A model generated the notes under the pieces. It had not been told where the DNA came from and did not search any database. It saw only the letters and a list, made by a program, of their open reading frames with translations. Of a stretch of DNA of 64,000 nt, positions 1 to 64,000 are shown piece after piece. Made by a program: the position numbers and the translations under genes. The stretch comes from Stutzerimonas kunmingensis. Its GTDB lineage: Bacteria > Pseudomonadota > Gammaproteobacteria > Pseudomonadales > Pseudomonadaceae. The stretch is from positions 3,038,001 through 3,102,000 of the forward strand of contig NZ_CP090366.1 of the NCBI RefSeq assembly GCF_021432085.1, read 5' to 3'. Each line of letters starts with the position of its first letter. The first letter of the stretch is position 1.

Positions 1-1
1 G

Positions 2-520
2 CCCGGCCGCACCCTGCTGACGATCGCCCGCTCCGGCAGTAGCGAAATCCTGCTGCCTCTGGACGAAAAGAATCTGGCCCCGATCGAACTGGGCCAGGCC
101 GCCAGGATCATCGCCGATGCCTACCCGGATCGCGTGCTGCCGGCACGCGTCAGCTTCATCGCGCCGAGCGTCGATACCGCCCGTGGGACCATCGATGTCC
201 ATCTCGACCTGCTGGAGCCAGCCGACTTCCTGCGTCAGGGTATGACCGTCTCGGTGAACATCGAGACCGGCCGACGCGAGCAAGCCCTGGTATTGCCCAA
301 CGATGCGCTGCGCGCCCGCGACGGAACACGTGCGCAGGTATTGCGCGTCAATGACGGCGTGGTGGAGCGGGTCGGCGTGCGTCTGGGGATGCTCGGCACC
401 GCACTGAGCGAAGTCAGTGAAGGGCTGGCGGCAGGTGATTTGGTGTTGATCGGCGACGCCGAGGAAGGCCAGCGCGTACGCGTGCGTGAGCAAGCGATTC
501 CAACCGGCATTCAGGACTGA
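2..520 (+). CDS. HlyD/MacA-family periplasmic adaptor (3' part)
   Basis: This is the C-terminal 172 residues of a membrane-fusion (periplasmic adaptor) subunit; the frame is open from base 2 and the start lies outside the window. The visible part looks like the beta-barrel and membrane-proximal domains: a stretch with DARGTID-like wording (VDTARGTIDVHLDLLEP), then LRQGMTVSVNIETG, typical of HlyD/MacA proteins. Four bases separate it from the permease gene, followed by an ABC ATPase, so it probably links an inner-membrane exporter to an outer-membrane channel. No substrate can be read from the sequence. The family assignment is reasonably firm; calling it MacA itself would be a guess. Confidence 0.8.
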   Translation, partial: PGRTLLTIARSGSSEILLPLDEKNLAPIELGQAARIIADAYPDRVLPARVSFIAPSVDTARGTIDVHLDLLEPADFLRQGMTVSVNIETGRREQALVLPNDALRARDGTRAQVLRVNDGVVERVGVRLGMLGTALSEVSEGLAAGDLVLIGDAEEGQRVRVREQAIPTGIQD

Positions 521-524
521 CTGC

Positions 525-1737
<1,213 letters not shown>

Positions 1738-1745
<8 letters not shown>

Positions 1746-2496
1746 AACCCTGTCAGCCAGCCCGGCCAATGACGTCCTGCGCCTGGAACAGGTACGCAAG
1801 GCCTTCAACATAGGCACACCACTGGAAACCGAGGTGCTGCACGGTATCGACCTGCGCCTGAACCGCGGCGAGCTGGCCGCGCTGATCGGCCCGTCCGGCT
1901 CAGGTAAGAGCACTTTGCTTAACCTGATCGGCCTGCTCGATACGCCCAGCTCCGGCGAACTGTACGTGCTCGGCCAGGCGACACGCGACAGCGACGACGA
2001 AGCGCGCACGCACCTGCGCAACCAGGCAATCGGTTTCGTGTTCCAGTTTCACCACCTGATTTCGGCATTCAGCGTGCTGGAGAACGTGCTGATGCCGCTG
2101 ATGATTCGCCACGGCAAGCCGTCACACGCGGATATCGACCTGGCTCGCGGCCTGCTCGACGAAGTCGGACTGGCGCAGTTCGCCGACAAGAAGCCGACGC
2201 AGATCTCCGGCGGCCAGCAGCAACGAGTTGCCATCGCCCGGGCGCTGGTGACCCGCCCGCCTCTGTTGCTGGCCGACGAGCCGACCGGCAACCTCGATAC
2301 CCGCACCGCTCAAAGCGTGTTCGAGCTATTTCATCGCATCAATGCCCAGTTCGGCTGCGCAATACTGGTGGTGACCCATGATCCACGGCTTGCGGCCGAT
2401 TGCGGGCGGACCATACAGCTGGTCGATGGCCATATCGTCAGTGACGCTGCCAATCCGCCAGTCGCTGACCCGACAGCCGCGGCGCCCCTTCCATAG
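1738..2496 (+). CDS. ABC transporter ATP-binding protein (MacB/LolD-like)
   Basis: Cytoplasmic ATPase of 252 aa that would power the preceding permease. It shows Walker A GPSGSGKSTLLN, Q-loop FQFHHLISAFSVLENV, the ABC signature as ISGGQQQRVAIARAL (ISGGQ instead of the usual LSGGQ), Walker B LLLADEPTGNLD and an H-loop VVTHDPRLA. The 'EPTGNLD' wording and short length fit the LolD/MacB class. The ATG at 1738 (MSETLSASP) gives an 8-bp overlap with the permease and is preferred to the in-frame codon at 1702. The C-terminal tail is proline/alanine rich and probably not structured. Confidence 0.88.
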
Positions 2497-2622
2497 CGGG
2501 TCGCGGCGAATGTCCCGCCACCAGCTAATAACTATTAAGTCTAAGCATATAACCTAAATCAGGGCTAACATCACTCCACATGCATACCCCCACCGGTATT
2601 AATCTTGGAGAGGAGCGCGTCC
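2497..2622 (+). promoter_or_regulatory. AT-rich intergenic region before the sulfide operon
   Basis: These 126 bp separate the ABC exporter from the persulfide dioxygenase gene. They contain a marked AT-rich block (about 2526-2560) in high-GC surroundings, with a 12-bp palindrome TAATA-AC-TATTA at 2526-2537 and a possible -10 TATAAC at 2548-2553. I could not pair a good -35 with it. The strong ribosome binding site GGAGAGGAG sits just before the ATG at 2623. The block is a reasonable place for the operon promoter and perhaps a repressor site, but it does not match the palindrome found upstream of bigR. Confidence 0.3.
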
Positions 2623-3486
2623 ATGAATGCCCATATCGAACCCTTCTTCGATCCCGCGACTTTCACCTACAGCTACGTGGTCAGCGATCCGCAGACACGC
2701 CAATGCGCGGTGATCGATTCGGTGCTGGACTACGATCCGGCATCCGGCCGTACCTCCCATGCTACCGCCCAGCGTCTGGTCGACTATGTACGCGAGCAGG
2801 ACCTCAAGGTGCAGTGGCTGCTGGAAACCCACGTGCACGCCGACCATCTGAGCGCCGCGCCGTACCTCAGGCAGCAACTAGGTGGTCAGCTGGCGATCGG
2901 TGATCGCATCACCGTGGTGCAGGACACCTTCGGCAAGCTGTTCAACGCCGGTACCGGCTTTGCGACCGATGGCCGCCAGTTCGACCACCTGTTCCACGAT
3001 GGCGATACCTTCCAGGTCGGCAACATCCAGGCGCGCGCCATCCATACCCCGGGCCACACCCCGGCCTGCATGACCTATGTCATCGGTGATGCGGCGTTCG
3101 TCGGCGACACGCTGTTCATGCCCGATTACGGCACTGCCCGTTGCGATTTCCCGGGCGGCGACGCGCGCACGCTGTACCAGTCCATCCAGAAGCTGTTCGC
3201 CCTGCCGGGCGACACACGGGTATTCATGTGCCACGACTACAAGGCGCCCGGCCGTGAAGAGTTCCTCCATGAAACGACCATCGCCGCCGAACGCGAACAC
3301 AACGTGCACGTGCACGCCGGCATCAGCGAGGACCAGTTCGTCTCCATGCGCACGGCACGGGATGCCACGCTGGGCATGCCTACGCTGATCCTGCCCTCTG
3401 TGCAGATCAACATGCGCGGCGGCGAGCTGCCCGAGCCGGAAAGCAACGGCACGCGCTACCTGAAGATCCCCCTGGACGTGCTGTAG
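2623..3486 (+). CDS. ETHE1/Blh-type persulfide dioxygenase (MBL fold)
   Basis: Metallo-beta-lactamase-fold protein of 287 aa. It has the metal-binding motif THVHADH, a later GHTPACMTYVIGDAAFVGDTLFM segment and a final CHDY motif. This pattern belongs to the ETHE1/PDO family, which oxidises glutathione persulfide to sulfite with a mononuclear iron centre. The ATG at 2623 has a good ribosome binding site; the upstream in-frame ATG at 2605 does not. It heads a four-gene operon with a DUF442-SQR fusion, a SulP transporter and a rhodanese, the expected company for sulfide oxidation. Unlike the Agrobacterium/Xylella Blh protein it carries no DUF442 domain; that domain is on the next protein. Confidence 0.88.
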   Translation: MNAHIEPFFDPATFTYSYVVSDPQTRQCAVIDSVLDYDPASGRTSHATAQRLVDYVREQDLKVQWLLETHVHADHLSAAPYLRQQLGGQLAIGDRITVVQDTFGKLFNAGTGFATDGRQFDHLFHDGDTFQVGNIQARAIHTPGHTPACMTYVIGDAAFVGDTLFMPDYGTARCDFPGGDARTLYQSIQKLFALPGDTRVFMCHDYKAPGREEFLHETTIAAEREHNVHVHAGISEDQFVSMRTARDATLGMPTLILPSVQINMRGGELPEPESNGTRYLKIPLDVL

Positions 3487-3509
3487 CCCCAAGCGTGGAG
3501 GACGTCGAC

Positions 3510-5258
3510 ATGCAAACAATAAAACGACTGACCCCTTTCATCTCCGTCGCTGCCCAGTTGCAACCGGCGGACATGGCGCTGCTGGCCGGCAGCGGATTTC
3601 GCTGCGTCATCAACAACCGCCCGGACAACGAGGACGAAGGCCAGCCGTCCAGCGAGGCCATGCGCACCGCCGCCGAGGCGTCCGGCCTTGAGTACCATCA
3701 TCTACCGGTCGTATCCGGGCAGATCACTGATGCCGACGTCGCGGCCTTCCGAGCGCTACTGGCGCGGATCAAGGGGCCAGCACTGGCGTTCTGTCGCACC
3801 GGGACACGCTCGGCCTCGCTCTGGGCACTGGCCGAGGCCCATCACCTCGACCCGCAGGTGTTGCTGCAGACAGCCCAGCAAGCCAGTTACGACCTCAGCG
3901 GCCTGCTGCCACGCATGCAGGGTTACTGGCAGTCGACAACCGATCTGCCGCTGCCGGGCGCTTCGAAATTCGCCGTCACGCCGCGCTACGACGTCCTGGT
4001 GATTGGCGGCGGCGCGGCCGGCGGCGCCGTGACAGCCAGTTTGCTCAAGCGCGACCCCGAACTGCGCGTCGCAATCATCGAACCCCGTGAACAGCACTAC
4101 TATCAGCCCGGCTGGACGCTGGTAGGCGCCGGCGTGTTCGACCGCGCCGCCACCGAGCGCGCGATGAGTCGCTGCATTCCGTCCAAGGCGCAATGGATCC
4201 GCGCGGCTGCCGAAGCCTTCGAGCCGGAGCACCAGCAAGTGGTGCTCGAAGACGGCAGTCGCATCGGCTATCGGGCGCTGGTGGTCTGCCCGGGCCTGAG
4301 CCTCGACTGGGACGCCATCGAAGGCGCCCGCGACAGCCTCGGCAAGTTCGGCGTGACCTCGAATTACGCCTTCGAACTGGCGCCCTACACCTGGCAACTG
4401 GTGCAGAACCTGCGCGGCGGCAAGGCGCTATTCACCCAGCCACCCATGCCGATCAAGTGCGCCGGAGCACCGCAGAAGGCGATGTACCTGTCCTGCGATC
4501 ACTGGCGCCAGCAAGGCGTGCTGAAGGATATCGAGGTCGACTTCTGTTCGGCTGGCGCGGTGCTGTTCGGCGTCGCAGACTTCGTGCCCGCGCTGATGCA
4601 GTACGTCGAGCGCTACGGCGCGCGGCTGAACTTCAACCACAATCTGGTGGCTGTCGACGGACCGGCGCGCAAGGCCTGGTTCAAGGTGACCGACAGCGCC
4701 GGGCAAAGTACCACGGTGGAGCGTGAGTTCGATCTGCTGCACATGGTGCCACCGCAGCACGCACCGGACTTCATTCGCCACAGCGCCCTGGCCAACGCCG
4801 ACGGCTGGTTCGAGGCCGAGCACGAGACGCTGCGACATCCGCGCTTCGGCAACGTTTTCAGCCTCGGCGATGTGTGTTCCGCGCCCAACGCCAAGACCGC
4901 CGCAGCGGTGCGCAAACAAGCACCGGTGGTCGCCGAAAACGTGCTGAGTGTGCTCAAGGGCAGCGGCCCGCGGGCGATCTACGATGGTTACGGCTCCTGC
5001 CCGCTGACCGTCGAGCACGGCAAGGTGATCCTCGCCGAGTTCGGCTATGGCGGAAAGCTGCTGCCGACGTTCCCGCTCGACCCGAAAGTGCCGCGCCGCC
5101 TGGCCTGGAAGCTGAAGACCCAATGGATGCCGTCGATCTACTTCGAGATGATGCTCAAGGGCCATGAATGGCTGGCCGAGCCGAAGCATCTGGACTTCGA
5201 ACCGCGCCCGGCCGAGGCACCCGACGCTTGCGACTTCACCCAGGAGAAGAAGGGATGA
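3510..5258 (+). CDS. sqr: DUF442 phosphatase-like domain fused to sulfide:quinone oxidoreductase
   Basis: Two-domain protein of 582 aa. Residues about 1-140 form a DUF442/TIGR01244 domain with a tyrosine-phosphatase or rhodanese-like loop CRTGTRS (Cys95, Arg100). From about residue 160 an FAD oxidoreductase begins (VIGGGAAGG at 164-172). It carries the two cysteines expected in type II SQR: Cys317 in IKCAGAPQK and Cys456 in GDVCSAPNAKTAAAV. The known reaction oxidises sulfide, passes electrons to quinone and hands the sulfane sulfur to an acceptor. The DUF442 domain could act in sulfur transfer, but that is inference. The ATG at 3510 follows a GTGGAGG site; the stop overlaps the next start in ATGA. 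Confidence 0.9.
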   Translation: MQTIKRLTPFISVAAQLQPADMALLAGSGFRCVINNRPDNEDEGQPSSEAMRTAAEASGLEYHHLPVVSGQITDADVAAFRALLARIKGPALAFCRTGTRSASLWALAEAHHLDPQVLLQTAQQASYDLSGLLPRMQGYWQSTTDLPLPGASKFAVTPRYDVLVIGGGAAGGAVTASLLKRDPELRVAIIEPREQHYYQPGWTLVGAGVFDRAATERAMSRCIPSKAQWIRAAAEAFEPEHQQVVLEDGSRIGYRALVVCPGLSLDWDAIEGARDSLGKFGVTSNYAFELAPYTWQLVQNLRGGKALFTQPPMPIKCAGAPQKAMYLSCDHWRQQGVLKDIEVDFCSAGAVLFGVADFVPALMQYVERYGARLNFNHNLVAVDGPARKAWFKVTDSAGQSTTVEREFDLLHMVPPQHAPDFIRHSALANADGWFEAEHETLRHPRFGNVFSLGDVCSAPNAKTAAAVRKQAPVVAENVLSVLKGSGPRAIYDGYGSCPLTVEHGKVILAEFGYGGKLLPTFPLDPKVPRRLAWKLKTQWMPSIYFEMMLKGHEWLAEPKHLDFEPRPAEAPDACDFTQEKKG

Positions 5259-7033
5259 AGCAGCGCTTGGCCCGCTACATGCCCATATTGGAGTGGGTCA
5301 GGCACTATGATCGCGCGGCCGCGGCCAAGGACAGCCTGGCCGCGCTGATCGTAACGCTGATGCTGATCCCGCAGAGCCTCGCCTACGCCATGCTCGCCGG
5401 CCTGCCGCCAGTGACCGGCCTGTACGCCAGTATGCTGCCGCTGATCGCCTATACCCTGTTCGGCACCAGTCGCACCCTGGCAGTCGGCCCGGTGGCAGTG
5501 GTATCGCTGATGACTGCGGCCGCCTTGGGACCGTTGTTCGCCCCGGGTAGCGCGGAATATGCGGGCGCGGCCATGCTGCTGGCGCTGCTCTCCGGCGCGG
5601 TGCTGCTGCTCATGGCCATGCTGCGCCTGGGCTTTCTGGCGAATTTCCTCAGCCATCCGGTGATTTCCGGCTTCATCAGCGCTTCGGGCATCCTCATCGC
5701 TCTCGGCCAGCTCAAGCACATCCTCGGCATCTCAACCGGAGGTGAAAACGCCGTGGAGCTGGTTTGGGGCCTGCTCGGAGCATTGTCGCAAATGCATCTG
5801 CCGACATTCATCGTCGGCACGACGAGCCTGCTATTTCTCTACCTGGTGCGCAGCCGCCTCTCCACTTGGCTGCAGCGTTTGGGTATGAGTCCGCATATCG
5901 CCGGCACGCTGAGCAAGATCGGGCCGGTCGCTGCCTTGCTGCTGGCGATAGCGGCGGTCAGCGTCTTTCAGCTCGCCGATGCCGGCGTGCGGGTAGTCGG
6001 TGCGGTGCCTGGCGGCCTACCCAGCATGAGGCTGCCGACGCTGGATATGACGCTAGCACTGCAACTGCTGCCTGCGGCGGTGCTGATCAGCCTGGTCGGC
6101 TTCGTCGAGTCGGTTTCCGTGGCGCAGACCCTGGCGGCCAAGCGCCGCGAACGCATCGAGCCTAACCAGGAACTGGTCGCGCTTGGCGGCGCCAATGTCG
6201 CCGCGGCCGTCAGTGGTGGCTTTCCGGTAACCGGCGGCTTCGCCCGCTCGGTGGTCAACTTCGATGCTGGCGCACAGACGCCGCTGGCTGGTGCGCTGAC
6301 CGCAGTGGGCATCGGCCTCACCGTGCTGCTGTTCACGCCACTGGTCCGCAATCTGCCACACGCGGTACTGGCCGCGACGATCATTGTCGCTGTGCTCAGC
6401 CTGGTGGACCTCTCCGCCCTGCGCCGCACCTGGCGCTACTCCCGACAGGACGCAGCGGCCATGGCTGCCACCATGCTCGGTGTGCTGCTGATCGGCGTGG
6501 AGAGCGGCATCCTGCTCGGTGTCGGCCTATCGCTGTTGCTGTTTCTCTGGCGCACCAGCCAGCCGCATATTGCCGTGGTCGGCCAGCTGCCGGGTAGCGA
6601 GCATTTCCGCAACATCGAGCGCTTCGCCGTAATACAGAGCCCGAGGGTGCTCTCGGTGCGCGTCGACGAGAGCCTGTATTTCCCCAATGCGCGCTTCCTC
6701 GAAGACCGCGTCGCCGAGCTGATCGGGCGCTATCCGCAGGCCGAGCACCTGGTGCTGATGTGCCCAGGCGTGAACCTGATCGACGCCAGCGCCCTGGAGA
6801 GTCTTGAGGCCATCACGGCCCGCCTGCACACCGCAGGCATCCAGCTCCATCTTTCCGAGGTCAAGGGGCCGGTCATGGACCGATTACGGAACACTGATTT
6901 CCTCGCTCATTTGGGCGGTCAGATTTTCATCAGCCAGTACGAAGCGCTGCTCGCACTGGACCCGGACACCACCCACCATGCCCGTGAACGGCAGCGTGAA
7001 TGTTTTGGCAACATCAAGGAGAACGCAGGATGA
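5255..7033 (+). CDS. SulP-family anion permease with STAS domain
   Basis: Polytopic inner-membrane transporter of 592 aa. It has the SulP signature region near the N-terminus (LMLIPQSLAYAMLAGLPPVTGLYAS), about 10-12 hydrophobic segments and a C-terminal cytoplasmic STAS domain from about residue 455 (VNLIDASALESLEAI). The start ATG at 5255 overlaps the SQR stop, and its own stop overlaps the rhodanese start, so translation is probably coupled. SulP proteins move sulfate, bicarbonate or other anions. In this operon an attractive guess is export of sulfite or sulfate made from persulfide, or uptake of a sulfur oxyanion; the direction cannot be read from the sequence. Confidence 0.88.
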   Translation: MKQRLARYMPILEWVRHYDRAAAAKDSLAALIVTLMLIPQSLAYAMLAGLPPVTGLYASMLPLIAYTLFGTSRTLAVGPVAVVSLMTAAALGPLFAPGSAEYAGAAMLLALLSGAVLLLMAMLRLGFLANFLSHPVISGFISASGILIALGQLKHILGISTGGENAVELVWGLLGALSQMHLPTFIVGTTSLLFLYLVRSRLSTWLQRLGMSPHIAGTLSKIGPVAALLLAIAAVSVFQLADAGVRVVGAVPGGLPSMRLPTLDMTLALQLLPAAVLISLVGFVESVSVAQTLAAKRRERIEPNQELVALGGANVAAAVSGGFPVTGGFARSVVNFDAGAQTPLAGALTAVGIGLTVLLFTPLVRNLPHAVLAATIIVAVLSLVDLSALRRTWRYSRQDAAAMAATMLGVLLIGVESGILLGVGLSLLLFLWRTSQPHIAVVGQLPGSEHFRNIERFAVIQSPRVLSVRVDESLYFPNARFLEDRVAELIGRYPQAEHLVLMCPGVNLIDASALESLEAITARLHTAGIQLHLSEVKGPVMDRLRNTDFLAHLGGQIFISQYEALLALDPDTTHHARERQRECFGNIKENAG

Positions 7034-7410
7034 AGAACGCACATGACCTCGTCGAACTGGCCCGGGCCCACGTACAGGAAGTCGCAGTCGCGGATGCCGA
7101 CGCCGCGATCCAGGCAGCGGACGTGCTGATCGACGTGCGCGAGGCGGATGAGTTTCGTGAAGGCCATATCGCCGGCGCCCTCAACATTCCGCGGGGGCTG
7201 CTGGAGTTCAAGCTCAGCGGCACACCGGAACTCGCCGCGCGCGACATGAGCATCGTGCTCTATTGCAAGACCAGCGGTCGCGCCGCACTGTCCGCAGCAG
7301 CGCTGCAGGACATGGGCTACCTGCATGTCCAGTCGATCGCCGGCGGGTTCGACGCCTGGGTCGGCGCGAACAAGCCCGTTGTGAAGCCGAGCCTGCCCAG
7401 TTTCGAATAG
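7030..7410 (+). CDS. single-domain rhodanese
   Basis: Cytoplasmic rhodanese of 126 aa with the DVREADEFREGHIAGA motif near residue 35 and catalytic Cys79 in the loop YCKTSGRAA. It is probably a sulfurtransferase that takes sulfane sulfur from the SQR or persulfide pool. It overlaps the SulP stop by 4 bp and is the last gene of the plus-strand sulfide operon. In E. coli YgaP a rhodanese domain and a DUF2892 membrane domain form one polypeptide; here the corresponding halves are separate genes facing each other across a terminator (see the DUF2892 gene at 7484-7684). Confidence 0.9.
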   Translation: MKNAHDLVELARAHVQEVAVADADAAIQAADVLIDVREADEFREGHIAGALNIPRGLLEFKLSGTPELAARDMSIVLYCKTSGRAALSAAALQDMGYLHVQSIAGGFDAWVGANKPVVKPSLPSFE

Positions 7411-7430
7411 CCGGACCGCAGCGCGCAGAC

Positions 7431-7462
7431 AAAAAAAGGCCGACACCGATGTCGGCCTTTTT
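7431..7462. terminator. bidirectional rho-independent terminator
   Basis: An 8-bp perfect stem (GGCCGACA at 7438-7445, TGTCGGCC at 7450-7457) with a CCGA loop is flanked by seven A on the left and five T on the right. It lies between the convergent ends of the rhodanese and DUF2892 genes and can stop transcription from both. Confidence 0.92.
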
Positions 7463-7483
7463 GCTGTGGAGCCTCGCAGACTC

Positions 7484-7684
7484 TCAGGACTTGGAATCGC
7501 ACGCCTTGCAAGTCTTGATACCAAGCAGCGTATACGCTGGGCAGAAACGGAAGATGCCAGTCGCCAGCGGCAACAGACCGATCCAGCCCCAGGCACCGAT
7601 CACGCCGCCCAGGCTCAGACCGATAAGCACCAAGCCGACAACGATGCGCAGTGCCCGATCAATGGTTCCAACGTTGACTTTCAT
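7484..7684 (-). CDS. DUF2892 (YgaP-like) inner-membrane protein
   Basis: Small membrane protein of 66 aa that starts MKVNVGTIDRALR, has one or two hydrophobic segments (VVGLVLIGLSLGGVIGAWGW and following), and ends with the CxxC-like TCKAC motif after FCPAYTLLGI. This is the DUF2892 family, known as the membrane half of E. coli YgaP. A longer in-frame ORF upstream runs through the neighbouring YeeE gene and is not real. It is the last gene of the bigR operon, so it is likely to work in sulfur transfer at the membrane. Confidence 0.85.
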   Translation of the reverse strand: MKVNVGTIDRALRIVVGLVLIGLSLGGVIGAWGWIGLLPLATGIFRFCPAYTLLGIKTCKACDSKS

Positions 7685-7697
7685 AAAGACCTCCCGG

Positions 7698-8117
7698 TCA
7701 GCAAGCGCGCCGGCGTTCCAGCGCGGAGAACAACAGCATTCCGCCAAGCATGGCGAGAACGAAAAGCACGACCTGCCAGTGCCCGCCGAGCAGCATGGCG
7801 ATGGCCGGGCCCGGACAGATGCCAGCGATTCCCCAGCCCACACCGAACAGCAGACTGCCACCGATCAGCCTGCCATCCAGCTCGCGCTTGGTTGGCAGCT
7901 GCATCGGCGCATCGAGCAAAGAGCGCTCGTGTTTCCTCGCCCAGGTGAAAGGCACCAGCGCCGTAGCGATGGCACCGACCATCACCAGCGCCAACGAGGG
8001 ATCCCAGGCGCCCGCCAGATCAAGGAAACCGATGACCTTGGCCGGGTTGGCCATTCCGGAAAGCAGCAGCCCCAGCCCGAATAGCAGACCAGCAGCAAAC
8101 GAAGTCAACTTGCGCAT
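7698..8117 (-). CDS. YeeE/YedE-family sulfur transporter, second half
   Basis: Membrane protein of 139 aa with four hydrophobic stretches and the conserved FGVGWGIAGICPGPAI motif of the YeeE/YedE family, whose cysteine takes part in thiosulfate/sulfane sulfur passage. The start at 8117 (MRKLTSFAAG) lies 2 bp after the stop of the sister gene; the longer in-frame extension reads antisense-like residues and was discarded. With the next gene it forms a two-subunit YeeE/YedE (PmpA/PmpB-type) channel, which in other bacteria accompanies BigR. Confidence 0.85.
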   Translation of the reverse strand: MRKLTSFAAGLLFGLGLLLSGMANPAKVIGFLDLAGAWDPSLALVMVGAIATALVPFTWARKHERSLLDAPMQLPTKRELDGRLIGGSLLFGVGWGIAGICPGPAIAMLLGGHWQVVLFVLAMLGGMLLFSALERRRAC

Positions 8118-8119
8118 GC

Positions 8120-8554
8120 TCAGCCCCCCGACAGATGACGTAGTACATAGACCGTGGCGAAGCCGGCGACCATGAATGCCACGGTCGCCACGATGGAGCG
8201 CGGTGACAGTCGCGAGATCCCGCAGACTCCATGCCCACTGGTGCAACCGGAGCCGTAGCGAGTACCGACGCCGACCAACATCCCGGCCACCAGCAAACCG
8301 ATCCAGCCGGACTGAAACTCCATCGCTGGCAGGGTGCCAAACAGCATCCAAAGGAGCGGCGCGAGCAGGATGCCGAGCAGAAACAACAGTTTTTCGCTTC
8401 GCCCCTCGCCCCCAGTTTCCAGCAGGCTGGCAAGCAGCCCGCTGATCCCGGCGATTCGGCCATTGAGCAGGACGAACAAGCTGGCCGCGGCACCAATGAG
8501 GACACCACCAGCCAACGCCGCCCAAGGTGTGAAATTGATCCAATCGATGGTCAT
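8120..8554 (-). CDS. YeeE/YedE-family sulfur transporter, first half
   Basis: Membrane protein of 144 aa with four to five hydrophobic segments and the family motif [12 protein letters not shown], whose cysteines line the sulfur pathway in YeeE. Its ATG overlaps the bigR stop (ATGA), so it is translationally coupled to the repressor. Half-length YeeE proteins usually come as a pair, as here. The likely role is moving thiosulfate or persulfide-type sulfur across the inner membrane; direction and exact substrate are not shown by the sequence. Confidence 0.87.
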
Positions 8555-8868
8555 TGCTTGCCCCCTTCGCAGAACAGCTGATAAAGCGTCGTGATCACCG
8601 CCAATGCTTCAGCGCTGCTGATCCGGTAGTAGACCTGCTTACCTTCGCGGCGCGTTGCAACAAGCCCCTCCCGGCGCAATACGGCGAGCTGCTGCGACAG
8701 CGTCGGCTGCTGAATGCCCAGCAGCTGTTCCAGCTCGGAGACGTTGCGCTCGCCCAGCGACAACTGGCAAAGCACCAACAGGCGGTCAGGGTTGGCCAAA
8801 GCCTTCAGCAAAGCCCCCGCGGACGCCGCATTGGCGCGCAGTTGCTCGATATCCAGATCGGCAGTCAT
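8551..8868 (-). CDS. bigR: BigR/SqrR-type persulfide-sensing ArsR repressor
   Basis: Winged-helix ArsR-family regulator of 105 aa. The recognition helix is in QQPTLSQQLAVLRREGLV. Two cysteines, Cys34 (LVLCQLS) and Cys100 (QLFCEGG), are 66 residues apart, the same spacing as the redox pair of SqrR (41/107) and BigR. In those proteins a tetrasulfide or disulfide bridge between them releases DNA. It is the first gene of an operon with YeeE/YedE and DUF2892 genes. A perfect palindrome at 8898-8921, 29 bp upstream of the start, is the likely autoregulatory operator. That it also controls the plus-strand sulfide operon is inference from gene context. Confidence 0.88.
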   Translation of the reverse strand: MTADLDIEQLRANAASAGALLKALANPDRLLVLCQLSLGERNVSELEQLLGIQQPTLSQQLAVLRREGLVATRREGKQVYYRISSAEALAVITTLYQLFCEGGKQ

Positions 8869-8897
8869 AGGTCAGCGATCAAACATTTAAGATGATG

Positions 8898-8921
8898 ACA
8901 ATATATTTTTTTATATATTGT
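8898..8921. promoter_or_regulatory. candidate BigR operator (perfect palindrome)
   Basis: ACAATATAT at 8898-8906 and ATATATTGT at 8913-8921 are exact inverse complements separated by six T. The site is AT-only in its core within a GC-rich genome and sits just upstream of bigR. AT-rich palindromes are the known type of BigR/SqrR binding site. The assignment is by position and symmetry; no binding data are available here. Confidence 0.7.
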
Positions 8922-9052
8922 TTGGCAAGCCCTGACCGAAAGAAGTTGGCCGCCAGCGGCGGCGTCGCTAGCATGCCCCTACCCGTATATGAGCCGCGAC
9001 CCTAAATCGGAATCTTCGCAGGCTCTCCATCCAGTCATGTCGAGGTAGCCGC

Positions 9053-9343
9053 ATGAATGACCAGACCCTCCCCGTGGAATCCGCAGAGATGCAGGCCCAG
9101 CAGCAGGCCATGCTGAAACGTTTAGCGAGAGTCGAGGGGCAGGTGCGCGGCATCCAGGCAATGATCAAGCGAGGCGAAGATTGCGAAGCCATCGCTCAGC
9201 AGTTTTCCGCTGCTCGTAGCGCGCTGGACAAAGCCTACCGACTGATGCTGACCTGCCTGATCGAAGAGGCGCTGCACGACCAGACGCAAGATACAGGCGA
9301 GACCCTGGAACGGGTGCGCAGCATCTTCACCAAATACACCTGA
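9053..9343 (+). CDS. CsoR/FrmR/CstR-family (DUF156) transcriptional repressor, atypical cysteines
   Basis: All-helical regulator of 96 aa with the family core RLARVEGQVRGIQAMI and the ISAxxxAL-like helix (QQFSAARSALDKAYRLML). The first conserved cysteine is present (Cys44). Aligned by eye to copper CsoR, the later His is Leu69 and the later Cys is Ala73; a new cysteine, Cys68, lies just before the His position. It therefore has neither the C-H-C copper site, nor the C/H pair of FrmR, nor the 29-residue cysteine spacing of CstR. It stands alone, divergent from bigR. The ligand may be a reactive sulfur, aldehyde or metal species; this is unknown. Confidence 0.8.
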   Translation: MNDQTLPVESAEMQAQQQAMLKRLARVEGQVRGIQAMIKRGEDCEAIAQQFSAARSALDKAYRLMLTCLIEEALHDQTQDTGETLERVRSIFTKYT

Positions 9344-9499
9344 GGGGACGCCACCACCTTGAGTCTCCTCCGGCAGCCCCGCCGCGCGATGCAGTAGGCT
9401 GACCTGAGGTAGCGGACGGCGCCAGCGCATGGCAAGCCACGCAGGCACTGGCCATAAACATCAGCAGGCGCTGAGATCTGAAAGGGATCGACTGAAACG

Positions 9500-9527
9500 A
9501 AAAAAGCGACCCTAAGGTCGCTTTTTT
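9500..9527. terminator. bidirectional rho-independent terminator
   Basis: Stem GCGACC / GGTCGC with a CTAA loop, flanked by six A (9500-9505) and six T (9522-9527). It can end the CsoR-like transcript from the left and the tRNA operon from the right. The 223 bp between 9344 and 9566 hold nothing else I can recognise. Confidence 0.9.
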
Positions 9528-9566
9528 CTTTCTTCAATCACCTTGATAAGGCCACCGAAGAGAATT

Positions 9567-9642
<76 letters not shown>

Positions 9643-9659
9643 GTTGTCTACAATAAATA

Positions 9660-9735
9660 TGGCGTCCCCTAGGGGACTCGAACCCCTGTTACCGCCGTGA
9701 AAGGGCGGTGTCCTAGGCCACTAGACGAAGGGGAC
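9660..9735 (-). tRNA. tRNA-Glu (anticodon TTC)
   Basis: Complete 76-nt cloverleaf with encoded CCA. Acceptor GTCCCCT pairs with AGGGGAC, the anticodon stem CCGCC/GGCGG encloses the loop CTTTCAC, and the T loop is TTCGAGT. It lies 17 bp upstream of tRNA-Gly and about 65 bp downstream of a strong promoter. Confidence 0.97.
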
Positions 9736-9808
9736 GTTGCCCGGAAACCACAAGCTTCATTCCGGCTTGCAGCGCTCTGTTTGGTGCTTCACGCTGCAAG
9801 TGGCGCGC

Positions 9809-9837
9809 ATTCTATGGAGGCCCTCGGGAGTCGTCAA
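9809..9837 (-). promoter_or_regulatory. sigma70 promoter of the tRNA-Glu/Gly operon
   Basis: Reading the minus strand, TTGACG (9837-9832) and TAGAAT (9814-9809) are separated by exactly 17 bp. Upstream, 9841-9860 is an A/T run that resembles an UP element, and a GC-rich discriminator follows the -10. Together these look like a growth-rate-controlled stable-RNA promoter. Confidence 0.85.
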
Positions 9838-9951
9838 GCATAGTTTTAAAAAAAATTTGAAGGCCATATCCGGGCAGCACGCAGAGCTATCGGCCACATC
9901 ATCAAGCCACTACACTCAGCGAAAGACCAGCGGCTCAAGAGGTGCAGTCAA

Positions 9952-10719
9952 GTGTCTCCATTAATGATCACTGGGTTGATCCTGGCCGGTGTGTTCCTGC
10001 TGGTCGGCATCGTCTACACCATTCAGATCGTCGAAAAAGGCAATCTGGAAAAGGCCCGTAAGCGGGCTGACCTCACTGACCGCTGCCGCCGCTGCGCGGA
10101 ACTGTCCGACGGACTCCCGGGACAGATGATGACACCCGCGCTGAAGCTATTGCTGACCCGCCTCGAACTTGCGCTGAGCGAACGCCTGCGGCCGGTGGAC
10201 AAGGGCAATGACAAACTGAGCGCGCGAATGCAGACGCTGCAGGCCGAGCTGGCCAAGGGCGAAGCGATCGAGATGCGCAATGCTCCGCGGCAGATCGTGA
10301 CGGAAGCACAGGCCAAGGAAAGCCGCTTCATGCTCGAAGATCTCCACGCCCAGATCGTTCGCGCCACCAAGGACGGCCTGATCGATCAGGCCGAAGCCAA
10401 ACGCTGGGTGCAGGACATCCAACGCATGCTGGCTATCCTGCACATCGAGTTCTTCACCGGCTTGGGCAAACTTGCGCTGCAACAGAACCAGCCGCAACGC
10501 GCACGCCTGGCCTTCGAACGAGGCATTCAGCATATTCGCCGCCAGCCTGCACCGGCGCCTTATCAGAGCCAGCTCAAACAGCTGGAAGCCCTCCTCGCAC
10601 ATGCCGACGCTTTGGTGTTGAAGAACGAGGTGCCCAAGACAGACGAGCCCAACGAGCTCGCCGAAGGCATGAAGGCGTTCGATGACGAAGATCTCTGGAA
10701 GAAAAACAACGTCTATTGA
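9952..10719 (+). CDS. membrane-anchored conserved protein of unknown function
   Basis: Protein of 255 aa with one N-terminal membrane segment (about residues 5-24, MITGLILAGVFLLVGIVYTI) followed by a charged, mostly helical cytoplasmic domain. It has coiled-coil-like stretches (LSARMQTLQAELAKGEAIEM) and a C-terminal helical repeat region resembling a TPR (KLALQQNQPQRARLAFERGI). The C-terminus is acidic (FDDEDLWKKNNVY). I used the GTG at 9952, nine bases after AAGAGG; an ATG at 9964 is also possible. I do not recognise a named family. It may be a scaffold or assembly factor, but nothing in the sequence shows a reaction. Confidence 0.75.
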   Translation: MSPLMITGLILAGVFLLVGIVYTIQIVEKGNLEKARKRADLTDRCRRCAELSDGLPGQMMTPALKLLLTRLELALSERLRPVDKGNDKLSARMQTLQAELAKGEAIEMRNAPRQIVTEAQAKESRFMLEDLHAQIVRATKDGLIDQAEAKRWVQDIQRMLAILHIEFFTGLGKLALQQNQPQRARLAFERGIQHIRRQPAPAPYQSQLKQLEALLAHADALVLKNEVPKTDEPNELAEGMKAFDDEDLWKKNNVY

Positions 10720-10755
10720 TAGCTCATCAGCCCTGATCTGCTACGGAGAAATCCC

Positions 10756-11433
10756 ATGACCTTGACCGTGTATGGCGTTCCCCTCTCACCGTTCGTGCGC
10801 AAGGTGCGCCTGTGCCTCAGGCAAAAGGGGCTCGATTATCAGCTAGAGACGGTCATGCCCTTCACGCCTCCGCAATGGTACCTGGCCATCAATCCACTGG
10901 GACGCATCCCGGCGCTCAAGGACGGCGACTGCACCCTCGCTGACTCCAGCGTGATCTGCCAGTACCTCGAGGAGGCCTATCCCGATACGCCTGCCCTTTA
11001 CGCTAGCAACGCGCAGGAACGCGGGCGGGTCCGCTGGCTGGAAAAGTACGCAGACTACGAGTTGGCACCTCTGGCCACCTTTACCGTTTTCCGCAACCGC
11101 ATCCTTAAGCCGACCGCCGGTCAAGCCTGCAATGAAGAGGCAGTGCAGGCCGCGCTGAAGCAGAAGCTACCGCCGCATTTCGATTACCTTGAGCAGCAAC
11201 TCGCCCAGCGGGAGTTCCTCGTCGGCAACCAACTGTCGATGGCGGACATCGCCGTCGCCTGCCAACTGATCAACATGGCGCACGGTGGCGAACAGCTCGA
11301 CGCGCAGCGCTGGCCCGACCTCGCAGCACATCATGCACGCATGCTGGCATTGCCATCGGTCGCGGGCATCCTGCCGGACGAGCAGCGCATGAACGCCAAG
11401 CTCAAGGAAATGGGCAAGGCAGCTACCGCCTGA
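10756..11433 (+). CDS. glutathione S-transferase family protein
   Basis: Cytosolic GST of 225 aa. The N-terminal thioredoxin-like half begins MTLTVYGVPLSPFVRKVRLCL, and the glutathione-binding segment reads NPLGRIPALKDGDCTLADSSVICQYLEE, including the cis-proline and the ADS signature. The C-terminal half is helical with the usual LADI-like N-capping box (NQLSMADIAVA). It is probably a single-gene transcript with a good ribosome site (CGGAG). The class looks like the beta/nu-type bacterial GSTs; the substrate is unknown. Confidence 0.92.
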   Translation: MTLTVYGVPLSPFVRKVRLCLRQKGLDYQLETVMPFTPPQWYLAINPLGRIPALKDGDCTLADSSVICQYLEEAYPDTPALYASNAQERGRVRWLEKYADYELAPLATFTVFRNRILKPTAGQACNEEAVQAALKQKLPPHFDYLEQQLAQREFLVGNQLSMADIAVACQLINMAHGGEQLDAQRWPDLAAHHARMLALPSVAGILPDEQRMNAKLKEMGKAATA

Positions 11434-11500
11434 GTTCCGATCACGCCCGCGGTGAGGTCACGCAGCAGGCTGCCTTGACGCGTTATCTCAGCAGATACGT

Positions 11501-12391
11501 TCAGGCTCGCGCTTCGAGCAGACGCTTACCCACCCACTGCCGAGCGTATTGGTAGGCGCAGCGACCGTTGCGGTTGCCGCGCCCGGTCGCCCAACGAATC
11601 GCATCCTTCTCCAGGGCTTCGCTCCACTCCCAATCGAGGCTGGCCCGCCGCGCCAACGAATCGATCCAGTGGCGTACCACACTGAGGTAGTGCTGCTGGG
11701 TGAAGGGGTAGAACGACAGCCACAAACCGAAGCGATCGGACAACGCGATCTTGTCTTCCACCGCTTCGTTCGGGTGCAGTTCGCCGTCGACCATCTGCCA
11801 GTTCTCGTTGTCACTCTGGCGTTCCGGGACCAGGTGCCGGCGATTGGACGTGGCGTACAACAGCACGTTCTCCGGCGCGCGCTCCAGCGAGCCATCCAGC
11901 ACACTCTTGAGCACGCGATAGTCGCCCTCTCCCGCCTCGAACGACAGGTCGTCACAGAACAGAACGAATGCCTGTTGTAACCCGGCCAACAGTTCGACAA
12001 CGCGTGGCAGGTCCGCCAGATGGTCACGCTCGATTTCGATCAGACGCAGCCCATCCGCGGCGTATTCGGCCAGCAACGCGCGAATCAACGACGACTTGCC
12101 GGTGCCACGGGCGCCCCACAACAGCACGTGGTTGGCCGGCAATCCATCGACGAACTGGCGCGTGTTGGCGGACAGCAGATCGCGCTGGCGATCAATGCCG
12201 ATCAGATCAGCCAGACTCAGATCCAAGCTGACTTCCAGCGGTGCCAGAAAGCCGCTGCGAGCATCACGCTGCCAGCGCGCCGCAAAGGTACGATCCCAAT
12301 CGATGACCGCTGGCTGGGCAGGTAGCAGCGGCTCGATACGCGCCAGCAGTCCCTCGGCACGCTGCAGGAAGGCTTTCAACTCGACATCCAT
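11501..12391 (-). CDS. DUF815 AAA+ ATPase
   Basis: Protein of 296 aa with Walker A LLWGARGTGKSSLI and Walker B AFVLFCDDLSF. It also has a sensor-like LLYATSNRRHLVPE and the DUF815 hallmark LSDRFGLWLSFYPFTQQHYL. DUF815 proteins are AAA+ ATPases widely found in Gram-negative bacteria, with no settled function. The ATG at 12391 (MDVELKAFLQ) has GGAG upstream; the longer ORF start at 12436 would overlap the terminator of the msrB-gpx operon. It is convergent with the GST gene. Confidence 0.85.
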   Translation of the reverse strand: MDVELKAFLQRAEGLLARIEPLLPAQPAVIDWDRTFAARWQRDARSGFLAPLEVSLDLSLADLIGIDRQRDLLSANTRQFVDGLPANHVLLWGARGTGKSSLIRALLAEYAADGLRLIEIERDHLADLPRVVELLAGLQQAFVLFCDDLSFEAGEGDYRVLKSVLDGSLERAPENVLLYATSNRRHLVPERQSDNENWQMVDGELHPNEAVEDKIALSDRFGLWLSFYPFTQQHYLSVVRHWIDSLARRASLDWEWSEALEKDAIRWATGRGNRNGRCAYQYARQWVGKRLLEARA

Positions 12392-12407
12392 GATGACTCC
12401 AGAGACG

Positions 12408-12430
12408 AAAAGGCCCGGCTGAACCGGACC
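12408..12430 (-). terminator. terminator of the msrB-gpx operon
   Basis: On the minus strand GGTCCGG-TTCAG-CCGGGCC forms a 7-bp stem with one G-U pair, followed by TTTT. It lies 49 bp after the gpx stop and just before the DUF815 start. Confidence 0.65.
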
Positions 12431-12479
12431 CGACAACAGGCAATCAGGCAGGCGAAACGCAACCTCACTTAAGCAGCAG

Positions 12480-12962
12480 TCAAAGCAATGTCTCGATTTC
12501 CGCGGCCATTGCCTCCGGCGTGGTGCGAGAGGAAAAACGCCTCACCGCCCTACCCTGGTCAGAGATGAGAAACTTGGTGAAATTCCACTTGATCGCCTTG
12601 CTACCCAACAGCCCAGGTGCGCGCTTTTTCAATTCAATGAAGAGCGGATGAGCATCCCCACCGTTCACCTCGACTTTGGCAAACAGGGGAAAGGAAACGC
12701 CGAAACGGCGTTCGCAGAATGCTGCGATGTCCTGCTCGCCGTCTGGCTCCTGCTTGCCGAACTGGTTACAGGGAAATCCGAGCACGATCAATCCGCGCCC
12801 GCCGTAACGCTGCCACAACGCTTCCAACCCCTTGTATTGCGGGGTAAAACCACACTGACTGGCCGTATTGACCACCAGCAGCACCTTTGCATCGAAATCC
12901 GCGAGCCTCTTCTGCTCGCCCTCGATGGTGACGCAGGGAATGTCCAGCATAGGATCGTGCAT
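12480..12962 (-). CDS. glutathione peroxidase (cysteine type, BtuE-like)
   Basis: Peroxidase of 160 aa with the catalytic cysteine in NTASQCGFTPQY, the GFPCNQFGKQEP motif and the WNFTKFLIS segment that supplies the catalytic Trp and Asn. It has cysteine where animal enzymes have selenocysteine, and bacterial members usually use thioredoxin. It starts MHDPMLDIP 26 bp after the msrB stop, so the two repair or detoxification enzymes share a transcript. The longer in-frame extension upstream runs through msrB and is not real. Confidence 0.92.
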   Translation of the reverse strand: MHDPMLDIPCVTIEGEQKRLADFDAKVLLVVNTASQCGFTPQYKGLEALWQRYGGRGLIVLGFPCNQFGKQEPDGEQDIAAFCERRFGVSFPLFAKVEVNGGDAHPLFIELKKRAPGLLGSKAIKWNFTKFLISDQGRAVRRFSSRTTPEAMAAEIETLL

Positions 12963-12988
12963 GCGAGGCTCCTTGCAACCGACGATGC

Positions 12989-13387
12989 TCAGGCTTCGCG
13001 CGGTTTCAGGTTGAGAGAGGCGGAATTGATGCAGTAGCGCAACCCGGTCGGCTGCGGGCCATCGGGAAAAACATGACCGAGGTGAGCATCGCAGCGTGCG
13101 CACCTGACCTCGATCCGGTGCATACCGTGACTGAAATCATCCAGGCTGGCGATAGCGGTATCACTGACCGGCTGGAAATAGCTGGGCCAGCCACAGCCGG
13201 AATCGAACTTAGCATCCGCATCGAACAGTGGCGTGTCGCAGCAGGCGCAATGGTAGATGCCAGGTGTCTTCGTGTCGTTGTACTTACCCGTGAAGGGACG
13301 CTCGGTGGCGCGCAGCCGGCATATCTGGAACTGCTCATCGGAGAGTTCCTCGCGCCAGACGTCGAGCGGTTTTTCCAGCTTGTCCAT
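12989..13387 (-). CDS. msrB: peptide-methionine (R)-S-oxide reductase
   Basis: MsrB of 132 aa. It has two CxxC pairs for structural zinc (HCACC and RCARC), the GCGWPSYF motif, and the catalytic cysteine in RYCINSASL near the C-terminus. It reduces the R-epimer of methionine sulfoxide in proteins with thioredoxin. The start [16 protein letters not shown] at 13387 was chosen over the extended frame because it matches the family's N-terminus and has a GGAGTG site upstream. It heads an operon with gpx and is divergent from alaA. Confidence 0.95.
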
Positions 13388-13577
13388 CGATACACTCCTC
13401 AGCTCAAAAAAGGCCGATCTGTACCTTTTCCGGTGGTCGGGGCGCACGTATCATGCGTCCCTCTTCGACGCCTAGTCTGGCAGCGGGGTTTCCGACTGCC
13501 AAGGCGCCCGGGTTCATGCCAAGCGCGGCCAGCCATTTTCGGAACTGGCGCGTTTTCACTTCGGGACACTCAGGATC

Positions 13578-14789
13578 ATGCAGGTCAGCAAATCGAACAA
13601 GCTTGCCAATGTCTGTTACGACATCCGCGGGCCCGTGCTCAAGCACGCCAAACGCCTGGAAGAGGAAGGCCATCGCATCCTCAAGCTGAACATCGGCAAC
13701 CCGGCGCCGTTCGGTTTCGAAGCACCGGAGGAAATCCTCCAGGACGTGATCCGCAACCTGCCCACTGCCCAGGGCTACAGCGACTCCAAAGGCCTGTTCA
13801 GCGCCCGTAAGGCGATCATGCAGTACTACCAGCAGAAGCAGGTTGAAGGCGTCGGCATCGAAGACATCTACCTCGGCAACGGTGTGTCCGAGCTGATCGT
13901 CATGTCCATGCAGGCATTGCTGAACAATGGCGATGAAGTGCTGATCCCTGCCCCGGATTACCCGCTGTGGACCGCTGCGGTGAGCCTGGCCGGCGGCAAG
14001 CCGGTGCACTACCTTTGCGACGAGCAGGCCAACTGGTGGCCGGACCTGGCCGATATCAAGGCCAAGATCACGTCTAACACCAAGGCATTAGTGCTGATCA
14101 ACCCGAACAACCCCACCGGCGCGGTCTACCCCAAGGAAGTGCTCGAAGGCATGGTCGAGCTGGCGCGCCAGCACAAGCTCGTTCTGTTCTCCGACGAAAT
14201 CTACGACAAGATCCTCTACGACGACGCCGTACACATCTCCACCGCTTCGCTGGCGCCGGACGTGCTCTGCCTGACCTTCAACGGGCTGTCCAAATCCTAC
14301 CGGGTTGCCGGCTTCCGTTCGGGCTGGGTGGCGATTTCCGGGCCGAAGCACAAGGCGCAGAGCTACATCGAAGGCCTGGATATACTCGCCAACATGCGCC
14401 TGTGCGCCAACGTACCGTCGCAGCATGCGATTCAGACTGCACTGGGCGGCTACCAGAGCATCAATGACCTGGTATTACCGCCGGGCCGCCTGCTCGAGCA
14501 GCGTAACCGTACCTGGGAGTTGCTCAACGACATCCCGGGCATCAGCTGCGTCAAACCCATGGGCGCGCTGTATGCGTTCCCGCGCATTGACCCGAAGATC
14601 TGCCCGATCCACAACGACGAGAAGTTCGTGCTTGACCTGCTGCTTTCCGAGAAGCTGCTGATCGTTCAAGGCACTGCATTCAACTGGCCATGGCCGGATC
14701 ATTTTCGCGTGGTCACCCTGCCCCGCGTCGACGATCTGGAGCAGGCCATCGGCCGCATCGGCAACTTCCTCAAGACCTACCACCAGTAA
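13578..14789 (+). CDS. alaA: alanine transaminase AlaA (PLP-dependent aminotransferase)
   Basis: Fold-type I aminotransferase of 403 aa with the PLP lysine in NGLSKSYRVAGFRSGW, the NPNNPTGAVY motif and the SDEIYDKI motif. Overall wording (NIGNPAPFGFEAPEEI near the N-terminus, LCANVPSQHAIQTALGG later) is that of AlaA/YfbQ, which makes alanine from pyruvate and glutamate. The gene has a weak AGGA site upstream, and only 3 bp separate it from the next ORF. Confidence 0.92.
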   Translation: MQVSKSNKLANVCYDIRGPVLKHAKRLEEEGHRILKLNIGNPAPFGFEAPEEILQDVIRNLPTAQGYSDSKGLFSARKAIMQYYQQKQVEGVGIEDIYLGNGVSELIVMSMQALLNNGDEVLIPAPDYPLWTAAVSLAGGKPVHYLCDEQANWWPDLADIKAKITSNTKALVLINPNNPTGAVYPKEVLEGMVELARQHKLVLFSDEIYDKILYDDAVHISTASLAPDVLCLTFNGLSKSYRVAGFRSGWVAISGPKHKAQSYIEGLDILANMRLCANVPSQHAIQTALGGYQSINDLVLPPGRLLEQRNRTWELLNDIPGISCVKPMGALYAFPRIDPKICPIHNDEKFVLDLLLSEKLLIVQGTAFNWPWPDHFRVVTLPRVDDLEQAIGRIGNFLKTYHQ

Positions 14790-14792
14790 GCG

Positions 14793-15263
14793 ATGGACCT
14801 GCAGATCGACGACTTCTACAAGGACGCGGCGGGCGGCCTGCTGATGCTCTATCAGGCCTTCCCACGCAAGGTCTCGCTGTATGTAGAAGATCTGATCGGC
14901 CGGGAAGAGCCGGATGAGTTCGGCCTTCCCTCCAAACGCCACCAGAGCTGCCTGGGTGCTCTGCTCTGGCTCGCCGAGGAGGGCTATCTGCGTTACGAGA
15001 GCACCATTCATTTCCAGGCGCTGGACCAGGCGGTGCTTACCGAAAAAGGCTTCGTGCGCCTGTCACGAGCGGTGCCTGGACAGATCGCCGACGACCTCAG
15101 CCTCCCTCCCAGCGTGCTGCGCATTCAGGCCAGCCTCGCCCATCAGCTTCGCGAGGCATTGAAGCGCGCGAACAGCGAGCGCATCGCTCAGCTGGCCCGA
15201 TTGATGTTCGAAAGCCAGTCCGGCGCACCACTGCATCCCAGCCTCCATGGGCAAGCGACATAG
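14793..15263 (+). CDS. conserved hypothetical protein
   Basis: Protein of 156 aa, no signal peptide and no membrane segment. The middle part (ALLWLAEEGYLRYESTIHFQALDQAVLTEKGFVRL) looks like a winged-helix wing followed by a helix, and the C-terminal half is helical (ASLAHQLREALKRANSERIAQLARLMF). It is 3 bp downstream of alaA and so probably co-transcribed. I do not recognise a named family; a DNA-binding or adaptor role is only a guess from the shape. Confidence 0.75.
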   Translation: MDLQIDDFYKDAAGGLLMLYQAFPRKVSLYVEDLIGREEPDEFGLPSKRHQSCLGALLWLAEEGYLRYESTIHFQALDQAVLTEKGFVRLSRAVPGQIADDLSLPPSVLRIQASLAHQLREALKRANSERIAQLARLMFESQSGAPLHPSLHGQAT

Positions 15264-15281
15264 CTTGAAATAGTCGCCCGG

Positions 15282-15310
15282 TTGAATAGCTCAGGGGCGC
15301 ACCTTATATA
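15282..15310 (+). promoter_or_regulatory. possible sigma70 promoter of htpX
   Basis: TTGAAT (15282-15287) and TATATA (15305-15310) are 17 bp apart and lie 42 bp before the htpX start. Each hexamer matches consensus at 4 of 6 positions. Confidence 0.45.
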
Positions 15311-15351
15311 GCCTATCGTTCTTCAATTCCTACCCTGGAGTCTGCCGCAAC

Positions 15352-16224
15352 ATGATGCGCATTTTCTTGTTCCTGGCCACCAACCTTGCGGTACTGGTCA
15401 TCGCCAGCATCACCCTTAAGCTGCTCGGGGTCGATCGCTATACCGGCCAGAACTACGGCAGCCTGCTGGTCTTCTGTGCGGTTTTCGGCTTCGCGGGCTC
15501 GCTCATTTCGCTTTTCATATCCAAATGGATGGCGAAGATGAGTACGCGTACGGAAATCATCAGCCAGCCGCGCACCCGTCACGAGCAGTGGCTGCTGCAG
15601 ACAGTCGAGCAGCTGTCGCGCGACGCCGGCATCAAAATGCCCGAAGTCGGCATTTTCCCGGCCTACGAGGCCAACGCCTTTGCCACCGGCTGGAACCGCA
15701 ACGACGCACTGGTGGCGGTCAGCCAGGGACTGCTCGAGCGCTTCTCGCCGGATGAAGTGAAAGCGGTGCTTGCCCACGAGATCGGCCACGTGGCCAACGG
15801 CGACATGGTGACCCTGGCGCTGATCCAGGGTGTGGTAAACACCTTCGTCATGTTCTTCGCACGTATCTTCGGCAACTTCGTCGACAAGGCGATCCTGAAA
15901 AACGAGGACGGCCACGGCATCGGCTACTTCGTCGCGACGATCTTTGCCGAACTGGTACTGGGCCTGCTCGCCAGCATTATCGTCATGTGGTTCTCGCGCA
16001 AACGCGAGTACCGTGCCGACGAGGCCGGTGCCCAACTGGCCGGCACCAGCGCCATGATTGGCGCCCTGCAGCGCCTGCGTGCCGAACAGGGCATGCCGGT
16101 TCACATGCCCGACACGCTCAAGGCATTCGGCATCAACGGTTCGCTGAAGCATGGCCTCGCCGGGCTGTTCATGACCCACCCGCCGCTGGAAGACCGCATC
16201 GAAGCGCTGCGCCAGCGCGGCTAA
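15352..16224 (+). CDS. htpX: membrane zinc metalloprotease HtpX
   Basis: M48-family inner-membrane protease of 290 aa. Two N-terminal membrane segments (about residues 4-25 and 37-56) precede the catalytic site HEIGH (His142, Glu143, His146); the third zinc ligand is Glu224 in [11 protein letters not shown]. Further hydrophobic stretches lie at about 155-175 and 192-214. HtpX degrades misfolded membrane proteins together with FtsH. It has its own CTGGAG ribosome site and a candidate promoter, and ends at a clear terminator. Confidence 0.96.
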
Positions 16225-16242
16225 TTGCACTGAACGCAACAG

Positions 16243-16264
16243 GGGCGACGCAAGTCGCCCTTTT
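16243..16264 (+). terminator. rho-independent terminator after htpX
   Basis: Stem GGGCGAC (16243-16249) and GTCGCCC (16254-16260) with a GCAA loop, followed by TTTT. It is 18 bp after the htpX stop. Confidence 0.88.
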
Positions 16265-16305
16265 CTTTTGTCTATGCAGACTCAACCCGCATACAAGGAA
16301 TCGCC

Positions 16306-16950
16306 ATGCGTCGTTTCATATTCGCCTGCTTCGCGCTGCTCGCGCTCGGCGGCTGTCAGAGTGCCTACTATTCAGCGATGGAGAAGGCCGGTATCCATAA
16401 GCGCGATATCCTGGTCGATCGTGTGGAGGAGTCGCGTGACGCGCAGCAGGAAGCCAAACAGCAGTTCAAGGATGCTTTGGAGCGCTATCGCAGCGTCGTC
16501 GAGGTCAAGGGCGGCGATCTGGAGAAGCGTTACGACGCACTCAACGAAGAGTACGAAGCCAGCGTAGCGAGTGCGCGTGACGTCCGCGCCCGCATCGAAG
16601 CGGTCGAAGACGTGGCCGACGCGCTGTTCAGGGAATGGGAAAGCGAACTCAAGCAATACAGCAACGCCAGCCTGAAAGCCGCCAGCGCCAAAGAACTCAA
16701 CCGCACCCGCGCCGAATACCGAACGCTGATCCAGCGGATGAAAGCGGCGGAGAAACGCATCGACCCGGTGCTCAGCGTTCTGCGCGATCAGGTGCTGTTT
16801 CTCAAGCACAACCTCAATGCTCGCGCGATAAGCGCCTTGCACGGGGAATACCGCACGCTGCAGGGCAACGTCGACCAACTGATGGCTGACATGCAGCGCG
16901 CCATCGACGAGGCCGACACGTTCATCCGCCGCTTACAGGCCGACGGCTGA
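16306..16950 (+). CDS. DUF2959 lipoprotein
   Basis: Protein of 214 aa with a lipoprotein signal peptide (MRRFIFACFALLALGGCQS, lipobox LGGC, cysteine at residue 17). A long charged helical region follows, likely a coiled coil (residues about 40-190, rich in Glu, Lys, Arg and Ala). The wording YYSAMEKAGIHKRDILVDRVEESRDAQ is typical of DUF2959, a proteobacterial family without a known function. It has its own AAGGAA ribosome site and is convergent with tpm. Confidence 0.87.
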   Translation: MRRFIFACFALLALGGCQSAYYSAMEKAGIHKRDILVDRVEESRDAQQEAKQQFKDALERYRSVVEVKGGDLEKRYDALNEEYEASVASARDVRARIEAVEDVADALFREWESELKQYSNASLKAASAKELNRTRAEYRTLIQRMKAAEKRIDPVLSVLRDQVLFLKHNLNARAISALHGEYRTLQGNVDQLMADMQRAIDEADTFIRRLQADG

Positions 16951-16968
16951 TCGCTGCAGCATTACAAG

Positions 16969-16987
16969 CGGCGGGTCAGACCCGCCG
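16969..16987. repeat. palindrome between convergent genes (possible terminator)
   Basis: CGGCGGGTC-A-GACCCGCCG is a 9-bp perfect inverted repeat around a single base. It overlaps the last codons of tpm and lies 18 bp after the DUF2959 stop. It could act as a hairpin terminator for both genes, although no T-run follows. Confidence 0.45.
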
Positions 16988-17635
16988 TTGCAGCCAATGG
17001 AAGTGCTCCTCGAGCCGCGTCAGACCGCGCTCGCGCATCCGCGGATTACGCTCCAGCACTTCCTTGGCTTCCAGCAGTTCCACGCTCCACTCAGCGGCGT
17101 ACAGGTCGCGCACCTCGCTCGTACCCACCGCGAAGGGCGGGCCTTCCATCTCTGCCTGGTCATAATCCAGCGTAACCAGAAGCTGCTGACAGCCGGCCGG
17201 GAGGATGCTCGACATCAGTGCCGCGTACCGCTGACGCATCGCGTGCGGCAATGCGATCAAGGCGGCGCGATCATAGACCGCCTGGCACCCGAGGACATCG
17301 GCCGCACTGAGCGCGAAAAAGTCGCCGCAACGGATCTCCAGGGTATCGGAGCGATAGACCTTGAACGGCCCACACTGGGAAATTTCAGCTTCGAGCTGCT
17401 GCTCGGAAAAAAATGCTTCTACAGCCTTCTCACTCAGCTCCACCCCCACGACATTGAACCCTTGCCCGGCCAGCCAGGCCAGATCCAGACTCTTGCCGCA
17501 CAACGGCACCAGCACCGTCGCACCATCAGGCAACGCCAGTCGCGGCCAGTGGCGACGCATGCAGGGATGAACATCGTCAAGGTGGAAACCAATCTCGTTG
17601 CGAGCCCAGCGCTCCTGCCAGAAGTCTTTGTGCAC
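16976..17635 (-). CDS. tpm: thiopurine S-methyltransferase
   Basis: SAM-dependent methyltransferase of 219 aa. The N-terminus HKDFWQERWARNEIGFHLDDVHP and the motifs VLVPLCGKSLDLAWLAGQG (SAM-binding) and YDRAALIALPHAMRQRYA mark the bacterial Tpm family, known to methylate thiopurines and, in pseudomonads, selenium and tellurium compounds. There is no ATG near the expected start. I chose the GTG at 17635, with GGAG upstream, giving the family's usual length; the long in-frame extension overlaps fleR. Confidence 0.9.
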   Translation of the reverse strand: MHKDFWQERWARNEIGFHLDDVHPCMRRHWPRLALPDGATVLVPLCGKSLDLAWLAGQGFNVVGVELSEKAVEAFFSEQQLEAEISQCGPFKVYRSDTLEIRCGDFFALSAADVLGCQAVYDRAALIALPHAMRQRYAALMSSILPAGCQQLLVTLDYDQAEMEGPPFAVGTSEVRDLYAAEWSVELLEAKEVLERNPRMRERGLTRLEEHFHWLQRRV

Positions 17636-17696
17636 CTGGAAATCTCCATCATGAGGATGGCGGCAGCTTATCAGAGCGAGGTTGAAGGGAGCGCGC

Positions 17697-19085
17697 TCAG
17701 CCCGCGTAGAGCGATGCCTCGACATCCATCCCGGCGTCGCGCATCTGCGCCAGCTTGTAACGCAGGGTGCGCGCACTGATGCCCAGGCGATCAGCCGTCT
17801 CCTTGCGCCGTCCACGTTCGGCACGCAGGGTATCGATGATCAACTGGAACTCGCGGCGGCGCAGATCATCCCCCAGTCCCGAGCAGGCCCCCGCCTCCCC
17901 TGCAGCGCCCTCGCACGGTTGTGCCGCGCTGCTGGCGACAGGCAAGCTGGTGACACCGCCCACACCAGCCAGGCACAGATCCTGCGGCTGGATCATGCCG
18001 CTCTGCTGAAGAATCAACGCTCGCTGTATCGCGTTGTCCAGTTCGCGTACGTTGCCCGGCCACGCGTGCGCCACCAGGCAGCGCTGCGCCTCGGCCGAAA
18101 GCCGCGCAGGCGCCTGGCGCATCTTACTGGCGTGGCTGGCCAACAGGCGTTCGGCCAGCGGCAGAATATCGGCCGGGCGCTGCCTCAGCGGCGACCACGC
18201 CAGTGGGAAAACCGAAAGACGGTAATAGAGGTCCTCACGGAAGCGACCCGCCGCTACCTCGCCAGCGAGATCACGGTTGGTGGTGGCGAGCACACGAATA
18301 TCCAGAGCGATAGGCTTCCGCCCACCGACCCGCTCGACCTCTCGCTCCTGCAGCACACGTAGCAGTTTCGCCTGCAACCCCAACGGCATCTCGGATATCT
18401 CGTCGAGCAGTAAAGTACCGCCGTCGGCCTGCTCGAACTTGCCAGGCTGACTGGCAATTGCGCCGGTGAAAGCGCCCTTCTCATGCCCGAACAGGGTTGC
18501 CTCGAGCATGTTGTCCGGAATGGCAGCGCAATTGATGGCGATAAATGGCTTGCCGTGCCTCGGTGACTGCTGGTGGATATAGCGCGCCAGCACCTCCTTG
18601 CCAGTGCCTGACTCACCGGAGATCAGTACAGTGGAGTCACTTTGCGCCACCCGCCGGGCAAGAGCCAGCAGCTGCTGGCTGGACGGCTCGAGCGCCACCG
18701 GCCCCTCTGCCTCGGTAGCAGCGATGCCGTTCACATGACGTCCCAAGAGCTCAAGCAATGTGCCTGGCTCGAACGGCTTGACCAGATAATCGACAGCGCC
18801 CTGGCGCATCGCATCCACCGCCCTCGTTACCGCGCCAAAGGCGGTCATCAGCAGCACGGGCACCTGCGGATAGCGTTGCCGAACCAGCGAGAGCAGTTCG
18901 TGGCCGTCCATGCCGGGCATGTTCACGTCACTGATCACCAGACCGAATGACTCTTCCTGCAGCGCACACAAGGCCGCTTCGGCGCAATCGACGGCACGGT
19001 ACTCGTAGCCCCCAAGCTGCAGCGTGATGCCCAGGGCTTCGCGCAGGGCGTGATCGTCTTCGACGAGAAGTATCGTGGCGGCCAT
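17697..19085 (-). CDS. fleR: flagellar sigma54-dependent response regulator FleR
   Basis: NtrC-type activator of 462 aa. It has a receiver domain with the phospho-acceptor in [12 protein letters not shown] and the conserved KPF lysine. An AAA+ domain follows with Walker A GESGTGKE, the sigma54-contact motif GAFTGA and Walker [10 protein letters not shown], then a Fis-type helix-turn-helix ([19 protein letters not shown]). With FleS it switches on class III flagellar genes in Pseudomonas. The ATG at 19085 has GGAGTG upstream, 5 bp after the fleS stop. A GTG at 19094 overlapping that stop is the alternative. Confidence 0.93.
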
Positions 19086-19090
19086 AAAGG

Positions 19091-20278
19091 TCACTCCGGT
19101 TTGTGAGTGGCGGGAATCAGCGGCAGGCTCATCAGCGCACAGGTTCCGCGGCCTGGCCGCGAGCGCAACTGCAGGTCACCTTGATGGGCTCGGGCAACGG
19201 CCTTGGCCACTGCCAGACCCAGGCCGGTTCCCGTGGTTCGGGTGGTGAAAAACGGCTCGCCCAACCGGCCCAGTGTTTCGGCGTCGATGCCTTTACCGCA
19301 GTCGCTTATGCACACCCGCACCGTTTCGTCACGGCGATACAGGTGGACCTTCAGACGCGGCGCCCCGACGCTGGCCTGTAACGCATTTTCGATGAGATTG
19401 AGCAATGCTCCGACCAACGTATCGCGATTGCACAACACCTCCACCCCCTGCACATCACACTGCCAGCGCACGCTGGCGCCCTGCAGACGTGACTCGCCGG
19501 CCGAACGCAGCGCCAACAACAGCGCAGCCGGACTCAGTCGGTCGTTCAGCGGCAGATCACCGCGGGCGAAGATCAGCATGTCACGGACCTGATGCTCCAG
19601 TTCGTGCAGACGAGCCTTGAGGCTACCGGCGAAGCGCTGCTGTTGCTGTTCGCTCAGGCCACCCTGTTCGAGGTGACTGGCATATAGCAACGCGGTGGAC
19701 AGCGGAGTGCGAATCTGGTGGGCAAGCGAAGCCACCATGCGCCCTAGCGACGACAGCCGTTCATGACGAGCTAGCTGATCCTGGAGTCGGCGGGTCTCGG
19801 TAAGGTCGGTGAGCAGCACCAGCTGACCAGGCTCCCCGGCAAGCGAGCGCGTAGCGATCGATAGGCGGCGACCATTGCGTAGCGATATCTCGTGCCCGTC
19901 GTCCCGCCGCGGCGCAAAACAGCGGCCAATCACCTCGCGCCAGGGGTGCCCCACGAGTGGCTCGCCCAACAGCTCAAGACCAACCGGGTTCGCATCGCGC
20001 ACCACACCCTGCCCATCGATCACGATGACGCCACCTGGCAGCAGGTCGAGAACGCTCTGCAATCGCTGCGCGAGACGCTCTTTCTCCTCCAGCTCCTGTC
20101 GTCGGAGCTCGCCGGCCTCGGCAAGTTGCCCCTTGAGCTCGGCGACGCGTACCTGCAACAGCTCCTCGGATTCACCAAGCTGCCCGGATACCTGACGAAA
20201 GAGCTCCAGCGATCGAGTCAGCGCCAGCACGTCTGGGGCATCGAATGAACTTTCGGATGGCTTGGTGACGGAATTCAC
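19091..20278 (-). CDS. fleS: flagellar sensor histidine kinase FleS
   Basis: Cytoplasmic histidine kinase of about 395 aa. A coiled-coil N-terminus (QLGESEELLQVRVAELKGQLAEAG) leads to a PAS domain (GVIVIDGQGVVRDANPVGLELL). The HisKA box is LAHQIRTPLSTALLYASHLE, with N-box IENALQAS, G1 DCGKGIDA and G2 GTGLGLAV. No membrane segment is present, as in known FleS. No ATG fits. The GTG at 20278 is preferred because a sigma54 element at 20323-20337 would start transcription near 20311, ruling out the longer ORF start at 20383. Confidence 0.92.
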   Translation of the reverse strand: MNSVTKPSESSFDAPDVLALTRSLELFRQVSGQLGESEELLQVRVAELKGQLAEAGELRRQELEEKERLAQRLQSVLDLLPGGVIVIDGQGVVRDANPVGLELLGEPLVGHPWREVIGRCFAPRRDDGHEISLRNGRRLSIATRSLAGEPGQLVLLTDLTETRRLQDQLARHERLSSLGRMVASLAHQIRTPLSTALLYASHLEQGGLSEQQQQRFAGSLKARLHELEHQVRDMLIFARGDLPLNDRLSPAALLLALRSAGESRLQGASVRWQCDVQGVEVLCNRDTLVGALLNLIENALQASVGAPRLKVHLYRRDETVRVCISDCGKGIDAETLGRLGEPFFTTRTTGTGLGLAVAKAVARAHQGDLQLRSRPGRGTCALMSLPLIPATHKPE

Positions 20279-20322
20279 GGGTCGCTTGCGCCTGTCAAAA
20301 GAAAGTCGGTTGACGGGGACCA

Positions 20323-20337
20323 GCAATCTTCGTGCCC
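20323..20337 (-). promoter_or_regulatory. sigma54 promoter of fleSR
   Basis: On the minus strand GGGCACGAAGATTGC matches the -24/-12 consensus TGGCACGN4TTGC at all but the first base, with the correct GG-N10-GC spacing. It lies 45 bp before the fleS GTG and downstream of the fleQ terminator. FleQ is the expected activator. Confidence 0.82.
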
Positions 20338-20386
20338 GGCACTCAGCACGTCCCGGCGGCCGCCATCGGCACGACCATGCCAAACG

Positions 20387-20417
20387 AAAAAAGCCACCTG
20401 ATCCAGGTGGCTTTTTT
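20387..20417. terminator. bidirectional terminator between fleQ and fleS
   Basis: Stem GCCACCTG (20393-20400) and CAGGTGGC (20404-20411) with loop ATC, flanked by six A and six T. It lies 29 bp after the fleQ stop and separates fleQ from the sigma54-driven fleSR unit. Confidence 0.92.
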
Positions 20418-20445
20418 GAACGTCTTTTTAGAACCGCCTAGCGTG

Positions 20446-21915
20446 CTAGTCGCCCATATCGTCGTCGCGACGATTCATGCCGTACTTGCGCATTTTCTCG
20501 ACCAGCGTGGTTCGACGAATCCTCAACCGCTCGGCTGCCCGAGCCACCACGCCACCAGCATCTTCGAGAGCCTGATGAATAAGTCCCTGCTCAAGATTGC
20601 CGAGGTATTCCTTGAGATCCAGACCCTCGATCGGCAGCATCGCCTGAGCTTCGGGTACTACCATTGGCGCACTGATTGCCGCGCGCTCTTCCATCTCATC
20701 ATGCAGACTGGTCGCGTACTGCTCGTCATCGTCGTCGACGTGGCGAAACTTCTTCGGCAGCTCCATTACCCCGATAACGCCATAGGGATGCATGATCGCC
20801 ATGCGCTCTACCAGGTTGGCCAGCTCGCGGACATTACCCGGCCAGTCGTGCCGGCATAGCGACATGATTGCAGCCGAGTTGAAACGTATAGAGCCGCGCT
20901 TTTCATGCTCCATGCGCGAGATCAGCTCGTTCATCAGCAACGGAATATCCTCGACGCGCTCCCGTAGCGGCGCCATCTCGATGGGGAAGACATTCAGACG
21001 ATAGTAGAGGTCCTCGCGGAAGGTCCCCTCCTCGATCATTTTCTCCAGGTCCTTATGCGTCGCCGCGATGATGCGCACATCGGCATTCTGCGTACGGTTG
21101 CTGCCAACACGCTCGAAGGTGCGCTCCTGCAGAACCCGCAGCAGCTTGACCTGCATCGGCAACGGCATGTCGCCTATCTCATCGAGAAACAGCGTGCCGC
21201 CCTCGGCAAGCTCGAAACGACCCGCGCGAGCAGTAATCGCGCCGGTAAAGGCGCCCTTCTCGTGACCGAACAGTTCGCTTTCCAGCAACTCCGCCGGAAT
21301 CGCTCCGCAATTGACAGGTACAAAAGGCCCCTGACGCCGCTTCGAGTGATAGTGCAGATTTCGCGCGACCACTTCCTTGCCGGTGCCGGATTCACCAAGA
21401 ATCAGCACGCTGGCTTCGGTGTCGGCGACCTGTTCCATCATCTGCCGGACGTGCTGCACCGCTCGGCTGGTGCCGACCAGGCTGCGGAAAAGATTGGGCT
21501 CGCGCTGGCGACCACGGGACTTTGCCTGGTCGTACATCTCGCGATAGACCTGCGCACGGTGCAGGGAGTCGAGCAGCTTGTTATAGCTGGGTGGCATTTC
21601 CAGGCTGGTCAGCACTCGGCGTCGCAGATCGTCCGGCCAGTCCGCCGGAGCGGGCTCACCGATCAGCATCAGCGGGACATTCTCATCCCATTTGCCCATC
21701 TGCTTGATCAGTTCGACAGCGCCGCCCTTGGAGGACACGTCGCCCAGCATGACACCGTTGACAACACGGCTGGACTCGAGGCCGGCGACCGCCTCCTGCC
21801 ATTCACTGCTTGAACAAGCCAGATGATCCTCGCTGAGAAAGTTCAGGATGACGGCCAGGTCGCGCCGGCGGTCGTGATCATCGTCTATCAACAAAATCTT
21901 GGTTTCACGCCACAT
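20446..21915 (-). CDS. fleQ: flagellar master regulator FleQ
   Basis: Enhancer-binding protein of 489 aa. An atypical receiver-like N-domain ends at [12 protein letters not shown], where the receiver lysine is replaced by Met. The c-di-GMP-binding motif LFRS is at 142-145, with Walker A GESGTGKE at 174-181, GAFTGA, and Walker [11 protein letters not shown]. The C-terminal helix-turn-helix is [22 protein letters not shown]. In Pseudomonas FleQ activates class II flagellar genes with sigma54 and represses exopolysaccharide genes; FleN (encoded at 42.5 kb) antagonises it. An aspartate (Asp59) is present in the receiver pocket, but the missing lysine argues against phosphorylation. Confidence 0.97.
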
Positions 21916-22288
21916 CTTGTTTATAGGGCTCTAAAGAAGCTGAAAGAAAGCCTGCGCTCGCATCCATGGAAGAACGGCGATCACACTGATGGCAGATGGA
22001 ACGTAGATTAATGAAAAAATGAACTGAGTCAAATTTATGGCGTGAATTAGCGACCAAAGAACGAGCCAAAAATCAGTACCTTGAGAGACACCTCAAGATC
22101 GATTTGAAGACTTCGGTGCACGATGACCGCGAAGATAGGTATTTACCAGGCAATAAGCGCCAATTAGCCGCTCGCCAACAAAAGGGTAGCGGCATAATGC
22201 CACATACTTTGTAATGATAAATATTGAGGAAGAATTCAGCCCCAGTGATCCTGGGAAGAATTTGAAGCTGTCGGGCCTGAGGCCACGC
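21916..22288. other. 373-bp fleQ upstream region
   Basis: No convincing gene lies here. The region is AT-richer than its surroundings. On the minus strand a possible -35 TTGACT (22032-22027) and a weak -10 TAATCT (22010-22005) are 16 bp apart, about 95-115 bp before fleQ. A TGTGA half-site (21985-21981) lies just downstream, of the type bound by CRP/Vfr; Vfr is known to repress fleQ in P. aeruginosa. Both assignments are weak. Confidence 0.35.
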
Positions 22289-22585
22289 TTAGGCGAATAG
22301 CTGGTAGACCTTGGCACCCTGTTGAGACTGATTCAGCTGACGCAGCTCGCTTGCGACCCGTGCCTGTTCAATCTGGCAGGTCATTACCAGCTCACCATAC
22401 AGATCAAGAAGCTCCTGCAACCGCTGACGAACCACGCCGCTGTCGCGCTCATGTGCCTGCATCGCCTCGTCGACGGCATTACGGCACTCGCGATCCAGCA
22501 TACTGATTGCGGCCCAGTCCTGCTGCGTCAGCGCATCGCGTAGAGCGGAACCAGTTTCTTCGAGGCGCTTGACGGAAGCATTCAT
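22289..22585 (-). CDS. fliT: FliT-like flagellar chaperone
   Basis: Short helical protein of 98 aa (MNASVKRLEETGSALRDAL...DWAAISMLDRECRNAVDEAM). Size, helical heptad pattern and position directly upstream of fleQ match the FliT-like gene that precedes fleQ in other pseudomonads. FliT chaperones the filament cap FliD and can hold back export or regulation. The sequence is divergent, so the name rests partly on context. The usual upstream partners fliC, flaG, fliD and fliS are not here; a lipoprotein gene and the ccm operon precede it instead. Confidence 0.7.
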   Translation of the reverse strand: MNASVKRLEETGSALRDALTQQDWAAISMLDRECRNAVDEAMQAHERDSGVVRQRLQELLDLYGELVMTCQIEQARVASELRQLNQSQQGAKVYQLFA

Positions 22586-22671
22586 TATCGACTCCGGGGC
22601 ATGAGCCCGATGGACGGCATAGGCCGAGCCAGCTGGGAACGTTGCAGTGCAACGGTGCTGAACCTTTATCG

Positions 22672-22686
22672 GCAATAGGCAAGCCG
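22672..22686 (-). promoter_or_regulatory. weak sigma54-like element before fliT
   Basis: On the minus strand CGGCTTGCCTATTGC keeps the GG-N10-GC spacing and the TTGC -12 box, but the -24 box (CGGCTT versus TGGCAC) is poor. It is 87 bp before fliT. It could replace the promoter lost with the fliDS genes. Confidence 0.3.
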
Positions 22687-22735
22687 CCTTTAGGCTGAAG
22701 CGCAAAAAGTTAGCGCCTGCTGCCGAGGAGTAACA

Positions 22736-23176
22736 TCAATAGCGGTCACGAAGACCCGGCGGAACACTGGGCGGCGCGACCGGCTCCCACGGGCCATCGG
22801 GGCGCCCAGCACAGTACCAGTCGCCATCCCACCGGTAATACAGGCGCTCCCGGTAAAAGAGATCACGCCCCTCCACGACATAGACACCAAGACGATTGTC
22901 CCAGTGCGCAGCCACGTGCGGTGGCGGCGCATAACGCGGATGGCTCTTCTGGGTAGTTGGAGCCCTGGGTGCCGGTGGCGCCTTGATAGGAGGGGGTGAG
23001 ATAACCGGCCCACTGGGCTCGGGCGCACGCGGCACCGGACTTGGAGCAGGCCCCTGAGGCGCGGAACCGTAGGGATTACCTGCGCAAGCGCCGAGCGCCA
23101 ATGTCAATCCGAGCAGTACGCCCCGCGGGCCGAACCGCGCAAGCCTAAGCGGGTGTGCTGACGAATTCGTGTGCAT
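22736..23176 (-). CDS. proline-rich lipoprotein of unknown function
   Basis: Protein of 146 aa with a lipoprotein signal (GVLLGLTLALGAC, cysteine near residue 31), then a proline/alanine-rich linker of about 50 residues. A compact aromatic C-terminal domain (LGVYVVEGRDLFYRERLYYRWDGDWYCAGRPDGPW) follows, rich in Tyr and Trp. The C-terminal part resembles short YXWXG-type domains of envelope proteins. It lies 17 bp after the ccmI stop and may ride on the ccm transcript. No function can be given. Confidence 0.75.
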   Translation of the reverse strand: MHTNSSAHPLRLARFGPRGVLLGLTLALGACAGNPYGSAPQGPAPSPVPRAPEPSGPVISPPPIKAPPAPRAPTTQKSHPRYAPPPHVAAHWDNRLGVYVVEGRDLFYRERLYYRWDGDWYCAGRPDGPWEPVAPPSVPPGLRDRY

Positions 23177-23193
23177 CTCTACCTCATGGGGGT

Positions 23194-24414
23194 TCAGGGA
23201 GCCTCGGCGCGGTCGATCACCAGATCAATGGCGTTATCGCTGGCAGTATCAAGCGCTTCGCTTTGACCCATCCACTCACCTTTTGTTGCGTCGCCGGAAC
23301 GGGAGACCCGCGCCATTATCGTGACCTGCTCGACGCTGGAGATCTTCATCGAAGGCACCATCGCATCGGCATCGCCAAGCGTGACGGTTGCAGGCAGATC
23401 GGCAATCGTCAGGCGTTTTGCTGCCAGCGGAACGGGTGGCCCCGCTACTGCGCGAGCGAATACGAAAACCGTATCCTGCGGCGAAACCGATTCCGCCACC
23501 TTCGGGTCCAGCGCAACCTGAATCTGCAGCGTGGCCCCTGCGTTATCAGCCTTCTCGCTTACCGCTGATGTCTGTTCGGTGGTGGAGCTGCCCCCCTCGA
23601 TCTGCTGCCGCGCCCGCTCGATGCCGCCACGGATCGCTTCGCGCGAAGGATCTTCTTCGGGAAGCGCCGCAACCAGTTGCTCCCAGAAGCGCACTGCATC
23701 CGGATAACGCGCTTCCTCGAATGCCGCGATGCCAAGCAGGCCGAGACTGGTCACTTCCTGCGGATCGCCCTGCAGCGCTTCGTCAGTAAGGGCTTGAAGC
23801 TTATCGGACCACTGACGGTCACCAGCGAAATAGAGCGCCTGCGCCAGCTGACCGAGCAGCTCGGGCTGACGGCCCGCAATTTCCACCACGCGCCCGAAAG
23901 CCTTGGCTGCGTCGGCTGGACGCTCCTGGTTCATATAAGTACGACCCAGGAAGTACCAGGCTTCGGCAGAATCCGGCTGCTCCTGTACGGCCTGCTCCAG
24001 ATGAGCGGTCATTTCTTCGACTGTGCGAGGCTGCTCCGAAAACTGTCGAGCCATCTGAACTTTGTCGCTGGCGCCCCAATACATATAAAGCCCGTAGCCC
24101 ATCAGGGGCACCAGAACCGCCGCAATCAGCGGAACGCTGCGACCAAGCTTGGCGATTCGCGGCTTGTCGCTATTCTCGGTGTCCTCCAACAGCTCGCGTG
24201 CAGCATCTGCTCGCCCAGCCTCCAACTGCTCGGCGGTCAAGGTTCCGGCAGAGTGCTGAGAGGTCAACTCGGCAAGGCGCTCTTCATACAAGGCAACGTT
24301 CAGCGCCGTACGATCTTCTTCGGCCTGGGCTCGACGGCCACGCAGGATGGGTAACAACAAAAAGGCCAATGCCACCAGCAGCAAGGCGCCGGCGGCTATC
24401 CAGAAATCGATCAT
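23194..24414 (-). CDS. ccmI: cytochrome c biogenesis protein CcmI (CycH)
   Basis: Inner-membrane protein of 406 aa. Two membrane helices (residues about 4-24 and 95-113) flank a coiled-coil region ([17 protein letters not shown]). They are followed by periplasmic TPR repeats ([30 protein letters not shown]) and a C-terminal beta-rich domain. CcmI holds apocytochrome c and presents it to the CcmF/H heme lyase. Its start overlaps the ccmH stop (ATGA). It is the last ccm gene. Confidence 0.95.
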
Positions 24415-24881
24415 GAGTCTTTTTTATCCAGAAGCTGGGCGAGACGTTCGCGCTCGGTCTCGGAAAGGGTTGATGCAGGTGCCTTTTCGACCCGGCGACG
24501 ACGCACCAGAATCACGGTCAGCACGCCGAAGCCGAGGACCAGCAAACCAACCGGCCCATACCAGAGCAGCATGGTTTTCGCGTTTACCGGCGGCTTGTAA
24601 CGAACGAAATCGCCGTAGCGATCGACGAGATAGTCGACGATCTGGTCATTGCTTTGGCCCTCTTCCAGCATGCGGAAGATTTCCTGGCGCAGGTCCATGG
24701 CGATCGGCGCGTTGGAATCGGCGATGTTCTGGTTCTGGCACTTCGGACAGCGCAGCTCTTCGGTTAGGGTGCGGTAGCGCTCACGCTCGGCTTCGTCCCT
24801 GAATTCATAGGTATCGATTGCTGCCTGGGCGGTCGTGACCAGGAACAGACCAAGCAGCGCACCGCGGATCAGTCGTTTCAT
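24411..24881 (-). CDS. ccmH: cytochrome c biogenesis thiol reductase CcmH (CcmL)
   Basis: Protein of 156 aa with a signal peptide ([20 protein letters not shown]), a periplasmic three-helix domain with the redox motif LRCPKCQNQ, and one C-terminal membrane helix ([21 protein letters not shown]) with a basic tail. It reduces or binds the heme-binding cysteines of apocytochrome c. Its start overlaps the ccmG stop by 4 bp. Confidence 0.96.
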
Positions 24882-25408
24882 TCGTCCACCAGCTCCTGAT
24901 AGAGCGCTGCCAGCTGTTCTCGCCAGACCCGATCGTCGATCACGCCGACGAACTTGTGGCGGATGATGCCCTGCTTGTCGATGAGGAAGGTTTCAGGAGC
25001 GCCATAGACTCCCAGATCCAGCCCAAGACTGCCGCGTTCGTCGCGGATGTTCAGCTGATAAGGATCGTGGAACTCGTTGAGCCACTTCAACGCCGCGGCG
25101 TTGTCGTCCTTGTAGTTGACTCCATGAATCACCACACCCTGAGCTGCAAGACGGTTCAGCACTGGGTGCTCGACCTTGCAGGCGACACACCAGGTCGCCC
25201 ACACGTTGACCAGCGCCGGCTTGCCCTTGAGGTCCTCGGCGGTGATGACGCGCTGCTCGTCTTCCACCGACGGCAGCGAGAACGCCGGGAGTGGCTTGCC
25301 GATCAGCGCCGAAGGCAGCTCGGAAGGATCGAGGAACAGGCCGCGATAAAGGAACACTGCAACCACCAGGAAAATCACCAGCGGCAGCAACATCAGCAAT
25401 CGTTTCAC
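24878..25408 (-). CDS. ccmG: thioredoxin-like CcmG (DsbE)
   Basis: Membrane-anchored thioredoxin of 176 aa. The N-terminal helix (LLMLLPLVIFLVVAVFLYRG) leads into a thioredoxin domain with WATWCVACKVEHP, where the active site is CVAC, and a cis-Pro segment at GAPETFLID. It keeps apocytochrome cysteines reduced in the periplasm. It lies one base after the ccmF stop. Confidence 0.96.
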   Translation of the reverse strand: MKRLLMLLPLVIFLVVAVFLYRGLFLDPSELPSALIGKPLPAFSLPSVEDEQRVITAEDLKGKPALVNVWATWCVACKVEHPVLNRLAAQGVVIHGVNYKDDNAAALKWLNEFHDPYQLNIRDERGSLGLDLGVYGAPETFLIDKQGIIRHKFVGVIDDRVWREQLAALYQELVDE

Positions 25409-25409
25409 A

Positions 25410-27383
25410 TCAGGCTCCTTGTGCGGCCATGCCCAGCGCTTCGCGCACGCGGGTCTTCACCTTGACTCGATAACGACGATCACTCGCCGCCAGCACACCG
25501 CCGAGCCCCATCATCAGCGCTCCGAGCCAGATCCAGCGAACGAAGGGCTTGATGTGAACACGCACGGCCCACGCCCCATCACCCAGCGGCTCACCCAGCG
25601 CGACATAAAGGTCGCGGGTGAAGCCCGCATCGATACCCGCCTCGGTCATCGGCATCTGCTGCACGGTGTACAGGCGCTTTTCCGGGTGCAGCGTGGCGAT
25701 CTGCTTGTCGCCGTCGAGCACGCGAATGGTCGCCTTGTCCGACGTGAAGTTCGGTCCTTCGTGATGCACCGCGCCTTCGAAGACGAACTCATAGCCGCCA
25801 AGCGACAGCGACTCCCCAGGAGCCAGGCGCAGATCGCGCTCCGCACTTTGGTGGCTGGTGAGTACCACGCCAATGGCACAGACCGCCAGCCCGAGGTGCG
25901 CCAGATGCATGCCCCAGTAGCTTGGCGCGAGGCTGCGCATGCCCTTGAACAAACCCTTGTGGCGCGTCTTGTCCAGCAGATCACGGACGCCAGCGATCAC
26001 CACCCAGGCCGCCAGCAAGGACACCGCAAGTACCGCCCAGTTGAAGTCACCGAACAGCAACGAGCCCAGGCCACCAAGCACTACGCTAGTGATCAGCACT
26101 GGTGTGAGCATGCCGAGCAACCACTTCAGCGGAGTGTCCTTCCAGCGCACCAGGATTCCGACACCCAACGTCAGCATCAGCGCGCCAATCAGCGGAACGA
26201 ACATCGCATTGAAGTACGGTGGGCCGACGGAAAGCTTGGCACCGGACAATGCGTCCAGCAGCAGCGGATAGAGCGTGCCGAGGAGAATCATCGCCGTGGC
26301 GACGACCAACAGCAGGTTATTGACTAGCAGCAGAGTCTCGCGCGACCACAGGCCGAACCCGACCTGGCTCTTGACCACAGGCGCGCGCATGGCAAACAGC
26401 GTCAGCGAGCCGCCTACCACCATCAGCAGAAAGATCAGAATGAACACGCCACGCTCGGGATCGGTAGCAAACGCATGCACCGACGTCAGCACGCCGGAAC
26501 GGACCAGGAAGGTCCCAAGCAGGCTCAGCGAGAACGCCGCGATTGCCAGCAACACGGTCCAACTCTTGAACACGCCGCGCTTCTCGGTCACTGCCAACGA
26601 GTGAATCAGCGCCGTACCGACCAGCCAGGGCATGAAGGAGGCGTTTTCCACCGGATCCCAGAACCACCAGCCGCCCCAGCCGAGCTCGTAATAGGCCCAC
26701 CAGGAGCCAAGGGCGATGCCCAGGCCGAGGAAGGCCCAGGCGACGAGCGTCCAAGGACGCGACCAGCGCGCCCAGGCCGCGTCAAGGCGCCCCCCCAGCA
26801 ACGCGGCGATCGCAAAGGCGAACGCCACCGAGAAACCCACGTACCCCATGTAAAGCATGGGCGGGTGGACGATCAAACCGAAATCCTGCAGCAGTGGATT
26901 GAGGTCGCGTCCATCCATTGGAACCTGCGGCAGCAGCCGCTCGAAGGGGTTCGAGGTGACGATAAGAAAGAGCAGGAAACCGATGCTGATCAAACCCATG
27001 ACGCCGAGCACGCGCGCCAGCATGTCTTCCGGTAGCTGGCGGGAGAAGATCGCCACGGCAAAGGTCCAGCCGGCCAGGATGAAGGCCCACAGCAGCAAGG
27101 AGCCTTCGTGAGCACCCCAGACTGCGCTGAACTTGTAGTACCAGGGCAAGGCACTGTTGGAGTTGTGGGCGACGTAGGCAACGGAGAAATCGTCGACCAT
27201 GAAGGCGTAGGTCAGGCAGGCGAAGGAGAAACCGAGAAAGGCGAACTGACCCCAGGCGGCTGGTTGGGCCAGGCCCATCCACTGTCGGTCACCGCGCCAA
27301 GCACCGATCAGCGGCAGCGTGGCCTGGACCACTGCCAGGCACAGCGCCAGAATCATCGCCAGATGGCCGAGCTCGGGAATCAT
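25410..27383 (-). CDS. ccmF: heme lyase subunit CcmF
   Basis: Polytopic protein of 657 aa with about 14-15 membrane helices. The tryptophan-rich heme-handling motif is [19 protein letters not shown], and conserved periplasmic histidines lie in regions such as [14 protein letters not shown] and AHEGSLLLW. With CcmH and CcmI it attaches heme from holo-CcmE to apocytochrome c. It overlaps ccmE by 4 bp. Length and motifs are standard for the family. Confidence 0.97.
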
Positions 27384-27847
27384 TTCGCGTACTCCTGCTT
27401 ACCGCCCTCGTAGTGCTTCATCATGCCGCTCTTCTCCAGCGCCTGAGTTACTTCGGGCGGCATGTAGTTTTCGTCATGCTTGGCCAGCACTTCGTCGGCA
27501 ACCAGAACGCCCTCGGAATTGACCCGACCCAGCGCGACGATACCCTGCCCTTCGCGGAACAGGTCCGGGAGAATTCCCTGGTAAGTGATAGTGATCGCCT
27601 GGGCGCCATCAGTGACACGGAAGGCGACGCTGAGTGAGTCGTTGGTACGCTTCACCGAACCCTCTTCGACCAGGCCGCCTGCTCGAATCCGGGTGCCCTC
27701 AGGAGCCTCCCCCGCTGCGATCTGGGTCGGCGTGTAGAACAGGTTGATGTTCTGCTGCAGAGCGGACAACGCCAGCGCCACGGCGATACCGACACCGGCG
27801 AGGATCGCCAGGACGATGAAAAGACGCTTCTTGCGCACCGGATTCAC
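27380..27847 (-). CDS. ccmE: heme chaperone CcmE
   Basis: Protein of 155 aa with an N-terminal membrane anchor ([20 protein letters not shown]), an OB-fold domain and the heme-binding histidine in [13 protein letters not shown]. It carries heme from CcmABCD to CcmF. The start codon is GTG at 27847, overlapping the ccmD stop as GTGA; the unusual start is consistent with translational coupling. Confidence 0.96.
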
Positions 27848-28020
27848 TTCGACTCCTCCCGGCGCAAACGACGCGCCTCATCTTGCAGGTAACGCCGGCG
27901 TGCCAAGGCTGGCAGCGCGACGTTGAGAATCAGGACAGCCAGGCTGATGCCATAGGACGTCCAGACGTACACGCCATGATTGCCCATGGCGATGAAATCC
28001 GCGAAGGATGAAAAGTTCAC
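27844..28020 (-). CDS. ccmD: CcmD, small heme exporter component
   Basis: Short ORF of 58 codons between ccmC and ccmE. It translates to a protein starting with a GTG ([20 protein letters not shown]), then one membrane helix (about residues 22-40) and a strongly basic C-terminus ([19 protein letters not shown]). This is the CcmD pattern; it helps release holo-CcmE from CcmABC. Both ends overlap their neighbours by 4 bp (GTGA at each junction), which supports the reading. Confidence 0.93.
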
Positions 28021-28772
28021 GAGTTGTTTCCTACCAGGGCCTTGACCTCATTCTTCACCCAGCTGGCGCGCGATTCGCGACGCAGCACTTCCAGGCGCAT
28101 GCGCATCAGCAGCACCACGGTGAAGAAGCAGTAGAAGCCGATCACCATCACCAGGAGCGGCAGCCACATTTCCGCTGGCATCGCCGGTTTTTCGGTGACG
28201 GTGAACGTTGCCGGCTGGTGCAGCGTGTTCCACCACTCCACCGAATACTTGATGATCGGGATGTTCACCACTCCGACGATGGCCAGCACAGCGCACGCCT
28301 TGGCCGCGCTGTCACGATTGCTGATCGCCTGTCCGAGCGCAATGATGCCGAAGTACAGAAACAGCAGGATGAGCATCGAGGTCAGCCGCGCGTCCCATAC
28401 CCACCAGGCACCCCAGGTTGGCTTGCCCCAGACCGCGCCGGTCAACAGGGCGATGAAGGTCATCCAGGCACCGATGGGGGCAGCCTGCTGCAGAGCCACA
28501 TCGGCCAGCTTCATCTTCCAGACGAGCCCGACCACCCCCGCCACGGCGAGCATCACGTAGATCGACTGAGCGAGAAACGCAGCCGGCACGTGGATATAGA
28601 TGATCCGGAAGCTGTTGCCCTGCTGGTAATCCTCAGGCGCGAACGCCAGACCCCAGACCATACCGACGCTGACCAGCAGCACGGCTGCCCAGGCAAGCCA
28701 GGGCAGCCAGCGGCCGCTGATCTCGTAGAACCATTTGGGTGAGCCCAGCTTGTGAAACCATGTCCAGTTCAT
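28017..28772 (-). CDS. ccmC: heme handling protein CcmC
   Basis: Polytopic protein of 251 aa with six membrane helices. The tryptophan-rich periplasmic loop is [18 protein letters not shown], flanked by conserved histidines ([12 protein letters not shown] and near [14 protein letters not shown]). It presents heme to CcmE. The gene starts 93 bp after the ccmB stop, the largest gap in the ccm operon. Confidence 0.97.
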
Positions 28773-28865
28773 CGGATGACTCGTCGTCCAGCGGGACCTT
28801 GCAAATGCAGGCCCCGAGATTCGTTACATCGACCGGGTGTGAGCGCCGGCCATCTGGGTGTGTCG

Positions 28866-29537
28866 CTATTCGCCAACGCTGATCTTCAGCCCGGCAGCTA
28901 TCGCAAAGGGTGTAAGGGTAACGGCCAACGCAGTCAGACTGGCCAGCCAAAGCAGGTGACCGACTGCCGGTAGACCTTGCAACGACGCTTGCAGGGCGCC
29001 GCTGCCGAGAATCAGTACCGGGATGTAGAGCGGCAGGATGAGCAACGCCAGCAGCAAGCCACCCCGCTTCAATCCTACCGTCAACGCCGCGCCCACCGCA
29101 CCGAGCAGACTCAGAATCGGCGTCCCCAGCAACAGTGAAACCAGCAGCACCGGAATGGTCCCAAGCGGCAGACCCAACATCAAGCCCAACAGCGGCGCCA
29201 GCAGCACCAGCGCCAACCCGGAAAAAGCCCAGTGCGCCAGTACCTTGGCGAGAACCAGGAGCGCGAGCGGGTGCGGCGAAACGACCCACTGCTCGAGCGA
29301 GCCATCTTCGAAATCACTGCGAAAAAGACCATCCAGTGACAGCAGAACGGCCAGTAATGCTGCCACCCAGACCAAGCCGGGAGAGATGGTTTGCAGAAGC
29401 TGAGTCTCCGGCCCTACCGCAAGCGGGAACAACGCGATAACGATGGCGAAGAACACCAGCGGGTTGGCCAGCTCAGCCGGGCGACGGAACAGCAGACGCG
29501 TCTCGCGCGCCAGCAGAAGAGTGAATACGCTGCTCAT
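28866..29537 (-). CDS. ccmB: heme exporter permease CcmB
   Basis: Membrane protein of 223 aa with six hydrophobic helices and family wording near the start ([26 protein letters not shown]). It pairs with the CcmA ATPase; ATP use releases holo-CcmE from CcmC. Its start overlaps the ccmA stop by 4 bp. Confidence 0.96.
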
Positions 29538-30169
29538 GCGGCTCGCTGTCCCAGATCGAGCTCACAGTAGCCGGTAGGCTTTTCCGTCAGGCTGTGGTGA
29601 GTGGTCAGTACGACCAGTCCGCCCTGCTCGCAATGCGCTGCGAGATGCCTCTCAAGCTGCGCCACGCCATGTTTGTCGAGCGCGGTAAATGGCTCATCGA
29701 GAATCCACAGCGGCGGTGGCGAGAGATACAGACGCGCCAACCCCACGCGGCGCTGCTGGCCAGCAGAAAGGGTATGACAGGGCACGTCTTCGAACCCGCG
29801 CAGTCCCACTTCGGCAAGTGCATGCCATATCGCCTCGCGGCTGGCCGGCTGGTGCAACGCACAGAGCCAAGTGAGATTCTCCTCAGCTGTCAGCAAGCCC
29901 TTGATGCCAGCAGCATGGCCGATCCACAACAGGTTGCGTGCCAGTTCACCACGCTGAGCGCTGAGCGACCGGCCCTTGAGCAGCACCTCGCCTGCGGTTG
30001 GTTGCATCAGGCCGCATAGCAGGCGCAGCAGACTGGTTTTGCCGCTGCCATTGGGCCCGGAAATCTGCAGCATTTCCCCACTCTCGAGACGCAGATCCAA
30101 CTTGTCGAAAAGCAGCCGCCAATCCCGTTCGCAAGCGAGGGCTACGGCTTCGAGAAAGGGAGTTGACAC
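29534..30169 (-). CDS. ccmA: heme exporter ATPase CcmA
   Basis: ABC ATPase of 211 aa with Walker [12 protein letters not shown], signature [14 protein letters not shown] (LSAGQ is typical of CcmA) and Walker [13 protein letters not shown]. It heads the ccm operon and is divergent from the FliK-like gene at 30306. The start is a GTG: 30169 gives [17 protein letters not shown] with GAGG about 11 bp upstream; another GTG at 30181 is possible but sits on that GAGG. Confidence 0.95.
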
Positions 30170-30305
30170 GGCTGGCGACACCTCAAGATGAAAAAGGCCT
30201 GGCCGCTATACTCAGGAAGCAGGGCCAGGCGGGCGGAATTATACATGGCAACCTTTGGTGCCGAGGGCCGCGAACGCGAAAGGTTGTAAGAGCATTTGAG
30301 GAAAG

Positions 30306-31835
30306 ATGACCGAGATCAAGAGTACCACTGCCCTGCCCCCAAGCAGCGCGCCGCGCCAGGCGGCAGCGGCGAATGACCTCGCTTTGAAACTGCTGCAACC
30401 GATGCAAGGCCTTCTGGCGGCTGGCGAAAACGCCGAAGCGGAGGTAGTCAGCATCAGGGAAGCGGCGCAGGCATTTCGGCTGGTGCTGCGGCTGACCATG
30501 GGCAGCGGGCGCCAGGCGACCGTCGAGGTCAGCAGCAACAAGGCACCGCCACCCGGCACCGCATACGTCATCACCGCCCTGTCCGACACCCGGTTGCTGG
30601 CCGCTCCACAGATCGCCGGGCGCCAGCCCGCCTCGATGATCGACCTTCAGCAACTGCCGGTCGGCAGCGTCATCCAGGGCCGTGTCGTGGCGACCAGTCA
30701 ACAGCAGTCGGAGGACGGGCAGAAGATCTTCAAGGCGGTCATCAGCCTGCTCAACAGCCCCGTCGCTGGACAGAAGCTGAATATCGAATCAGCCAACCCG
30801 CTGGCACTCGGCAGCCTGCTGACAGCGCAGGTCAAAGGCGACCAATCCCTCGCATTCCTTCCGCTGAGCGGGCGCCTCGATCAGCTGCATCTCGGCGAGC
30901 AACTGGGCGCCCAACACAACCGCCAGGCCTCGCTGGAAGGCCTGTTCAAGGCTCTACAGGGTGGTACCGGGGCTCTCCCCGAGGGGCTGCGCGGCGCCGC
31001 CGAAAAACTGCTGGGGCTGATACCCGAAATGCAGCAACTGGGCGATGCCAAGGCACTCGCCGCAGCGCTGGCCAGGAGCGGCGTGTTCCTTGAAGCGCGC
31101 TTGCTGGCCGGGCAAACCGAAGGACTGCAGGGCGACCTCAAGGCTGGACTGCTGCGCCTACTGGCGCAAATGCCCAATCTTCCAGGTAGCACGCCGCTGG
31201 TCTGCGCCCAGGCCAGTGCCGCCATGGGCCAGGCGTTGCCTGCATTTGCGCGGCAAGCACTGGGCTCCCTGGCGCAAAGCAATGTCCGTCAGCTCGCGCT
31301 GGGGTTCCCGCTACCAACCCGACTGCCGCCTAGCCTGGAAGAAGAAGCCGACCTCGAAATGCTGCTCAAGCTCGCAGCCGCCGCGGTATCCAGGCTGCAG
31401 ACCCATCAACTGTCCAGTCTCGCGCAGACACAAATCGGCCCGGACGGCGCCCTCCTCACCACCTGGCAGCTGGAGCTGCCAATGCGCGACCAGCGCGATA
31501 TCGTGCCGCTGCAAATCAAGCTGCAGCGCGAAGAAGAGCCGAGAAAGCAGGAGAAGGAGCGTGGCGAGCCGCTCTGGAAGATCGAACTCGCATTCGATGT
31601 CGCACCACTCGGGCCACTGCAAGTTCAAGCACAGTTGACGCGCGGCACCCTCACCAGCCAGCTGTGGGCCGAGCGCAGTGCCACGGCCCAGTTGGTGGCG
31701 ACCGAACTTACCCATCTGCGTGAGCGCCTACAGGCAGCCGGGCTGAGTGTCGGAGAATTGAGCTGCAGGCAAGGCACGCCACCGCAGGGTCCGAGCACCA
31801 ATCTGGAGCAACGCTTCGTGGACGAGAAGGCATGA
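30306..31835 (+). CDS. second FliK-like hook-length control protein
   Basis: Protein of 509 aa. An N-terminal variable region rich in Ala, Gln and Leu precedes a C-terminal domain (about residues 395-490). This reads like the Flg_hook domain of FliK: WKIELAFDVAPLGPLQVQAQLTRGTLTSQLWAER, then LTHLRERLQAAGLSVGELSC. It differs from the fliK at 53.3-54.5 kb. It has a good GAGGAAAG ribosome site and overlaps an FlhB C-domain paralogue by 4 bp. The pair may tune or stabilise the export switch. The family assignment is by the C-terminal pattern. Confidence 0.8.
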   Translation: MTEIKSTTALPPSSAPRQAAAANDLALKLLQPMQGLLAAGENAEAEVVSIREAAQAFRLVLRLTMGSGRQATVEVSSNKAPPPGTAYVITALSDTRLLAAPQIAGRQPASMIDLQQLPVGSVIQGRVVATSQQQSEDGQKIFKAVISLLNSPVAGQKLNIESANPLALGSLLTAQVKGDQSLAFLPLSGRLDQLHLGEQLGAQHNRQASLEGLFKALQGGTGALPEGLRGAAEKLLGLIPEMQQLGDAKALAAALARSGVFLEARLLAGQTEGLQGDLKAGLLRLLAQMPNLPGSTPLVCAQASAAMGQALPAFARQALGSLAQSNVRQLALGFPLPTRLPPSLEEEADLEMLLKLAAAAVSRLQTHQLSSLAQTQIGPDGALLTTWQLELPMRDQRDIVPLQIKLQREEEPRKQEKERGEPLWKIELAFDVAPLGPLQVQAQLTRGTLTSQLWAERSATAQLVATELTHLRERLQAAGLSVGELSCRQGTPPQGPSTNLEQRFVDEKA

Positions 31836-32164
31836 CCGACAAGCAGCCACGCCAGGCAATCGCGCTCAGCTATGACGGTGTCAACGCGCCGAGCCTGAGC
31901 GCCAAGGGTGATGACGAACTGGCCGAGACGATCCTCGCCATCGCTCGGGAACATGAGGTGCCGATCTACGAGAACGCCGATCTGGTGAGATTGCTGGCGA
32001 AGCTTGAGCTGGGCGACGAGATCCCGGAAGCGTTATACCGCACCATCGCGGAGATCATCGCCTTTGCCTGGTACCTCAAGGGCAAATGCCCGCCAGGGTT
32101 CCACGAACGGAGCTCAGGCGAACCAGCGCCGCCCCTGCCGCAACTCAGTGGGCCTGCGCGTTGA
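31832..32164 (+). CDS. FlhB C-terminal-domain paralogue (FlhX-like)
   Basis: Protein of 110 aa that aligns by eye to the last third of FlhB: AIALSYDGVNAPSLSAKGDDELAETILAIAREHEVPIYENADLVRLL against FAVALKYDGDKGGAPRLVAKGGDFVALKIREIAQEHKVTVLESPALA. It starts just after the position of the NPTH autocleavage motif, so it corresponds to free FlhB-CC without the membrane part. Its ATG overlaps the FliK-like gene stop. Its 3' end overlaps the opposing rhodanese gene by 20 bp. Free FlhB-CC homologues can partly replace FlhB-CC elsewhere; its role here is inferred. Confidence 0.85.
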   Translation: MTDKQPRQAIALSYDGVNAPSLSAKGDDELAETILAIAREHEVPIYENADLVRLLAKLELGDEIPEALYRTIAEIIAFAWYLKGKCPPGFHERSSGEPAPPLPQLSGPAR

Positions 32165-32588
32165 GTACGACGGCTGCACGATCTTCACCAGTGACCTGAG
32201 GGAGATCATGCAGCTGCCAGGCGAAATAGCCGGCACGGAAATAGAACACCCGCTGGTAGCCCCAGGCCACGGCCATTCTTGCGGCTTCCGCGCTGCGCGG
32301 GCAGATTTCGCTGTCGCAGTAAATCACCAGCGGAAGCTCACGCGGCCACTCCGGCCCGGCCAGGCTGACGAAATCACTGGCCAGATCGAAGTGCACGGCG
32401 CCTTCCACGTGGCCCCATAACCATTCGCGGTCGGCACGCACATCGATGAAGACGGCGCCCAGTTCATGAAGGCGCTTGGCTTGAAAGACGTTTACGGTCA
32501 TTGCGCCGTCCACATCGTCTGGCGCCTCGACGGCCTGAGCGCCAAGCGAAACCATGAACAGCAACAGAATGAGAGTAAGCCGCATCAT
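32145..32588 (-). CDS. secreted rhodanese-domain protein
   Basis: Protein of 147 aa with a signal peptide (MMRLTLILLLFMVSLGAQAVEA) and one rhodanese domain (FIDVRADREWLWGHVEGAVHFDL, then the active-site region VIYCDSEICPRSAEAA). It is probably periplasmic. The catalytic loop begins Cys-Asp-Ser-Glu-Ile-Cys, with a second cysteine four residues on. It follows the DUF2802 gene on the chemotaxis strand and overlaps the opposing FlhB paralogue. Substrate unknown. Confidence 0.85.
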   Translation of the reverse strand: MMRLTLILLLFMVSLGAQAVEAPDDVDGAMTVNVFQAKRLHELGAVFIDVRADREWLWGHVEGAVHFDLASDFVSLAGPEWPRELPLVIYCDSEICPRSAEAARMAVAWGYQRVFYFRAGYFAWQLHDLPQVTGEDRAAVVLNAQAH

Positions 32589-32721
32589 TGCCCTCCTCGC
32601 CCCAAGCATGGGACCTGGACAAGCTCAGCAATGCCAAGCTGATACGGATTGGAATGTGCAGGGTGTGGGAGGTTCCGGCACAAGGCCTGGAAGGGACGAC
32701 CAGTCGACGGAAAAACCGCAA

Positions 32722-33135
32722 TCAGGGTTTCTTGCGAGCCTGATGCAGTTTGCTCATCAGCTCCGCTTCGGATTGCGACAGGCCACAGGACTGCGTCAGG
32801 TCGTCGACGCTTGCGCCCATGCCGACCAGTTTGGCCGCCTGGGAGAAGGAGAAGTTGTTGGGGTCGCGCTGTTCCAGCTGGGTGAGCTTGTCCGGCAACG
32901 GCGCCAGCGTGCGACTCAGCTCACGCAACTCATCACCCATGCGCAAGCTGCCTTCCAGATAGGCATCCAGGCGGCTGCTCAGCTCCTTGATGCGCTTATC
33001 CCTGTTCGCATCGCGTTGCTGCTGTTGTTCGGCCAGAAACCGCTGCCGCCTGAGCAGCCACAGGCAGAAGCCCAGCAGCCCAAGACAGCAGAAGGCCAGC
33101 GCAACCAACGATGCGACCAGCGACGCGATCAGCAT
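32722..33135 (-). CDS. DUF2802 membrane protein
   Basis: Protein of 137 aa with an N-terminal membrane helix (LIASLVASLVALAFCCLGLLGFCLWLL), a charged coiled coil (RFLAEQQQQRDANRDKRIKELSSRL) and a C-terminal helix-turn-helix-like segment (ANFSFSQAAKLVGMGAS... DLTQSCGLSQSEAELMSKL). The same gene lies after cheW in other pseudomonad chemotaxis clusters (DUF2802). No function is established. It is 3 bp downstream of cheW. Confidence 0.85.
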   Translation of the reverse strand: MLIASLVASLVALAFCCLGLLGFCLWLLRRQRFLAEQQQQRDANRDKRIKELSSRLDAYLEGSLRMGDELRELSRTLAPLPDKLTQLEQRDPNNFSFSQAAKLVGMGASVDDLTQSCGLSQSEAELMSKLHQARKKP

Positions 33136-33138
33136 GTA

Positions 33139-33618
33139 TCAGATGCTCTCAAGCTCGGCCCATTCTTCTTCGCTCATCATCTTGTCGAGTTCGACCAGAA
33201 TCAGCAGCTCGCCGTTCTTGTTGCAGACGCCCTGAATGAATTTGGCCGACTCATCATTACCGACGTTGGGCGCAGTTTCGATCTCGGATTGGCGAAGATA
33301 GACCACCTCGGCAACGCTATCGACCATGATCCCGATGACCTGACGATCCGCCTCGATGATCACGATTCGAGTATTGTCCGATACCGACGCGGTTTCCAGG
33401 CCGAAACGCTGACGCGTGTCGATCACCGTCACCACATTGCCGCGCAGGTTGATGATGCCGAGCACATAGCTCGGAGCACCCGGTACCGGCGCGATCTCGG
33501 TATAACGCAACACCTCCTGGACCTGCATCACGTTGATACCGTACGTCTCGTTGTCCAGACGGAAGGTCACCCATTGCAGTACAGGATCTTCGGAACCTTG
33601 CGCAGACGTCATCTTCAT
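33139..33618 (-). CDS. cheW: chemotaxis coupling protein CheW
   Basis: CheW of 159 aa. Typical segments are LQWVTFRLDNETYGINVMQVQEVLR, APSYVLGIINLRGNVVTVIDTR and EIDNRIVI-like TRIVIIEADRQVIGIMVDSV. It couples chemoreceptors to CheA. The ATG at 33618 gives the usual length and has AAGG upstream; a second ATG two codons on is possible. It is the last signalling gene of the cheY-to-cheW series. Confidence 0.96.
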   Translation of the reverse strand: MKMTSAQGSEDPVLQWVTFRLDNETYGINVMQVQEVLRYTEIAPVPGAPSYVLGIINLRGNVVTVIDTRQRFGLETASVSDNTRIVIIEADRQVIGIMVDSVAEVVYLRQSEIETAPNVGNDESAKFIQGVCNKNGELLILVELDKMMSEEEWAELESI

Positions 33619-33701
33619 AGCCCCACCTTCTTCAGTTACCGCAATGGCGGTCGATTCTATCGCCGGGCCGCGCAACAGGCGCGACCGTCAATTGTTTGCT
33701 T

Positions 33702-34502
33702 TCAATGCGTCCGCGGCTTCGTCGCGCCCTGCATCTGTTTCACAGCGCCACTGGCGATCAGCTCGGCCAGCGCAGTCACGTCGACCAGCGCGCACATATG
33801 CTCGATTACCGTACCGGCCAGCCATGGACGCTGACTGCGCTGCGTACGCCACTTGACCTCACTGGGGTCGAGGCGAATCGAGCGACTGACCTGATGGACC
33901 GCCAGCCCCCATTCGTAGCCCTGAACCGAGATCACGTACTGCAACCCCTCGCGGAAGTCGTCACGATACCGATCAGGCATCACCCAGCGCGCGGTGTCCA
34001 GCACCTTCAGATTGCCTGACTGGCTCGGCAGTATGCCAAGAAACCAGTCGGGCTGACCGAACAGCGGCGTCAGTTCCTGCCCGGCCAGCGGATAGATGGA
34101 GCCCAGACACACCAGCGGCACCGCCAGGGTCAACCCTGCCACATCGAACAGCAGGCACTCGAAAGGCTCCTCCCCCCAACCCGGATGGGCGTCAGGCACG
34201 GCTTCGACTGGCTCGCTGGGCAGCTGCGGCGCAACCTCGAGCTCCACGACCGGCTCAATAGTCGGCACCGGCGGCATCGTTAGAGGCGCTTCCACCACGG
34301 GCGGCGGCGCCGGCTGGACTATTTCAAGACGCGGCGGTTGGCTCTGCCGCGTATCACGCAGTTGCTCCTCGAGCACGGCCGCCTGGAATTCGTCCTGACT
34401 GACCGAGTCGGCCAGTTCAATGGCAGCGTCCTGCAACAGCCCATCGAGATAGGACTGCAGCGCCTGCTGGGATCGGGTTTCGGTTAGGACGGTGCGGCTC
34501 AT
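33702..34502 (-). CDS. parP: ParP-like protein (CheW/AIF domain)
   Basis: Protein of 266 aa. A helical N-terminus and a long Pro/Val/Glu linker (about residues 55-110) precede a CheW-like domain (FECLLFDVAGLTLAVPLVCLGSIYPL... GLAVHQVSRSIRLDPSEVKWR). It lies between a ParA-type gene and cheW, as parP does in Vibrio. There ParP binds CheA and ParC to keep the chemotaxis array at the flagellated pole. The name is from architecture and order. Confidence 0.82.
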   Translation of the reverse strand: MSRTVLTETRSQQALQSYLDGLLQDAAIELADSVSQDEFQAAVLEEQLRDTRQSQPPRLEIVQPAPPPVVEAPLTMPPVPTIEPVVELEVAPQLPSEPVEAVPDAHPGWGEEPFECLLFDVAGLTLAVPLVCLGSIYPLAGQELTPLFGQPDWFLGILPSQSGNLKVLDTARWVMPDRYRDDFREGLQYVISVQGYEWGLAVHQVSRSIRLDPSEVKWRTQRSQRPWLAGTVIEHMCALVDVTALAELIASGAVKQMQGATKPRTH

Positions 34503-34589
34503 GGAACGAACTCGTTATGAGAATCTGAACAGGCTATCGGCCACTGGCGCGACAAACTTGAGCTGGCAGGCGCCGAGCGGCATGGCACT

Positions 34590-35378
34590 TCACGCCACCT
34601 GCGGAGACACTTGCGACGCCAGCAGATGCTTGAGCAAGGCCCGATAGGCAAGAACCGCACGACTGGTCGGATCGAACTGCGAAGGCGTCAGGCCGGCGCG
34701 GCTGGCATCGCGCAGCCGCGTATCGACCGGGATGAACGCTGGCCAGAGATGATCGGCATAACCGGCTCGCAGTACCTTGAGCGTATTCATCGAGGCCTGG
34801 GTGCGGCGGTCGAACAAGGTCGGCACGATGGTGTAAGGCAGCGCTTGCTTGCGCGAACGGTTGATCATCGACAGCGTGCTGACCATTCGCTCGAGACCCT
34901 TCATCGCCAGAAACTCCGTCTGCACCGGAATCACCAGCTGCTGACTGGCAGCCAGCGCGTTGACCATCAGCACACCGAGCAGCGGCGGGCTGTCGATGAT
35001 GGCGTAATCGAAGTCCTGCCAAAGCTGCGACAGGCTCTTGGCAATGACCAGCCCGAGGCCGTTCTGCCCGGGCGACTGGCGCTCGAGTGTCGCCAGCACG
35101 GTACTGGAAGGCATCAGCGAGATACGCTCGTGACTGGTGGCCAGCAGCAGCTGCCACGGCAGGCCATCCGGCACGGTACCCTGGTGCTGGAAGAGATCGA
35201 AGACGCTATGGTCCAGGTTATCGGGATCATGCCCGAAATAGCTGGTCATCGACCCATGTGGATCCAGATCCAGCACGACGACGCGCTTGCCGGAATCGGC
35301 CAGCAAGCCCGCCAGTGCGATCGACGTAGTGGTCTTGCCCACCCCACCCTTTTGATTGGCTACAGCCCAGACTCTCAT
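34590..35378 (-). CDS. parC: ParC-like ParA-family ATPase
   Basis: MinD/ParA-type ATPase of 262 aa with the deviant Walker A NQKGGVGKTTTSIALA, VVLDLDPHGSMTSYFG and the switch segment YAIIDSPPLLGVL. The start MRVWAVANQ at 35378 is chosen; the longer ORF adds residues with no family match. In Vibrio the equivalent ParC positions chemotaxis arrays at the pole through ParP. Its place between motD and the ParP-like gene supports the same role here. Confidence 0.88.
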   Translation of the reverse strand: MRVWAVANQKGGVGKTTTSIALAGLLADSGKRVVVLDLDPHGSMTSYFGHDPDNLDHSVFDLFQHQGTVPDGLPWQLLLATSHERISLMPSSTVLATLERQSPGQNGLGLVIAKSLSQLWQDFDYAIIDSPPLLGVLMVNALAASQQLVIPVQTEFLAMKGLERMVSTLSMINRSRKQALPYTIVPTLFDRRTQASMNTLKVLRAGYADHLWPAFIPVDTRLRDASRAGLTPSQFDPTSRAVLAYRALLKHLLASQVSPQVA

Positions 35379-35465
35379 TGATCTTCCACCCGGCGAAGCT
35401 GACCGGAACGGCATTGCCTGAAAACGGCAAAGCGACGGTGTTTTGACGACTGCGCCCTGAAGCGC

Positions 35466-36308
35466 TTACATGGACACAGCCGGTGCAGATTGTGTGCCAG
35501 CCCGACGCAACGCATCGTCAGGCCGTACATTGCTGCTACCCATTCCGGTGACACTTCGGCGCACATCGAGATTGCGCGACACCACCAGAATCACCCGCCG
35601 GTTGCGCGCCCGGCCTTCGGCTGTCGCGTTGTCCGCCACGGGCTGAAATTCGCCATAGCCCACCGCTGCCATCCGCGAAGGGTCCACCCCCTGCGCCGCA
35701 AGCATCCTCACAACGCTGCCAGCGCGGGCTGCGGACAGCTCCCAGTTGGTCGGGAACTGGCTGGTGCTGATTGGCAGATTGTCGGTAAACCCTTCGACAT
35801 GGATCGGGTTGTCGAAAGGGGCCAGAATTCCGGCGACCTTGTCGATCAGCAGAAATGCCTGGTCGTTGGGAAGCGCATCGCCGCTGGGGAACAGCAGGCT
35901 GGAGTTGAGTTCGATCTCGATCCACAGCTCATTGCCACGGATCGTCAATTGCTCGTTGGCGATCAGCTCGCCGAACGTCTCGCGCATGCTCTGCGCAATC
36001 CGCTCCAGCGGATCGACGGTCGGCTTCCCCGCCGACGAAGCCGGGCCCGACAGATCCTCGACCTGGGACACTTCCGCCTCGGTGGTCCGAGGTCGCTCCT
36101 CACCGATGGGGATGGGCTTGACCGAACGATCGACCTGATTGAACACGCCGACCAGCGAATCGGAGAGGATCTTGTACTTGCCCTCGTTGATCGAGGAGAT
36201 CGAGTACATCACCACGAAGAAGGCAAATAACAGCGTGATGAAGTCGGCGTAGGACACCAGCCATCGCTCGTGATTCTCGTGCTCTTCCGGTGGTCTGCGT
36301 CTGGCCAT
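35466..36308 (-). CDS. motD: flagellar stator protein MotD (MotB-like)
   Basis: Stator subunit of 280 aa. The single membrane helix carries the proton-binding aspartate in VSYADFITLLFAFFVVMYS (Asp22), and a C-terminal OmpA-like peptidoglycan-binding domain follows (VEGFTDNLPISTSQFPTNWELSAARA). Together with MotC it drives rotation; Pseudomonas has MotAB and MotCD stators. It is 5 bp downstream of motC. Confidence 0.96.
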   Translation of the reverse strand: MARRRPPEEHENHERWLVSYADFITLLFAFFVVMYSISSINEGKYKILSDSLVGVFNQVDRSVKPIPIGEERPRTTEAEVSQVEDLSGPASSAGKPTVDPLERIAQSMRETFGELIANEQLTIRGNELWIEIELNSSLLFPSGDALPNDQAFLLIDKVAGILAPFDNPIHVEGFTDNLPISTSQFPTNWELSAARAGSVVRMLAAQGVDPSRMAAVGYGEFQPVADNATAEGRARNRRVILVVSRNLDVRRSVTGMGSSNVRPDDALRRAGTQSAPAVSM

Positions 36309-36313
36309 GGCGG

Positions 36314-37054
36314 TCAGTCCATGAAGCCTTGCAGCTTCATCTCGATGGAACGCGGATTTTCGCCCTCGGCAATGGACAACACGCCCTCCAGCAGCATCTC
36401 GCGATAGGCGGTCTGCCGCTGGACGACGCTCTTCAGCTTGTTGCCGACCGGCAGCACCAGCAGGTTGGCGAAAGCGACGCCATAGATGGTCGCCACGAAC
36501 GCAACGGCGATGCCGCTGCCCAGCTGGCTGGGATCGGCCAGATTGCCCATCACGTGGATCAACCCCATTACCGCGCCGATGATGCCGATGGTCGGCGAGT
36601 AGCCACCCATGCTCTCGTAGACCTTGGCCGCGCGCAGGTCACGCCCCTCCTGGGTATACAGATCGACCTCGAGGATGCTGCGAATCACTTCCGGCTCGGC
36701 GCCATCGACAAGCAACTGCAGGCCCTTGCGCGCGTATGGGTCGGGTTCCGTCTCGGCGACCGGCTCGAGGCCGAGCAACCCCTCCTTGCGCGCAGTATTG
36801 CTCCAGGTAGTGACCATGAGGATGCCGCGCGCGAGATCGATGCGCGGCGGAAAGAATATCCAGCGACCGATACTCATCGCCCGCATGAACACGGCGATGG
36901 GCGTCTGCAGCAGCACGGCACCCAGGGTACCGCCAAGCACGATCAACGCGGCCGGCCCATTGAGCAGCGCCGAGATATGGCCGCCCTCGAGAAAATTGCC
37001 CCCAACGATGGCGACGAACGCCAACAGCAGCCCGATCAGGCTGAGCACGTCCAT
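36314..37054 (-). CDS. motC: flagellar stator protein MotC (MotA-like)
   Basis: MotA-type subunit of 246 aa with four membrane helices (at about 2-20, 28-48, 145-168 and 178-200). The cytoplasmic loop between helices 2 and 3 carries charged residues that contact FliG, and the MotA/TolQ motif is GYSPTIGIIGAVMGLIHVM. The start MDVLSLIGLL at 37054 was chosen; the longer frame has no family match. In P. aeruginosa MotCD is needed for swarming. Confidence 0.95.
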   Translation of the reverse strand: MDVLSLIGLLLAFVAIVGGNFLEGGHISALLNGPAALIVLGGTLGAVLLQTPIAVFMRAMSIGRWIFFPPRIDLARGILMVTTWSNTARKEGLLGLEPVAETEPDPYARKGLQLLVDGAEPEVIRSILEVDLYTQEGRDLRAAKVYESMGGYSPTIGIIGAVMGLIHVMGNLADPSQLGSGIAVAFVATIYGVAFANLLVLPVGNKLKSVVQRQTAYREMLLEGVLSIAEGENPRSIEMKLQGFMD

Positions 37055-37070
37055 TAGAGGCGGGCCTCCA

Positions 37071-38186
37071 TCAGATGCACGCCTCGGCCAGATTGCGACC
37101 GATATCGTCGAGCCCGTAGACCGCATCACTCAGGTTGGCTTTGACCACCGCCATCGGCATGCCATAGATCACGCAGCTGGCTTCATCCTGCGCCCACACC
37201 TGGCTGCCGCTCTGCTTGAGCAACCGTGCGCCTTCGCGACCATCGGCACCCATGCCGGTCAGCACCACCGCCAGCACCTTGTCGTGAAACGACTTGGCGG
37301 CCGAACCGAAGGTAACGTCGACGCAAGGCTTGTAGTTGAGGCGATCATCGCCCGGCAGGATGCGAACCGCACCGCGGCCATCGATCATCATCTGCTTGCC
37401 ACCCGGTGCCAGCAAAGCAAGCCCCGGACGCAGTACATCGCCGTCTTCGGCTTCCTTGACACGAATGCGGCAAAGCTTGTCCAGACGATCGGCGAAGGCT
37501 TTGGTGAACGCGGCCGGCATGTGCTGGATGAGCACGATCGGCGCGGGGAAATTCGCCGGGAGCTGAGTGAGCACACGCTGCAGCGCCACCGGACCGCCAG
37601 TAGACGTACCAATGGCCACCAGCTTATACGCCTTGCGCTTGGGCGCCGGCGAACGAGCTGCCGGCGCCGCGGGCGCTGGCGTTGTAGCGCCGATCCGGGG
37701 CGCTGCAGTAGCCAATGTCGAGGCAGTGCCACGCGCGGATACCGGCGGCGTACTTACGCTCGAGGTACAGAACGTGCTGTAGCGCCGGTTGCTGCGCGAG
37801 ACGGTATGTACCTTCTCGCACAGCAGCTGCTTGACCTTATCCGGGTTACGCGAAATGTCTTCGAAGTTCTTCGGCAGATAGTCGACGGCGCCGGCATCCA
37901 GTGCATCGAGGGTGACCCGAGCGCCTTCGTGCGTCAGCGAGGAAAACATCAACACCGGTGTGGGGCAGCGCTGCATGATCTGCCGCACCGCCGTGATGCC
38001 GTCCATCATCGGCATCTCGTAGTCCATGGTGATGACATCCGGCTTCAACGCCAGCACCTGGTCGATCGCCTCGCGTCCGTTGGTGGCGGTGCCGACGACC
38101 TGGATATTCGAATCAGAGGAAAGGATTTCCGAGACGCGCCGACGAAAGAAGCCGGAATCGTCGACGACCAGGACCTTGACTGCCAT
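37071..38186 (-). CDS. cheB: chemotaxis protein-glutamate methylesterase CheB
   Basis: CheB of 371 aa. A receiver domain (Asp55 in VITMDYEMPMMDG) is joined by an Ala/Pro-rich linker (about residues 145-180) to the methylesterase domain. The catalytic serine is in AIGTSTGGPVAL, the His in LIQHMPAAFT and the Asp in VVLTGMGADG. It demethylates receptors for adaptation. No cheR is in the window. Confidence 0.96.
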   Translation of the reverse strand: MAVKVLVVDDSGFFRRRVSEILSSDSNIQVVGTATNGREAIDQVLALKPDVITMDYEMPMMDGITAVRQIMQRCPTPVLMFSSLTHEGARVTLDALDAGAVDYLPKNFEDISRNPDKVKQLLCEKVHTVSRSNRRYSTFCTSSVSTPPVSARGTASTLATAAPRIGATTPAPAAPAARSPAPKRKAYKLVAIGTSTGGPVALQRVLTQLPANFPAPIVLIQHMPAAFTKAFADRLDKLCRIRVKEAEDGDVLRPGLALLAPGGKQMMIDGRGAVRILPGDDRLNYKPCVDVTFGSAAKSFHDKVLAVVLTGMGADGREGARLLKQSGSQVWAQDEASCVIYGMPMAVVKANLSDAVYGLDDIGRNLAEACI

Positions 38187-38244
38187 ACATCACTCCTAGC
38201 GGCAGCGCTCCCATCCCATCCGAGGTAAGCGCTGCCTGACTGAA

Positions 38245-40437
38245 TCAAATCCTGCGTGCGTAGCGCTTGAGCATGCTGGGAACATCGAGAATCAGCGCGA
38301 TGCGGCCATCGCCGGTGATCGTCGCACCGGACATGCCAGGCGTACCCTGCAGCATCTTGCCAAGCGGCTTGATGACCACTTCTTCCTGTCCCACGAGCTG
38401 ATCGACGACGAAGCCGATGCTCTGATTGCCGACGCTGAGAATTACTACATGGCCTTCACGCTGCTCTTCCTGAGCCGCATCGTTGACCAGCCAGCGCTTG
38501 AGGTAGAACAGCGGCAGCGCCTTGTCGCGGACGATCACCACTTCCTGGCCATCGACGACGTTGGTCCGCGACAGGTCGAGGTGGAAGATCTCGTTGACGT
38601 TGACCAGCGGGAAGGCGAAGGCCTGGTTGCCGAGCATGACCATCAGGGTCGGCATGATCGCCAGGGTCAGCGGCACCTTGATCACCACCCGCGAGCCCTG
38701 GCCCTTGGTGGAGAACACGTTCACTGTGCCATTGAGCTGGGAAATCTTGGTCTTGACCACGTCCATGCCGACACCGCGGCCGGACACGTCGGAAATCTCG
38801 GTCTTGGTCGAGAAGCCCGGCGCGAAGATCAGGTTATAGCACTCCAGGTCGCTCAGGCGATCGGCGGCATCCTTCTCCAGCATGCCTTTCTCGACGGCCT
38901 TGGCGCGCAGGACGTTGGCATCCATACCCTTGCCGTCATCACTGATGATCAACAGGATATGGTCGCCTTCCTGCTCGGCGGAAAGCACTACCCGTCCGGT
39001 ACGTGGCTTGCCGGCGGCTTCGCGCTCCTCGGGCATCTCGATACCGTGGTCGACCGCGTTGCGCACCAGGTGCACCAGCGGATCGGCCAGGGCTTCGACC
39101 AGGTTCTTGTCGAGGTCGGTTTCTTCACCGACGAGCTCAAGGTTGATCTCTTTCTTCAGGCTGCGAGCCAGGTCGCGGACCAGGCGCGGGAAGCGACCGA
39201 AGACCTTCTTGATCGGCTGCATGCGGGTCTTCATCACCGCACTCTGCAGATCGGCCGTCACCACGTCGAGGTTGGAGACGGCCTTGGCCATCGCCTCGTC
39301 GCCGCTGTTGGAGCCCAGGCGTACCAGACGGTTACGCACCAGCACCAGCTCGCCGACCATGTTCATGATCTCGTCCAGGCGTGCGGTATCGACGCGCACG
39401 GTGGTCTCGGCCTCGGCCGGAGGCTTTTCCGCCGGAGCAGCAGCGGCCGGCTTGCTCACCGCAGCTGCCGGAGCGGCCTTGGCCGGAGCAGCAGCAGGGG
39501 CAGGCTTGGGCGCCGGTTTGATCGGCACAGCCGCAGCAGGTTCAGCCGGGGTCTCGACGACCGCAGGCTCGAACTTGCCCTTGCCATGCAGTTGATCGAG
39601 CAGTGCTTCGAACTCGTCGTCGGTGATCTCGTCAGCTGCACCAGCTGTACCACCGCCCTTTGCCGGTTCGGCGCTTGCCGGCGCAGCGGGTTCAGCCGGG
39701 GCCGCTTCGAACTTGCCCTTGCCATGCAGCTGGTCCAGCAAGGCTTCAAATTCGTCATCGGTGATTTCGTCACTGGTCGGCGCAGCAACGAACTCGCTCT
39801 CGGCAGGCATCGAGGCACCCGCAGCGGCAGAGAATTGTCCCTTGCCATGCAGCTGGTCGAGCAGCGACTCGAATTCGTCGTCGGTAATCTCGTCGGTGGC
39901 AGGGCCAGTCGCTACTTCGGCCGCAGCCGGCTCGCTGGCGGACGGCTGAATGGCATCGAGCATCTGTTCGAATTCGCTATCGGCGCCCTCGGACCGGGAT
40001 TCGGCCACGACCTGCGGTTCGACTGCCGGCGCTGGCTCATCAGCCGAGGCTGGCTCCGCCAGACGTGCCAGCGCCGCAAGCAACTCACGCGAGGCTGGCG
40101 TCGGCTCGACGCGCTCGCGGACCTGGCTGAACATCGCGTTCACGGCGTCGAGCGCCTGCAGAACGACATCCATCAGTTCGGAATCGACTCGACGCTCACC
40201 CTTGCGCAGGATGTCGAAGACGTTTTCGGCGATATGGCAGCACTCCACCAGCTCATGCAGCTGGAGGAACCCGGCACCGCCCTTGACCGTATGGAACCCG
40301 CGAAAAATCGCATTGAGCAACGCCATGTCATCGGGGCTGCTTTCCAGCTCCACGAGTTGCTCGGACAATAGTTCGAGAATCTCGCCGGCCTCTACCAGGA
40401 AGTCCTGGAGGATTTCTTCATCGGCGTCGAAGCTCAT
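38245..40437 (-). CDS. cheA: chemotaxis histidine kinase CheA with triple repeat linker
   Basis: CheA of 730 aa. The P1 Hpt domain carries His49 in FHTVKGGAGF. A long acidic/Ala-Pro region (about 125-345) holds three near-identical 22-residue repeats (181-202, 222-243, 268-289; core EITDDEFEALLDQLHGKG) and a degenerate copy at 153-164. Then come P3 dimerisation (LDEIMNMVGELVLVRNRL), P4 kinase (LVRNAVDHGIE, DDGKGMD, GRGVGMDVV) and the P5 CheW-like domain. No ordinary globular P2 is evident. The ATG at 40437 has GGGGAAG upstream. The repeats resemble the CheZ C-terminus. Confidence 0.96.
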   Translation of the reverse strand: MSFDADEEILQDFLVEAGEILELLSEQLVELESSPDDMALLNAIFRGFHTVKGGAGFLQLHELVECCHIAENVFDILRKGERRVDSELMDVVLQALDAVNAMFSQVRERVEPTPASRELLAALARLAEPASADEPAPAVEPQVVAESRSEGADSEFEQMLDAIQPSASEPAAAEVATGPATDEITDDEFESLLDQLHGKGQFSAAAGASMPAESEFVAAPTSDEITDDEFEALLDQLHGKGKFEAAPAEPAAPASAEPAKGGGTAGAADEITDDEFEALLDQLHGKGKFEPAVVETPAEPAAAVPIKPAPKPAPAAAPAKAAPAAAVSKPAAAAPAEKPPAEAETTVRVDTARLDEIMNMVGELVLVRNRLVRLGSNSGDEAMAKAVSNLDVVTADLQSAVMKTRMQPIKKVFGRFPRLVRDLARSLKKEINLELVGEETDLDKNLVEALADPLVHLVRNAVDHGIEMPEEREAAGKPRTGRVVLSAEQEGDHILLIISDDGKGMDANVLRAKAVEKGMLEKDAADRLSDLECYNLIFAPGFSTKTEISDVSGRGVGMDVVKTKISQLNGTVNVFSTKGQGSRVVIKVPLTLAIMPTLMVMLGNQAFAFPLVNVNEIFHLDLSRTNVVDGQEVVIVRDKALPLFYLKRWLVNDAAQEEQREGHVVILSVGNQSIGFVVDQLVGQEEVVIKPLGKMLQGTPGMSGATITGDGRIALILDVPSMLKRYARRI
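39571..39897 (-). repeat. three 66-bp coding repeats in cheA
   Basis: Copies at 39832-39897, 39709-39774 and 39571-39636 encode 22-residue units that differ at only a few positions; spacing is 123 and 138 bp. The DNA copies are also alike, with mainly synonymous differences. A fourth, degenerate copy is at 39946-39981. Confidence 0.92.
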
Positions 40438-40448
40438 ATTCACTTCCC

Positions 40449-41243
40449 CTAAAAGCCCAGGCTTGAAAGCAGATCATCGACATCGTCCTGGCCGGAAACG
40501 ACGTCTTCACGCATATCGGCATGCATCTGCGGACCTTCACCCTTGGAAGGCTCTTTTTCTTGTTTTTTCTTTTCCTGCTCGGCGCGCATCGCTTCGCGGT
40601 CATGCTGGATGCCCGCCACGCGATCGACCTGCCCCGCCATCAGGACCAGGTTAAGCAGGTTGCTTTCGAGTTCAGTGATGAGACGCGTCACTCGCTTGAT
40701 CACCTGGCCCGTCAGGTCCTGGAAGTCCTGCGCGAGCATGATTTCGCTGAGGTTCTGCGACAGCTGGCCGCCATCGTTCATGCTGCGCTGCAGGTACTGG
40801 TCGATGCGCTTGACCAGATCGCGGAACTGATCGGCATTCATCTCACGACGCATGAAGCGCTGCCAGTCGGCTGTCAGGCTCTGCGCCTCATAGCTCACGT
40901 AGTTCACCAGCGGCGCTGATTCTTCGACCAGGTCCATGGTGCGGTTGGCAGCCTTCTCGGTCATCTCCACCACGTAGGACAGGCGATCGGTCGCGTCCGT
41001 GATCGGCGACGGATCACCGCCAGTGGCGCAGGTGTCCATCTCGAGCTTGACGATGGCGTTGTGCAGCTCTCGGGTGAGCTTGCCAACCTCCAGATAGAGC
41101 CCGTGGTTGCGCACCTGATTCAGCTCATTGAACATCTGCGTCGCTTCATCGAAGCGGCCCTGCTGCAGACTTTCGATCAACTTGGGTGCATGCGCCTTCA
41201 GAGTTGCTTCGAACTCTGCCAGGCTTTGGTCTGCTTGCGTCAT
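40449..41243 (-). CDS. cheZ: protein phosphatase CheZ
   Basis: CheZ of 264 aa, helical. The catalytic region is LAQDFQDLTGQVIKRV (as MLAQDFQDLTGQVIKRVTRLI), where the glutamine acts on phospho-CheY. A disordered Lys/Glu linker (EQEKKKQEKEPSKGEG) leads to the C-terminal CheY-binding peptide DDVDDLLSSLGF. It ends the CheY signal. It lies between cheY and cheA. Confidence 0.96.
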   Translation of the reverse strand: MTQADQSLAEFEATLKAHAPKLIESLQQGRFDEATQMFNELNQVRNHGLYLEVGKLTRELHNAIVKLEMDTCATGGDPSPITDATDRLSYVVEMTEKAANRTMDLVEESAPLVNYVSYEAQSLTADWQRFMRREMNADQFRDLVKRIDQYLQRSMNDGGQLSQNLSEIMLAQDFQDLTGQVIKRVTRLITELESNLLNLVLMAGQVDRVAGIQHDREAMRAEQEKKKQEKEPSKGEGPQMHADMREDVVSGQDDVDDLLSSLGF

Positions 41244-41266
41244 AGTGCCCTCGCGGCGTTGCTGCT

Positions 41267-41641
41267 TCAGCCGTTGACGCGCTCGAAGATCTTCTCGATC
41301 TTCTCCTTGAGCACCTGGGCAGTGAAAGGCTTGACCACATAGCCGTTAACCCCGGCCTGGGCGGCTTCGATGATCTGATCGCGTTTCGCTTCGGCCGTCA
41401 CCATCAGCACCGGCAGGTGCTTGAGGCGCTCATCGGCACGCACGGTGCGCAGCAGATCGATTCCGCTCATTCCCGGCATGTTCCAGTCGGTCACCAGGAA
41501 GTCGAAGCTGCCGCTCTTGAGCATCGGCAGCGCGGTAGTACCGTCATCCGCTTCAGCGGTGTTGGTGAACCCCAGATCACGCAGGAGGTTCTTGATGATT
41601 CGTCTCATCGTCGAGAAGTCATCGACGATGAGGATTTTCAT
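41267..41641 (-). CDS. cheY: chemotaxis response regulator CheY
   Basis: Single receiver domain of 124 aa. The acidic pocket is VDDFSTMRR, the phospho-acceptor is Asp52 in VTDWNMPGM, the switch threonine is in MVTAEAKRD, and the lysine is in YVVKPF. It carries the signal to FliM. The ATG at 41641 (MKILIVDDF) is standard; an in-frame start at 41674 is less likely. It begins 74 bp after fliA stops, in the same direction. Confidence 0.97.
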
Positions 41642-41715
41642 GTTCTTGTCCAAGTCGACCTCCGTAAGTCCCAAAATGCCTCAGCAAACCGAGCACGTCA
41701 TACCGCAAACAATCG

Positions 41716-42462
41716 TTAATTGGCGCGCCATTCGCCGAGGCGCGCGCGCAAGCGCGCAGCGCACTGGCTATGCAACTGGCTCACACGCGACTCGCTGACC
41801 CCCAGCACCTGACCGATTTCCTTCAAATTCAATTCTTCGTCGTAATACAGCGACAGCACCAGCTTTTCACGCTCGGGCAGGTTGGCGATGGCGTCGGCCA
41901 GCGCCTGCTGAAAACGTTCATCCTCGAGATCACGGAACGGCTCCGGGTAGAGACTGGCAGCGTCCTCCTCGAGCTCGCCATGATCGCCTTCCTGCAGCAG
42001 ATCGTCGAAGCTGAACAGGCGACTACCCAGCGTATCGCCAAGAATGCCGTAATACTCGTCGAGACTTAGCTTAAGTTCGGCCGCAACCTCGTGATCTTTA
42101 GCGTCGCGCCCGGTTTTCGCTTCGATCGCCCGGATCGCCTCGCTGACCATCCGCGAATTGCGATGTACCGAACGCGGCGCCCAGTCACCCTTGCGGACTT
42201 CGTCCAGCATGGTGCCGCGAATGCGGATACCGGCGTAGGTTTCAAAGCTGGCACCCTTGCCGGCGTCGTATTTCTTAGCTGCTTCCAGCAGTCCGATCAT
42301 TCCAGCCTGAATCAGATCGTCCACTTGCACGCTTGCAGGCAGACGCGCCAACAAGTGGTAAGCGATTCGCTTGACCAACGGGGCGTACTGATCGATCAGG
42401 CGGTACTGCGCATCCTTTGCCTGAGCCTTGCTGTAATACATAGCGGATCCGGCACCTGTCAT
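41716..42462 (-). CDS. fliA: flagellar sigma factor FliA (sigma28)
   Basis: Sigma28 of 248 aa with region 2 (LIDQYAPLVKRIAYHLLARLPASVQVDDLIQAGMIGL) and region 4 (LNLKEIGQVLGVSESRVSQLHSQC). It transcribes late flagellar genes once FlgM is exported. The ATG at 42462 overlaps the fleN stop (ATGA); a second ATG at 42441 (MYYSKAQAK) would also fit. It sits in the usual fleN-fliA-cheY order. Confidence 0.96.
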   Translation of the reverse strand: MTGAGSAMYYSKAQAKDAQYRLIDQYAPLVKRIAYHLLARLPASVQVDDLIQAGMIGLLEAAKKYDAGKGASFETYAGIRIRGTMLDEVRKGDWAPRSVHRNSRMVSEAIRAIEAKTGRDAKDHEVAAELKLSLDEYYGILGDTLGSRLFSFDDLLQEGDHGELEEDAASLYPEPFRDLEDERFQQALADAIANLPEREKLVLSLYYDEELNLKEIGQVLGVSESRVSQLHSQCAARLRARLGEWRAN

Positions 42463-43286
42463 TCGTGGCTGGGTGAAGCGGGGCTGATGAGGCGCTCTAC
42501 GAAGAACTCGAGATGACCCCGCGGCGTCGCCGGCAGAGGCCAGGTATCAACCTTCTGCGCGATCGCCTTGAAGGCTAGTGCACATTTCGAGCGCGGGTAC
42601 GCTTCATAGACTGCGCGCTGCTTCTGCACGGCCTTGCGCACCGCTTCGTCGTAAGGGACTGCACCGACATACTGCAGCGCCACGTCGAGAAAGCGCTCGG
42701 TAACCTTGGTCAGCTTGGCGAACAAATTGCGGCCTTCCTGCGGTGCGTGAGCCATGTTGGCCAACACGCGGAAGCGGCTGATGCCGTAATCGCGGTTCAG
42801 CAGCTTGATAAGTGCATAGGCGTCGGTGATGGACGTGGGCTCGTCGGTGACCACCAGCAGCACTTCCTGAGCTGCGCGCACGAAGCTCACTACGGAATCG
42901 CCGATGCCAGCCGCGGTGTCGATGATCAGCACGTCGAGCTCGTCGCCAAGCTCGCTGAACGCCTGGATCAACCCGGCGTGCTGCAGGGAAGACAGCTGCA
43001 CCATGCTCTGCGTGCCGGATGCGGCCGGCACTACGCGGATGCCACCCGGCCCCTGGATCAGTACGTCGCGCAGATCACATTCGCCGGCGATGACGTCAGC
43101 CAGGGTGCGCTTGGTGGTAAGCCCCAGCAGCACGTCGACGTTGGCCAGGCCAAGGTCGGCGTCAAGCAACACCACACGCCGGCCGAGGTCCGCCAGCGCC
43201 AGTGCCAGATTGACCGACACGTTGGTCTTGCCGACGCCACCCTTGCCGCCAGTCACCGCAATCACCTGTACGGGATGCATACCCAT
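42459..43286 (-). CDS. fleN: flagellar number regulator FleN (FlhG)
   Basis: MinD-like ATPase of 275 aa with deviant Walker A TGGKGGVGKTNVSVNLA, LLDADLGLANVDVLLG and LIIDTAAGIGDSV. FleN binds FleQ and lowers its activity, limiting cells to one polar flagellum. The start MGMHPVQVIAVTG at 43286 is chosen. The order flhF-fleN-fliA is the usual one. Confidence 0.96.
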   Translation of the reverse strand: MGMHPVQVIAVTGGKGGVGKTNVSVNLALALADLGRRVVLLDADLGLANVDVLLGLTTKRTLADVIAGECDLRDVLIQGPGGIRVVPAASGTQSMVQLSSLQHAGLIQAFSELGDELDVLIIDTAAGIGDSVVSFVRAAQEVLLVVTDEPTSITDAYALIKLLNRDYGISRFRVLANMAHAPQEGRNLFAKLTKVTERFLDVALQYVGAVPYDEAVRKAVQKQRAVYEAYPRSKCALAFKAIAQKVDTWPLPATPRGHLEFFVERLISPASPSHE

Positions 43287-43377
43287 GTTCACATGCCTAT
43301 ATCTTGCTGGGGCCTTGCGGCCGGCGATGCGTCCGCATGGCACGCATCTGATTCATTCGAGTACCGCTGTCGCAGCA

Positions 43378-44670
43378 TCATCCAGCCCGCCGTGACGAGC
43401 CGTTGTACAACCCGGCGAACATGTCGGCCATGGTTTCTTCGCTCGGCTCCTCGCCGGACTGCAGGCTCACCGCCCGGCTGACCAGCTGATGGCTGCGCGG
43501 CAGATGCAGGTCGTCAGGAATCCGGGGACCATCGGCCAGGTAGGCTATCGGCAAATGCTGGCTGATCGTGAGACCGAGCACATCGCCAAGGCTGCCCGCC
43601 TCGTCGAGCTTCGTCAGGATACAACCGGCCAGCCCACAACGACGATAGTTGTGCCATGCAGCCTTGAGCACCTGGCTCTGGCTGGTTGCCGCCAGCACCA
43701 GGTAATTCTTCGATTTGACGCCCTTGTCCGACAGCGCTTCGAGCTGCATGCGCAGCGTCGGATCGCTTGCCGGCAAGCCGGCGGTGTCGATCAGGATGAT
43801 CCGCTTACGCGCCAGCGAGGCCAGCGATTTGCTCAGCGGCTGGCTAGGATCGATCTGCACCACCGGCACGTCGAGGATCCGGCCCAGTGTCTTGAGCTGT
43901 TCCTGCGCACCGATCCGATAATTGTCCATGCTGGCCAGCGCAATGCTCTGCGCGCCGTGTTTCAGCACGTAGCGAGCAGCCAGCTTGGCCAGCGTAGTGG
44001 TCTTGCCGACGCCTGCTGGGCCGACCAGAGCAATCACACCGCCCTCTTCCAGCGGCTCGTTCTTGGTGACCTTGATTGCCTGCGCCAGATACGCCAGCAC
44101 CATGCGCCAGGCCTGACGCGGCTCGTTAATGCCGGCGACCTTTTCCAGCAGGCTACGCGACAGCTCGGCCGGCAGGCCCAGGCGTTGCAGACGGCGCCAG
44201 AGGCCTGCCTGCTGCGGGCGACGGCTCTGCTCCTGGCCCCAGGCGATCGAGCCGAGCTGCACTTCGATCAGCTCGCGCAAACCGTGCAGTTCCGAGTACA
44301 TCGCTTCGATGGCTCGGGAGTCGGCCGCGGGTGAAGGCTCGGCGACCGTATCGGGCTGCACCTTGCTGGCCGCGACGGCAGGCTTCTCGTCAACCAGTTG
44401 ACGATCCTGCATCTTCGCGCGCGGCGCAGCGCTCAGCTCGGCATGTGCATTGGCCAGCCGCGACTGCGTCTTGCGCAATTCGGCTTCCAGCGCCGGGTTG
44501 GGCTTGTTGGCCGCCGGCGCGGACTGCATGGGGTAATCGAGCACAGCGGTCAGCTCGACGCCACCGGCCACCCGGCGATTGCCGATGATCACGGCATCGG
44601 CGCCCAGCTCGTCGCGAACCATTTTCATGGCGATGCGCATATCGGCGGCGAAGAAACGTTTGACCTGCAT
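43378..44670 (-). CDS. flhF: SRP-like GTPase FlhF
   Basis: Protein of 430 aa. A variable N-terminal part begins MQVKRFFAADMRIAMKMVRDELG. The NG GTPase domain has VGPAGVGKTTTLAKLAA (P-loop), IDTAGLPASDP and TKLDEAGSLG. FlhF places the flagellum at the cell pole. The ATG at 44670 has GAGGG upstream; the in-frame GTG three codons earlier is less likely. It is 15 bp downstream of flhA. Confidence 0.96.
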   Translation of the reverse strand: MQVKRFFAADMRIAMKMVRDELGADAVIIGNRRVAGGVELTAVLDYPMQSAPAANKPNPALEAELRKTQSRLANAHAELSAAPRAKMQDRQLVDEKPAVAASKVQPDTVAEPSPAADSRAIEAMYSELHGLRELIEVQLGSIAWGQEQSRRPQQAGLWRRLQRLGLPAELSRSLLEKVAGINEPRQAWRMVLAYLAQAIKVTKNEPLEEGGVIALVGPAGVGKTTTLAKLAARYVLKHGAQSIALASMDNYRIGAQEQLKTLGRILDVPVVQIDPSQPLSKSLASLARKRIILIDTAGLPASDPTLRMQLEALSDKGVKSKNYLVLAATSQSQVLKAAWHNYRRCGLAGCILTKLDEAGSLGDVLGLTISQHLPIAYLADGPRIPDDLHLPRSHQLVSRAVSLQSGEEPSEETMADMFAGLYNGSSRRAG

Positions 44671-44685
44671 GGCCTGCACCCTCGG

Positions 44686-46806
44686 TTAATTCTGACCCAC
44701 CGTCGAGACGATGGTGACCTGCTTGTTGTCCGGTATTTCCTGGTAGGCCAGAACATGAATGTTCGGTACCGCCAGACGCGCGAATCTCGACAGCATCGCC
44801 CGTACCGGGCCGGCTACCAGCAGTACCGCCGGCTTGCCGAGCATTTCTTGACGCTGTGCTGCTTCTACCAGGGACCTTTGCAACTTTTCGGCCATTCCCG
44901 GCTCCAGCAAAATGCCGTCTTCGGAGCCTTGACCAGCCTTCTGCAGGCTATTGAGCAAAATCTGTTCCAACCGAGGCTCCAGAGTGATCACAGGCAGCTC
45001 CGGCTCTAGTCCCACAACGTTTTGCACGATTGCGCGAGACAATGCGACGCGTACCGCAGCAACCATTGCGGCGGGATCTTGACTCTTGGCGGCCGCATTG
45101 GCGATGGCCTCGGCGATGGTCCGGATGTCGCGCACCGGCACCTGCTCCTGCAGCAAGGCTTGCAGCACCTTGAGCAGCGTGGACAGCGAAACCATCCCGG
45201 GCACCAGCTCCTCGGCCAGCTTGGGCGAGCTCTTGGCCAGCAGCTGCAACAGCTGCTGGACCTCCTCATGGCCAAGCAGTTCGTGGGCATGCTTGTGCAG
45301 CACCTGATTGAGGTGGGTGGCGACCACCGTACTGGCATCCACCACGGTATAACCAAGCGACTGCGCCTGATCACGCTGGCTCGCTTCGATCCAGACCGCC
45401 TCCAGCCCGAACGCCGGATCTCTGGCGGTAATGCCATTGAGCGGCCCGAACACCTGGCCCGGGTTAATCGCCAGCTCCCGATCCGGATAGACCTCAGCCT
45501 CGGCCAGACTCACCCCCATCAGCGTCAAGCGATAGGCGTTGGGCAACAGATCGAGGTTGTCACGGATGTGAACCGAGGGCATGAGAAAACCCAGGTCCTG
45601 CGAGAGCTTCTTGCGTACGCCCTTGATTCGGGCCAGCAGCTGGCCACCCTGGTTGCGATCCACCAGCGGAATCAGACGGTATCCAACTTCCAGCCCCACC
45701 ATGTCCACCGGGGTTACATCGTCCCAACCCAGCTCCTTGGTTTCGGCCGCACGCTGGGCCGGGAGCAGATCCTGCTGTTTCTGTACTTCCTGCTCGGCCT
45801 TCTTCACGACCTGCTTCTGCCGATGCCAGATCCAGTAGGCACCCGCTGCAGCCGCGGCGCCAAGGCCGAGAAAGGACATGTGCGGCATGCCGGGAACCAG
45901 ACCCATGGCAATCATGATTGCCGCGGAAACGGCCAGCGCCTTGGGCGAGGCGAACATCTGCCGCTGCACCTGCTGCCCCATGTCCTCGGAACTGGTAACG
46001 CGGGTAACCATGATGGCCGCCGCGGTGGACAGCAGCAGCGAAGGAATCTGCGCAACCAGGCCATCACCGATGGTCAGCAGTGCATAGACCTGGCCGGCAT
46101 CGCTGAAGCTCATGCCGTGCTGCGCCATGCCGATACCGACGCCGCCGATCAGGTTGATGAAGAGAATCAGCAGACCGGCGATGGCGTCACCACGGACGAA
46201 CTTCGACGCACCATCCATGGAACCGTAGAAATCAGCTTCCGATGACACTTCACTACGTCGCTTCTTGGCTTCTTCCTGGTCGATCAGGCCGGCGTTGAGG
46301 TCGGCGTCGATCGCCATCTGCTTGCCGGGCATGGCATCAAGGGTGAAGCGCGCACTCACTTCCGAGATGCGGCCGGCACCCTTGGTCACCACGACGAAGT
46401 TGATGATCATCAGGATCGCGAACACCACGATACCGACGACGTAGTTGCCGCCGATCACCACATTACCGAAGGCCTCGATCACATGGCCGGCAGCGGAGCC
46501 GCCTTCATGGCCGTTGATCAGCACCACCCGCGTCGACGCCACGTTCAACGCCAGACGCATCAGTGTGGCAACCAGCAGAATCGTCGGGAACACTGCGAAA
46601 TCCAGCGGGCGCAACGCATAGACGCTGACCAGCAGCACGACGATCGACAACGCAATGTTGAAGGTGAACAGCAGATCCAGCAGGAACGGCGGCACCGACA
46701 GCATCATCATGCCCATCATCACGAGCAGCAGCAGCGGCACGCCGAGGTTGCCGCGCCCCGCACCCGTCAGGCCATTGCGAATATTGATGAGTTGCGTGCG
46801 ATCCAA
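44686..46806 (-). CDS. flhA: flagellar export gate protein FlhA
   Basis: FlhA of 706 aa with eight N-terminal membrane helices (to about residue 330) and the conserved cytoplasmic FHIPEP loop (GAGRISEVSARFTLDAMPGKQMAIDADLNAGLID). The C-terminal cytoplasmic domain binds export chaperones (LDLLPNAYRLTLMGVSLAEAEVYPD). It forms the nonameric export ring. A sigma54-type element lies 60 bp upstream. The usual neighbour flhB is separated from it by a plus-strand sodC gene. Confidence 0.97.
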   Translation of the reverse strand: MDRTQLINIRNGLTGAGRGNLGVPLLLLVMMGMMMLSVPPFLLDLLFTFNIALSIVVLLVSVYALRPLDFAVFPTILLVATLMRLALNVASTRVVLINGHEGGSAAGHVIEAFGNVVIGGNYVVGIVVFAILMIINFVVVTKGAGRISEVSARFTLDAMPGKQMAIDADLNAGLIDQEEAKKRRSEVSSEADFYGSMDGASKFVRGDAIAGLLILFINLIGGVGIGMAQHGMSFSDAGQVYALLTIGDGLVAQIPSLLLSTAAAIMVTRVTSSEDMGQQVQRQMFASPKALAVSAAIMIAMGLVPGMPHMSFLGLGAAAAAGAYWIWHRQKQVVKKAEQEVQKQQDLLPAQRAAETKELGWDDVTPVDMVGLEVGYRLIPLVDRNQGGQLLARIKGVRKKLSQDLGFLMPSVHIRDNLDLLPNAYRLTLMGVSLAEAEVYPDRELAINPGQVFGPLNGITARDPAFGLEAVWIEASQRDQAQSLGYTVVDASTVVATHLNQVLHKHAHELLGHEEVQQLLQLLAKSSPKLAEELVPGMVSLSTLLKVLQALLQEQVPVRDIRTIAEAIANAAAKSQDPAAMVAAVRVALSRAIVQNVVGLEPELPVITLEPRLEQILLNSLQKAGQGSEDGILLEPGMAEKLQRSLVEAAQRQEMLGKPAVLLVAGPVRAMLSRFARLAVPNIHVLAYQEIPDNKQVTIVSTVGQN

Positions 46807-46866
46807 CGTAGCCCCCGGGGATACAGAACGAATTCTTGACGCGACAAGCGTCCTGCCCGGGTTATA

Positions 46867-46882
46867 GCAAGAAGGGGTCCAA
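46867..46882 (-). promoter_or_regulatory. sigma54-type promoter of flhA
   Basis: On the minus strand TTGGACCCCTTCTTGC keeps GG-N10-GC and the perfect TTGC -12 box; the -24 box is TGGACC instead of TGGCAC. It lies 60 bp before the flhA ATG, a distance like that of the fliE promoter. Confidence 0.65.
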
Positions 46883-47027
46883 CTTCTGCGGCCCGTCGCA
46901 GAGCCCGCCGCACGGTCTGTCCCTAGCCAGACCTGCGAGCCGCCGCGCCAGCGAACGCCAACGACAACTGGCAGTCACACTAGCAACCGGCGACAGCCCG
47001 TCGCCGTTTGTACAAAGGAGCTTCCAG

Positions 47028-47549
47028 ATGAAACAGTGGATCATCGCCGCGCTGGCCGGCTGCACTGCGGTCGCCGTTCAGGCTGATACATTGAACGTCA
47101 AGGTGAACGCCGTGACGGCCCAGGGCGTCGGCGAATCGGTCGGCAGCGTCAAGATCGAAAACAGCGAATACGGGCTGGTGTTCCGCCCCGAGCTATCGGG
47201 CCTGCAGCCTGGCGCCCACGGCTTTCACGTTCACGCCAAGGGCAGTTGCGAGCCGGCCGAGATCGATGGCAAGCAGACCCCGGCTGGCGCAGCGGGCGGT
47301 CACTGGGACCCGAAGAACAGCGGCAAGCATGGCGAACCCTGGGGTGACGGCCATATGGGCGACCTGCCGGCGCTGTACGTCGACAGCGAGGGCAAAGCCA
47401 GTCAGCCAGTGCTGGCGCCGCGCCTGAAGAGCCTGGGCGATATCAAAGGCTTGGCGCTGATGGTTCACCAGGGCGGAGACAATCATTCCGACCATCCGCA
47501 ACCCCTCGGCGGTGGCGGTGCGCGGGTCGCCTGCGGCGTCATCGAATAA
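47028..47549 (+). CDS. sodC: periplasmic Cu/Zn superoxide dismutase
   Basis: SodC of 173 aa with a signal peptide ([19 protein letters not shown]) and the metal-binding pattern [34 protein letters not shown] and [12 protein letters not shown]. The last conserved segment is [13 protein letters not shown], containing the second disulfide cysteine. It converts superoxide to peroxide and oxygen in the periplasm. It has an AAAGGAG ribosome site. It lies on the plus strand between flhA and flhB, against the flagellar direction. Confidence 0.96.
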
Positions 47550-47557
47550 CGCAGGGA

Positions 47558-47585
47558 CACGCGGCGAGCCGGCAATCGCCGCGTG
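47558..47585. repeat. inverted repeat after sodC (possible terminator)
   Basis: CACGCGGCGA (47558-47567) and TCGCCGCGTG (47576-47585) are perfect inverse complements with an 8-bp loop, between the convergent ends of sodC and flhB. There is no T-run, so a terminator role is only possible. Confidence 0.45.
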
Positions 47586-47592
47586 ACGCGCC

Positions 47593-48729
47593 TCAGTCGT
47601 CGCGGCGCAGATTCGGCGGGATGGGCACATCATTCAAGGGGTCCGGCCGCCGCCCCTTGCCCGCGCGGTACTGGCGCAGCTGATAGACGTACGCCAGTAC
47701 CTGCGCCACTGCCAAGTAAAGGCCGGCGGGAATCTCCTGGTCCAGTTCGGTCGAGTAGTACACCGCCCGCGCCAGCGCCGGCGACTCCAGCACCGTCACC
47801 TTGTGCTCCTGGGCGATTTCACGAATCTTCAGCGCGACGAAGTCGCCGCCCTTGGCCACCAGCCGGGGCGCACCGCCCTTGTCGCCGTCGTATTTCAGGG
47901 CGACGGCGAAGTGCGTCGGGTTGGTGATCACCACGTCTGCCTCGGGCACAGCCTGCATCATGCGCCGCTGCGCCGCCTCACGCTGCAGCTGGCGGATGCG
48001 TGACTTGACCTCCGGCTTGCCCTCGGAATCCTTGTACTCGTCCTTGACCTCCTGCTTGGTCATCATCAGCTTCTGCTTGTTGTCCCAGAGCTGGAACGGC
48101 ACATCCACCGCCGCGATCAGGATCAAGCCGCAGGCCATCCAAAGGGCGCACCAGCCAACCACCTCGGCACTGTGCATGATGGCCAGGTCCAACGGCTGCT
48201 TGGCGATGGACAGCAGATCGTCCTGATAGGCCGAAAGCACCAGCAACGCCACGCCGAGTACCACGAGAAACTTGCCCAGCGCCTTGAGCAGCTCGACCAG
48301 CGCCTTGGTGGAGAACATCCGCTTGAGCCCGGCAGCCGGATTCATCCGGCTCATCTTCGGCGCCATCGCCTTGGCCGAGAACAACCAGCCACCCAGCGAT
48401 ACCGGGCCGACGATCGATGCGATCAGCAAGGCGATCAGCAGCGGCATGATCGCCTCCAGCGCAATCATGCCGCTGCCCATCAGCAGTCGTACCATGGAGC
48501 CTTCGTCGAGCAGCGTTTCCCGGCTCAGCTCGAAGGTACCCTGCATCATCGCCATCAGGCTCTGCGCCAGACCTGCGCCAGACGCCAGCAGCCCGCCGAT
48601 ACCGCCCAGGGTCACTGCGACCGTGCTGAGCTCGCGGGAACGGGCCAACTGCCCTTTTTCGCGGGATTCGCGCAGGCGTTTCTCTGTGGGTTCCTCACTT
48701 TTGTCCGCGCCGCTTTCGCTCTCAGCCAT
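47593..48729 (-). CDS. flhB: flagellar export gate protein FlhB
   Basis: FlhB of 378 aa with four membrane helices, the autocleavage motif in VVITNPTHFAVAL, and the C-terminal FlhB-CC domain (LKIREIAQEHKVTVLESPALARA). Cleavage of NPTH switches export from hook to filament substrates in response to FliK. A basic N-terminus (KSEEPTEKRLRESREKGQLARSREL) is typical. It ends the fliLMNOPQR-flhB operon, 27 bp after fliR. Confidence 0.97.
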   Translation of the reverse strand: MAESESGADKSEEPTEKRLRESREKGQLARSRELSTVAVTLGGIGGLLASGAGLAQSLMAMMQGTFELSRETLLDEGSMVRLLMGSGMIALEAIMPLLIALLIASIVGPVSLGGWLFSAKAMAPKMSRMNPAAGLKRMFSTKALVELLKALGKFLVVLGVALLVLSAYQDDLLSIAKQPLDLAIMHSAEVVGWCALWMACGLILIAAVDVPFQLWDNKQKLMMTKQEVKDEYKDSEGKPEVKSRIRQLQREAAQRRMMQAVPEADVVITNPTHFAVALKYDGDKGGAPRLVAKGGDFVALKIREIAQEHKVTVLESPALARAVYYSTELDQEIPAGLYLAVAQVLAYVYQLRQYRAGKGRRPDPLNDVPIPPNLRRDD

Positions 48730-48756
48730 GCGCGACCTCCGACCCTGCCACTCTCA

Positions 48757-49533
48757 TCAGCGCGCTCCCGCCAGTTCACGCAGCATGGCCAGCGCCTCGC
48801 TGACAAAAACCTGGTACTGCGCAAAGATGTCCGCCATGCCGATCCAGACGATGATCAGGCCCAGCACCAGGGTCAACGGAAAGCCAATGGAGAAGATGTT
48901 CAATTGCGGCGCGGCCCGCGTCATCAGGCCGAACGCCAGGTTCACCACCAGCAGTGCGGTGATCGCAGGCAGCACCAGCAGCAACCCGGCGCCCAAGACC
49001 CAACCCAGCTTGCCCGCCACCTCCCAGTAATGATTGGTCGACAGACCACCACCTACCGGCAGCGTCACGAAGCTCTCGGCAAGAATCTCCAGCACCACCA
49101 GATGGCCGTTTACCGAGAGGAACAACAGGATCACCAGCATGTTGAAGAACTGACCGAGCACCGGCACCGAGATGCCGTTGGCAGGATCGACCATCGACGC
49201 GAAACCCAGGCCCATCTGCATGGCCAGCAACTGGCCGGACACGATGAATACGTGGAAGAAAAGCTGCAGGACGAACCCCAGCATCACACCGATCACCAGC
49301 TGCTCGGCGATCAGCAGCAACGAGGCCAGGCTGAGCGACTCGACCACCGGCATGGGCGGCAACGTCGGCACCAGTACTAGGGCGATGGCCAGCGACAGGT
49401 AAAGCCGCACCCTCATCGGCACCAGCTGCGTACCGATCAGCGGCATGCTCATCAGCAAGGCGGCGATGCGGAACAGCGGCAGCAGGAACTGCCCTACCCA
49501 GCCGCCGATCTGCGCATTGCTCAGCTCAAGCAC
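48757..49533 (-). CDS. fliR: flagellar export gate protein FliR
   Basis: Membrane protein of 258 aa with five to six hydrophobic helices and family wording (FLLPLFRIAALLMSMPLIGTQLVPMRVRLYLSLAIAL). FliR forms the export gate with FliP and FliQ. The start is a GTG at 49533, 4 bp after the fliQ stop. Confidence 0.96.
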   Translation of the reverse strand: MLELSNAQIGGWVGQFLLPLFRIAALLMSMPLIGTQLVPMRVRLYLSLAIALVLVPTLPPMPVVESLSLASLLLIAEQLVIGVMLGFVLQLFFHVFIVSGQLLAMQMGLGFASMVDPANGISVPVLGQFFNMLVILLFLSVNGHLVVLEILAESFVTLPVGGGLSTNHYWEVAGKLGWVLGAGLLLVLPAITALLVVNLAFGLMTRAAPQLNIFSIGFPLTLVLGLIIVWIGMADIFAQYQVFVSEALAMLRELAGAR

Positions 49534-49537
49534 GCGC

Positions 49538-49807
49538 TTACCCGATCAGCAACGGAATGTTCTGGACAAGGTTCTGGGTGTACTCCATCAGCTCGCGCAC
49601 CAGCCATGGCCCAGCCCAGATCATCGTCAGCAGCATCACCAGCAGGCGCGGCAGGAAGCTCAGGGTTTGCTCGTTGATCTGCGTCGCGGCCTGGAACATC
49701 GCCACCACCAGGCCGACCAGCAGGCTTGGCACCACCAGCACGCCGACGATCATCGCCGTCATCCACAACCCTTCGCGAAACAGGTCCACCGCTACTTCTG
49801 GAGTCAT
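49538..49807 (-). CDS. fliQ: flagellar export gate protein FliQ
   Basis: Membrane protein of 89 aa with two helices (LWMTAMIVGVLVVPSLLVGLVVAMF and LLVMLLTMIWAGPWLV) and the family motif QAATQINEQTLSFLPR. It is part of the FliPQR gate. The gene lies 11 bp after fliP. Confidence 0.97.
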   Translation of the reverse strand: MTPEVAVDLFREGLWMTAMIVGVLVVPSLLVGLVVAMFQAATQINEQTLSFLPRLLVMLLTMIWAGPWLVRELMEYTQNLVQNIPLLIG

Positions 49808-49818
49808 ATGCGTGGTTC

Positions 49819-50595
49819 CTAAAGCGTGCCGAAGCTACCGGCCAGCGTGCCGATTATCAGACCCCAGCCGTCCACCAGCACGAACAGCATGATCTTGAAC
49901 GGCAACGAGATGATCAGCGGCGACAGCATCATCATGCCCATCGCCATGAGCACGCTGGCCACCACCATGTCGATGATCAGGAAGGGAATGAAGATCATGA
50001 AGCCGATCTGGAACGCCGTCTTCAGCTCGGAGGTGACGAACGCTGGCACCAGGATGGTCATCGGTGCAGCTTCCGGCGATGCGATATCGGTGCGTCGTGA
50101 CAGCCTGACGAACAGCTCCAGATCGCTCTCGCGGGTCTGCGCCAGCATGAAACCCTTGAGCGGCACCTCGGCCCGGGCGATCGCTTCCTGCGCCGGGATC
50201 TGCTCACTGAGGTAAGGCTGCAGCGCTTCCTGGTTAATCCGCTCGAACACCGGCGCCATGATGAATAGCGTGAGGAACAGGGTCAGGCCGATGAGGATCT
50301 GGTTCGACGGTGTCTGCTGCAGCCCAAGCGCCTGACGCAGGATGGAAAACACGATGATGATGCGGGTGAAGCTGGTCATCAGCATGACGAACGCCGGAAT
50401 GAAGCTCAGCGCCGTCATGATCAGCAGAATCTGCAGGCTGACCGAGTATTCCTGCTGCCCTTCCGCGTCGGTGGTCAGAGTGATCGCCGGAATCGAGAGC
50501 GGGTTGTTTCCCTGGGCCAGGATGCCGGAAGACTCCTGCGCCATGGCGAGCGGGCCGAGCAACATCAGCGCGACCACCAGCAGAATGCGCAACAT
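49819..50595 (-). CDS. fliP: flagellar export gate protein FliP
   Basis: FliP of 258 aa with a cleavable signal ([20 protein letters not shown]), then four helices and conserved segments [30 protein letters not shown] and [22 protein letters not shown]. It is the core of the FliPQR export gate. The ATG overlaps the fliO stop (TGATG). Confidence 0.97.
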
Positions 50596-51014
50596 CAAGG
50601 CTTATCCTTGTGGTCCTTGCCGAGCAGCTCCATCAGACGCTGGGCGAATTCAGGGTTGGCCGGCTCGGCGTCCGGCAGGTGCACCGGCTCCTGCATCACG
50701 TGCAGTGGCGTGATGCGGCCGCCACTGAGGCCGATCAGGATCTGCTCGCCGCCGACCTGGACCAGCACCAGCCGCTCGCGCGGACCCAGCGCCTGGGTGG
50801 AGATCAGCTTGATCACCTGGGTGCCGCGGGGGTTCAACTGCTGAACCCGACGCAGCAGCCATGCGAGCAGGAAGATCAGTCCGATCACCAGCAACAGGCC
50901 GAGCATCAGCTTGCTCAGCTGCGCGCCCATGCCGGCGCTGCTCATGCTGGCTGCCGGCTCCGCAGCGAAGGCTGGCAGCGCGACGAACGCTGCCAGGAAT
51001 ACGAGCGCGCGCAC
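50595..51014 (-). CDS. fliO: flagellar assembly protein FliO
   Basis: Bitopic protein of 139 aa with a signal-like N-terminus, one membrane helix (about residues 35-52, [19 protein letters not shown]) and a small cytoplasmic domain ([31 protein letters not shown]). It helps FliP assemble. The start is a GTG at 51014, one base after the fliN stop codon. Confidence 0.93.
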
Positions 51015-51015
51015 G

Positions 51016-51489
51016 TCAGCGCAGCTTCTTGATGCGTTCGGTCGGGCTGATCACATCGGTCAGCCGGATGCCGAACTTCTCGTTGACCACCACCACCTCG
51101 CCGTGGGCGATGAGCGTGCCATTGACCAATACGTCCAGCGGCTCGCCAGCCAGACGATCGAGCTCCACCACCGAGCCCTGGTTGAGCTGCAGCAGGTTGC
51201 GGATGCTGATTTCGGTACTGCCGACCTCCATCGAGATGGAAACCGGGATGTCGAGGATCACATCCAGGTTCGGGCCGTCCAGCCCCAGCTGCACGCCATT
51301 GGACTTGGGTGCGCTGGCGAAATCCTCCAGCGGTGCGCGCGGAGCGGCCGGGGCGGCTGCTTCCGGGCCCTGATTCAGCAGCGCATCGATGTCGTCCTGG
51401 CTGGCGTCGCCGGCTTCGGCCAGCGCTGCAGCCCATTCATCGGCCAGCGCCTGTTCCTCGGGGGAGGTGTTGTCGTGTTCGTCTGCCAT
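51016..51489 (-). CDS. fliN: flagellar switch protein FliN
   Basis: FliN of 157 aa. A variable acidic N-terminus (MADEHDNTSPEEQALADEWAAALAEAG) precedes the SpoA domain (DVILDIPVSISMEVGSTEISIRNLLQLNQGSVVELDRLAGEPLDVLVNGTLIAHGEVVVVNEKFGIRLTDV in outline). It forms the C-ring with FliM and FliG. The ATG at 51489 fits; the longer ORF runs back into fliM. It lies 40 bp after fliM. Confidence 0.96.
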   Translation of the reverse strand: MADEHDNTSPEEQALADEWAAALAEAGDASQDDIDALLNQGPEAAAPAAPRAPLEDFASAPKSNGVQLGLDGPNLDVILDIPVSISMEVGSTEISIRNLLQLNQGSVVELDRLAGEPLDVLVNGTLIAHGEVVVVNEKFGIRLTDVISPTERIKKLR

Positions 51490-51529
51490 CGCTAATCCTC
51501 GATCGGCTCGAATTGAGTAAAGGGCTGGC

Positions 51530-52501
51530 TCAGCGTGGGCGGACCACGGGCTCCAGCACCTGCAATGCCAGGTTGCCTTTGTGGGCACCCAGCTTGACCT
51601 TGAAGGACGGCATGCCATTGGCACGCATGATCATGTCTTCTGGCATTTCCACCGGGATCACGTCGCCCGGCTGCATGTTCAGAATGTCGCGCAATTTCAG
51701 TTGCCGCCTGACGACAGTCGCGCCGAGCGGAACGTTGACGTCGAGAATGTCTTCGCGCAGCGCCTTGACCCAACGCTCATCCTGGTCACTGACGTCCGAC
51801 TGGAAGCCGGCATCCAGCATCTCGCGGATCGGCTCGATCATCGAATAAGGCATGGTCACGTGCAGGTCGCCGCCGCCGCTGTCCAGTTCGATGTGGAAGG
51901 TGGAAACCACCACCACTTCGCTGGGGCTGACGATGTTGGCCAGGGCCGGATTCACTTCCGAGTTGACGTACTCGAAGTTGACGTCCAGCACCGCGTGCCA
52001 GGCTTCCTTGAGATCGGTGAAGGCCTGATCGAGCACCATGCGTACGACTCGCAACTCGGTCGGGGTGAACTCGCGCCCCTCGATCTTGGCGTGGCGACCG
52101 TCGCCGCCGAAGAAGTTGTCCACCAGCTTGAACACCAGCTTGGCGTCGAGAATGAACAGCGCCGTGCCACGCAGCGGCTTCATCTTCACCAGATTGAGGC
52201 TGGTGGGTACATACAGCGAATGCACGTACTCGCCGAACTTCATCACCTGCACGCCACCGACCGACACATCGGCCGAGCGACGCAGCAGGTTGAACATGCT
52301 GATGCGGGTGTAACGGGCGAAACGCTCGTTGATCATTTCCAGGGTGGGCATGCGCCCGCGAACGATGCGGTCCTGACTGGTCAGGTCATAGCTCTTGATG
52401 GATCCCGGCTCGGAATCGCTTTCGGTATCCACCAGACCGTCGTCGACCCCGTGCAGGAGCGCATCGATCTCGTCTTGCGAGAGCAGGTCTTGAACAGCCA
52501 T
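51530..52501 (-). CDS. fliM: flagellar switch protein FliM
   Basis: FliM of 323 aa. The N-terminal CheY-binding peptide is LLSQDEIDALLHGVDDG, followed by the middle domain (GKG-type GTALFILDAKLVFKLVDNFFGG) and the C-terminal SpoA domain (NVPLGATVVRRQLKLRDILNMQPGDVIPVEM). It receives CheY-P and sets rotation direction. The start MAVQDLLSQDE at 52501 is 13 bp after the fliL stop. Confidence 0.97.
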   Translation of the reverse strand: MAVQDLLSQDEIDALLHGVDDGLVDTESDSEPGSIKSYDLTSQDRIVRGRMPTLEMINERFARYTRISMFNLLRRSADVSVGGVQVMKFGEYVHSLYVPTSLNLVKMKPLRGTALFILDAKLVFKLVDNFFGGDGRHAKIEGREFTPTELRVVRMVLDQAFTDLKEAWHAVLDVNFEYVNSEVNPALANIVSPSEVVVVSTFHIELDSGGGDLHVTMPYSMIEPIREMLDAGFQSDVSDQDERWVKALREDILDVNVPLGATVVRRQLKLRDILNMQPGDVIPVEMPEDMIMRANGMPSFKVKLGAHKGNLALQVLEPVVRPR

Positions 52502-52514
52502 CTGCGGCAGCCTT

Positions 52515-53048
52515 CTATTGCAATACGAAGTTGGTGAAAAGCACTTGCTCGACGGCAAGCTTGCCAATTTCCTTCTGCGCCAGTTCCTGCACGCTGGCAG
52601 TCGCCTGCTGACGCAGCATCTCCTTGCCCACGGGCGTTTTCAACGCCTCGAAGTCCTGACTGGAGAACAGCATGACCAATCGGTTGCGCAACAACGGCAT
52701 ATGCACTTTCAGTGCATCCAGCGCAGCCTGATCACGCGACATCAACGCAATGCTGACCTGCATGTAACGCTGGCGCCCCTTGTTGCTGAAATTGACCACG
52801 AAGGCCGGCATCAGGACTTCATAGATCGCCGGCTGCTTGCCGGAGGCAGTGGTCGCGGCCTCTTCGGCCTTGTCGTCACCAAGGTCGCCGCCCTTGTTCA
52901 TGAAGTAAAGCGTACCGCCGATGGAAAGCCCTACGGCCACCAACATGGCGACCACGATCACCAGGATGAGTTTCAGCTTTCCCTTGCCTGCCGGTTCCGC
53001 TTCCGGTCCGGTTGGCGGCACTGTTGGTGGAGCCTGTTTCTTAGCCAT
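52515..53048 (-). CDS. fliL: flagellar stator-associated protein FliL
   Basis: FliL of 177 aa with a short Pro-rich cytoplasmic N-terminus, one membrane helix (about residues 25-47, LKLILVIVVAMLVAVGLSIG) and a periplasmic domain (FVVNFSNKGRQRYMQVSIALMSRD) ending in the family motif VEQVLFTNFVLQ. It surrounds and supports stators. It heads the fliL-to-flhB operon and has a perfect sigma54 box upstream. Confidence 0.96.
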   Translation of the reverse strand: MAKKQAPPTVPPTGPEAEPAGKGKLKLILVIVVAMLVAVGLSIGGTLYFMNKGGDLGDDKAEEAATTASGKQPAIYEVLMPAFVVNFSNKGRQRYMQVSIALMSRDQAALDALKVHMPLLRNRLVMLFSSQDFEALKTPVGKEMLRQQATASVQELAQKEIGKLAVEQVLFTNFVLQ

Positions 53049-53098
53049 GCCAAATATCCGTCATCAACAGCGTTCGATTCTGATTTCAGGAGTTAGGA

Positions 53099-53113
53099 GC
53101 AACAGCTGTGCCA
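53099..53113 (-). promoter_or_regulatory. sigma54 promoter of the fliL operon
   Basis: On the minus strand TGGCACAGCTGTTGC has perfect -24 (TGGCAC) and -12 (TTGC) boxes with correct spacing, 51 bp before the fliL ATG. Confidence 0.9.
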
Positions 53114-53292
53114 ACGTTAATGCACGCCGGTACGGCGCAGCCTCGGGCTCCAGGCAGTGCGCTCACAAGGTATCAGGAAAAGGATGGAGATAACGCCTGG
53201 ATAGGCGACGCGAAAGCGATTGCAGCGACGGGCGGCGGAAAACCGGCGCGCACCTGAACCGAGGCGCCGGATTATCCCTAAAAGCGGATGGC

Positions 53293-54531
53293 TCAGGCGT
53301 AGTAGTCGACGAGTCCGCGATCACCGGCGACTCGATTGGAGGCGATTTCCGTCACGCCGAGCTCCACCTCATCGCCTGCCAGATCGCCCTCACCCGACGC
53401 TCCACCCCGCGAGGAACCACCATCGGCTCCGCCTTGCCAGCCACGCGCCAGCGACTGATCGGATACGTTCACGTCCATCAGGTTCATGCCCTGCTGGGTG
53501 AACATTTCCCGTAGTCGCTGCATCTGCCCTTCCAACGCGTCGCGCACCCCCGCATGCGGGCTGAGGAAGGTCACCTGCGCCTGGTCCTTGGTCAGGTCGA
53601 TGCGTACTTCCATACGACCGAGTTCAGCCGGGTCGAGTTGGATTTCCGCCGACTTGAGATTCTGGCTGGACAGCCACATCACGCGGTCGACGACCGCCTC
53701 GCTCCAGCCGGACTGCTGCATCTGTACCGGTTGACCCGGCACCAGTTGCGGACGCTGCGATTGCTGCACCTGCTGAGCGATGGCCTGGCTCAAGGGGTTG
53801 AGGCGCCCCGCAGCCAGTTCGCTGGCGCTGGCACGACTCTCCTTTGGCGCCTCCACGCTTTCCAGCAGGTCCTTGGTCAGCAATTCCACATCGAGCTCTT
53901 CGCCCTCACCCGCGTCCTGACTCGCCAGCAACGCGCTGGCAAAGCCATCGTCAGCCGAGGCCTTCGCCTGCGCATCGGTCAGCGGGTTCTGCAATTGCTG
54001 CTGGGCCGTCTTCTGCATAGCTGCCGGGGTTTCGGTCAGCGTACGCATGCCGGCCAGTGTTGCTTCGTCCGCATCGACGGCCTCATCGCCGGCGATGCCG
54101 GCAGCGGCCGTCGGCAGCCCCGGAAGCAGGGAGACAGCATCGACCTCGGTTTCAGGCTGGGCTTCGGACTCCGCCACGAACTGCGTGCCAAGACCAAGCA
54201 GCAGCATTGGATCGAGCTCCGCCTCCGGAATTTCCTCAGCCGGCGTTTCGGGAGGCAAGGTATTGCCGCTTTCGGCAACCGCCGGCTTCTCGTCGGTGGT
54301 CGCCTCCGCCGTTTCCTGCTCGCGCTTGTCCTCGACCGGCTTGTTGCGGCTGGCCTCGTTGCGCACCGGGCGCTCGGCTGGTTTCGTCTGACGCTCCTTG
54401 GCGTAGACATCGGAGAAGCTGGCGCTGCCGCTGTCTCGCCCTTCACGCGGCATCTCCGGCGCTTTGGCCGCAGCTTTGGGACGTGCGTCGACGGAAGGGG
54501 TTCTAAGCAACAGGTCGGGGGAAACAGCCAT
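53293..54531 (-). CDS. fliK: flagellar hook-length control protein FliK
   Basis: FliK of 412 aa. A long low-complexity N-terminal part rich in Glu, Ala and Thr acts as the molecular ruler. The C-terminal substrate-switch domain (about 275-375) reads AVVDRVMWLSSQNLKSAEIQLDPAELGRMEVRIDLTKDQAQVTFLSPHAG. It triggers FlhB to change export substrates. It has its own sigma54 box and is followed by a 244-bp gap containing the fliL promoter. Confidence 0.94.
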   Translation of the reverse strand: MAVSPDLLLRTPSVDARPKAAAKAPEMPREGRDSGSASFSDVYAKERQTKPAERPVRNEASRNKPVEDKREQETAEATTDEKPAVAESGNTLPPETPAEEIPEAELDPMLLLGLGTQFVAESEAQPETEVDAVSLLPGLPTAAAGIAGDEAVDADEATLAGMRTLTETPAAMQKTAQQQLQNPLTDAQAKASADDGFASALLASQDAGEGEELDVELLTKDLLESVEAPKESRASASELAAGRLNPLSQAIAQQVQQSQRPQLVPGQPVQMQQSGWSEAVVDRVMWLSSQNLKSAEIQLDPAELGRMEVRIDLTKDQAQVTFLSPHAGVRDALEGQMQRLREMFTQQGMNLMDVNVSDQSLARGWQGGADGGSSRGGASGEGDLAGDEVELGVTEIASNRVAGDRGLVDYYA

Positions 54532-54570
54532 GAGGTCATTCCGCTACGGATGGATCGTGGCGGAAGCAGA

Positions 54571-54585
54571 GCAAGTTCCGGGCCA
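54571..54585 (-). promoter_or_regulatory. sigma54 promoter of fliK
   Basis: On the minus strand TGGCCCGGAACTTGC differs from the -24/-12 consensus at one key base (TGGCCC for TGGCAC), with correct spacing, 40 bp before the fliK ATG. Confidence 0.8.
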
Positions 54586-54697
54586 GCGGCATGAATGCCG
54601 GAAAAACGCCAGGGAAGCGCGCTGACATGAACAGAAACGACGGCCCGGCGGCAGCGGCTCTGCTATTAGCGGGCACCGGCGTCAGAGATTTGGCCAC

Positions 54698-55048
54698 TCA
54701 GCCGTGGCGCTGGCGCTCGGCGCGGAACAGGATGCCGACGATGGCGAACTCCCGCTCGATGGATTCGATGAGCGCCGGGGCTTGGGCGAGGTTCTCCTCC
54801 CGAGCGGCACTCTCGAGCTCCTGGCAGAGGTCGGCCAGCAGCGTCGCGCCCATGTTGCTGCAGCTGCCTTTGAAGCTGTGCGCAGCACGCCGCAAGGTTT
54901 CAGACTGGTCGGCGAGACAGGCCTGGCGGAGCAGCCGAACGCGCTCCTCGGAGTCGGCAAGAAAGGTATCCAGCAGCGCCGGATACTCACTCTCCATCAC
55001 GTCCTGCAGCGTGGTCAGCACGGCGCTGTCGAGATGAGTGTTGGACAC
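54698..55048 (-). CDS. hptB: histidine phosphotransfer protein HptB-like
   Basis: Single Hpt domain of 116 aa, all helical, with the phospho-accepting His57 in LRRAAHSFKGSCSNMGA. In P. aeruginosa HptB passes phosphate to HsbR, which acts on HsbA to govern FlgM, motility and biofilm. The same trio is present here in the order hsbA-hsbR-hptB of transcription, between fliJ and fliK. The name follows from that context. Confidence 0.87.
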   Translation of the reverse strand: MSNTHLDSAVLTTLQDVMESEYPALLDTFLADSEERVRLLRQACLADQSETLRRAAHSFKGSCSNMGATLLADLCQELESAAREENLAQAPALIESIEREFAIVGILFRAERQRHG

Positions 55049-55076
55049 CGGTACACCCCTGAGTGAAAGCGGACGA

Positions 55077-56768
55077 TTATGCCTCAGCCTGCCAGGCGAA
55101 CTCCACGCTCAGCCCGCGCCCATCCGACTGCCAGTCGAATCGGTCGCTCAACTGGCGCACCAGATGTAAGCCGCGCCCACTGAAGCGGTCGCTGCCAAAC
55201 TGCGCCTGCAACGCGCGCGACACGTCGAAGCCCGAGCCGCTGTCGCTGATGCCGATGCGCAGGCGCCCTCCATGCGGGGAGGTCTTGATGTTCAGCTGCA
55301 GATGCACATGACCGTCGACCAACGCCTGCAGGCGTTGTTGGCGTAAGTCGTAGTAATGCTTGAAACCGTCGGCATCACACTTGAGGCTCGAATCGAGTCC
55401 GAGCACGCCATGCTCCAGGGCATTGGAATAGAGCTCGCCCAACACGGTGTAGATCTCACCGACACGCGAGCGCAACTGATTGACCTGCAGCAGGATCTGC
55501 AGCAACGAAGGCAATGGATTGCCGCTGCGCAGGCTGTCGGCACGCAGCTCGAGCCGAATCGACCAGTCCATCGGCCGTGAGCGGTGCGCGGTGGCCGGGG
55601 CAATCGACGGCATCGTGATCACCTCCGGGCTGACCACGACCTCGACCAGGCTCAGGTCGTCGTGCTGCTGGCCGTGGAAATCCAGCAGCGCCTGCTCGAT
55701 CTCGCCGAACAGCCGTGCCGGATCGTCGTTGGCGTCCAGAGTGGCTAGCAGGCGCTGTTCGCCGAACAGCTCGTCATTGGCATTGCGGCTCTCGACCACG
55801 CCGTCGGACAGCAGCAACAGCCGGTCGCCGGGGGCCAAGGGGTAATGCTCGAACTTGTTGTCCAGCGCCGCCGGGGAGACGACGCCGAGCGGCAGGTGAC
55901 GGGACACCAGCGCCGTGCGCCGACCATCCGCGCCGATCAGGTAGCCATCCGGCAACCCGCCATTCCACACCCGCAGACTGCCCTGCTTGGGATCGATATC
56001 GAGCAGCGTCGCGCAGCAGAACATTTCCACCGGGAGGATCTGTTTGAGCTTGGCATTCATCTCTCGAAGGATGTCGGTGCTCGAATAGCCTTTCGCCGCC
56101 ATCCCGTAAAAGGTTTCCGCCAGCGGCATGGCCCCGATCGCGGCGGGCAGCCCGTGGCCGGTGAAATCTCCGAGCAGGACAAACATCTGCCCCGCCGGGG
56201 CCTGCGCCGCCAGCAGCAGGTCGCCGTTGAACAGCGCCTGCGGCGACTGGCGGAAGCGGATGGTGGGCGCGCTCAGGCAACCAGCATGTGCGACTTTGTC
56301 GAAGATCGCCTTGGCAGCCCGATGTTCGTCGAGCAGCTGCTGATTGCGCCTGGCGATCAGGTCGCGCTGCTCGAGCACGGTCGCCTGCAGGCGGCGCAGA
56401 CGATGCATGGCCTGAATCTTGGCTTCGAGAATGATCGGGTTGTAAGGCTTGGCGATGAAGTCGTCGCCGCCAGCCTCGAGGCAGCTGACCAGCGCTTCGT
56501 GCTCGGTCAGCGAGGTGAGAAAGATGATCGGGACCAGCTCATCGCCGGCCAGTTGCTTGATGCGCCGCGCCGCCTCGAAGCCGTCCATCACCGGCATCAG
56601 CGCGTCCATCAGCACCAGCTGCGGCCGCTCCTCCTGAAACAGCTCGACCGCCTCCTGCCCATCGGCTGCCGTCAGCACCCGGTGGCCCTGCTTGGCAACG
56701 ATGGTGGAAAGCAGCATCCGATCGACCGGGCTGTCCTCGGCGATCAGGATCGACAGCCGCATGGGCAT
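55077..56768 (-). CDS. hsbR: HsbR-like response regulator with PP2C phosphatase and kinase domains
   Basis: Three-domain protein of 563 aa. An N-terminal receiver (Asp55 in LVLMDALMPVMDG) is followed by a SpoIIE/PP2C-type phosphatase (about 165-385; LLGDFTGHGLPAAIGAMPLAETF, LLLLSDGVVESRN). The C-terminal GHKL anti-sigma-type kinase domain has N-box YSNALEHGVL and DSGSGFDVSRALQ. This is the HsbR arrangement, able to phosphorylate and dephosphorylate the antagonist HsbA. The ATG is 1 bp after the hsbA stop. Confidence 0.9.
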   Translation of the reverse strand: MPMRLSILIAEDSPVDRMLLSTIVAKQGHRVLTAADGQEAVELFQEERPQLVLMDALMPVMDGFEAARRIKQLAGDELVPIIFLTSLTEHEALVSCLEAGGDDFIAKPYNPIILEAKIQAMHRLRRLQATVLEQRDLIARRNQQLLDEHRAAKAIFDKVAHAGCLSAPTIRFRQSPQALFNGDLLLAAQAPAGQMFVLLGDFTGHGLPAAIGAMPLAETFYGMAAKGYSSTDILREMNAKLKQILPVEMFCCATLLDIDPKQGSLRVWNGGLPDGYLIGADGRRTALVSRHLPLGVVSPAALDNKFEHYPLAPGDRLLLLSDGVVESRNANDELFGEQRLLATLDANDDPARLFGEIEQALLDFHGQQHDDLSLVEVVVSPEVITMPSIAPATAHRSRPMDWSIRLELRADSLRSGNPLPSLLQILLQVNQLRSRVGEIYTVLGELYSNALEHGVLGLDSSLKCDADGFKHYYDLRQQRLQALVDGHVHLQLNIKTSPHGGRLRIGISDSGSGFDVSRALQAQFGSDRFSGRGLHLVRQLSDRFDWQSDGRGLSVEFAWQAEA

Positions 56769-56769
56769 G

Positions 56770-57075
56770 TCAGGCGATCACGAATAATTGTTCGAAATTC
56801 GACACCGACAGGATCTTGCGCACGTCGCCGTTGCAGTTGAGCAGGCGGATGTCCGCCTCGTCGCCACCGGCGTGATCGCGCAACAAGAGCAGCATGCCCA
56901 GCGCCGAACTGTCCATGTAAGTGGTGCCTTGCAGATTGACCACATAACGCTGCGGATTCACGTCCTGACGTTGGTAAGCATCACGGAAGGCCTGATGCGC
57001 ATTGAAGTCGAAGCGTCCGCTGATGGATATGGTCAACTCCTGGCCATCCGTCGAAGGCTGCGAGGTAATGGTCAT
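56770..57075 (-). CDS. hsbA: HsbA-like STAS anti-sigma factor antagonist
   Basis: STAS-domain protein of 101 aa with the phospho-acceptor region NLQGTTYMDSSALGMLLLL (serine in MDSSALG). In P. aeruginosa HsbA binds FlgM when unphosphorylated, freeing sigma28, and a diguanylate cyclase when phosphorylated. The start MTITSQPSTDG at 57075 is chosen; the longer frame has no family match. The 237-bp stretch upstream (57076-57312) to fliJ shows no convincing gene or promoter. Confidence 0.87.
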   Translation of the reverse strand: MTITSQPSTDGQELTISISGRFDFNAHQAFRDAYQRQDVNPQRYVVNLQGTTYMDSSALGMLLLLRDHAGGDEADIRLLNCNGDVRKILSVSNFEQLFVIA

Positions 57076-57312
57076 GTGGCACTCCTGATCCGGTACGTCT
57101 TGAAAGCGGCTTGCGAGCAGCCGTCGCGATAAGCGAAATGAACAGCCGTGTACCGGCTGAAAGGCGGCCATCCGGTTCTGAGACTTATCCTCGGAAGAGC
57201 CAGATGGCAGCGGAAACGATCTGTTGGCGGTCGCCGCGCTGAAACGCGGTCAAGATTTATCATTCAAGCAGCGGTACGGCAAGCACGAATCCGGCCTGAG
57301 ACCGTGGCTGGA

Positions 57313-57765
57313 TCACTGCTCACGCGTTCTCCCGGACAGCCGCTGGGCGTACTCGTCGAGCAACTTCTGCTCGCGCTTGTCCGCCGCGATCCGCGCCTCC
57401 TTCTGATAGCTTTCGACCAGCTTGCTCAGGCCTTCGACACGCGCATGGCGCTGGTGCCACTGCTGGCGCAGCTTCTTCAGATTGTCGCGGTACCAGTTGA
57501 CGCTGCGCTGCTGCTGCCCAATGGCCGACTCCAGCTGCGACAGGAAGCGCTGGTAATTCATCAGCCACTGCCCCGAGACGCCCTGACTGCCCTGCTGCAT
57601 CCATTGCTGCTGGTAGTCGCTGAAGTACTGTTCCAGTTCACCGAGCTTGGCCTCGGCCTGATTCAGCTGAGTCTGGCCCTGTCCCAGCAGTCGCGCGGCC
57701 TCCTGCTCGGCCTTTTCGGCCATCTCGATGACCGGCGCCAGGCGCGCCGCCCGACTGGCCGCCAT
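57313..57765 (-). CDS. fliJ: flagellar export chaperone FliJ
   Basis: Coiled-coil protein of 150 aa (two long antiparallel helices; RLAPVIEMAEKAEQEAARLLGQGQTQ... and EGLSKLVESYQKEARIAADKREQKLLDEYAQRL). FliJ acts like the gamma stalk of the FliI ATPase and cycles export chaperones. It is 3 bp after the fliI stop and ends the fliE-J operon. Confidence 0.93.
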   Translation of the reverse strand: MAASRAARLAPVIEMAEKAEQEAARLLGQGQTQLNQAEAKLGELEQYFSDYQQQWMQQGSQGVSGQWLMNYQRFLSQLESAIGQQQRSVNWYRDNLKKLRQQWHQRHARVEGLSKLVESYQKEARIAADKREQKLLDEYAQRLSGRTREQ

Positions 57766-57768
57766 CGG

Positions 57769-59127
57769 TTAGCCTCCCTGCCGTGGATTGAACACAGCTG
57801 CGAGTTGCGCGGCGCTGCGCGTCAGGTCCTCGCTTTCATCGAGGCCCTGACGCAGGTAACTGACCATCTCGGCCTGGCGCGCGATGGCCATATCCGTTTC
57901 CGGATCGCCGCCTGGCACATAGGCGCCGACACTGATCAGGTCGCGGCTCTGCTGGTAGCGCGACCAGAGCTGCTTGAAACGCTGCGACGCACGCACATGT
58001 TCGGCGCTCACCACCTGCGGCATGACCCGACTGATGGAGGCTTCGATGTCGATAGCCGGATAGTGGCCTTCTTCGGCCAGACGGCGCGACAGCACGATGT
58101 GGCCGTCGAGCACACCGCGAGCGGCATCGGCGATCGGGTCCTGCTGGTCGTCACCTTCGGAGAGCACGGTGTAGAACGCCGTGATCGAGCCGCCGCCCTG
58201 CTCGGCATTACCGGCGCGCTCGACCAGACTCGGCAGCTTGGCGAACACCGACGGCGGATAGCCCTTGGTCGCTGGCGGCTCGCCGATGGCCAGGGCGATC
58301 TCGCGCTGGGCCTGGGCATAGCGCGTCAGCGAATCCATCAGCAGCAACACGTTCTTGCCCTGATCGCGGAAGTACTCCGCAATACGCGTGCAGTACTGCG
58401 CGGCGCGCAAGCGCATGAGCGGCGCCTCGTCAGCGGGCGATGCCACCACCACGGAGCGCTTGATGCTTTCCTCGCCGAGGATGTTCTCGATGAATTCCTT
58501 GACCTCTCGCCCCCGCTCGCCGATCAGGCCGACGACGATGATGTCGGCCTCGGTGAAGCGGGTCATCATGCCCAGCAGCACCGACTTGCCGACACCGGTG
58601 CCGGCAAATAGGCCTAGGCGCTGACCGCGACCGACGGTCAGCAAGCCATTGATACTGCGGATGCCGACATCCAGCGGTTCGCTGATGGGGTGGCGCTTGA
58701 GCGGGTTGATAACGGGGCCGTCCATCGGCACCCAATCCTCCGCTCTCATGCCGCCCTTGCCGTCCAGTGCACGCCCTGCGCCATCCAGCACGCGGCCGAG
58801 CATGGACATGCCCATGGGCAGCCGTCCGGTATTGACCAGCGGCACGACCCGCGCGCCCGGCGCGATGCCGGCAAGGCTGCCGACAGGCATCAGATACAGC
58901 TTGCCGCTGGAAAAGCCCATCACCTCGGCCTCGACCTCAGTGGGGTGATAACTGTCGTCGTTGATCACCAGGCAGCGACTGCCAACGGCTGCGCGCAGCC
59001 CTTCAGCCTCCAGCGTCAGACCGACCATGCGCAGCAGGCGCCCTTCGAGCATGGGCTGGCTGGGCAGTTTGATCGCTTCGCCATAGGCTTCGAATCGCTT
59101 GGCGAAACTGGTTCGCTCAAGGCGCAT
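57769..59127 (-). CDS. fliI: flagellum-specific ATPase FliI
   Basis: F1-beta-like ATPase of 452 aa with Walker [17 protein letters not shown], Walker [37 protein letters not shown] and the RNEVFA-like EYFRDQG region. It drives release of export substrates from chaperones. It overlaps fliH by 11 bp. Confidence 0.97.
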
Positions 59128-59893
59128 CGGGCATGTCCAGATCGATGGTCAGATCGGCGGCAGGAGGACGGGTGGCATTCTCGCGCTGCTGTTCGAACAG
59201 TTGTTTGATGGCCTGGGTGAGACGCGTCTCGATGCTCGCATCGATGCGACTGTGCTCGGTTTCGATATGACAGCCACCAGGCAGCAGGCTGCTGTCCTCG
59301 AGAATTCGCCAGCTTTCCTCGTGCCGCTCGCGCAGCGCCTTGATCAGCTCGAAGTCCTGCGGATTGACGTGGATTCGCACATTGCTGGCGCCCATTGGCA
59401 GCAACTTCAGCGCCTCACGCAGCACCTGACGGATCTGGCTGGAATCGATCAGAAGATCACGCTGGATCACTTCGCGCGCCATGTGACTGACCAGGGTCGC
59501 CATGGCGTGCTCGAGATTGCGATCCTGATCGGCAATCGGCTCGAGCAACTGACCCATCAGCTGCTCAAGGTTTTCCAGCCGCGGCGCCAACGCGGCCTCG
59601 GCCTCCTGCCGCGCCTTGAGCTGGCCGGCATGGAAACCATCTTTCTCGCCGGTGGCGAAACCTTCGTTGTATGCCTGCTGGCGGATCGCTTCGAGTTCGT
59701 CGAGCGTCAGCGGTTTGACTTCCTCGACCGGGACGTCCTCGCTTCGCGCCAGCTCTTCGGCGGGCTCTTCCACGACCCCTGCTGCCGGCAACTCGTCTTC
59801 TTCGCCCTGCGGGTCGAAGCTGGGCAGCGACCAGCGATCGAACAGGCTGACGTCTTTCGCGCGTATGACGTCGCTGGGGTTGTCCTTGGCCAT
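59117..59893 (-). CDS. fliH: flagellar assembly protein FliH
   Basis: FliH of 258 aa. An acidic N-terminus, a helical region with the family GxxxG-like stretch ([23 protein letters not shown]) and a C-terminal domain related to the V-ATPase stator ([43 protein letters not shown]) are visible. It tethers FliI to the C-ring. It lies 19 bp after fliG. Confidence 0.94.
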
Positions 59894-59912
59894 GTGTGGA
59901 ATTCGTACCTGG

Positions 59913-60929
59913 TTAGATCATCTCTTCGCCGCCCTTGGAGCCCAGGACGATTTCACCGGCCTCGGCCATGCGGCGAGCAATGGTAAGGATTTCCTTCTGC
60001 GCATTCTCGACATCGCTGACGCGCACCGGGCCCTTCGCCTCCAGGTCGTCACGCAGCAGCTCACCGGCGCGCTTGGACATGTTCTTGAAGACCTTTTCCT
60101 TGATGCCGTCGTCGGCGCCCTTGAGCGCCATCACCAGCACGTCGGAGGATACCTCACGCAGCAGCACCTGAATGCCGCGGTCGTCGACTTCGGCGAGGTT
60201 GTCGAAGACGAACATCAGGTCTTCGATCTGGCTCGACAGGTCCTCGTCCACATCGCGGATGGCATCCATCAGCTGGCCTTCGATGGAGCTGTCCAGGTAG
60301 TTCATGATGTCCGCCGCGCGCTTCACGCCGCCCAGACTGGCGCGGCTGGTGTTGGTGCTGCCGGAGAACTGCTTTTCCAGGATCAGGTTCAGCTCTTTCA
60401 GCGCAGCCGGCTGCACGGTATTGAGCGAGGACACGCGCAGGACGATGTCCAGGCGCACCTTGTGGTCGAAATGCGAGAGCACCTCGCCAGCCTGGTCCGG
60501 GTCGAGATAGGCCACCACGATGGCCTGGATCTGCGGGTGCTCGTAGCGGATCACATCCGCCACCGCACGCGGCTCCATCCATTTCAGGCTGTCCAGACCG
60601 CTGGTGTTGCCGCCCAGCAGAATGCGGTCGATCAGGCCGCCGGCCTTGTCCTCGCCGAGCGCCTGGGTAAGCATCTTGCGAATGTAACCGTCGGAGCCGA
60701 CGCCGAGGCTGGTCTGGTCGCCGACGATCTCGACGAACTCGCTCATTACCTGTTCGATCTGTGCCTTCTGCACGTTGCGCATCTGCGCCATGGCAGTACC
60801 GACGCGCTGCACCTCTTTCGGACCGAGGTGACGCAGGACCTGCGCAGCGTCGGTTTCACCCAGCGAGAGCAACAGGATGGCGGCCTTGTCGACCTTGTTG
60901 AGCTTGGCTTGAACTCGATTGTCATTCAT
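59913..60929 (-). CDS. fliG: flagellar motor switch protein FliG
   Basis: FliG of 338 aa. The N-terminal FliF-binding part begins LNKVDKAAILLLSLGETDAAQVLRHL, the middle domain includes the EHPQ motif (RYEHPQIQAIVVAYLDP), and the C-terminal torque helix carries charged residues (DVLVMALKGADDGIKEKVFKNMSKRAGELLRDDLEAKGPVRVSDVE). Its ATG overlaps the fliF stop by 8 bp. Confidence 0.97.
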   Translation of the reverse strand: MNDNRVQAKLNKVDKAAILLLSLGETDAAQVLRHLGPKEVQRVGTAMAQMRNVQKAQIEQVMSEFVEIVGDQTSLGVGSDGYIRKMLTQALGEDKAGGLIDRILLGGNTSGLDSLKWMEPRAVADVIRYEHPQIQAIVVAYLDPDQAGEVLSHFDHKVRLDIVLRVSSLNTVQPAALKELNLILEKQFSGSTNTSRASLGGVKRAADIMNYLDSSIEGQLMDAIRDVDEDLSSQIEDLMFVFDNLAEVDDRGIQVLLREVSSDVLVMALKGADDGIKEKVFKNMSKRAGELLRDDLEAKGPVRVSDVENAQKEILTIARRMAEAGEIVLGSKGGEEMI

Positions 60930-62703
60930 CGGCGTTGATCCACTCTTTCACCACCTGGGCTACCCGTCCCGGGTCATCGGCCACAAGGTTCTTGATCGCG
61001 TTCAGCTGGGCTTCATATCCCTCGCTGGGGCTCGGCAGCAGAATGTTCTGCGGGCCGCTCAGGCTGACCCGGTCACTGGCCAGGCCGGAGTCCAGTCCAT
61101 CATCGTCACCCAGTTCGCCCGGACCGCTGGCAACCTGCAGTTCCTTGCCGCTGGACGGATTGGTGAGGCTCTTGAGCACCGGACGCAGCACACCGAACAC
61201 CAGCACCAGGATGAACAGCACGCCGAGGACCTGCTTGACCACATCCCAGAACCACGGTTGCGAGTAGAACGGTATCTCTTCGAAGGTCTCACCGGCGCTG
61301 TCGGCGACGAACGCGGTGTTGATCACGCTGACGCTGTCGCCGCGGCTGGCATCGAAACCCACCGCGTCTTGCACCAGCCGGGTGAAGCGCGCCAGATCAT
61401 CGGCGTTCCACGGTACGCGAACCATCTCGCCGGCCGCATTGAGCGTCATCTGATCGTCGACCACTACTGCCACCGAGAGCCGGCGCAGGCGACCCTGCTG
61501 CTGCTTGGTATAGCTGATCGAGCGATCGAGTTCGTAGTTGCGCGTAGCCTGCTCACGCTTGTCGGCCGGATAAGGCGCCAGCATCGGCTGACCGGTCACG
61601 GGATCCATGACCTGCTGACCATTGGCATCGAGCAGAGGCTGACCAGGAGCCACGGCACCCGCGGCGGCTGCGGCCTGATTGGCCTGCTCGGGCGCGGTCG
61701 CCGGGCCAGGAGGCTGATTGCTCAGGGCGCCCGGCACGCCTTGCGGCGGCAGGCTGCTCTGGCGCTGCTCATTGACGCTCTGTTCGCTGCGCAACGCCGG
61801 CTGATCGGGGTTGAAGGTTTCCGAGGTTGATTCGACGGCGCTGAAATCCACGTCCGCGGAGACTTCGGCCTTGTAGCGGCCACTGCCCAGCACCGGCTGC
61901 AGAATGTTGTGCACGCGCTGGGTGTAGAGGCCTTCCATGCGGCGGCTGTAGTCGAACTGCTTGCCGGCCATGCTCAGCTCGGTCAGTTCCTGCTGATCGG
62001 ACAGCAGGTTGCCCTTCTGATCCACCACGGTGATCTGCGATTTGCCCAGTTCCGGCACGCTGGTGGCGACGAGGTTGATGATCGCCATCACCTGGCTCGG
62101 CTCCAGCGCGCGGCCCGGGTAAAGCTCCACCAGTACCGAGGCACTGGGCTTGCGCTCGTCGCGAACGAACACCGAGCTCTTCGGGATCGCCAGGTGCACA
62201 CGGGCGCCCTTGACGTTGTTCAGGCTGGAAATGGTGCGGCCCAGTTCGCCCTCGAGGCCACGGCGATAACGGGTCGCCTCCATGAACTGGCTGGTACCCA
62301 GCCCCTGTTCCTTGTCGAGGATTTCGAAACCGATGTTGCTGTCGGCCGGCGCGATACCCGCACCGGCGAGCTTGAGACGTGCGCGAGCAAGATCATCCGC
62401 CTTGACCAGCAGAGCGCCGGAGTTCGGTTCGACGGTATAGGCGATATCCGCAGCGGCGAGGGTTTCCATCACCTGATTGGCATCCATCCCCGCCAGGCTG
62501 CCGAGCAGCGGACGATAATCGGGCTGCTGCGACCAGAGCACCACGGCAAAACCGATCGCCACGCTGGCCGCCAGCCCGACCAACAGGCCGACCTGCCGCA
62601 GCATGGACATATCCGAAAGGTTTTCCAGAAAGGACAAGCCCAGCAGGGGCTTCCTGACACCCTCGGGAGTAGCCGGCACCGGAACGTTCACCGCTTCAGC
62701 CAT
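60922..62703 (-). CDS. fliF: flagellar MS-ring protein FliF
   Basis: FliF of 593 aa with two membrane helices (about residues 34-52, LVGLAASVAIGFAVVLW; and about 480-500, VVKQVLGVLFILVLVFGVL). Periplasmic ring-building domains include GTSQFMEATRYRRGLEGELGRTISSLNNVKGARVHLAIPK. The C-terminal tail binds FliG (VADDPGRVAQVVKEWINADE). It is 13 bp after fliE. Confidence 0.97.
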   Translation of the reverse strand: MAEAVNVPVPATPEGVRKPLLGLSFLENLSDMSMLRQVGLLVGLAASVAIGFAVVLWSQQPDYRPLLGSLAGMDANQVMETLAAADIAYTVEPNSGALLVKADDLARARLKLAGAGIAPADSNIGFEILDKEQGLGTSQFMEATRYRRGLEGELGRTISSLNNVKGARVHLAIPKSSVFVRDERKPSASVLVELYPGRALEPSQVMAIINLVATSVPELGKSQITVVDQKGNLLSDQQELTELSMAGKQFDYSRRMEGLYTQRVHNILQPVLGSGRYKAEVSADVDFSAVESTSETFNPDQPALRSEQSVNEQRQSSLPPQGVPGALSNQPPGPATAPEQANQAAAAAGAVAPGQPLLDANGQQVMDPVTGQPMLAPYPADKREQATRNYELDRSISYTKQQQGRLRRLSVAVVVDDQMTLNAAGEMVRVPWNADDLARFTRLVQDAVGFDASRGDSVSVINTAFVADSAGETFEEIPFYSQPWFWDVVKQVLGVLFILVLVFGVLRPVLKSLTNPSSGKELQVASGPGELGDDDGLDSGLASDRVSLSGPQNILLPSPSEGYEAQLNAIKNLVADDPGRVAQVVKEWINADE

Positions 62704-62716
62704 GATTCAATCCGCC

Positions 62717-63046
62717 TCACACCGGCATCTGCATGATGTCTTGATAAGCCTGAACCAGTTTGTTGCGCACCTGGGTCATGGCTTGAAAGGAAACGCTTGC
62801 CTTCTGGGAGGCGATCATCACTTCGGTCAGGTCGACACCGCCCTGCCCCATCTCGAAGGCAGATGACAGCTGGCTCGAAACCTGCTGGGTTTCGTGCACT
62901 TTATTCACCGCCTGGCCAAGCATGTCGGAGAAGCTCGGAGCGCCGACCTCCTGGGTCTTGACCTCCGGCTTGGCGCGCGCCATTGCATCGGTCTGCATGG
63001 CCCGCATTTCCAGCATCAAGCGATTGAATTGAACACCCTGACTCAT
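62717..63046 (-). CDS. fliE: flagellar hook-basal body complex protein FliE
   Basis: FliE of 109 aa, the first gene of the fliEFGHIJ operon. The C-terminal half is the family core ([37 protein letters not shown]). It joins the MS ring to the rod and export gate. It has a perfect sigma54 box 58 bp upstream. Confidence 0.97.
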
Positions 63047-63103
63047 CTAATCCTCCAACAGCCGCGGTTTTTTTGACGCATCGCGGCAGGCAAAGACTAG
63101 ATA

Positions 63104-63118
63104 GCAACAAGGGTGCCA
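63104..63118 (-). promoter_or_regulatory. sigma54 promoter of fliE
   Basis: On the minus strand TGGCACCCTTGTTGC has perfect -24 and -12 boxes with correct spacing, 58 bp before the fliE ATG. The rest of the 246 bp between fliE and the BenE-type gene shows nothing clear. Confidence 0.9.
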
Positions 63119-63292
63119 GATCGAATACCAGCGGCCAGGCGCGGCGATGACCTGCACTCACGCCCGTCGCAACTGTTACGTCCAATACGCGAGCGGCTGT
63201 ACCGCGACGCTACCCGAGCACGGCCAATAGGCTTTGTACGATAGCCTGCCGCAGCCGCGCGACGTCATACCTTGCACAAGTAGAAGTCAGCA

Positions 63293-64000
63293 ATGAACGA
63301 AATCAGCCGTACCGCCCTGCGCCCCCTCAGTGATAGCTCGCCTTCGACCGTCGTCGCCGGCTTCATCGCCATGCTCACCGGCTATACCAGCTCGCTGGTG
63401 CTGATGTTCCAGGCCGGCCAGGCAGCAGGCCTGAGCACGGCGCAGATCTCTTCGTGGATCTGGGCACTGTCGGTCGGCATGGCGATCTGCAGCATCGGCC
63501 TGTCGCTGCGCTATCGCACGCCGGTGGTAGTTGCCTGGTCGACGCCCGGCGCGGCCCTGTTGATCACCAGTCTGCCCGGCGTGCCGTACGCCGAAGCCAT
63601 CGGCGCCTTCATCTTCGCCTCGGCGCTGATTGCCCTGTGCGGCCTGACTGGAAGCTTCGATCGGCTGATGCGGCGAGTACCGGCATCGCTGGCTGCCGCG
63701 CTGCTGGCGGGCGTGCTGTTCAATATCGGAAGCGAGATTTTCCGTGCCGTCGAGGTTCAGCCGGTGCTGGTGCTCGGCATGTTCTTCAGCTACCTGCTGG
63801 CCAAGCGAATGCAGCCCCGCTACGCCGTGCTCGCTGCGCTGCTGGTCGGCTGCCTGATCGCCGGTATTTCCGGCCTGCTGGACTTCCAGCGCTTCAGCCT
63901 GCAGGTCGCGGTGCCGGTGTGGACTACACCGGCGTTTTCCCTCGCGGCGATCTTCAGTATCGGCATCCCGCTGTTCGTCATCGCCATGGCTTCGCAGAAC
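63293..64000 (+). CDS. benE: BenE-family benzoate/H+ symporter (5' part)
   Basis: The first 236 codons of a polytopic inner-membrane transporter, cut by the window edge. Segments STVVAGFIAMLTGYTSSLVLMFQAGQAAGL and VVVAWSTPGAALLITSLPGV are typical of BenE, which imports benzoate. At least seven hydrophobic segments are visible. The ATG at 63293 follows a moderate upstream AG-rich stretch. It is divergent from fliE and unrelated to the flagellar genes. Confidence 0.88.
   Translation, partial: MNEISRTALRPLSDSSPSTVVAGFIAMLTGYTSSLVLMFQAGQAAGLSTAQISSWIWALSVGMAICSIGLSLRYRTPVVVAWSTPGAALLITSLPGVPYAEAIGAFIFASALIALCGLTGSFDRLMRRVPASLAAALLAGVLFNIGSEIFRAVEVQPVLVLGMFFSYLLAKRMQPRYAVLAALLVGCLIAGISGLLDFQRFSLQVAVPVWTTPAFSLAAIFSIGIPLFVIAMASQN

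Follow-up and report, generated by a model that had tools for sequence, protein, structure and literature searches.

A repeated acidic helix in the linker of CheA as a candidate docking array for CheY and CheB in kinases without a P2 domain

Introduction

How does a chemotaxis kinase CheA that lacks the folded CheY-binding domain, P2, still gather CheY? The accessible part of a survey by Berry et al. (PMC10542144) reports that P2 is missing from over half of CheAs, calls the linker unstructured, and leaves open how such kinases recruit CheY; in its published version (PMC10782961), neither the word "motif" nor the word "LID" occurs. The only published binding data that we found for the CheA linker come from Vibrio, where the AIF domain of ParP binds a segment called the LID (localization/location and inheritance domain), which the accessible parts of the two reports place between P2 and P3 and describe as confined to genomes with ParC and ParP, with no multi-copy motif described there (PMC5706961, PMC7534058). 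We found no description of CheA linker repeats in the accessible literature, i.e., titles and the starts of abstracts together with the accessible parts of PMC11940527, PMC11978298, and PMC7154110, a body of text mostly outside the subscription papers, and the LID paper of 2014 may already show part of them.

We have analyzed a 64,000-nucleotide stretch of the Stutzerimonas kunmingensis genome (the window) with a cheA gene of this kind. The original prediction for this locus was that the linker of CheA carries three near-identical 22-residue units and a degenerate fourth whose core lines up with the tail of CheZ, and that these units may replace P2 as a dock for CheY or form a polar-targeting element read by a ParP-like protein.

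Results and discussion

A CheA without a detectable P2 domain

The local gene order is cheY-cheZ-cheA-cheB, then further genes, a parC-like gene, a parP-like gene, and cheW. The cheA gene (38245..40443, minus strand) encodes 732 amino acids, numbered here from the GTG at 40443, while the residue numbers first given for the repeats match an ATG start two codons downstream. Pfam matched Hpt (P1, residues 10-102), H-kinase_dim (P3, 347-406), HATPase_c (P4, 454-593), and CheW (P5, 600-727). A plus-strand ORF (38449-40371) overlaps cheA and is read as a putative shadow ORF.

The kinase had been described as having no clear P2, and a recognizable P2 elsewhere in the protein had been named as one observation that would speak against a docking function. 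Neither Pfam, down to matches as weak as E 1, nor an AlphaFold2 model of residues 1-363 built from an 80-row alignment revealed such a domain; the model contains a confident P1 (pLDDT ~97) followed by a low-confidence linker without any folded P2. Ala, Pro, and acidic residues abound in this linker, and a PDB sequence search with it returned no relevant match. When the model of the N-terminal half was compared to the PDB with Foldseek, the best matches were P1/Hpt domains and designed helix bundles, and a match to the P1-P2 chain of 2lp4 (151 columns, 12.9 Å) is read as a match to the P1 of that chain.

Near-identical helical units between P1 and P3

Three units lie in the linker, all encoded on the minus strand: repeat 1 (39832..39897, residues 183-204, TDEITDDEFESLLDQLHGKGQF), repeat 2 (39709..39774, residues 224-245, SDEITDDEFEALLDQLHGKGKF), and repeat 3 (39571..39636, residues 270-291, ADEITDDEFEALLDQLHGKGKF), which translate as DEITDDEFE[AS]LLDQLHGKG[KQ]F. 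They correspond to 66-nt DNA copies at 39830-39895, 39707-39772, and 39569-39634, respectively. The degenerate repeat 0 (39946..39981, minus strand, residues 155-166, DSEFEQMLDAIQ) corresponds to a member of a 28-nt DNA family at 39956-39983. In the AlphaFold2 model, the linker is disordered save for isolated helices at all four copies, i.e., residues 155-164 for the degenerate unit and 188-199, 229-240, and 275-285 for repeats 1 to 3.

Repeats 2 and 3 have identical cores although 9 of 18 codons differ, all of them synonymously; repeats 1 and 2 differ in eight of 18 codons (seven synonymous) and repeats 1 and 3 in six of 18 (five synonymous). Such near-exclusively synonymous divergence shows that the repeat peptide is under selection, and we have therefore rejected a recent duplication of DNA without selection as the origin of the repeats. 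Chance as the source of their likeness is excluded. A 20-column profile made from 52 units (51 of 78 non-redundant units plus one unit of the window; the 27 units left out were mostly degenerate first copies) was run against the whole 4.78-Mb genome and placed the three CheA copies on top (E 3e-12, 3e-12, and 4e-11), followed by the degenerate copy at E 0.13 and then by two others with E values of 0.48 and 4.8. The arrangement of three units and a degenerate fourth is confirmed.

The repeat is conserved across many gammaproteobacteria

Of 274 genomes at class level, 118 contained a match to the window CheA at E<=1e-100, with loci that were wide for 80 of them and short for others, and we examined 90 distinct CheAs selected for their likeness to the CheA of the window. 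In L153, a genome of the same class, CheA is 97% identical to that of Vibrio fortis. By pattern, at least one core motif is present in 80 of these 90, with three copies in 38, two in 27, one in eight, and four in seven, which supplies the copy-number count across CheA homologues that had been proposed as a check. The ten CheAs without the motif comprise one truncated ORF and nine CheAs of other kinds; the profile matched 81 of the 90 at E<=1e-3, including the truncated ORF. The consensus of 204 units reads D-[ED]-I-[TS]-[DE]-[DE]-E-F-[ED]-A-L-L-D-x-L-H-G-x-G. Its Phe in 204 of 204 units is partly built in, as the pattern allowed no residue but Phe and Tyr at this core position, and leaving the position free gave 188 units with 186 Phe, one Tyr, and one Cys.

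Conservation between P1 and P3 is found mainly in the repeats. In an alignment of the N-terminal halves, the mean frequency of the top residue was 0.76 for copy 2 and 0.73 for copy 3, compared to 0.76 for P1 and only 0.34-0.39 for the stretches that follow copies 1, 2, and 3 in the linker. Gaps were counted as a residue, so that little weight attaches to the values of 0.47 for copy 1 and 0.84 for the degenerate copy. Copies 2 and 3 each contain five columns with at least 90% identity, and the other linker stretches contain zero to two.

Across the phylum, the profile matched 62 of 398 genomes at E<=1e-5, all of them from the same class as the window or more closely related. The ORFs among the matches listed are CheA-sized (625-870 amino acids), except in G391 and G543, many-contig genomes in which the repeat-bearing cheA is probably split. 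A scan of CheAs by name (Vibrio, Photobacterium, Aliivibrio, Shewanella, Pseudoalteromonas, Aeromonas, and others) gave three core motifs in 80 of 80 proteins, a number biased by scan patterns that themselves contained the motif. The CheAs of V. mimicus and V. anguillarum have three repeats each, and the AlphaFold2 model of the V. mimicus N-terminal half shows, besides a confident P1, three helices (188-199, 233-244, and 287-298) and a shorter one (306-312), with no folded P2 in it. In both folded CheAs, i.e., those of the window and of V. mimicus, disorder is predicted for the linker except at the copies, where helices of ca. 12 residues start 30-55 residues apart. In many gammaproteobacteria, CheA thus combines the lack of a folded CheY-binding domain with one to four copies of a short, highly conserved helix on which partners such as CheY or the polar anchor ParP most likely dock.

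Repeat and P2 do not co-occur in the sampled genomes

Pfam found Hpt in all 80 repeat-bearing CheA N-terminal halves. No P2 or CheY-binding family was among the 25 of 52 Pfam families listed for these halves, or among the 25 of 33 listed for those of 39 Vibrio-type CheAs, although a match in a single member could be hidden in either case. Among 398 genomes, apparently those searched above (judged by identical size and identifiers of the set), the Pfam CheY-binding domain occurs in 33 and the repeat (E<=1e-5) in 62 with an overlap of 0, compared to 5.1 expected (hypergeometric p 0.003, which ignores relatedness). Conversely, the motif was in none of 30 P2-bearing CheAs (out of 34 matches in the 33 genomes), where the best profile match had an E of 0.12.

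This exclusion fits a replacement of P2. However, it tracks lineages and probably CheA class, and so common descent, instead of a functional substitution, may underlie it. The window's own order contains families with the P2 type as well as families with the repeat type, and the two types are probably different classes of CheA, for which we take the labels F6 and F7 to apply. Shared ancestry would then account for part of the exclusion. P2 is demonstrable in only one of nine repeat-less relatives: a Pfam CheY-binding match was present in L108 alone, and the linker sequences of L106, L107, L112, and L113 retrieved no P2 from the PDB.

The P2/CheY-binding domains (PF07194, PF09078) and the repeats share their position between P1 and P3 and, as proposed here, their task. 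Whereas P2 is folded, the linker of the window CheA is predicted to be disordered and to contain short helices. The idea that the repeats replace P2 is partly supported. It gains from the missing P2, the several copies, their deep conservation, and the zero overlap in 398 genomes; it loses from the fact that the likeness to CheZ on which it had been built is unspecific, as the following comparisons indicate.

Resemblance to CheY-binding peptides

The N-terminal peptide of FliM and the C-terminal peptide of CheZ bind the alpha4-beta5-alpha5 face of CheY. Their CheY binding is also touched on in the accessible part of PMC3774744. Both peptides, like the similar N-terminus of FliN, share with the repeats a short acidic segment of the form [DE][DE]-hydrophobic-[DE]-x-L-L, which in the CheA repeats falls within an AlphaFold2-predicted helix. 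In the window, the respective genes are all on the minus strand: cheZ (40449..41243; Pfam CheZ 1.9e-74; C-terminal tail GQDDVDDLLSSLGF), fliM (51530..52567; N-terminal peptide DLLSQDEIDALLHGVD), and fliN (51016..51624; N-terminal region SQDDIDALLNQG). The pattern has six sites in the window, i.e., the three CheA repeats, CheZ, FliN, and FliM, a purely descriptive count given that the pattern was chosen to cover these, and 60 DNA sites in the genome compared to 34 for a backward-read control. FliM N-termini could be read from 14 of 19 loci in the window and other genomes (five loci gave no ORF), and ten of these are exactly LSQDEIDALL, while three deviate from it at one residue and one at two. 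The differences are just as clear: the near-invariant core Phe of the repeats contrasts with Ile in the window's FliM and FliN and Val in CheZ, the conserved LHG end has no counterpart in FliM, and the repeats, unlike the FliM and CheZ peptides, are arranged in tandem inside a kinase, with putative CheY binding.

We scored these peptides with matrices made from parts of the repeat and expressed the result as a share of 689,117 background windows. On an 11-residue matrix that takes in the N-terminal part, this share was 3.5e-5 for the FliN N-terminus, 6e-5 for the FliM N-terminus, and 2e-3 for the CheZ tail, while a 10-residue matrix that takes in the C-terminal part gave about equal values (2.3e-4, 3.6e-4, and 4.2e-4, respectively) and the 7-residue core gave 2.9e-4, 2.4e-5, and 5.0e-4. 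FliM thus resembles the unit at its front and CheZ at its back. In view of the 11-residue values, we no longer regard the CheZ tail as the closest single counterpart, though on the 10-residue matrix it comes close to FliM.

A helix start of the form I/L-[ST]-x-x-E-hydrophobic is a common N-cap. The DNA-ligase helix ISDAEFDELL scored 23.7 on the repeat matrix, a value that none of the background windows reached, compared to 7.3 for the FliM N-terminus, and much of the likeness between repeat and FliM is therefore that of a generic helix start. In the same vein, the repeat profile did not find FliM, FliN, or CheZ in the whole genome at E up to 10, and a PDB sequence search with it returned only stretches of DNA ligase and thioredoxin (E 1.5-9.6), the DNA-ligase helix scored above as a specificity control among them. 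The likeness to the FliM and CheZ peptides hence showed no specificity beyond generic helix starts. What stands of the proposed alignment with the CheZ tail is a real likeness, but an unspecific one in which the N-termini of FliM and FliN are nearer on the 11-residue matrix.

A separate comparison concerned the SHOCT family (PF09851), which matches 70 of 80 CheA N-terminal halves up to E 0.1, but only with profile positions 12-27 of 28 and with units that in CheA are internal and in tandem. The full window CheA scored 24.4 bits against a cut-off of 27; the N-terminal half reached 28.6, with no single stretch passing. The full protein lies below the curated cut-off and the half above it, and we have not assigned the CheA repeats to this family.

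ParP, the LID, and other possible partners

Downstream of cheA, the window encodes a ParC-like ParA ATPase (34590..35414, minus strand; Pfam AAA_31) and a ParP-like protein with a CheW-like (AIF) domain (33702..34502, minus strand; Pfam CheW and family alignment), a rival candidate for reading the repeats. The window CheA thus agrees with the location of the LID, i.e., a linker before P3 with parC-like and parP-like genes alongside, and it shares both the linker and the kind of CheA with the Vibrio protein in the accessible descriptions. Since conservation of this linker lies mainly in the repeats, one or more of them are very probably included in or overlapped by the LID. Two points do not agree with the published picture as far as we could access it: the descriptions put the LID between P2 and P3, whereas no P2 was found in the Vibrio CheAs here, and it is said to be confined to genomes with ParC and ParP, whereas the repeat also occurs where we detected neither.

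A ParC-like match was present in 61 of 80 repeat-bearing loci, with 2.5 copies of the repeat on average; the other 19 include short contigs and therefore mix true absence with missing sequence. The near-complete genomes (96-100%) G022, G170, G025, and G010 have repeat-bearing CheAs with 1, 1, 1, and 2 copies, respectively. No ParC orthologue was detected in them, as their ParA proteins are just 32-34% identical to ParC, compared to at least 39% for the likely orthologues of the set. A ParP profile that gives 205 bits for the window's ParP and 30 bits for its CheW had no match in G025 and none above 33.4 bits in the other three. The CheW-like matches of their cheA loci are ordinary CheW, and within ~13 kb around cheA none of the ORFs combines the ParP N-terminal signature with the RPWLAG-type one; the ParPs of the window, L036, L098, and L104 are all recovered in this way. 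In addition, G001 (91% complete) has four copies of the repeat, and both ParC and ParP went undetected. For P. aeruginosa, whose CheA is outside those identified here, the accessible part of PMC12410967 describes CheY-eYFP with CheA at the pole and a genome without ParC/ParP-related genes; potential ParC/ParP orthologues in Pseudomonas are mentioned in the accessible part of PMC12918733.

How far can ParP then explain the repeats? That they are the LID and nothing else, i.e., serve the AIF domain of ParP as a multivalent dock by which CheA stays in the array and is tethered to the pole through ParC, is a possibility that we take seriously without thinking it probable. It would account for the published binding by ParP, the reported restriction to genomes with ParC and ParP, the very probable overlap of LID and repeats, and the many loci with a ParC-like protein. 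The four near-complete genomes and G001 indicate that the repeats must have another reader besides ParP, unless divergent ParPs were missed, and the profile does overlook some, e.g., L104 and perhaps L102, which are ParP-like at only 15-17 bits. The original suggestion of a polar-targeting element read by the ParP-like protein keeps its standing through the published LID of this linker. It could not be the whole explanation if ParC and ParP are truly absent from the four genomes in which neither was detected.

It seems unlikely that the helices instead bind within the array, e.g., to P1, P4, or P5 of CheA, CheW, or the receptors, and tune kinase activity or packing. The CheW tail often is a similar acidic, helix-like segment (SEEEWAELESI in the window) and 37 of 66 CheW-like ORFs fit the pattern, yet a copy number of one to four is not what a fixed structural contact would lead one to expect, and the AlphaFold2 models cover the N-terminal half without P4 and P5. 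That the repeats are merely a passive spacer or helix-capping sequence with no partner is very hard to believe: the composition and predicted disorder of the linker would suit it, but divergence between copies that is synonymous only and residues that are near-invariant across families would not.

CheY and CheB as candidate readers

We consider it about an even bet that the repeats are an array of helical docks that replaces P2 and putatively binds CheY and CheB, with ParP as a second or rival reader. A kinase without P2 still must gather both CheY and CheB, and one to four helices tethered flexibly beside P1 could do so if each of them (core ITDDEFEALLDQLHG) acted as a short linear docking motif. 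Such docks would be of low affinity and multivalent, keeping CheY, and probably CheB as well, close to P1 so that phosphotransfer can take place, and contact would be made through the alpha4-beta5-alpha5 face of the receiver as known for the peptides of FliM and CheZ. Where ParC and ParP are present, ParP may use the same or neighboring copies as the LID, and one array may serve both signaling and polar anchoring. We offer a broader evolutionary version only as a speculation that may well be wrong: a flagellar CheA lineage, including Vibrio, Shewanella, Alteromonadales, and the window's family, would have dropped P2 and come to use FliM-like helices as an antenna for CheY and CheB, and ParP would share these helices such that anchoring and signaling compete or are coupled.

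If the docking array exists, the repeats would offer a conserved and testable candidate answer, in a widely studied group, to the question of CheY recruitment raised at the outset. The LID would then be redefined as a repeated short motif that is more broadly distributed than ParC and ParP. It also suggests that one set of helical motifs in the CheA linker, FliM, FliN, CheZ, and perhaps CheW is wired to a common partner.

Two receiver proteins encoded near this kinase are candidates for reading the array, i.e., CheB (37071..38186, minus strand; receiver and methylesterase by Pfam) and CheY (41267..41674, minus strand; NCBIfam equivalog PRK10610), whose alpha4-beta5-alpha5 face is conserved. 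Across 95 distinct CheYs, Q94 and V103 of this face are conserved to 98-99% and R92 to 84%, though FliM and CheZ also constrain it. The polar CheY-eYFP of P. aeruginosa, described above, and the evolution of CheY lend the docking array indirect support. The accessible part of PMC7184735 describes how CheY changed upon recruitment from an F6 to an F7 CheA at three P2-facing and five P1-facing residues, and Q94, V103, and R92 are the three P2-facing positions named there.

Repeat-like motifs in other chemotaxis and flagellar proteins

The CheW of the window (33139-33675, minus strand) ends at its C-terminus in MMSEEEWAELESI, a tail that resembles the pattern of the CheA linker repeat with Trp replacing Phe, and 37 of the 66 CheW-like ORFs in the fetched loci match this pattern. 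The CheW tail is possibly a further member of the CheA-repeat motif set. A loose likeness to the repeat is seen close to the N-terminus of ParP, both in the window (SVSQDEFQAAVLEEQL; 33702-34502, minus strand) and in locus L165 of another genome (SISLDEFEAAVIEEQV). Another such locus, L102 (genome G165), holds an ORF of 327 aa whose N-terminus is ParP-like (ALDDYLDALLSE) but whose CheW-like domain scores just 16.5 bits against the ParP profile; it may be a divergent or chimeric ParP.

The C-terminal tails of CheZ ORFs, some only presumed to be CheZ, in loci L103, L076, and L155 (SQDDADSLLDDLGI, VTQDEIDDILSDLGF, and SQDEVDDLLSSLGF) are intermediate between the CheY-binding patterns of the FliM N-terminus and the CheZ C-terminus. 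The N-terminal SQDDIDALLNQG of the window FliN (51016-51624, minus strand) is similar to the CheY-binding peptide of FliM.

Other genes in the window

A Cu/Zn superoxide dismutase gene (46836-47549, plus strand; Sod_Cu, 2e-33) sits between genes on the opposite strand that we take to be flhA-like and flhB-like. The stretch at 55077-57171 (minus strand) encodes a receiver-SpoIIE phosphatase-HATPase protein and, after it, a small ORF resembling an anti-sigma-factor antagonist; the pair is presumably HsbR/HsbA-like.
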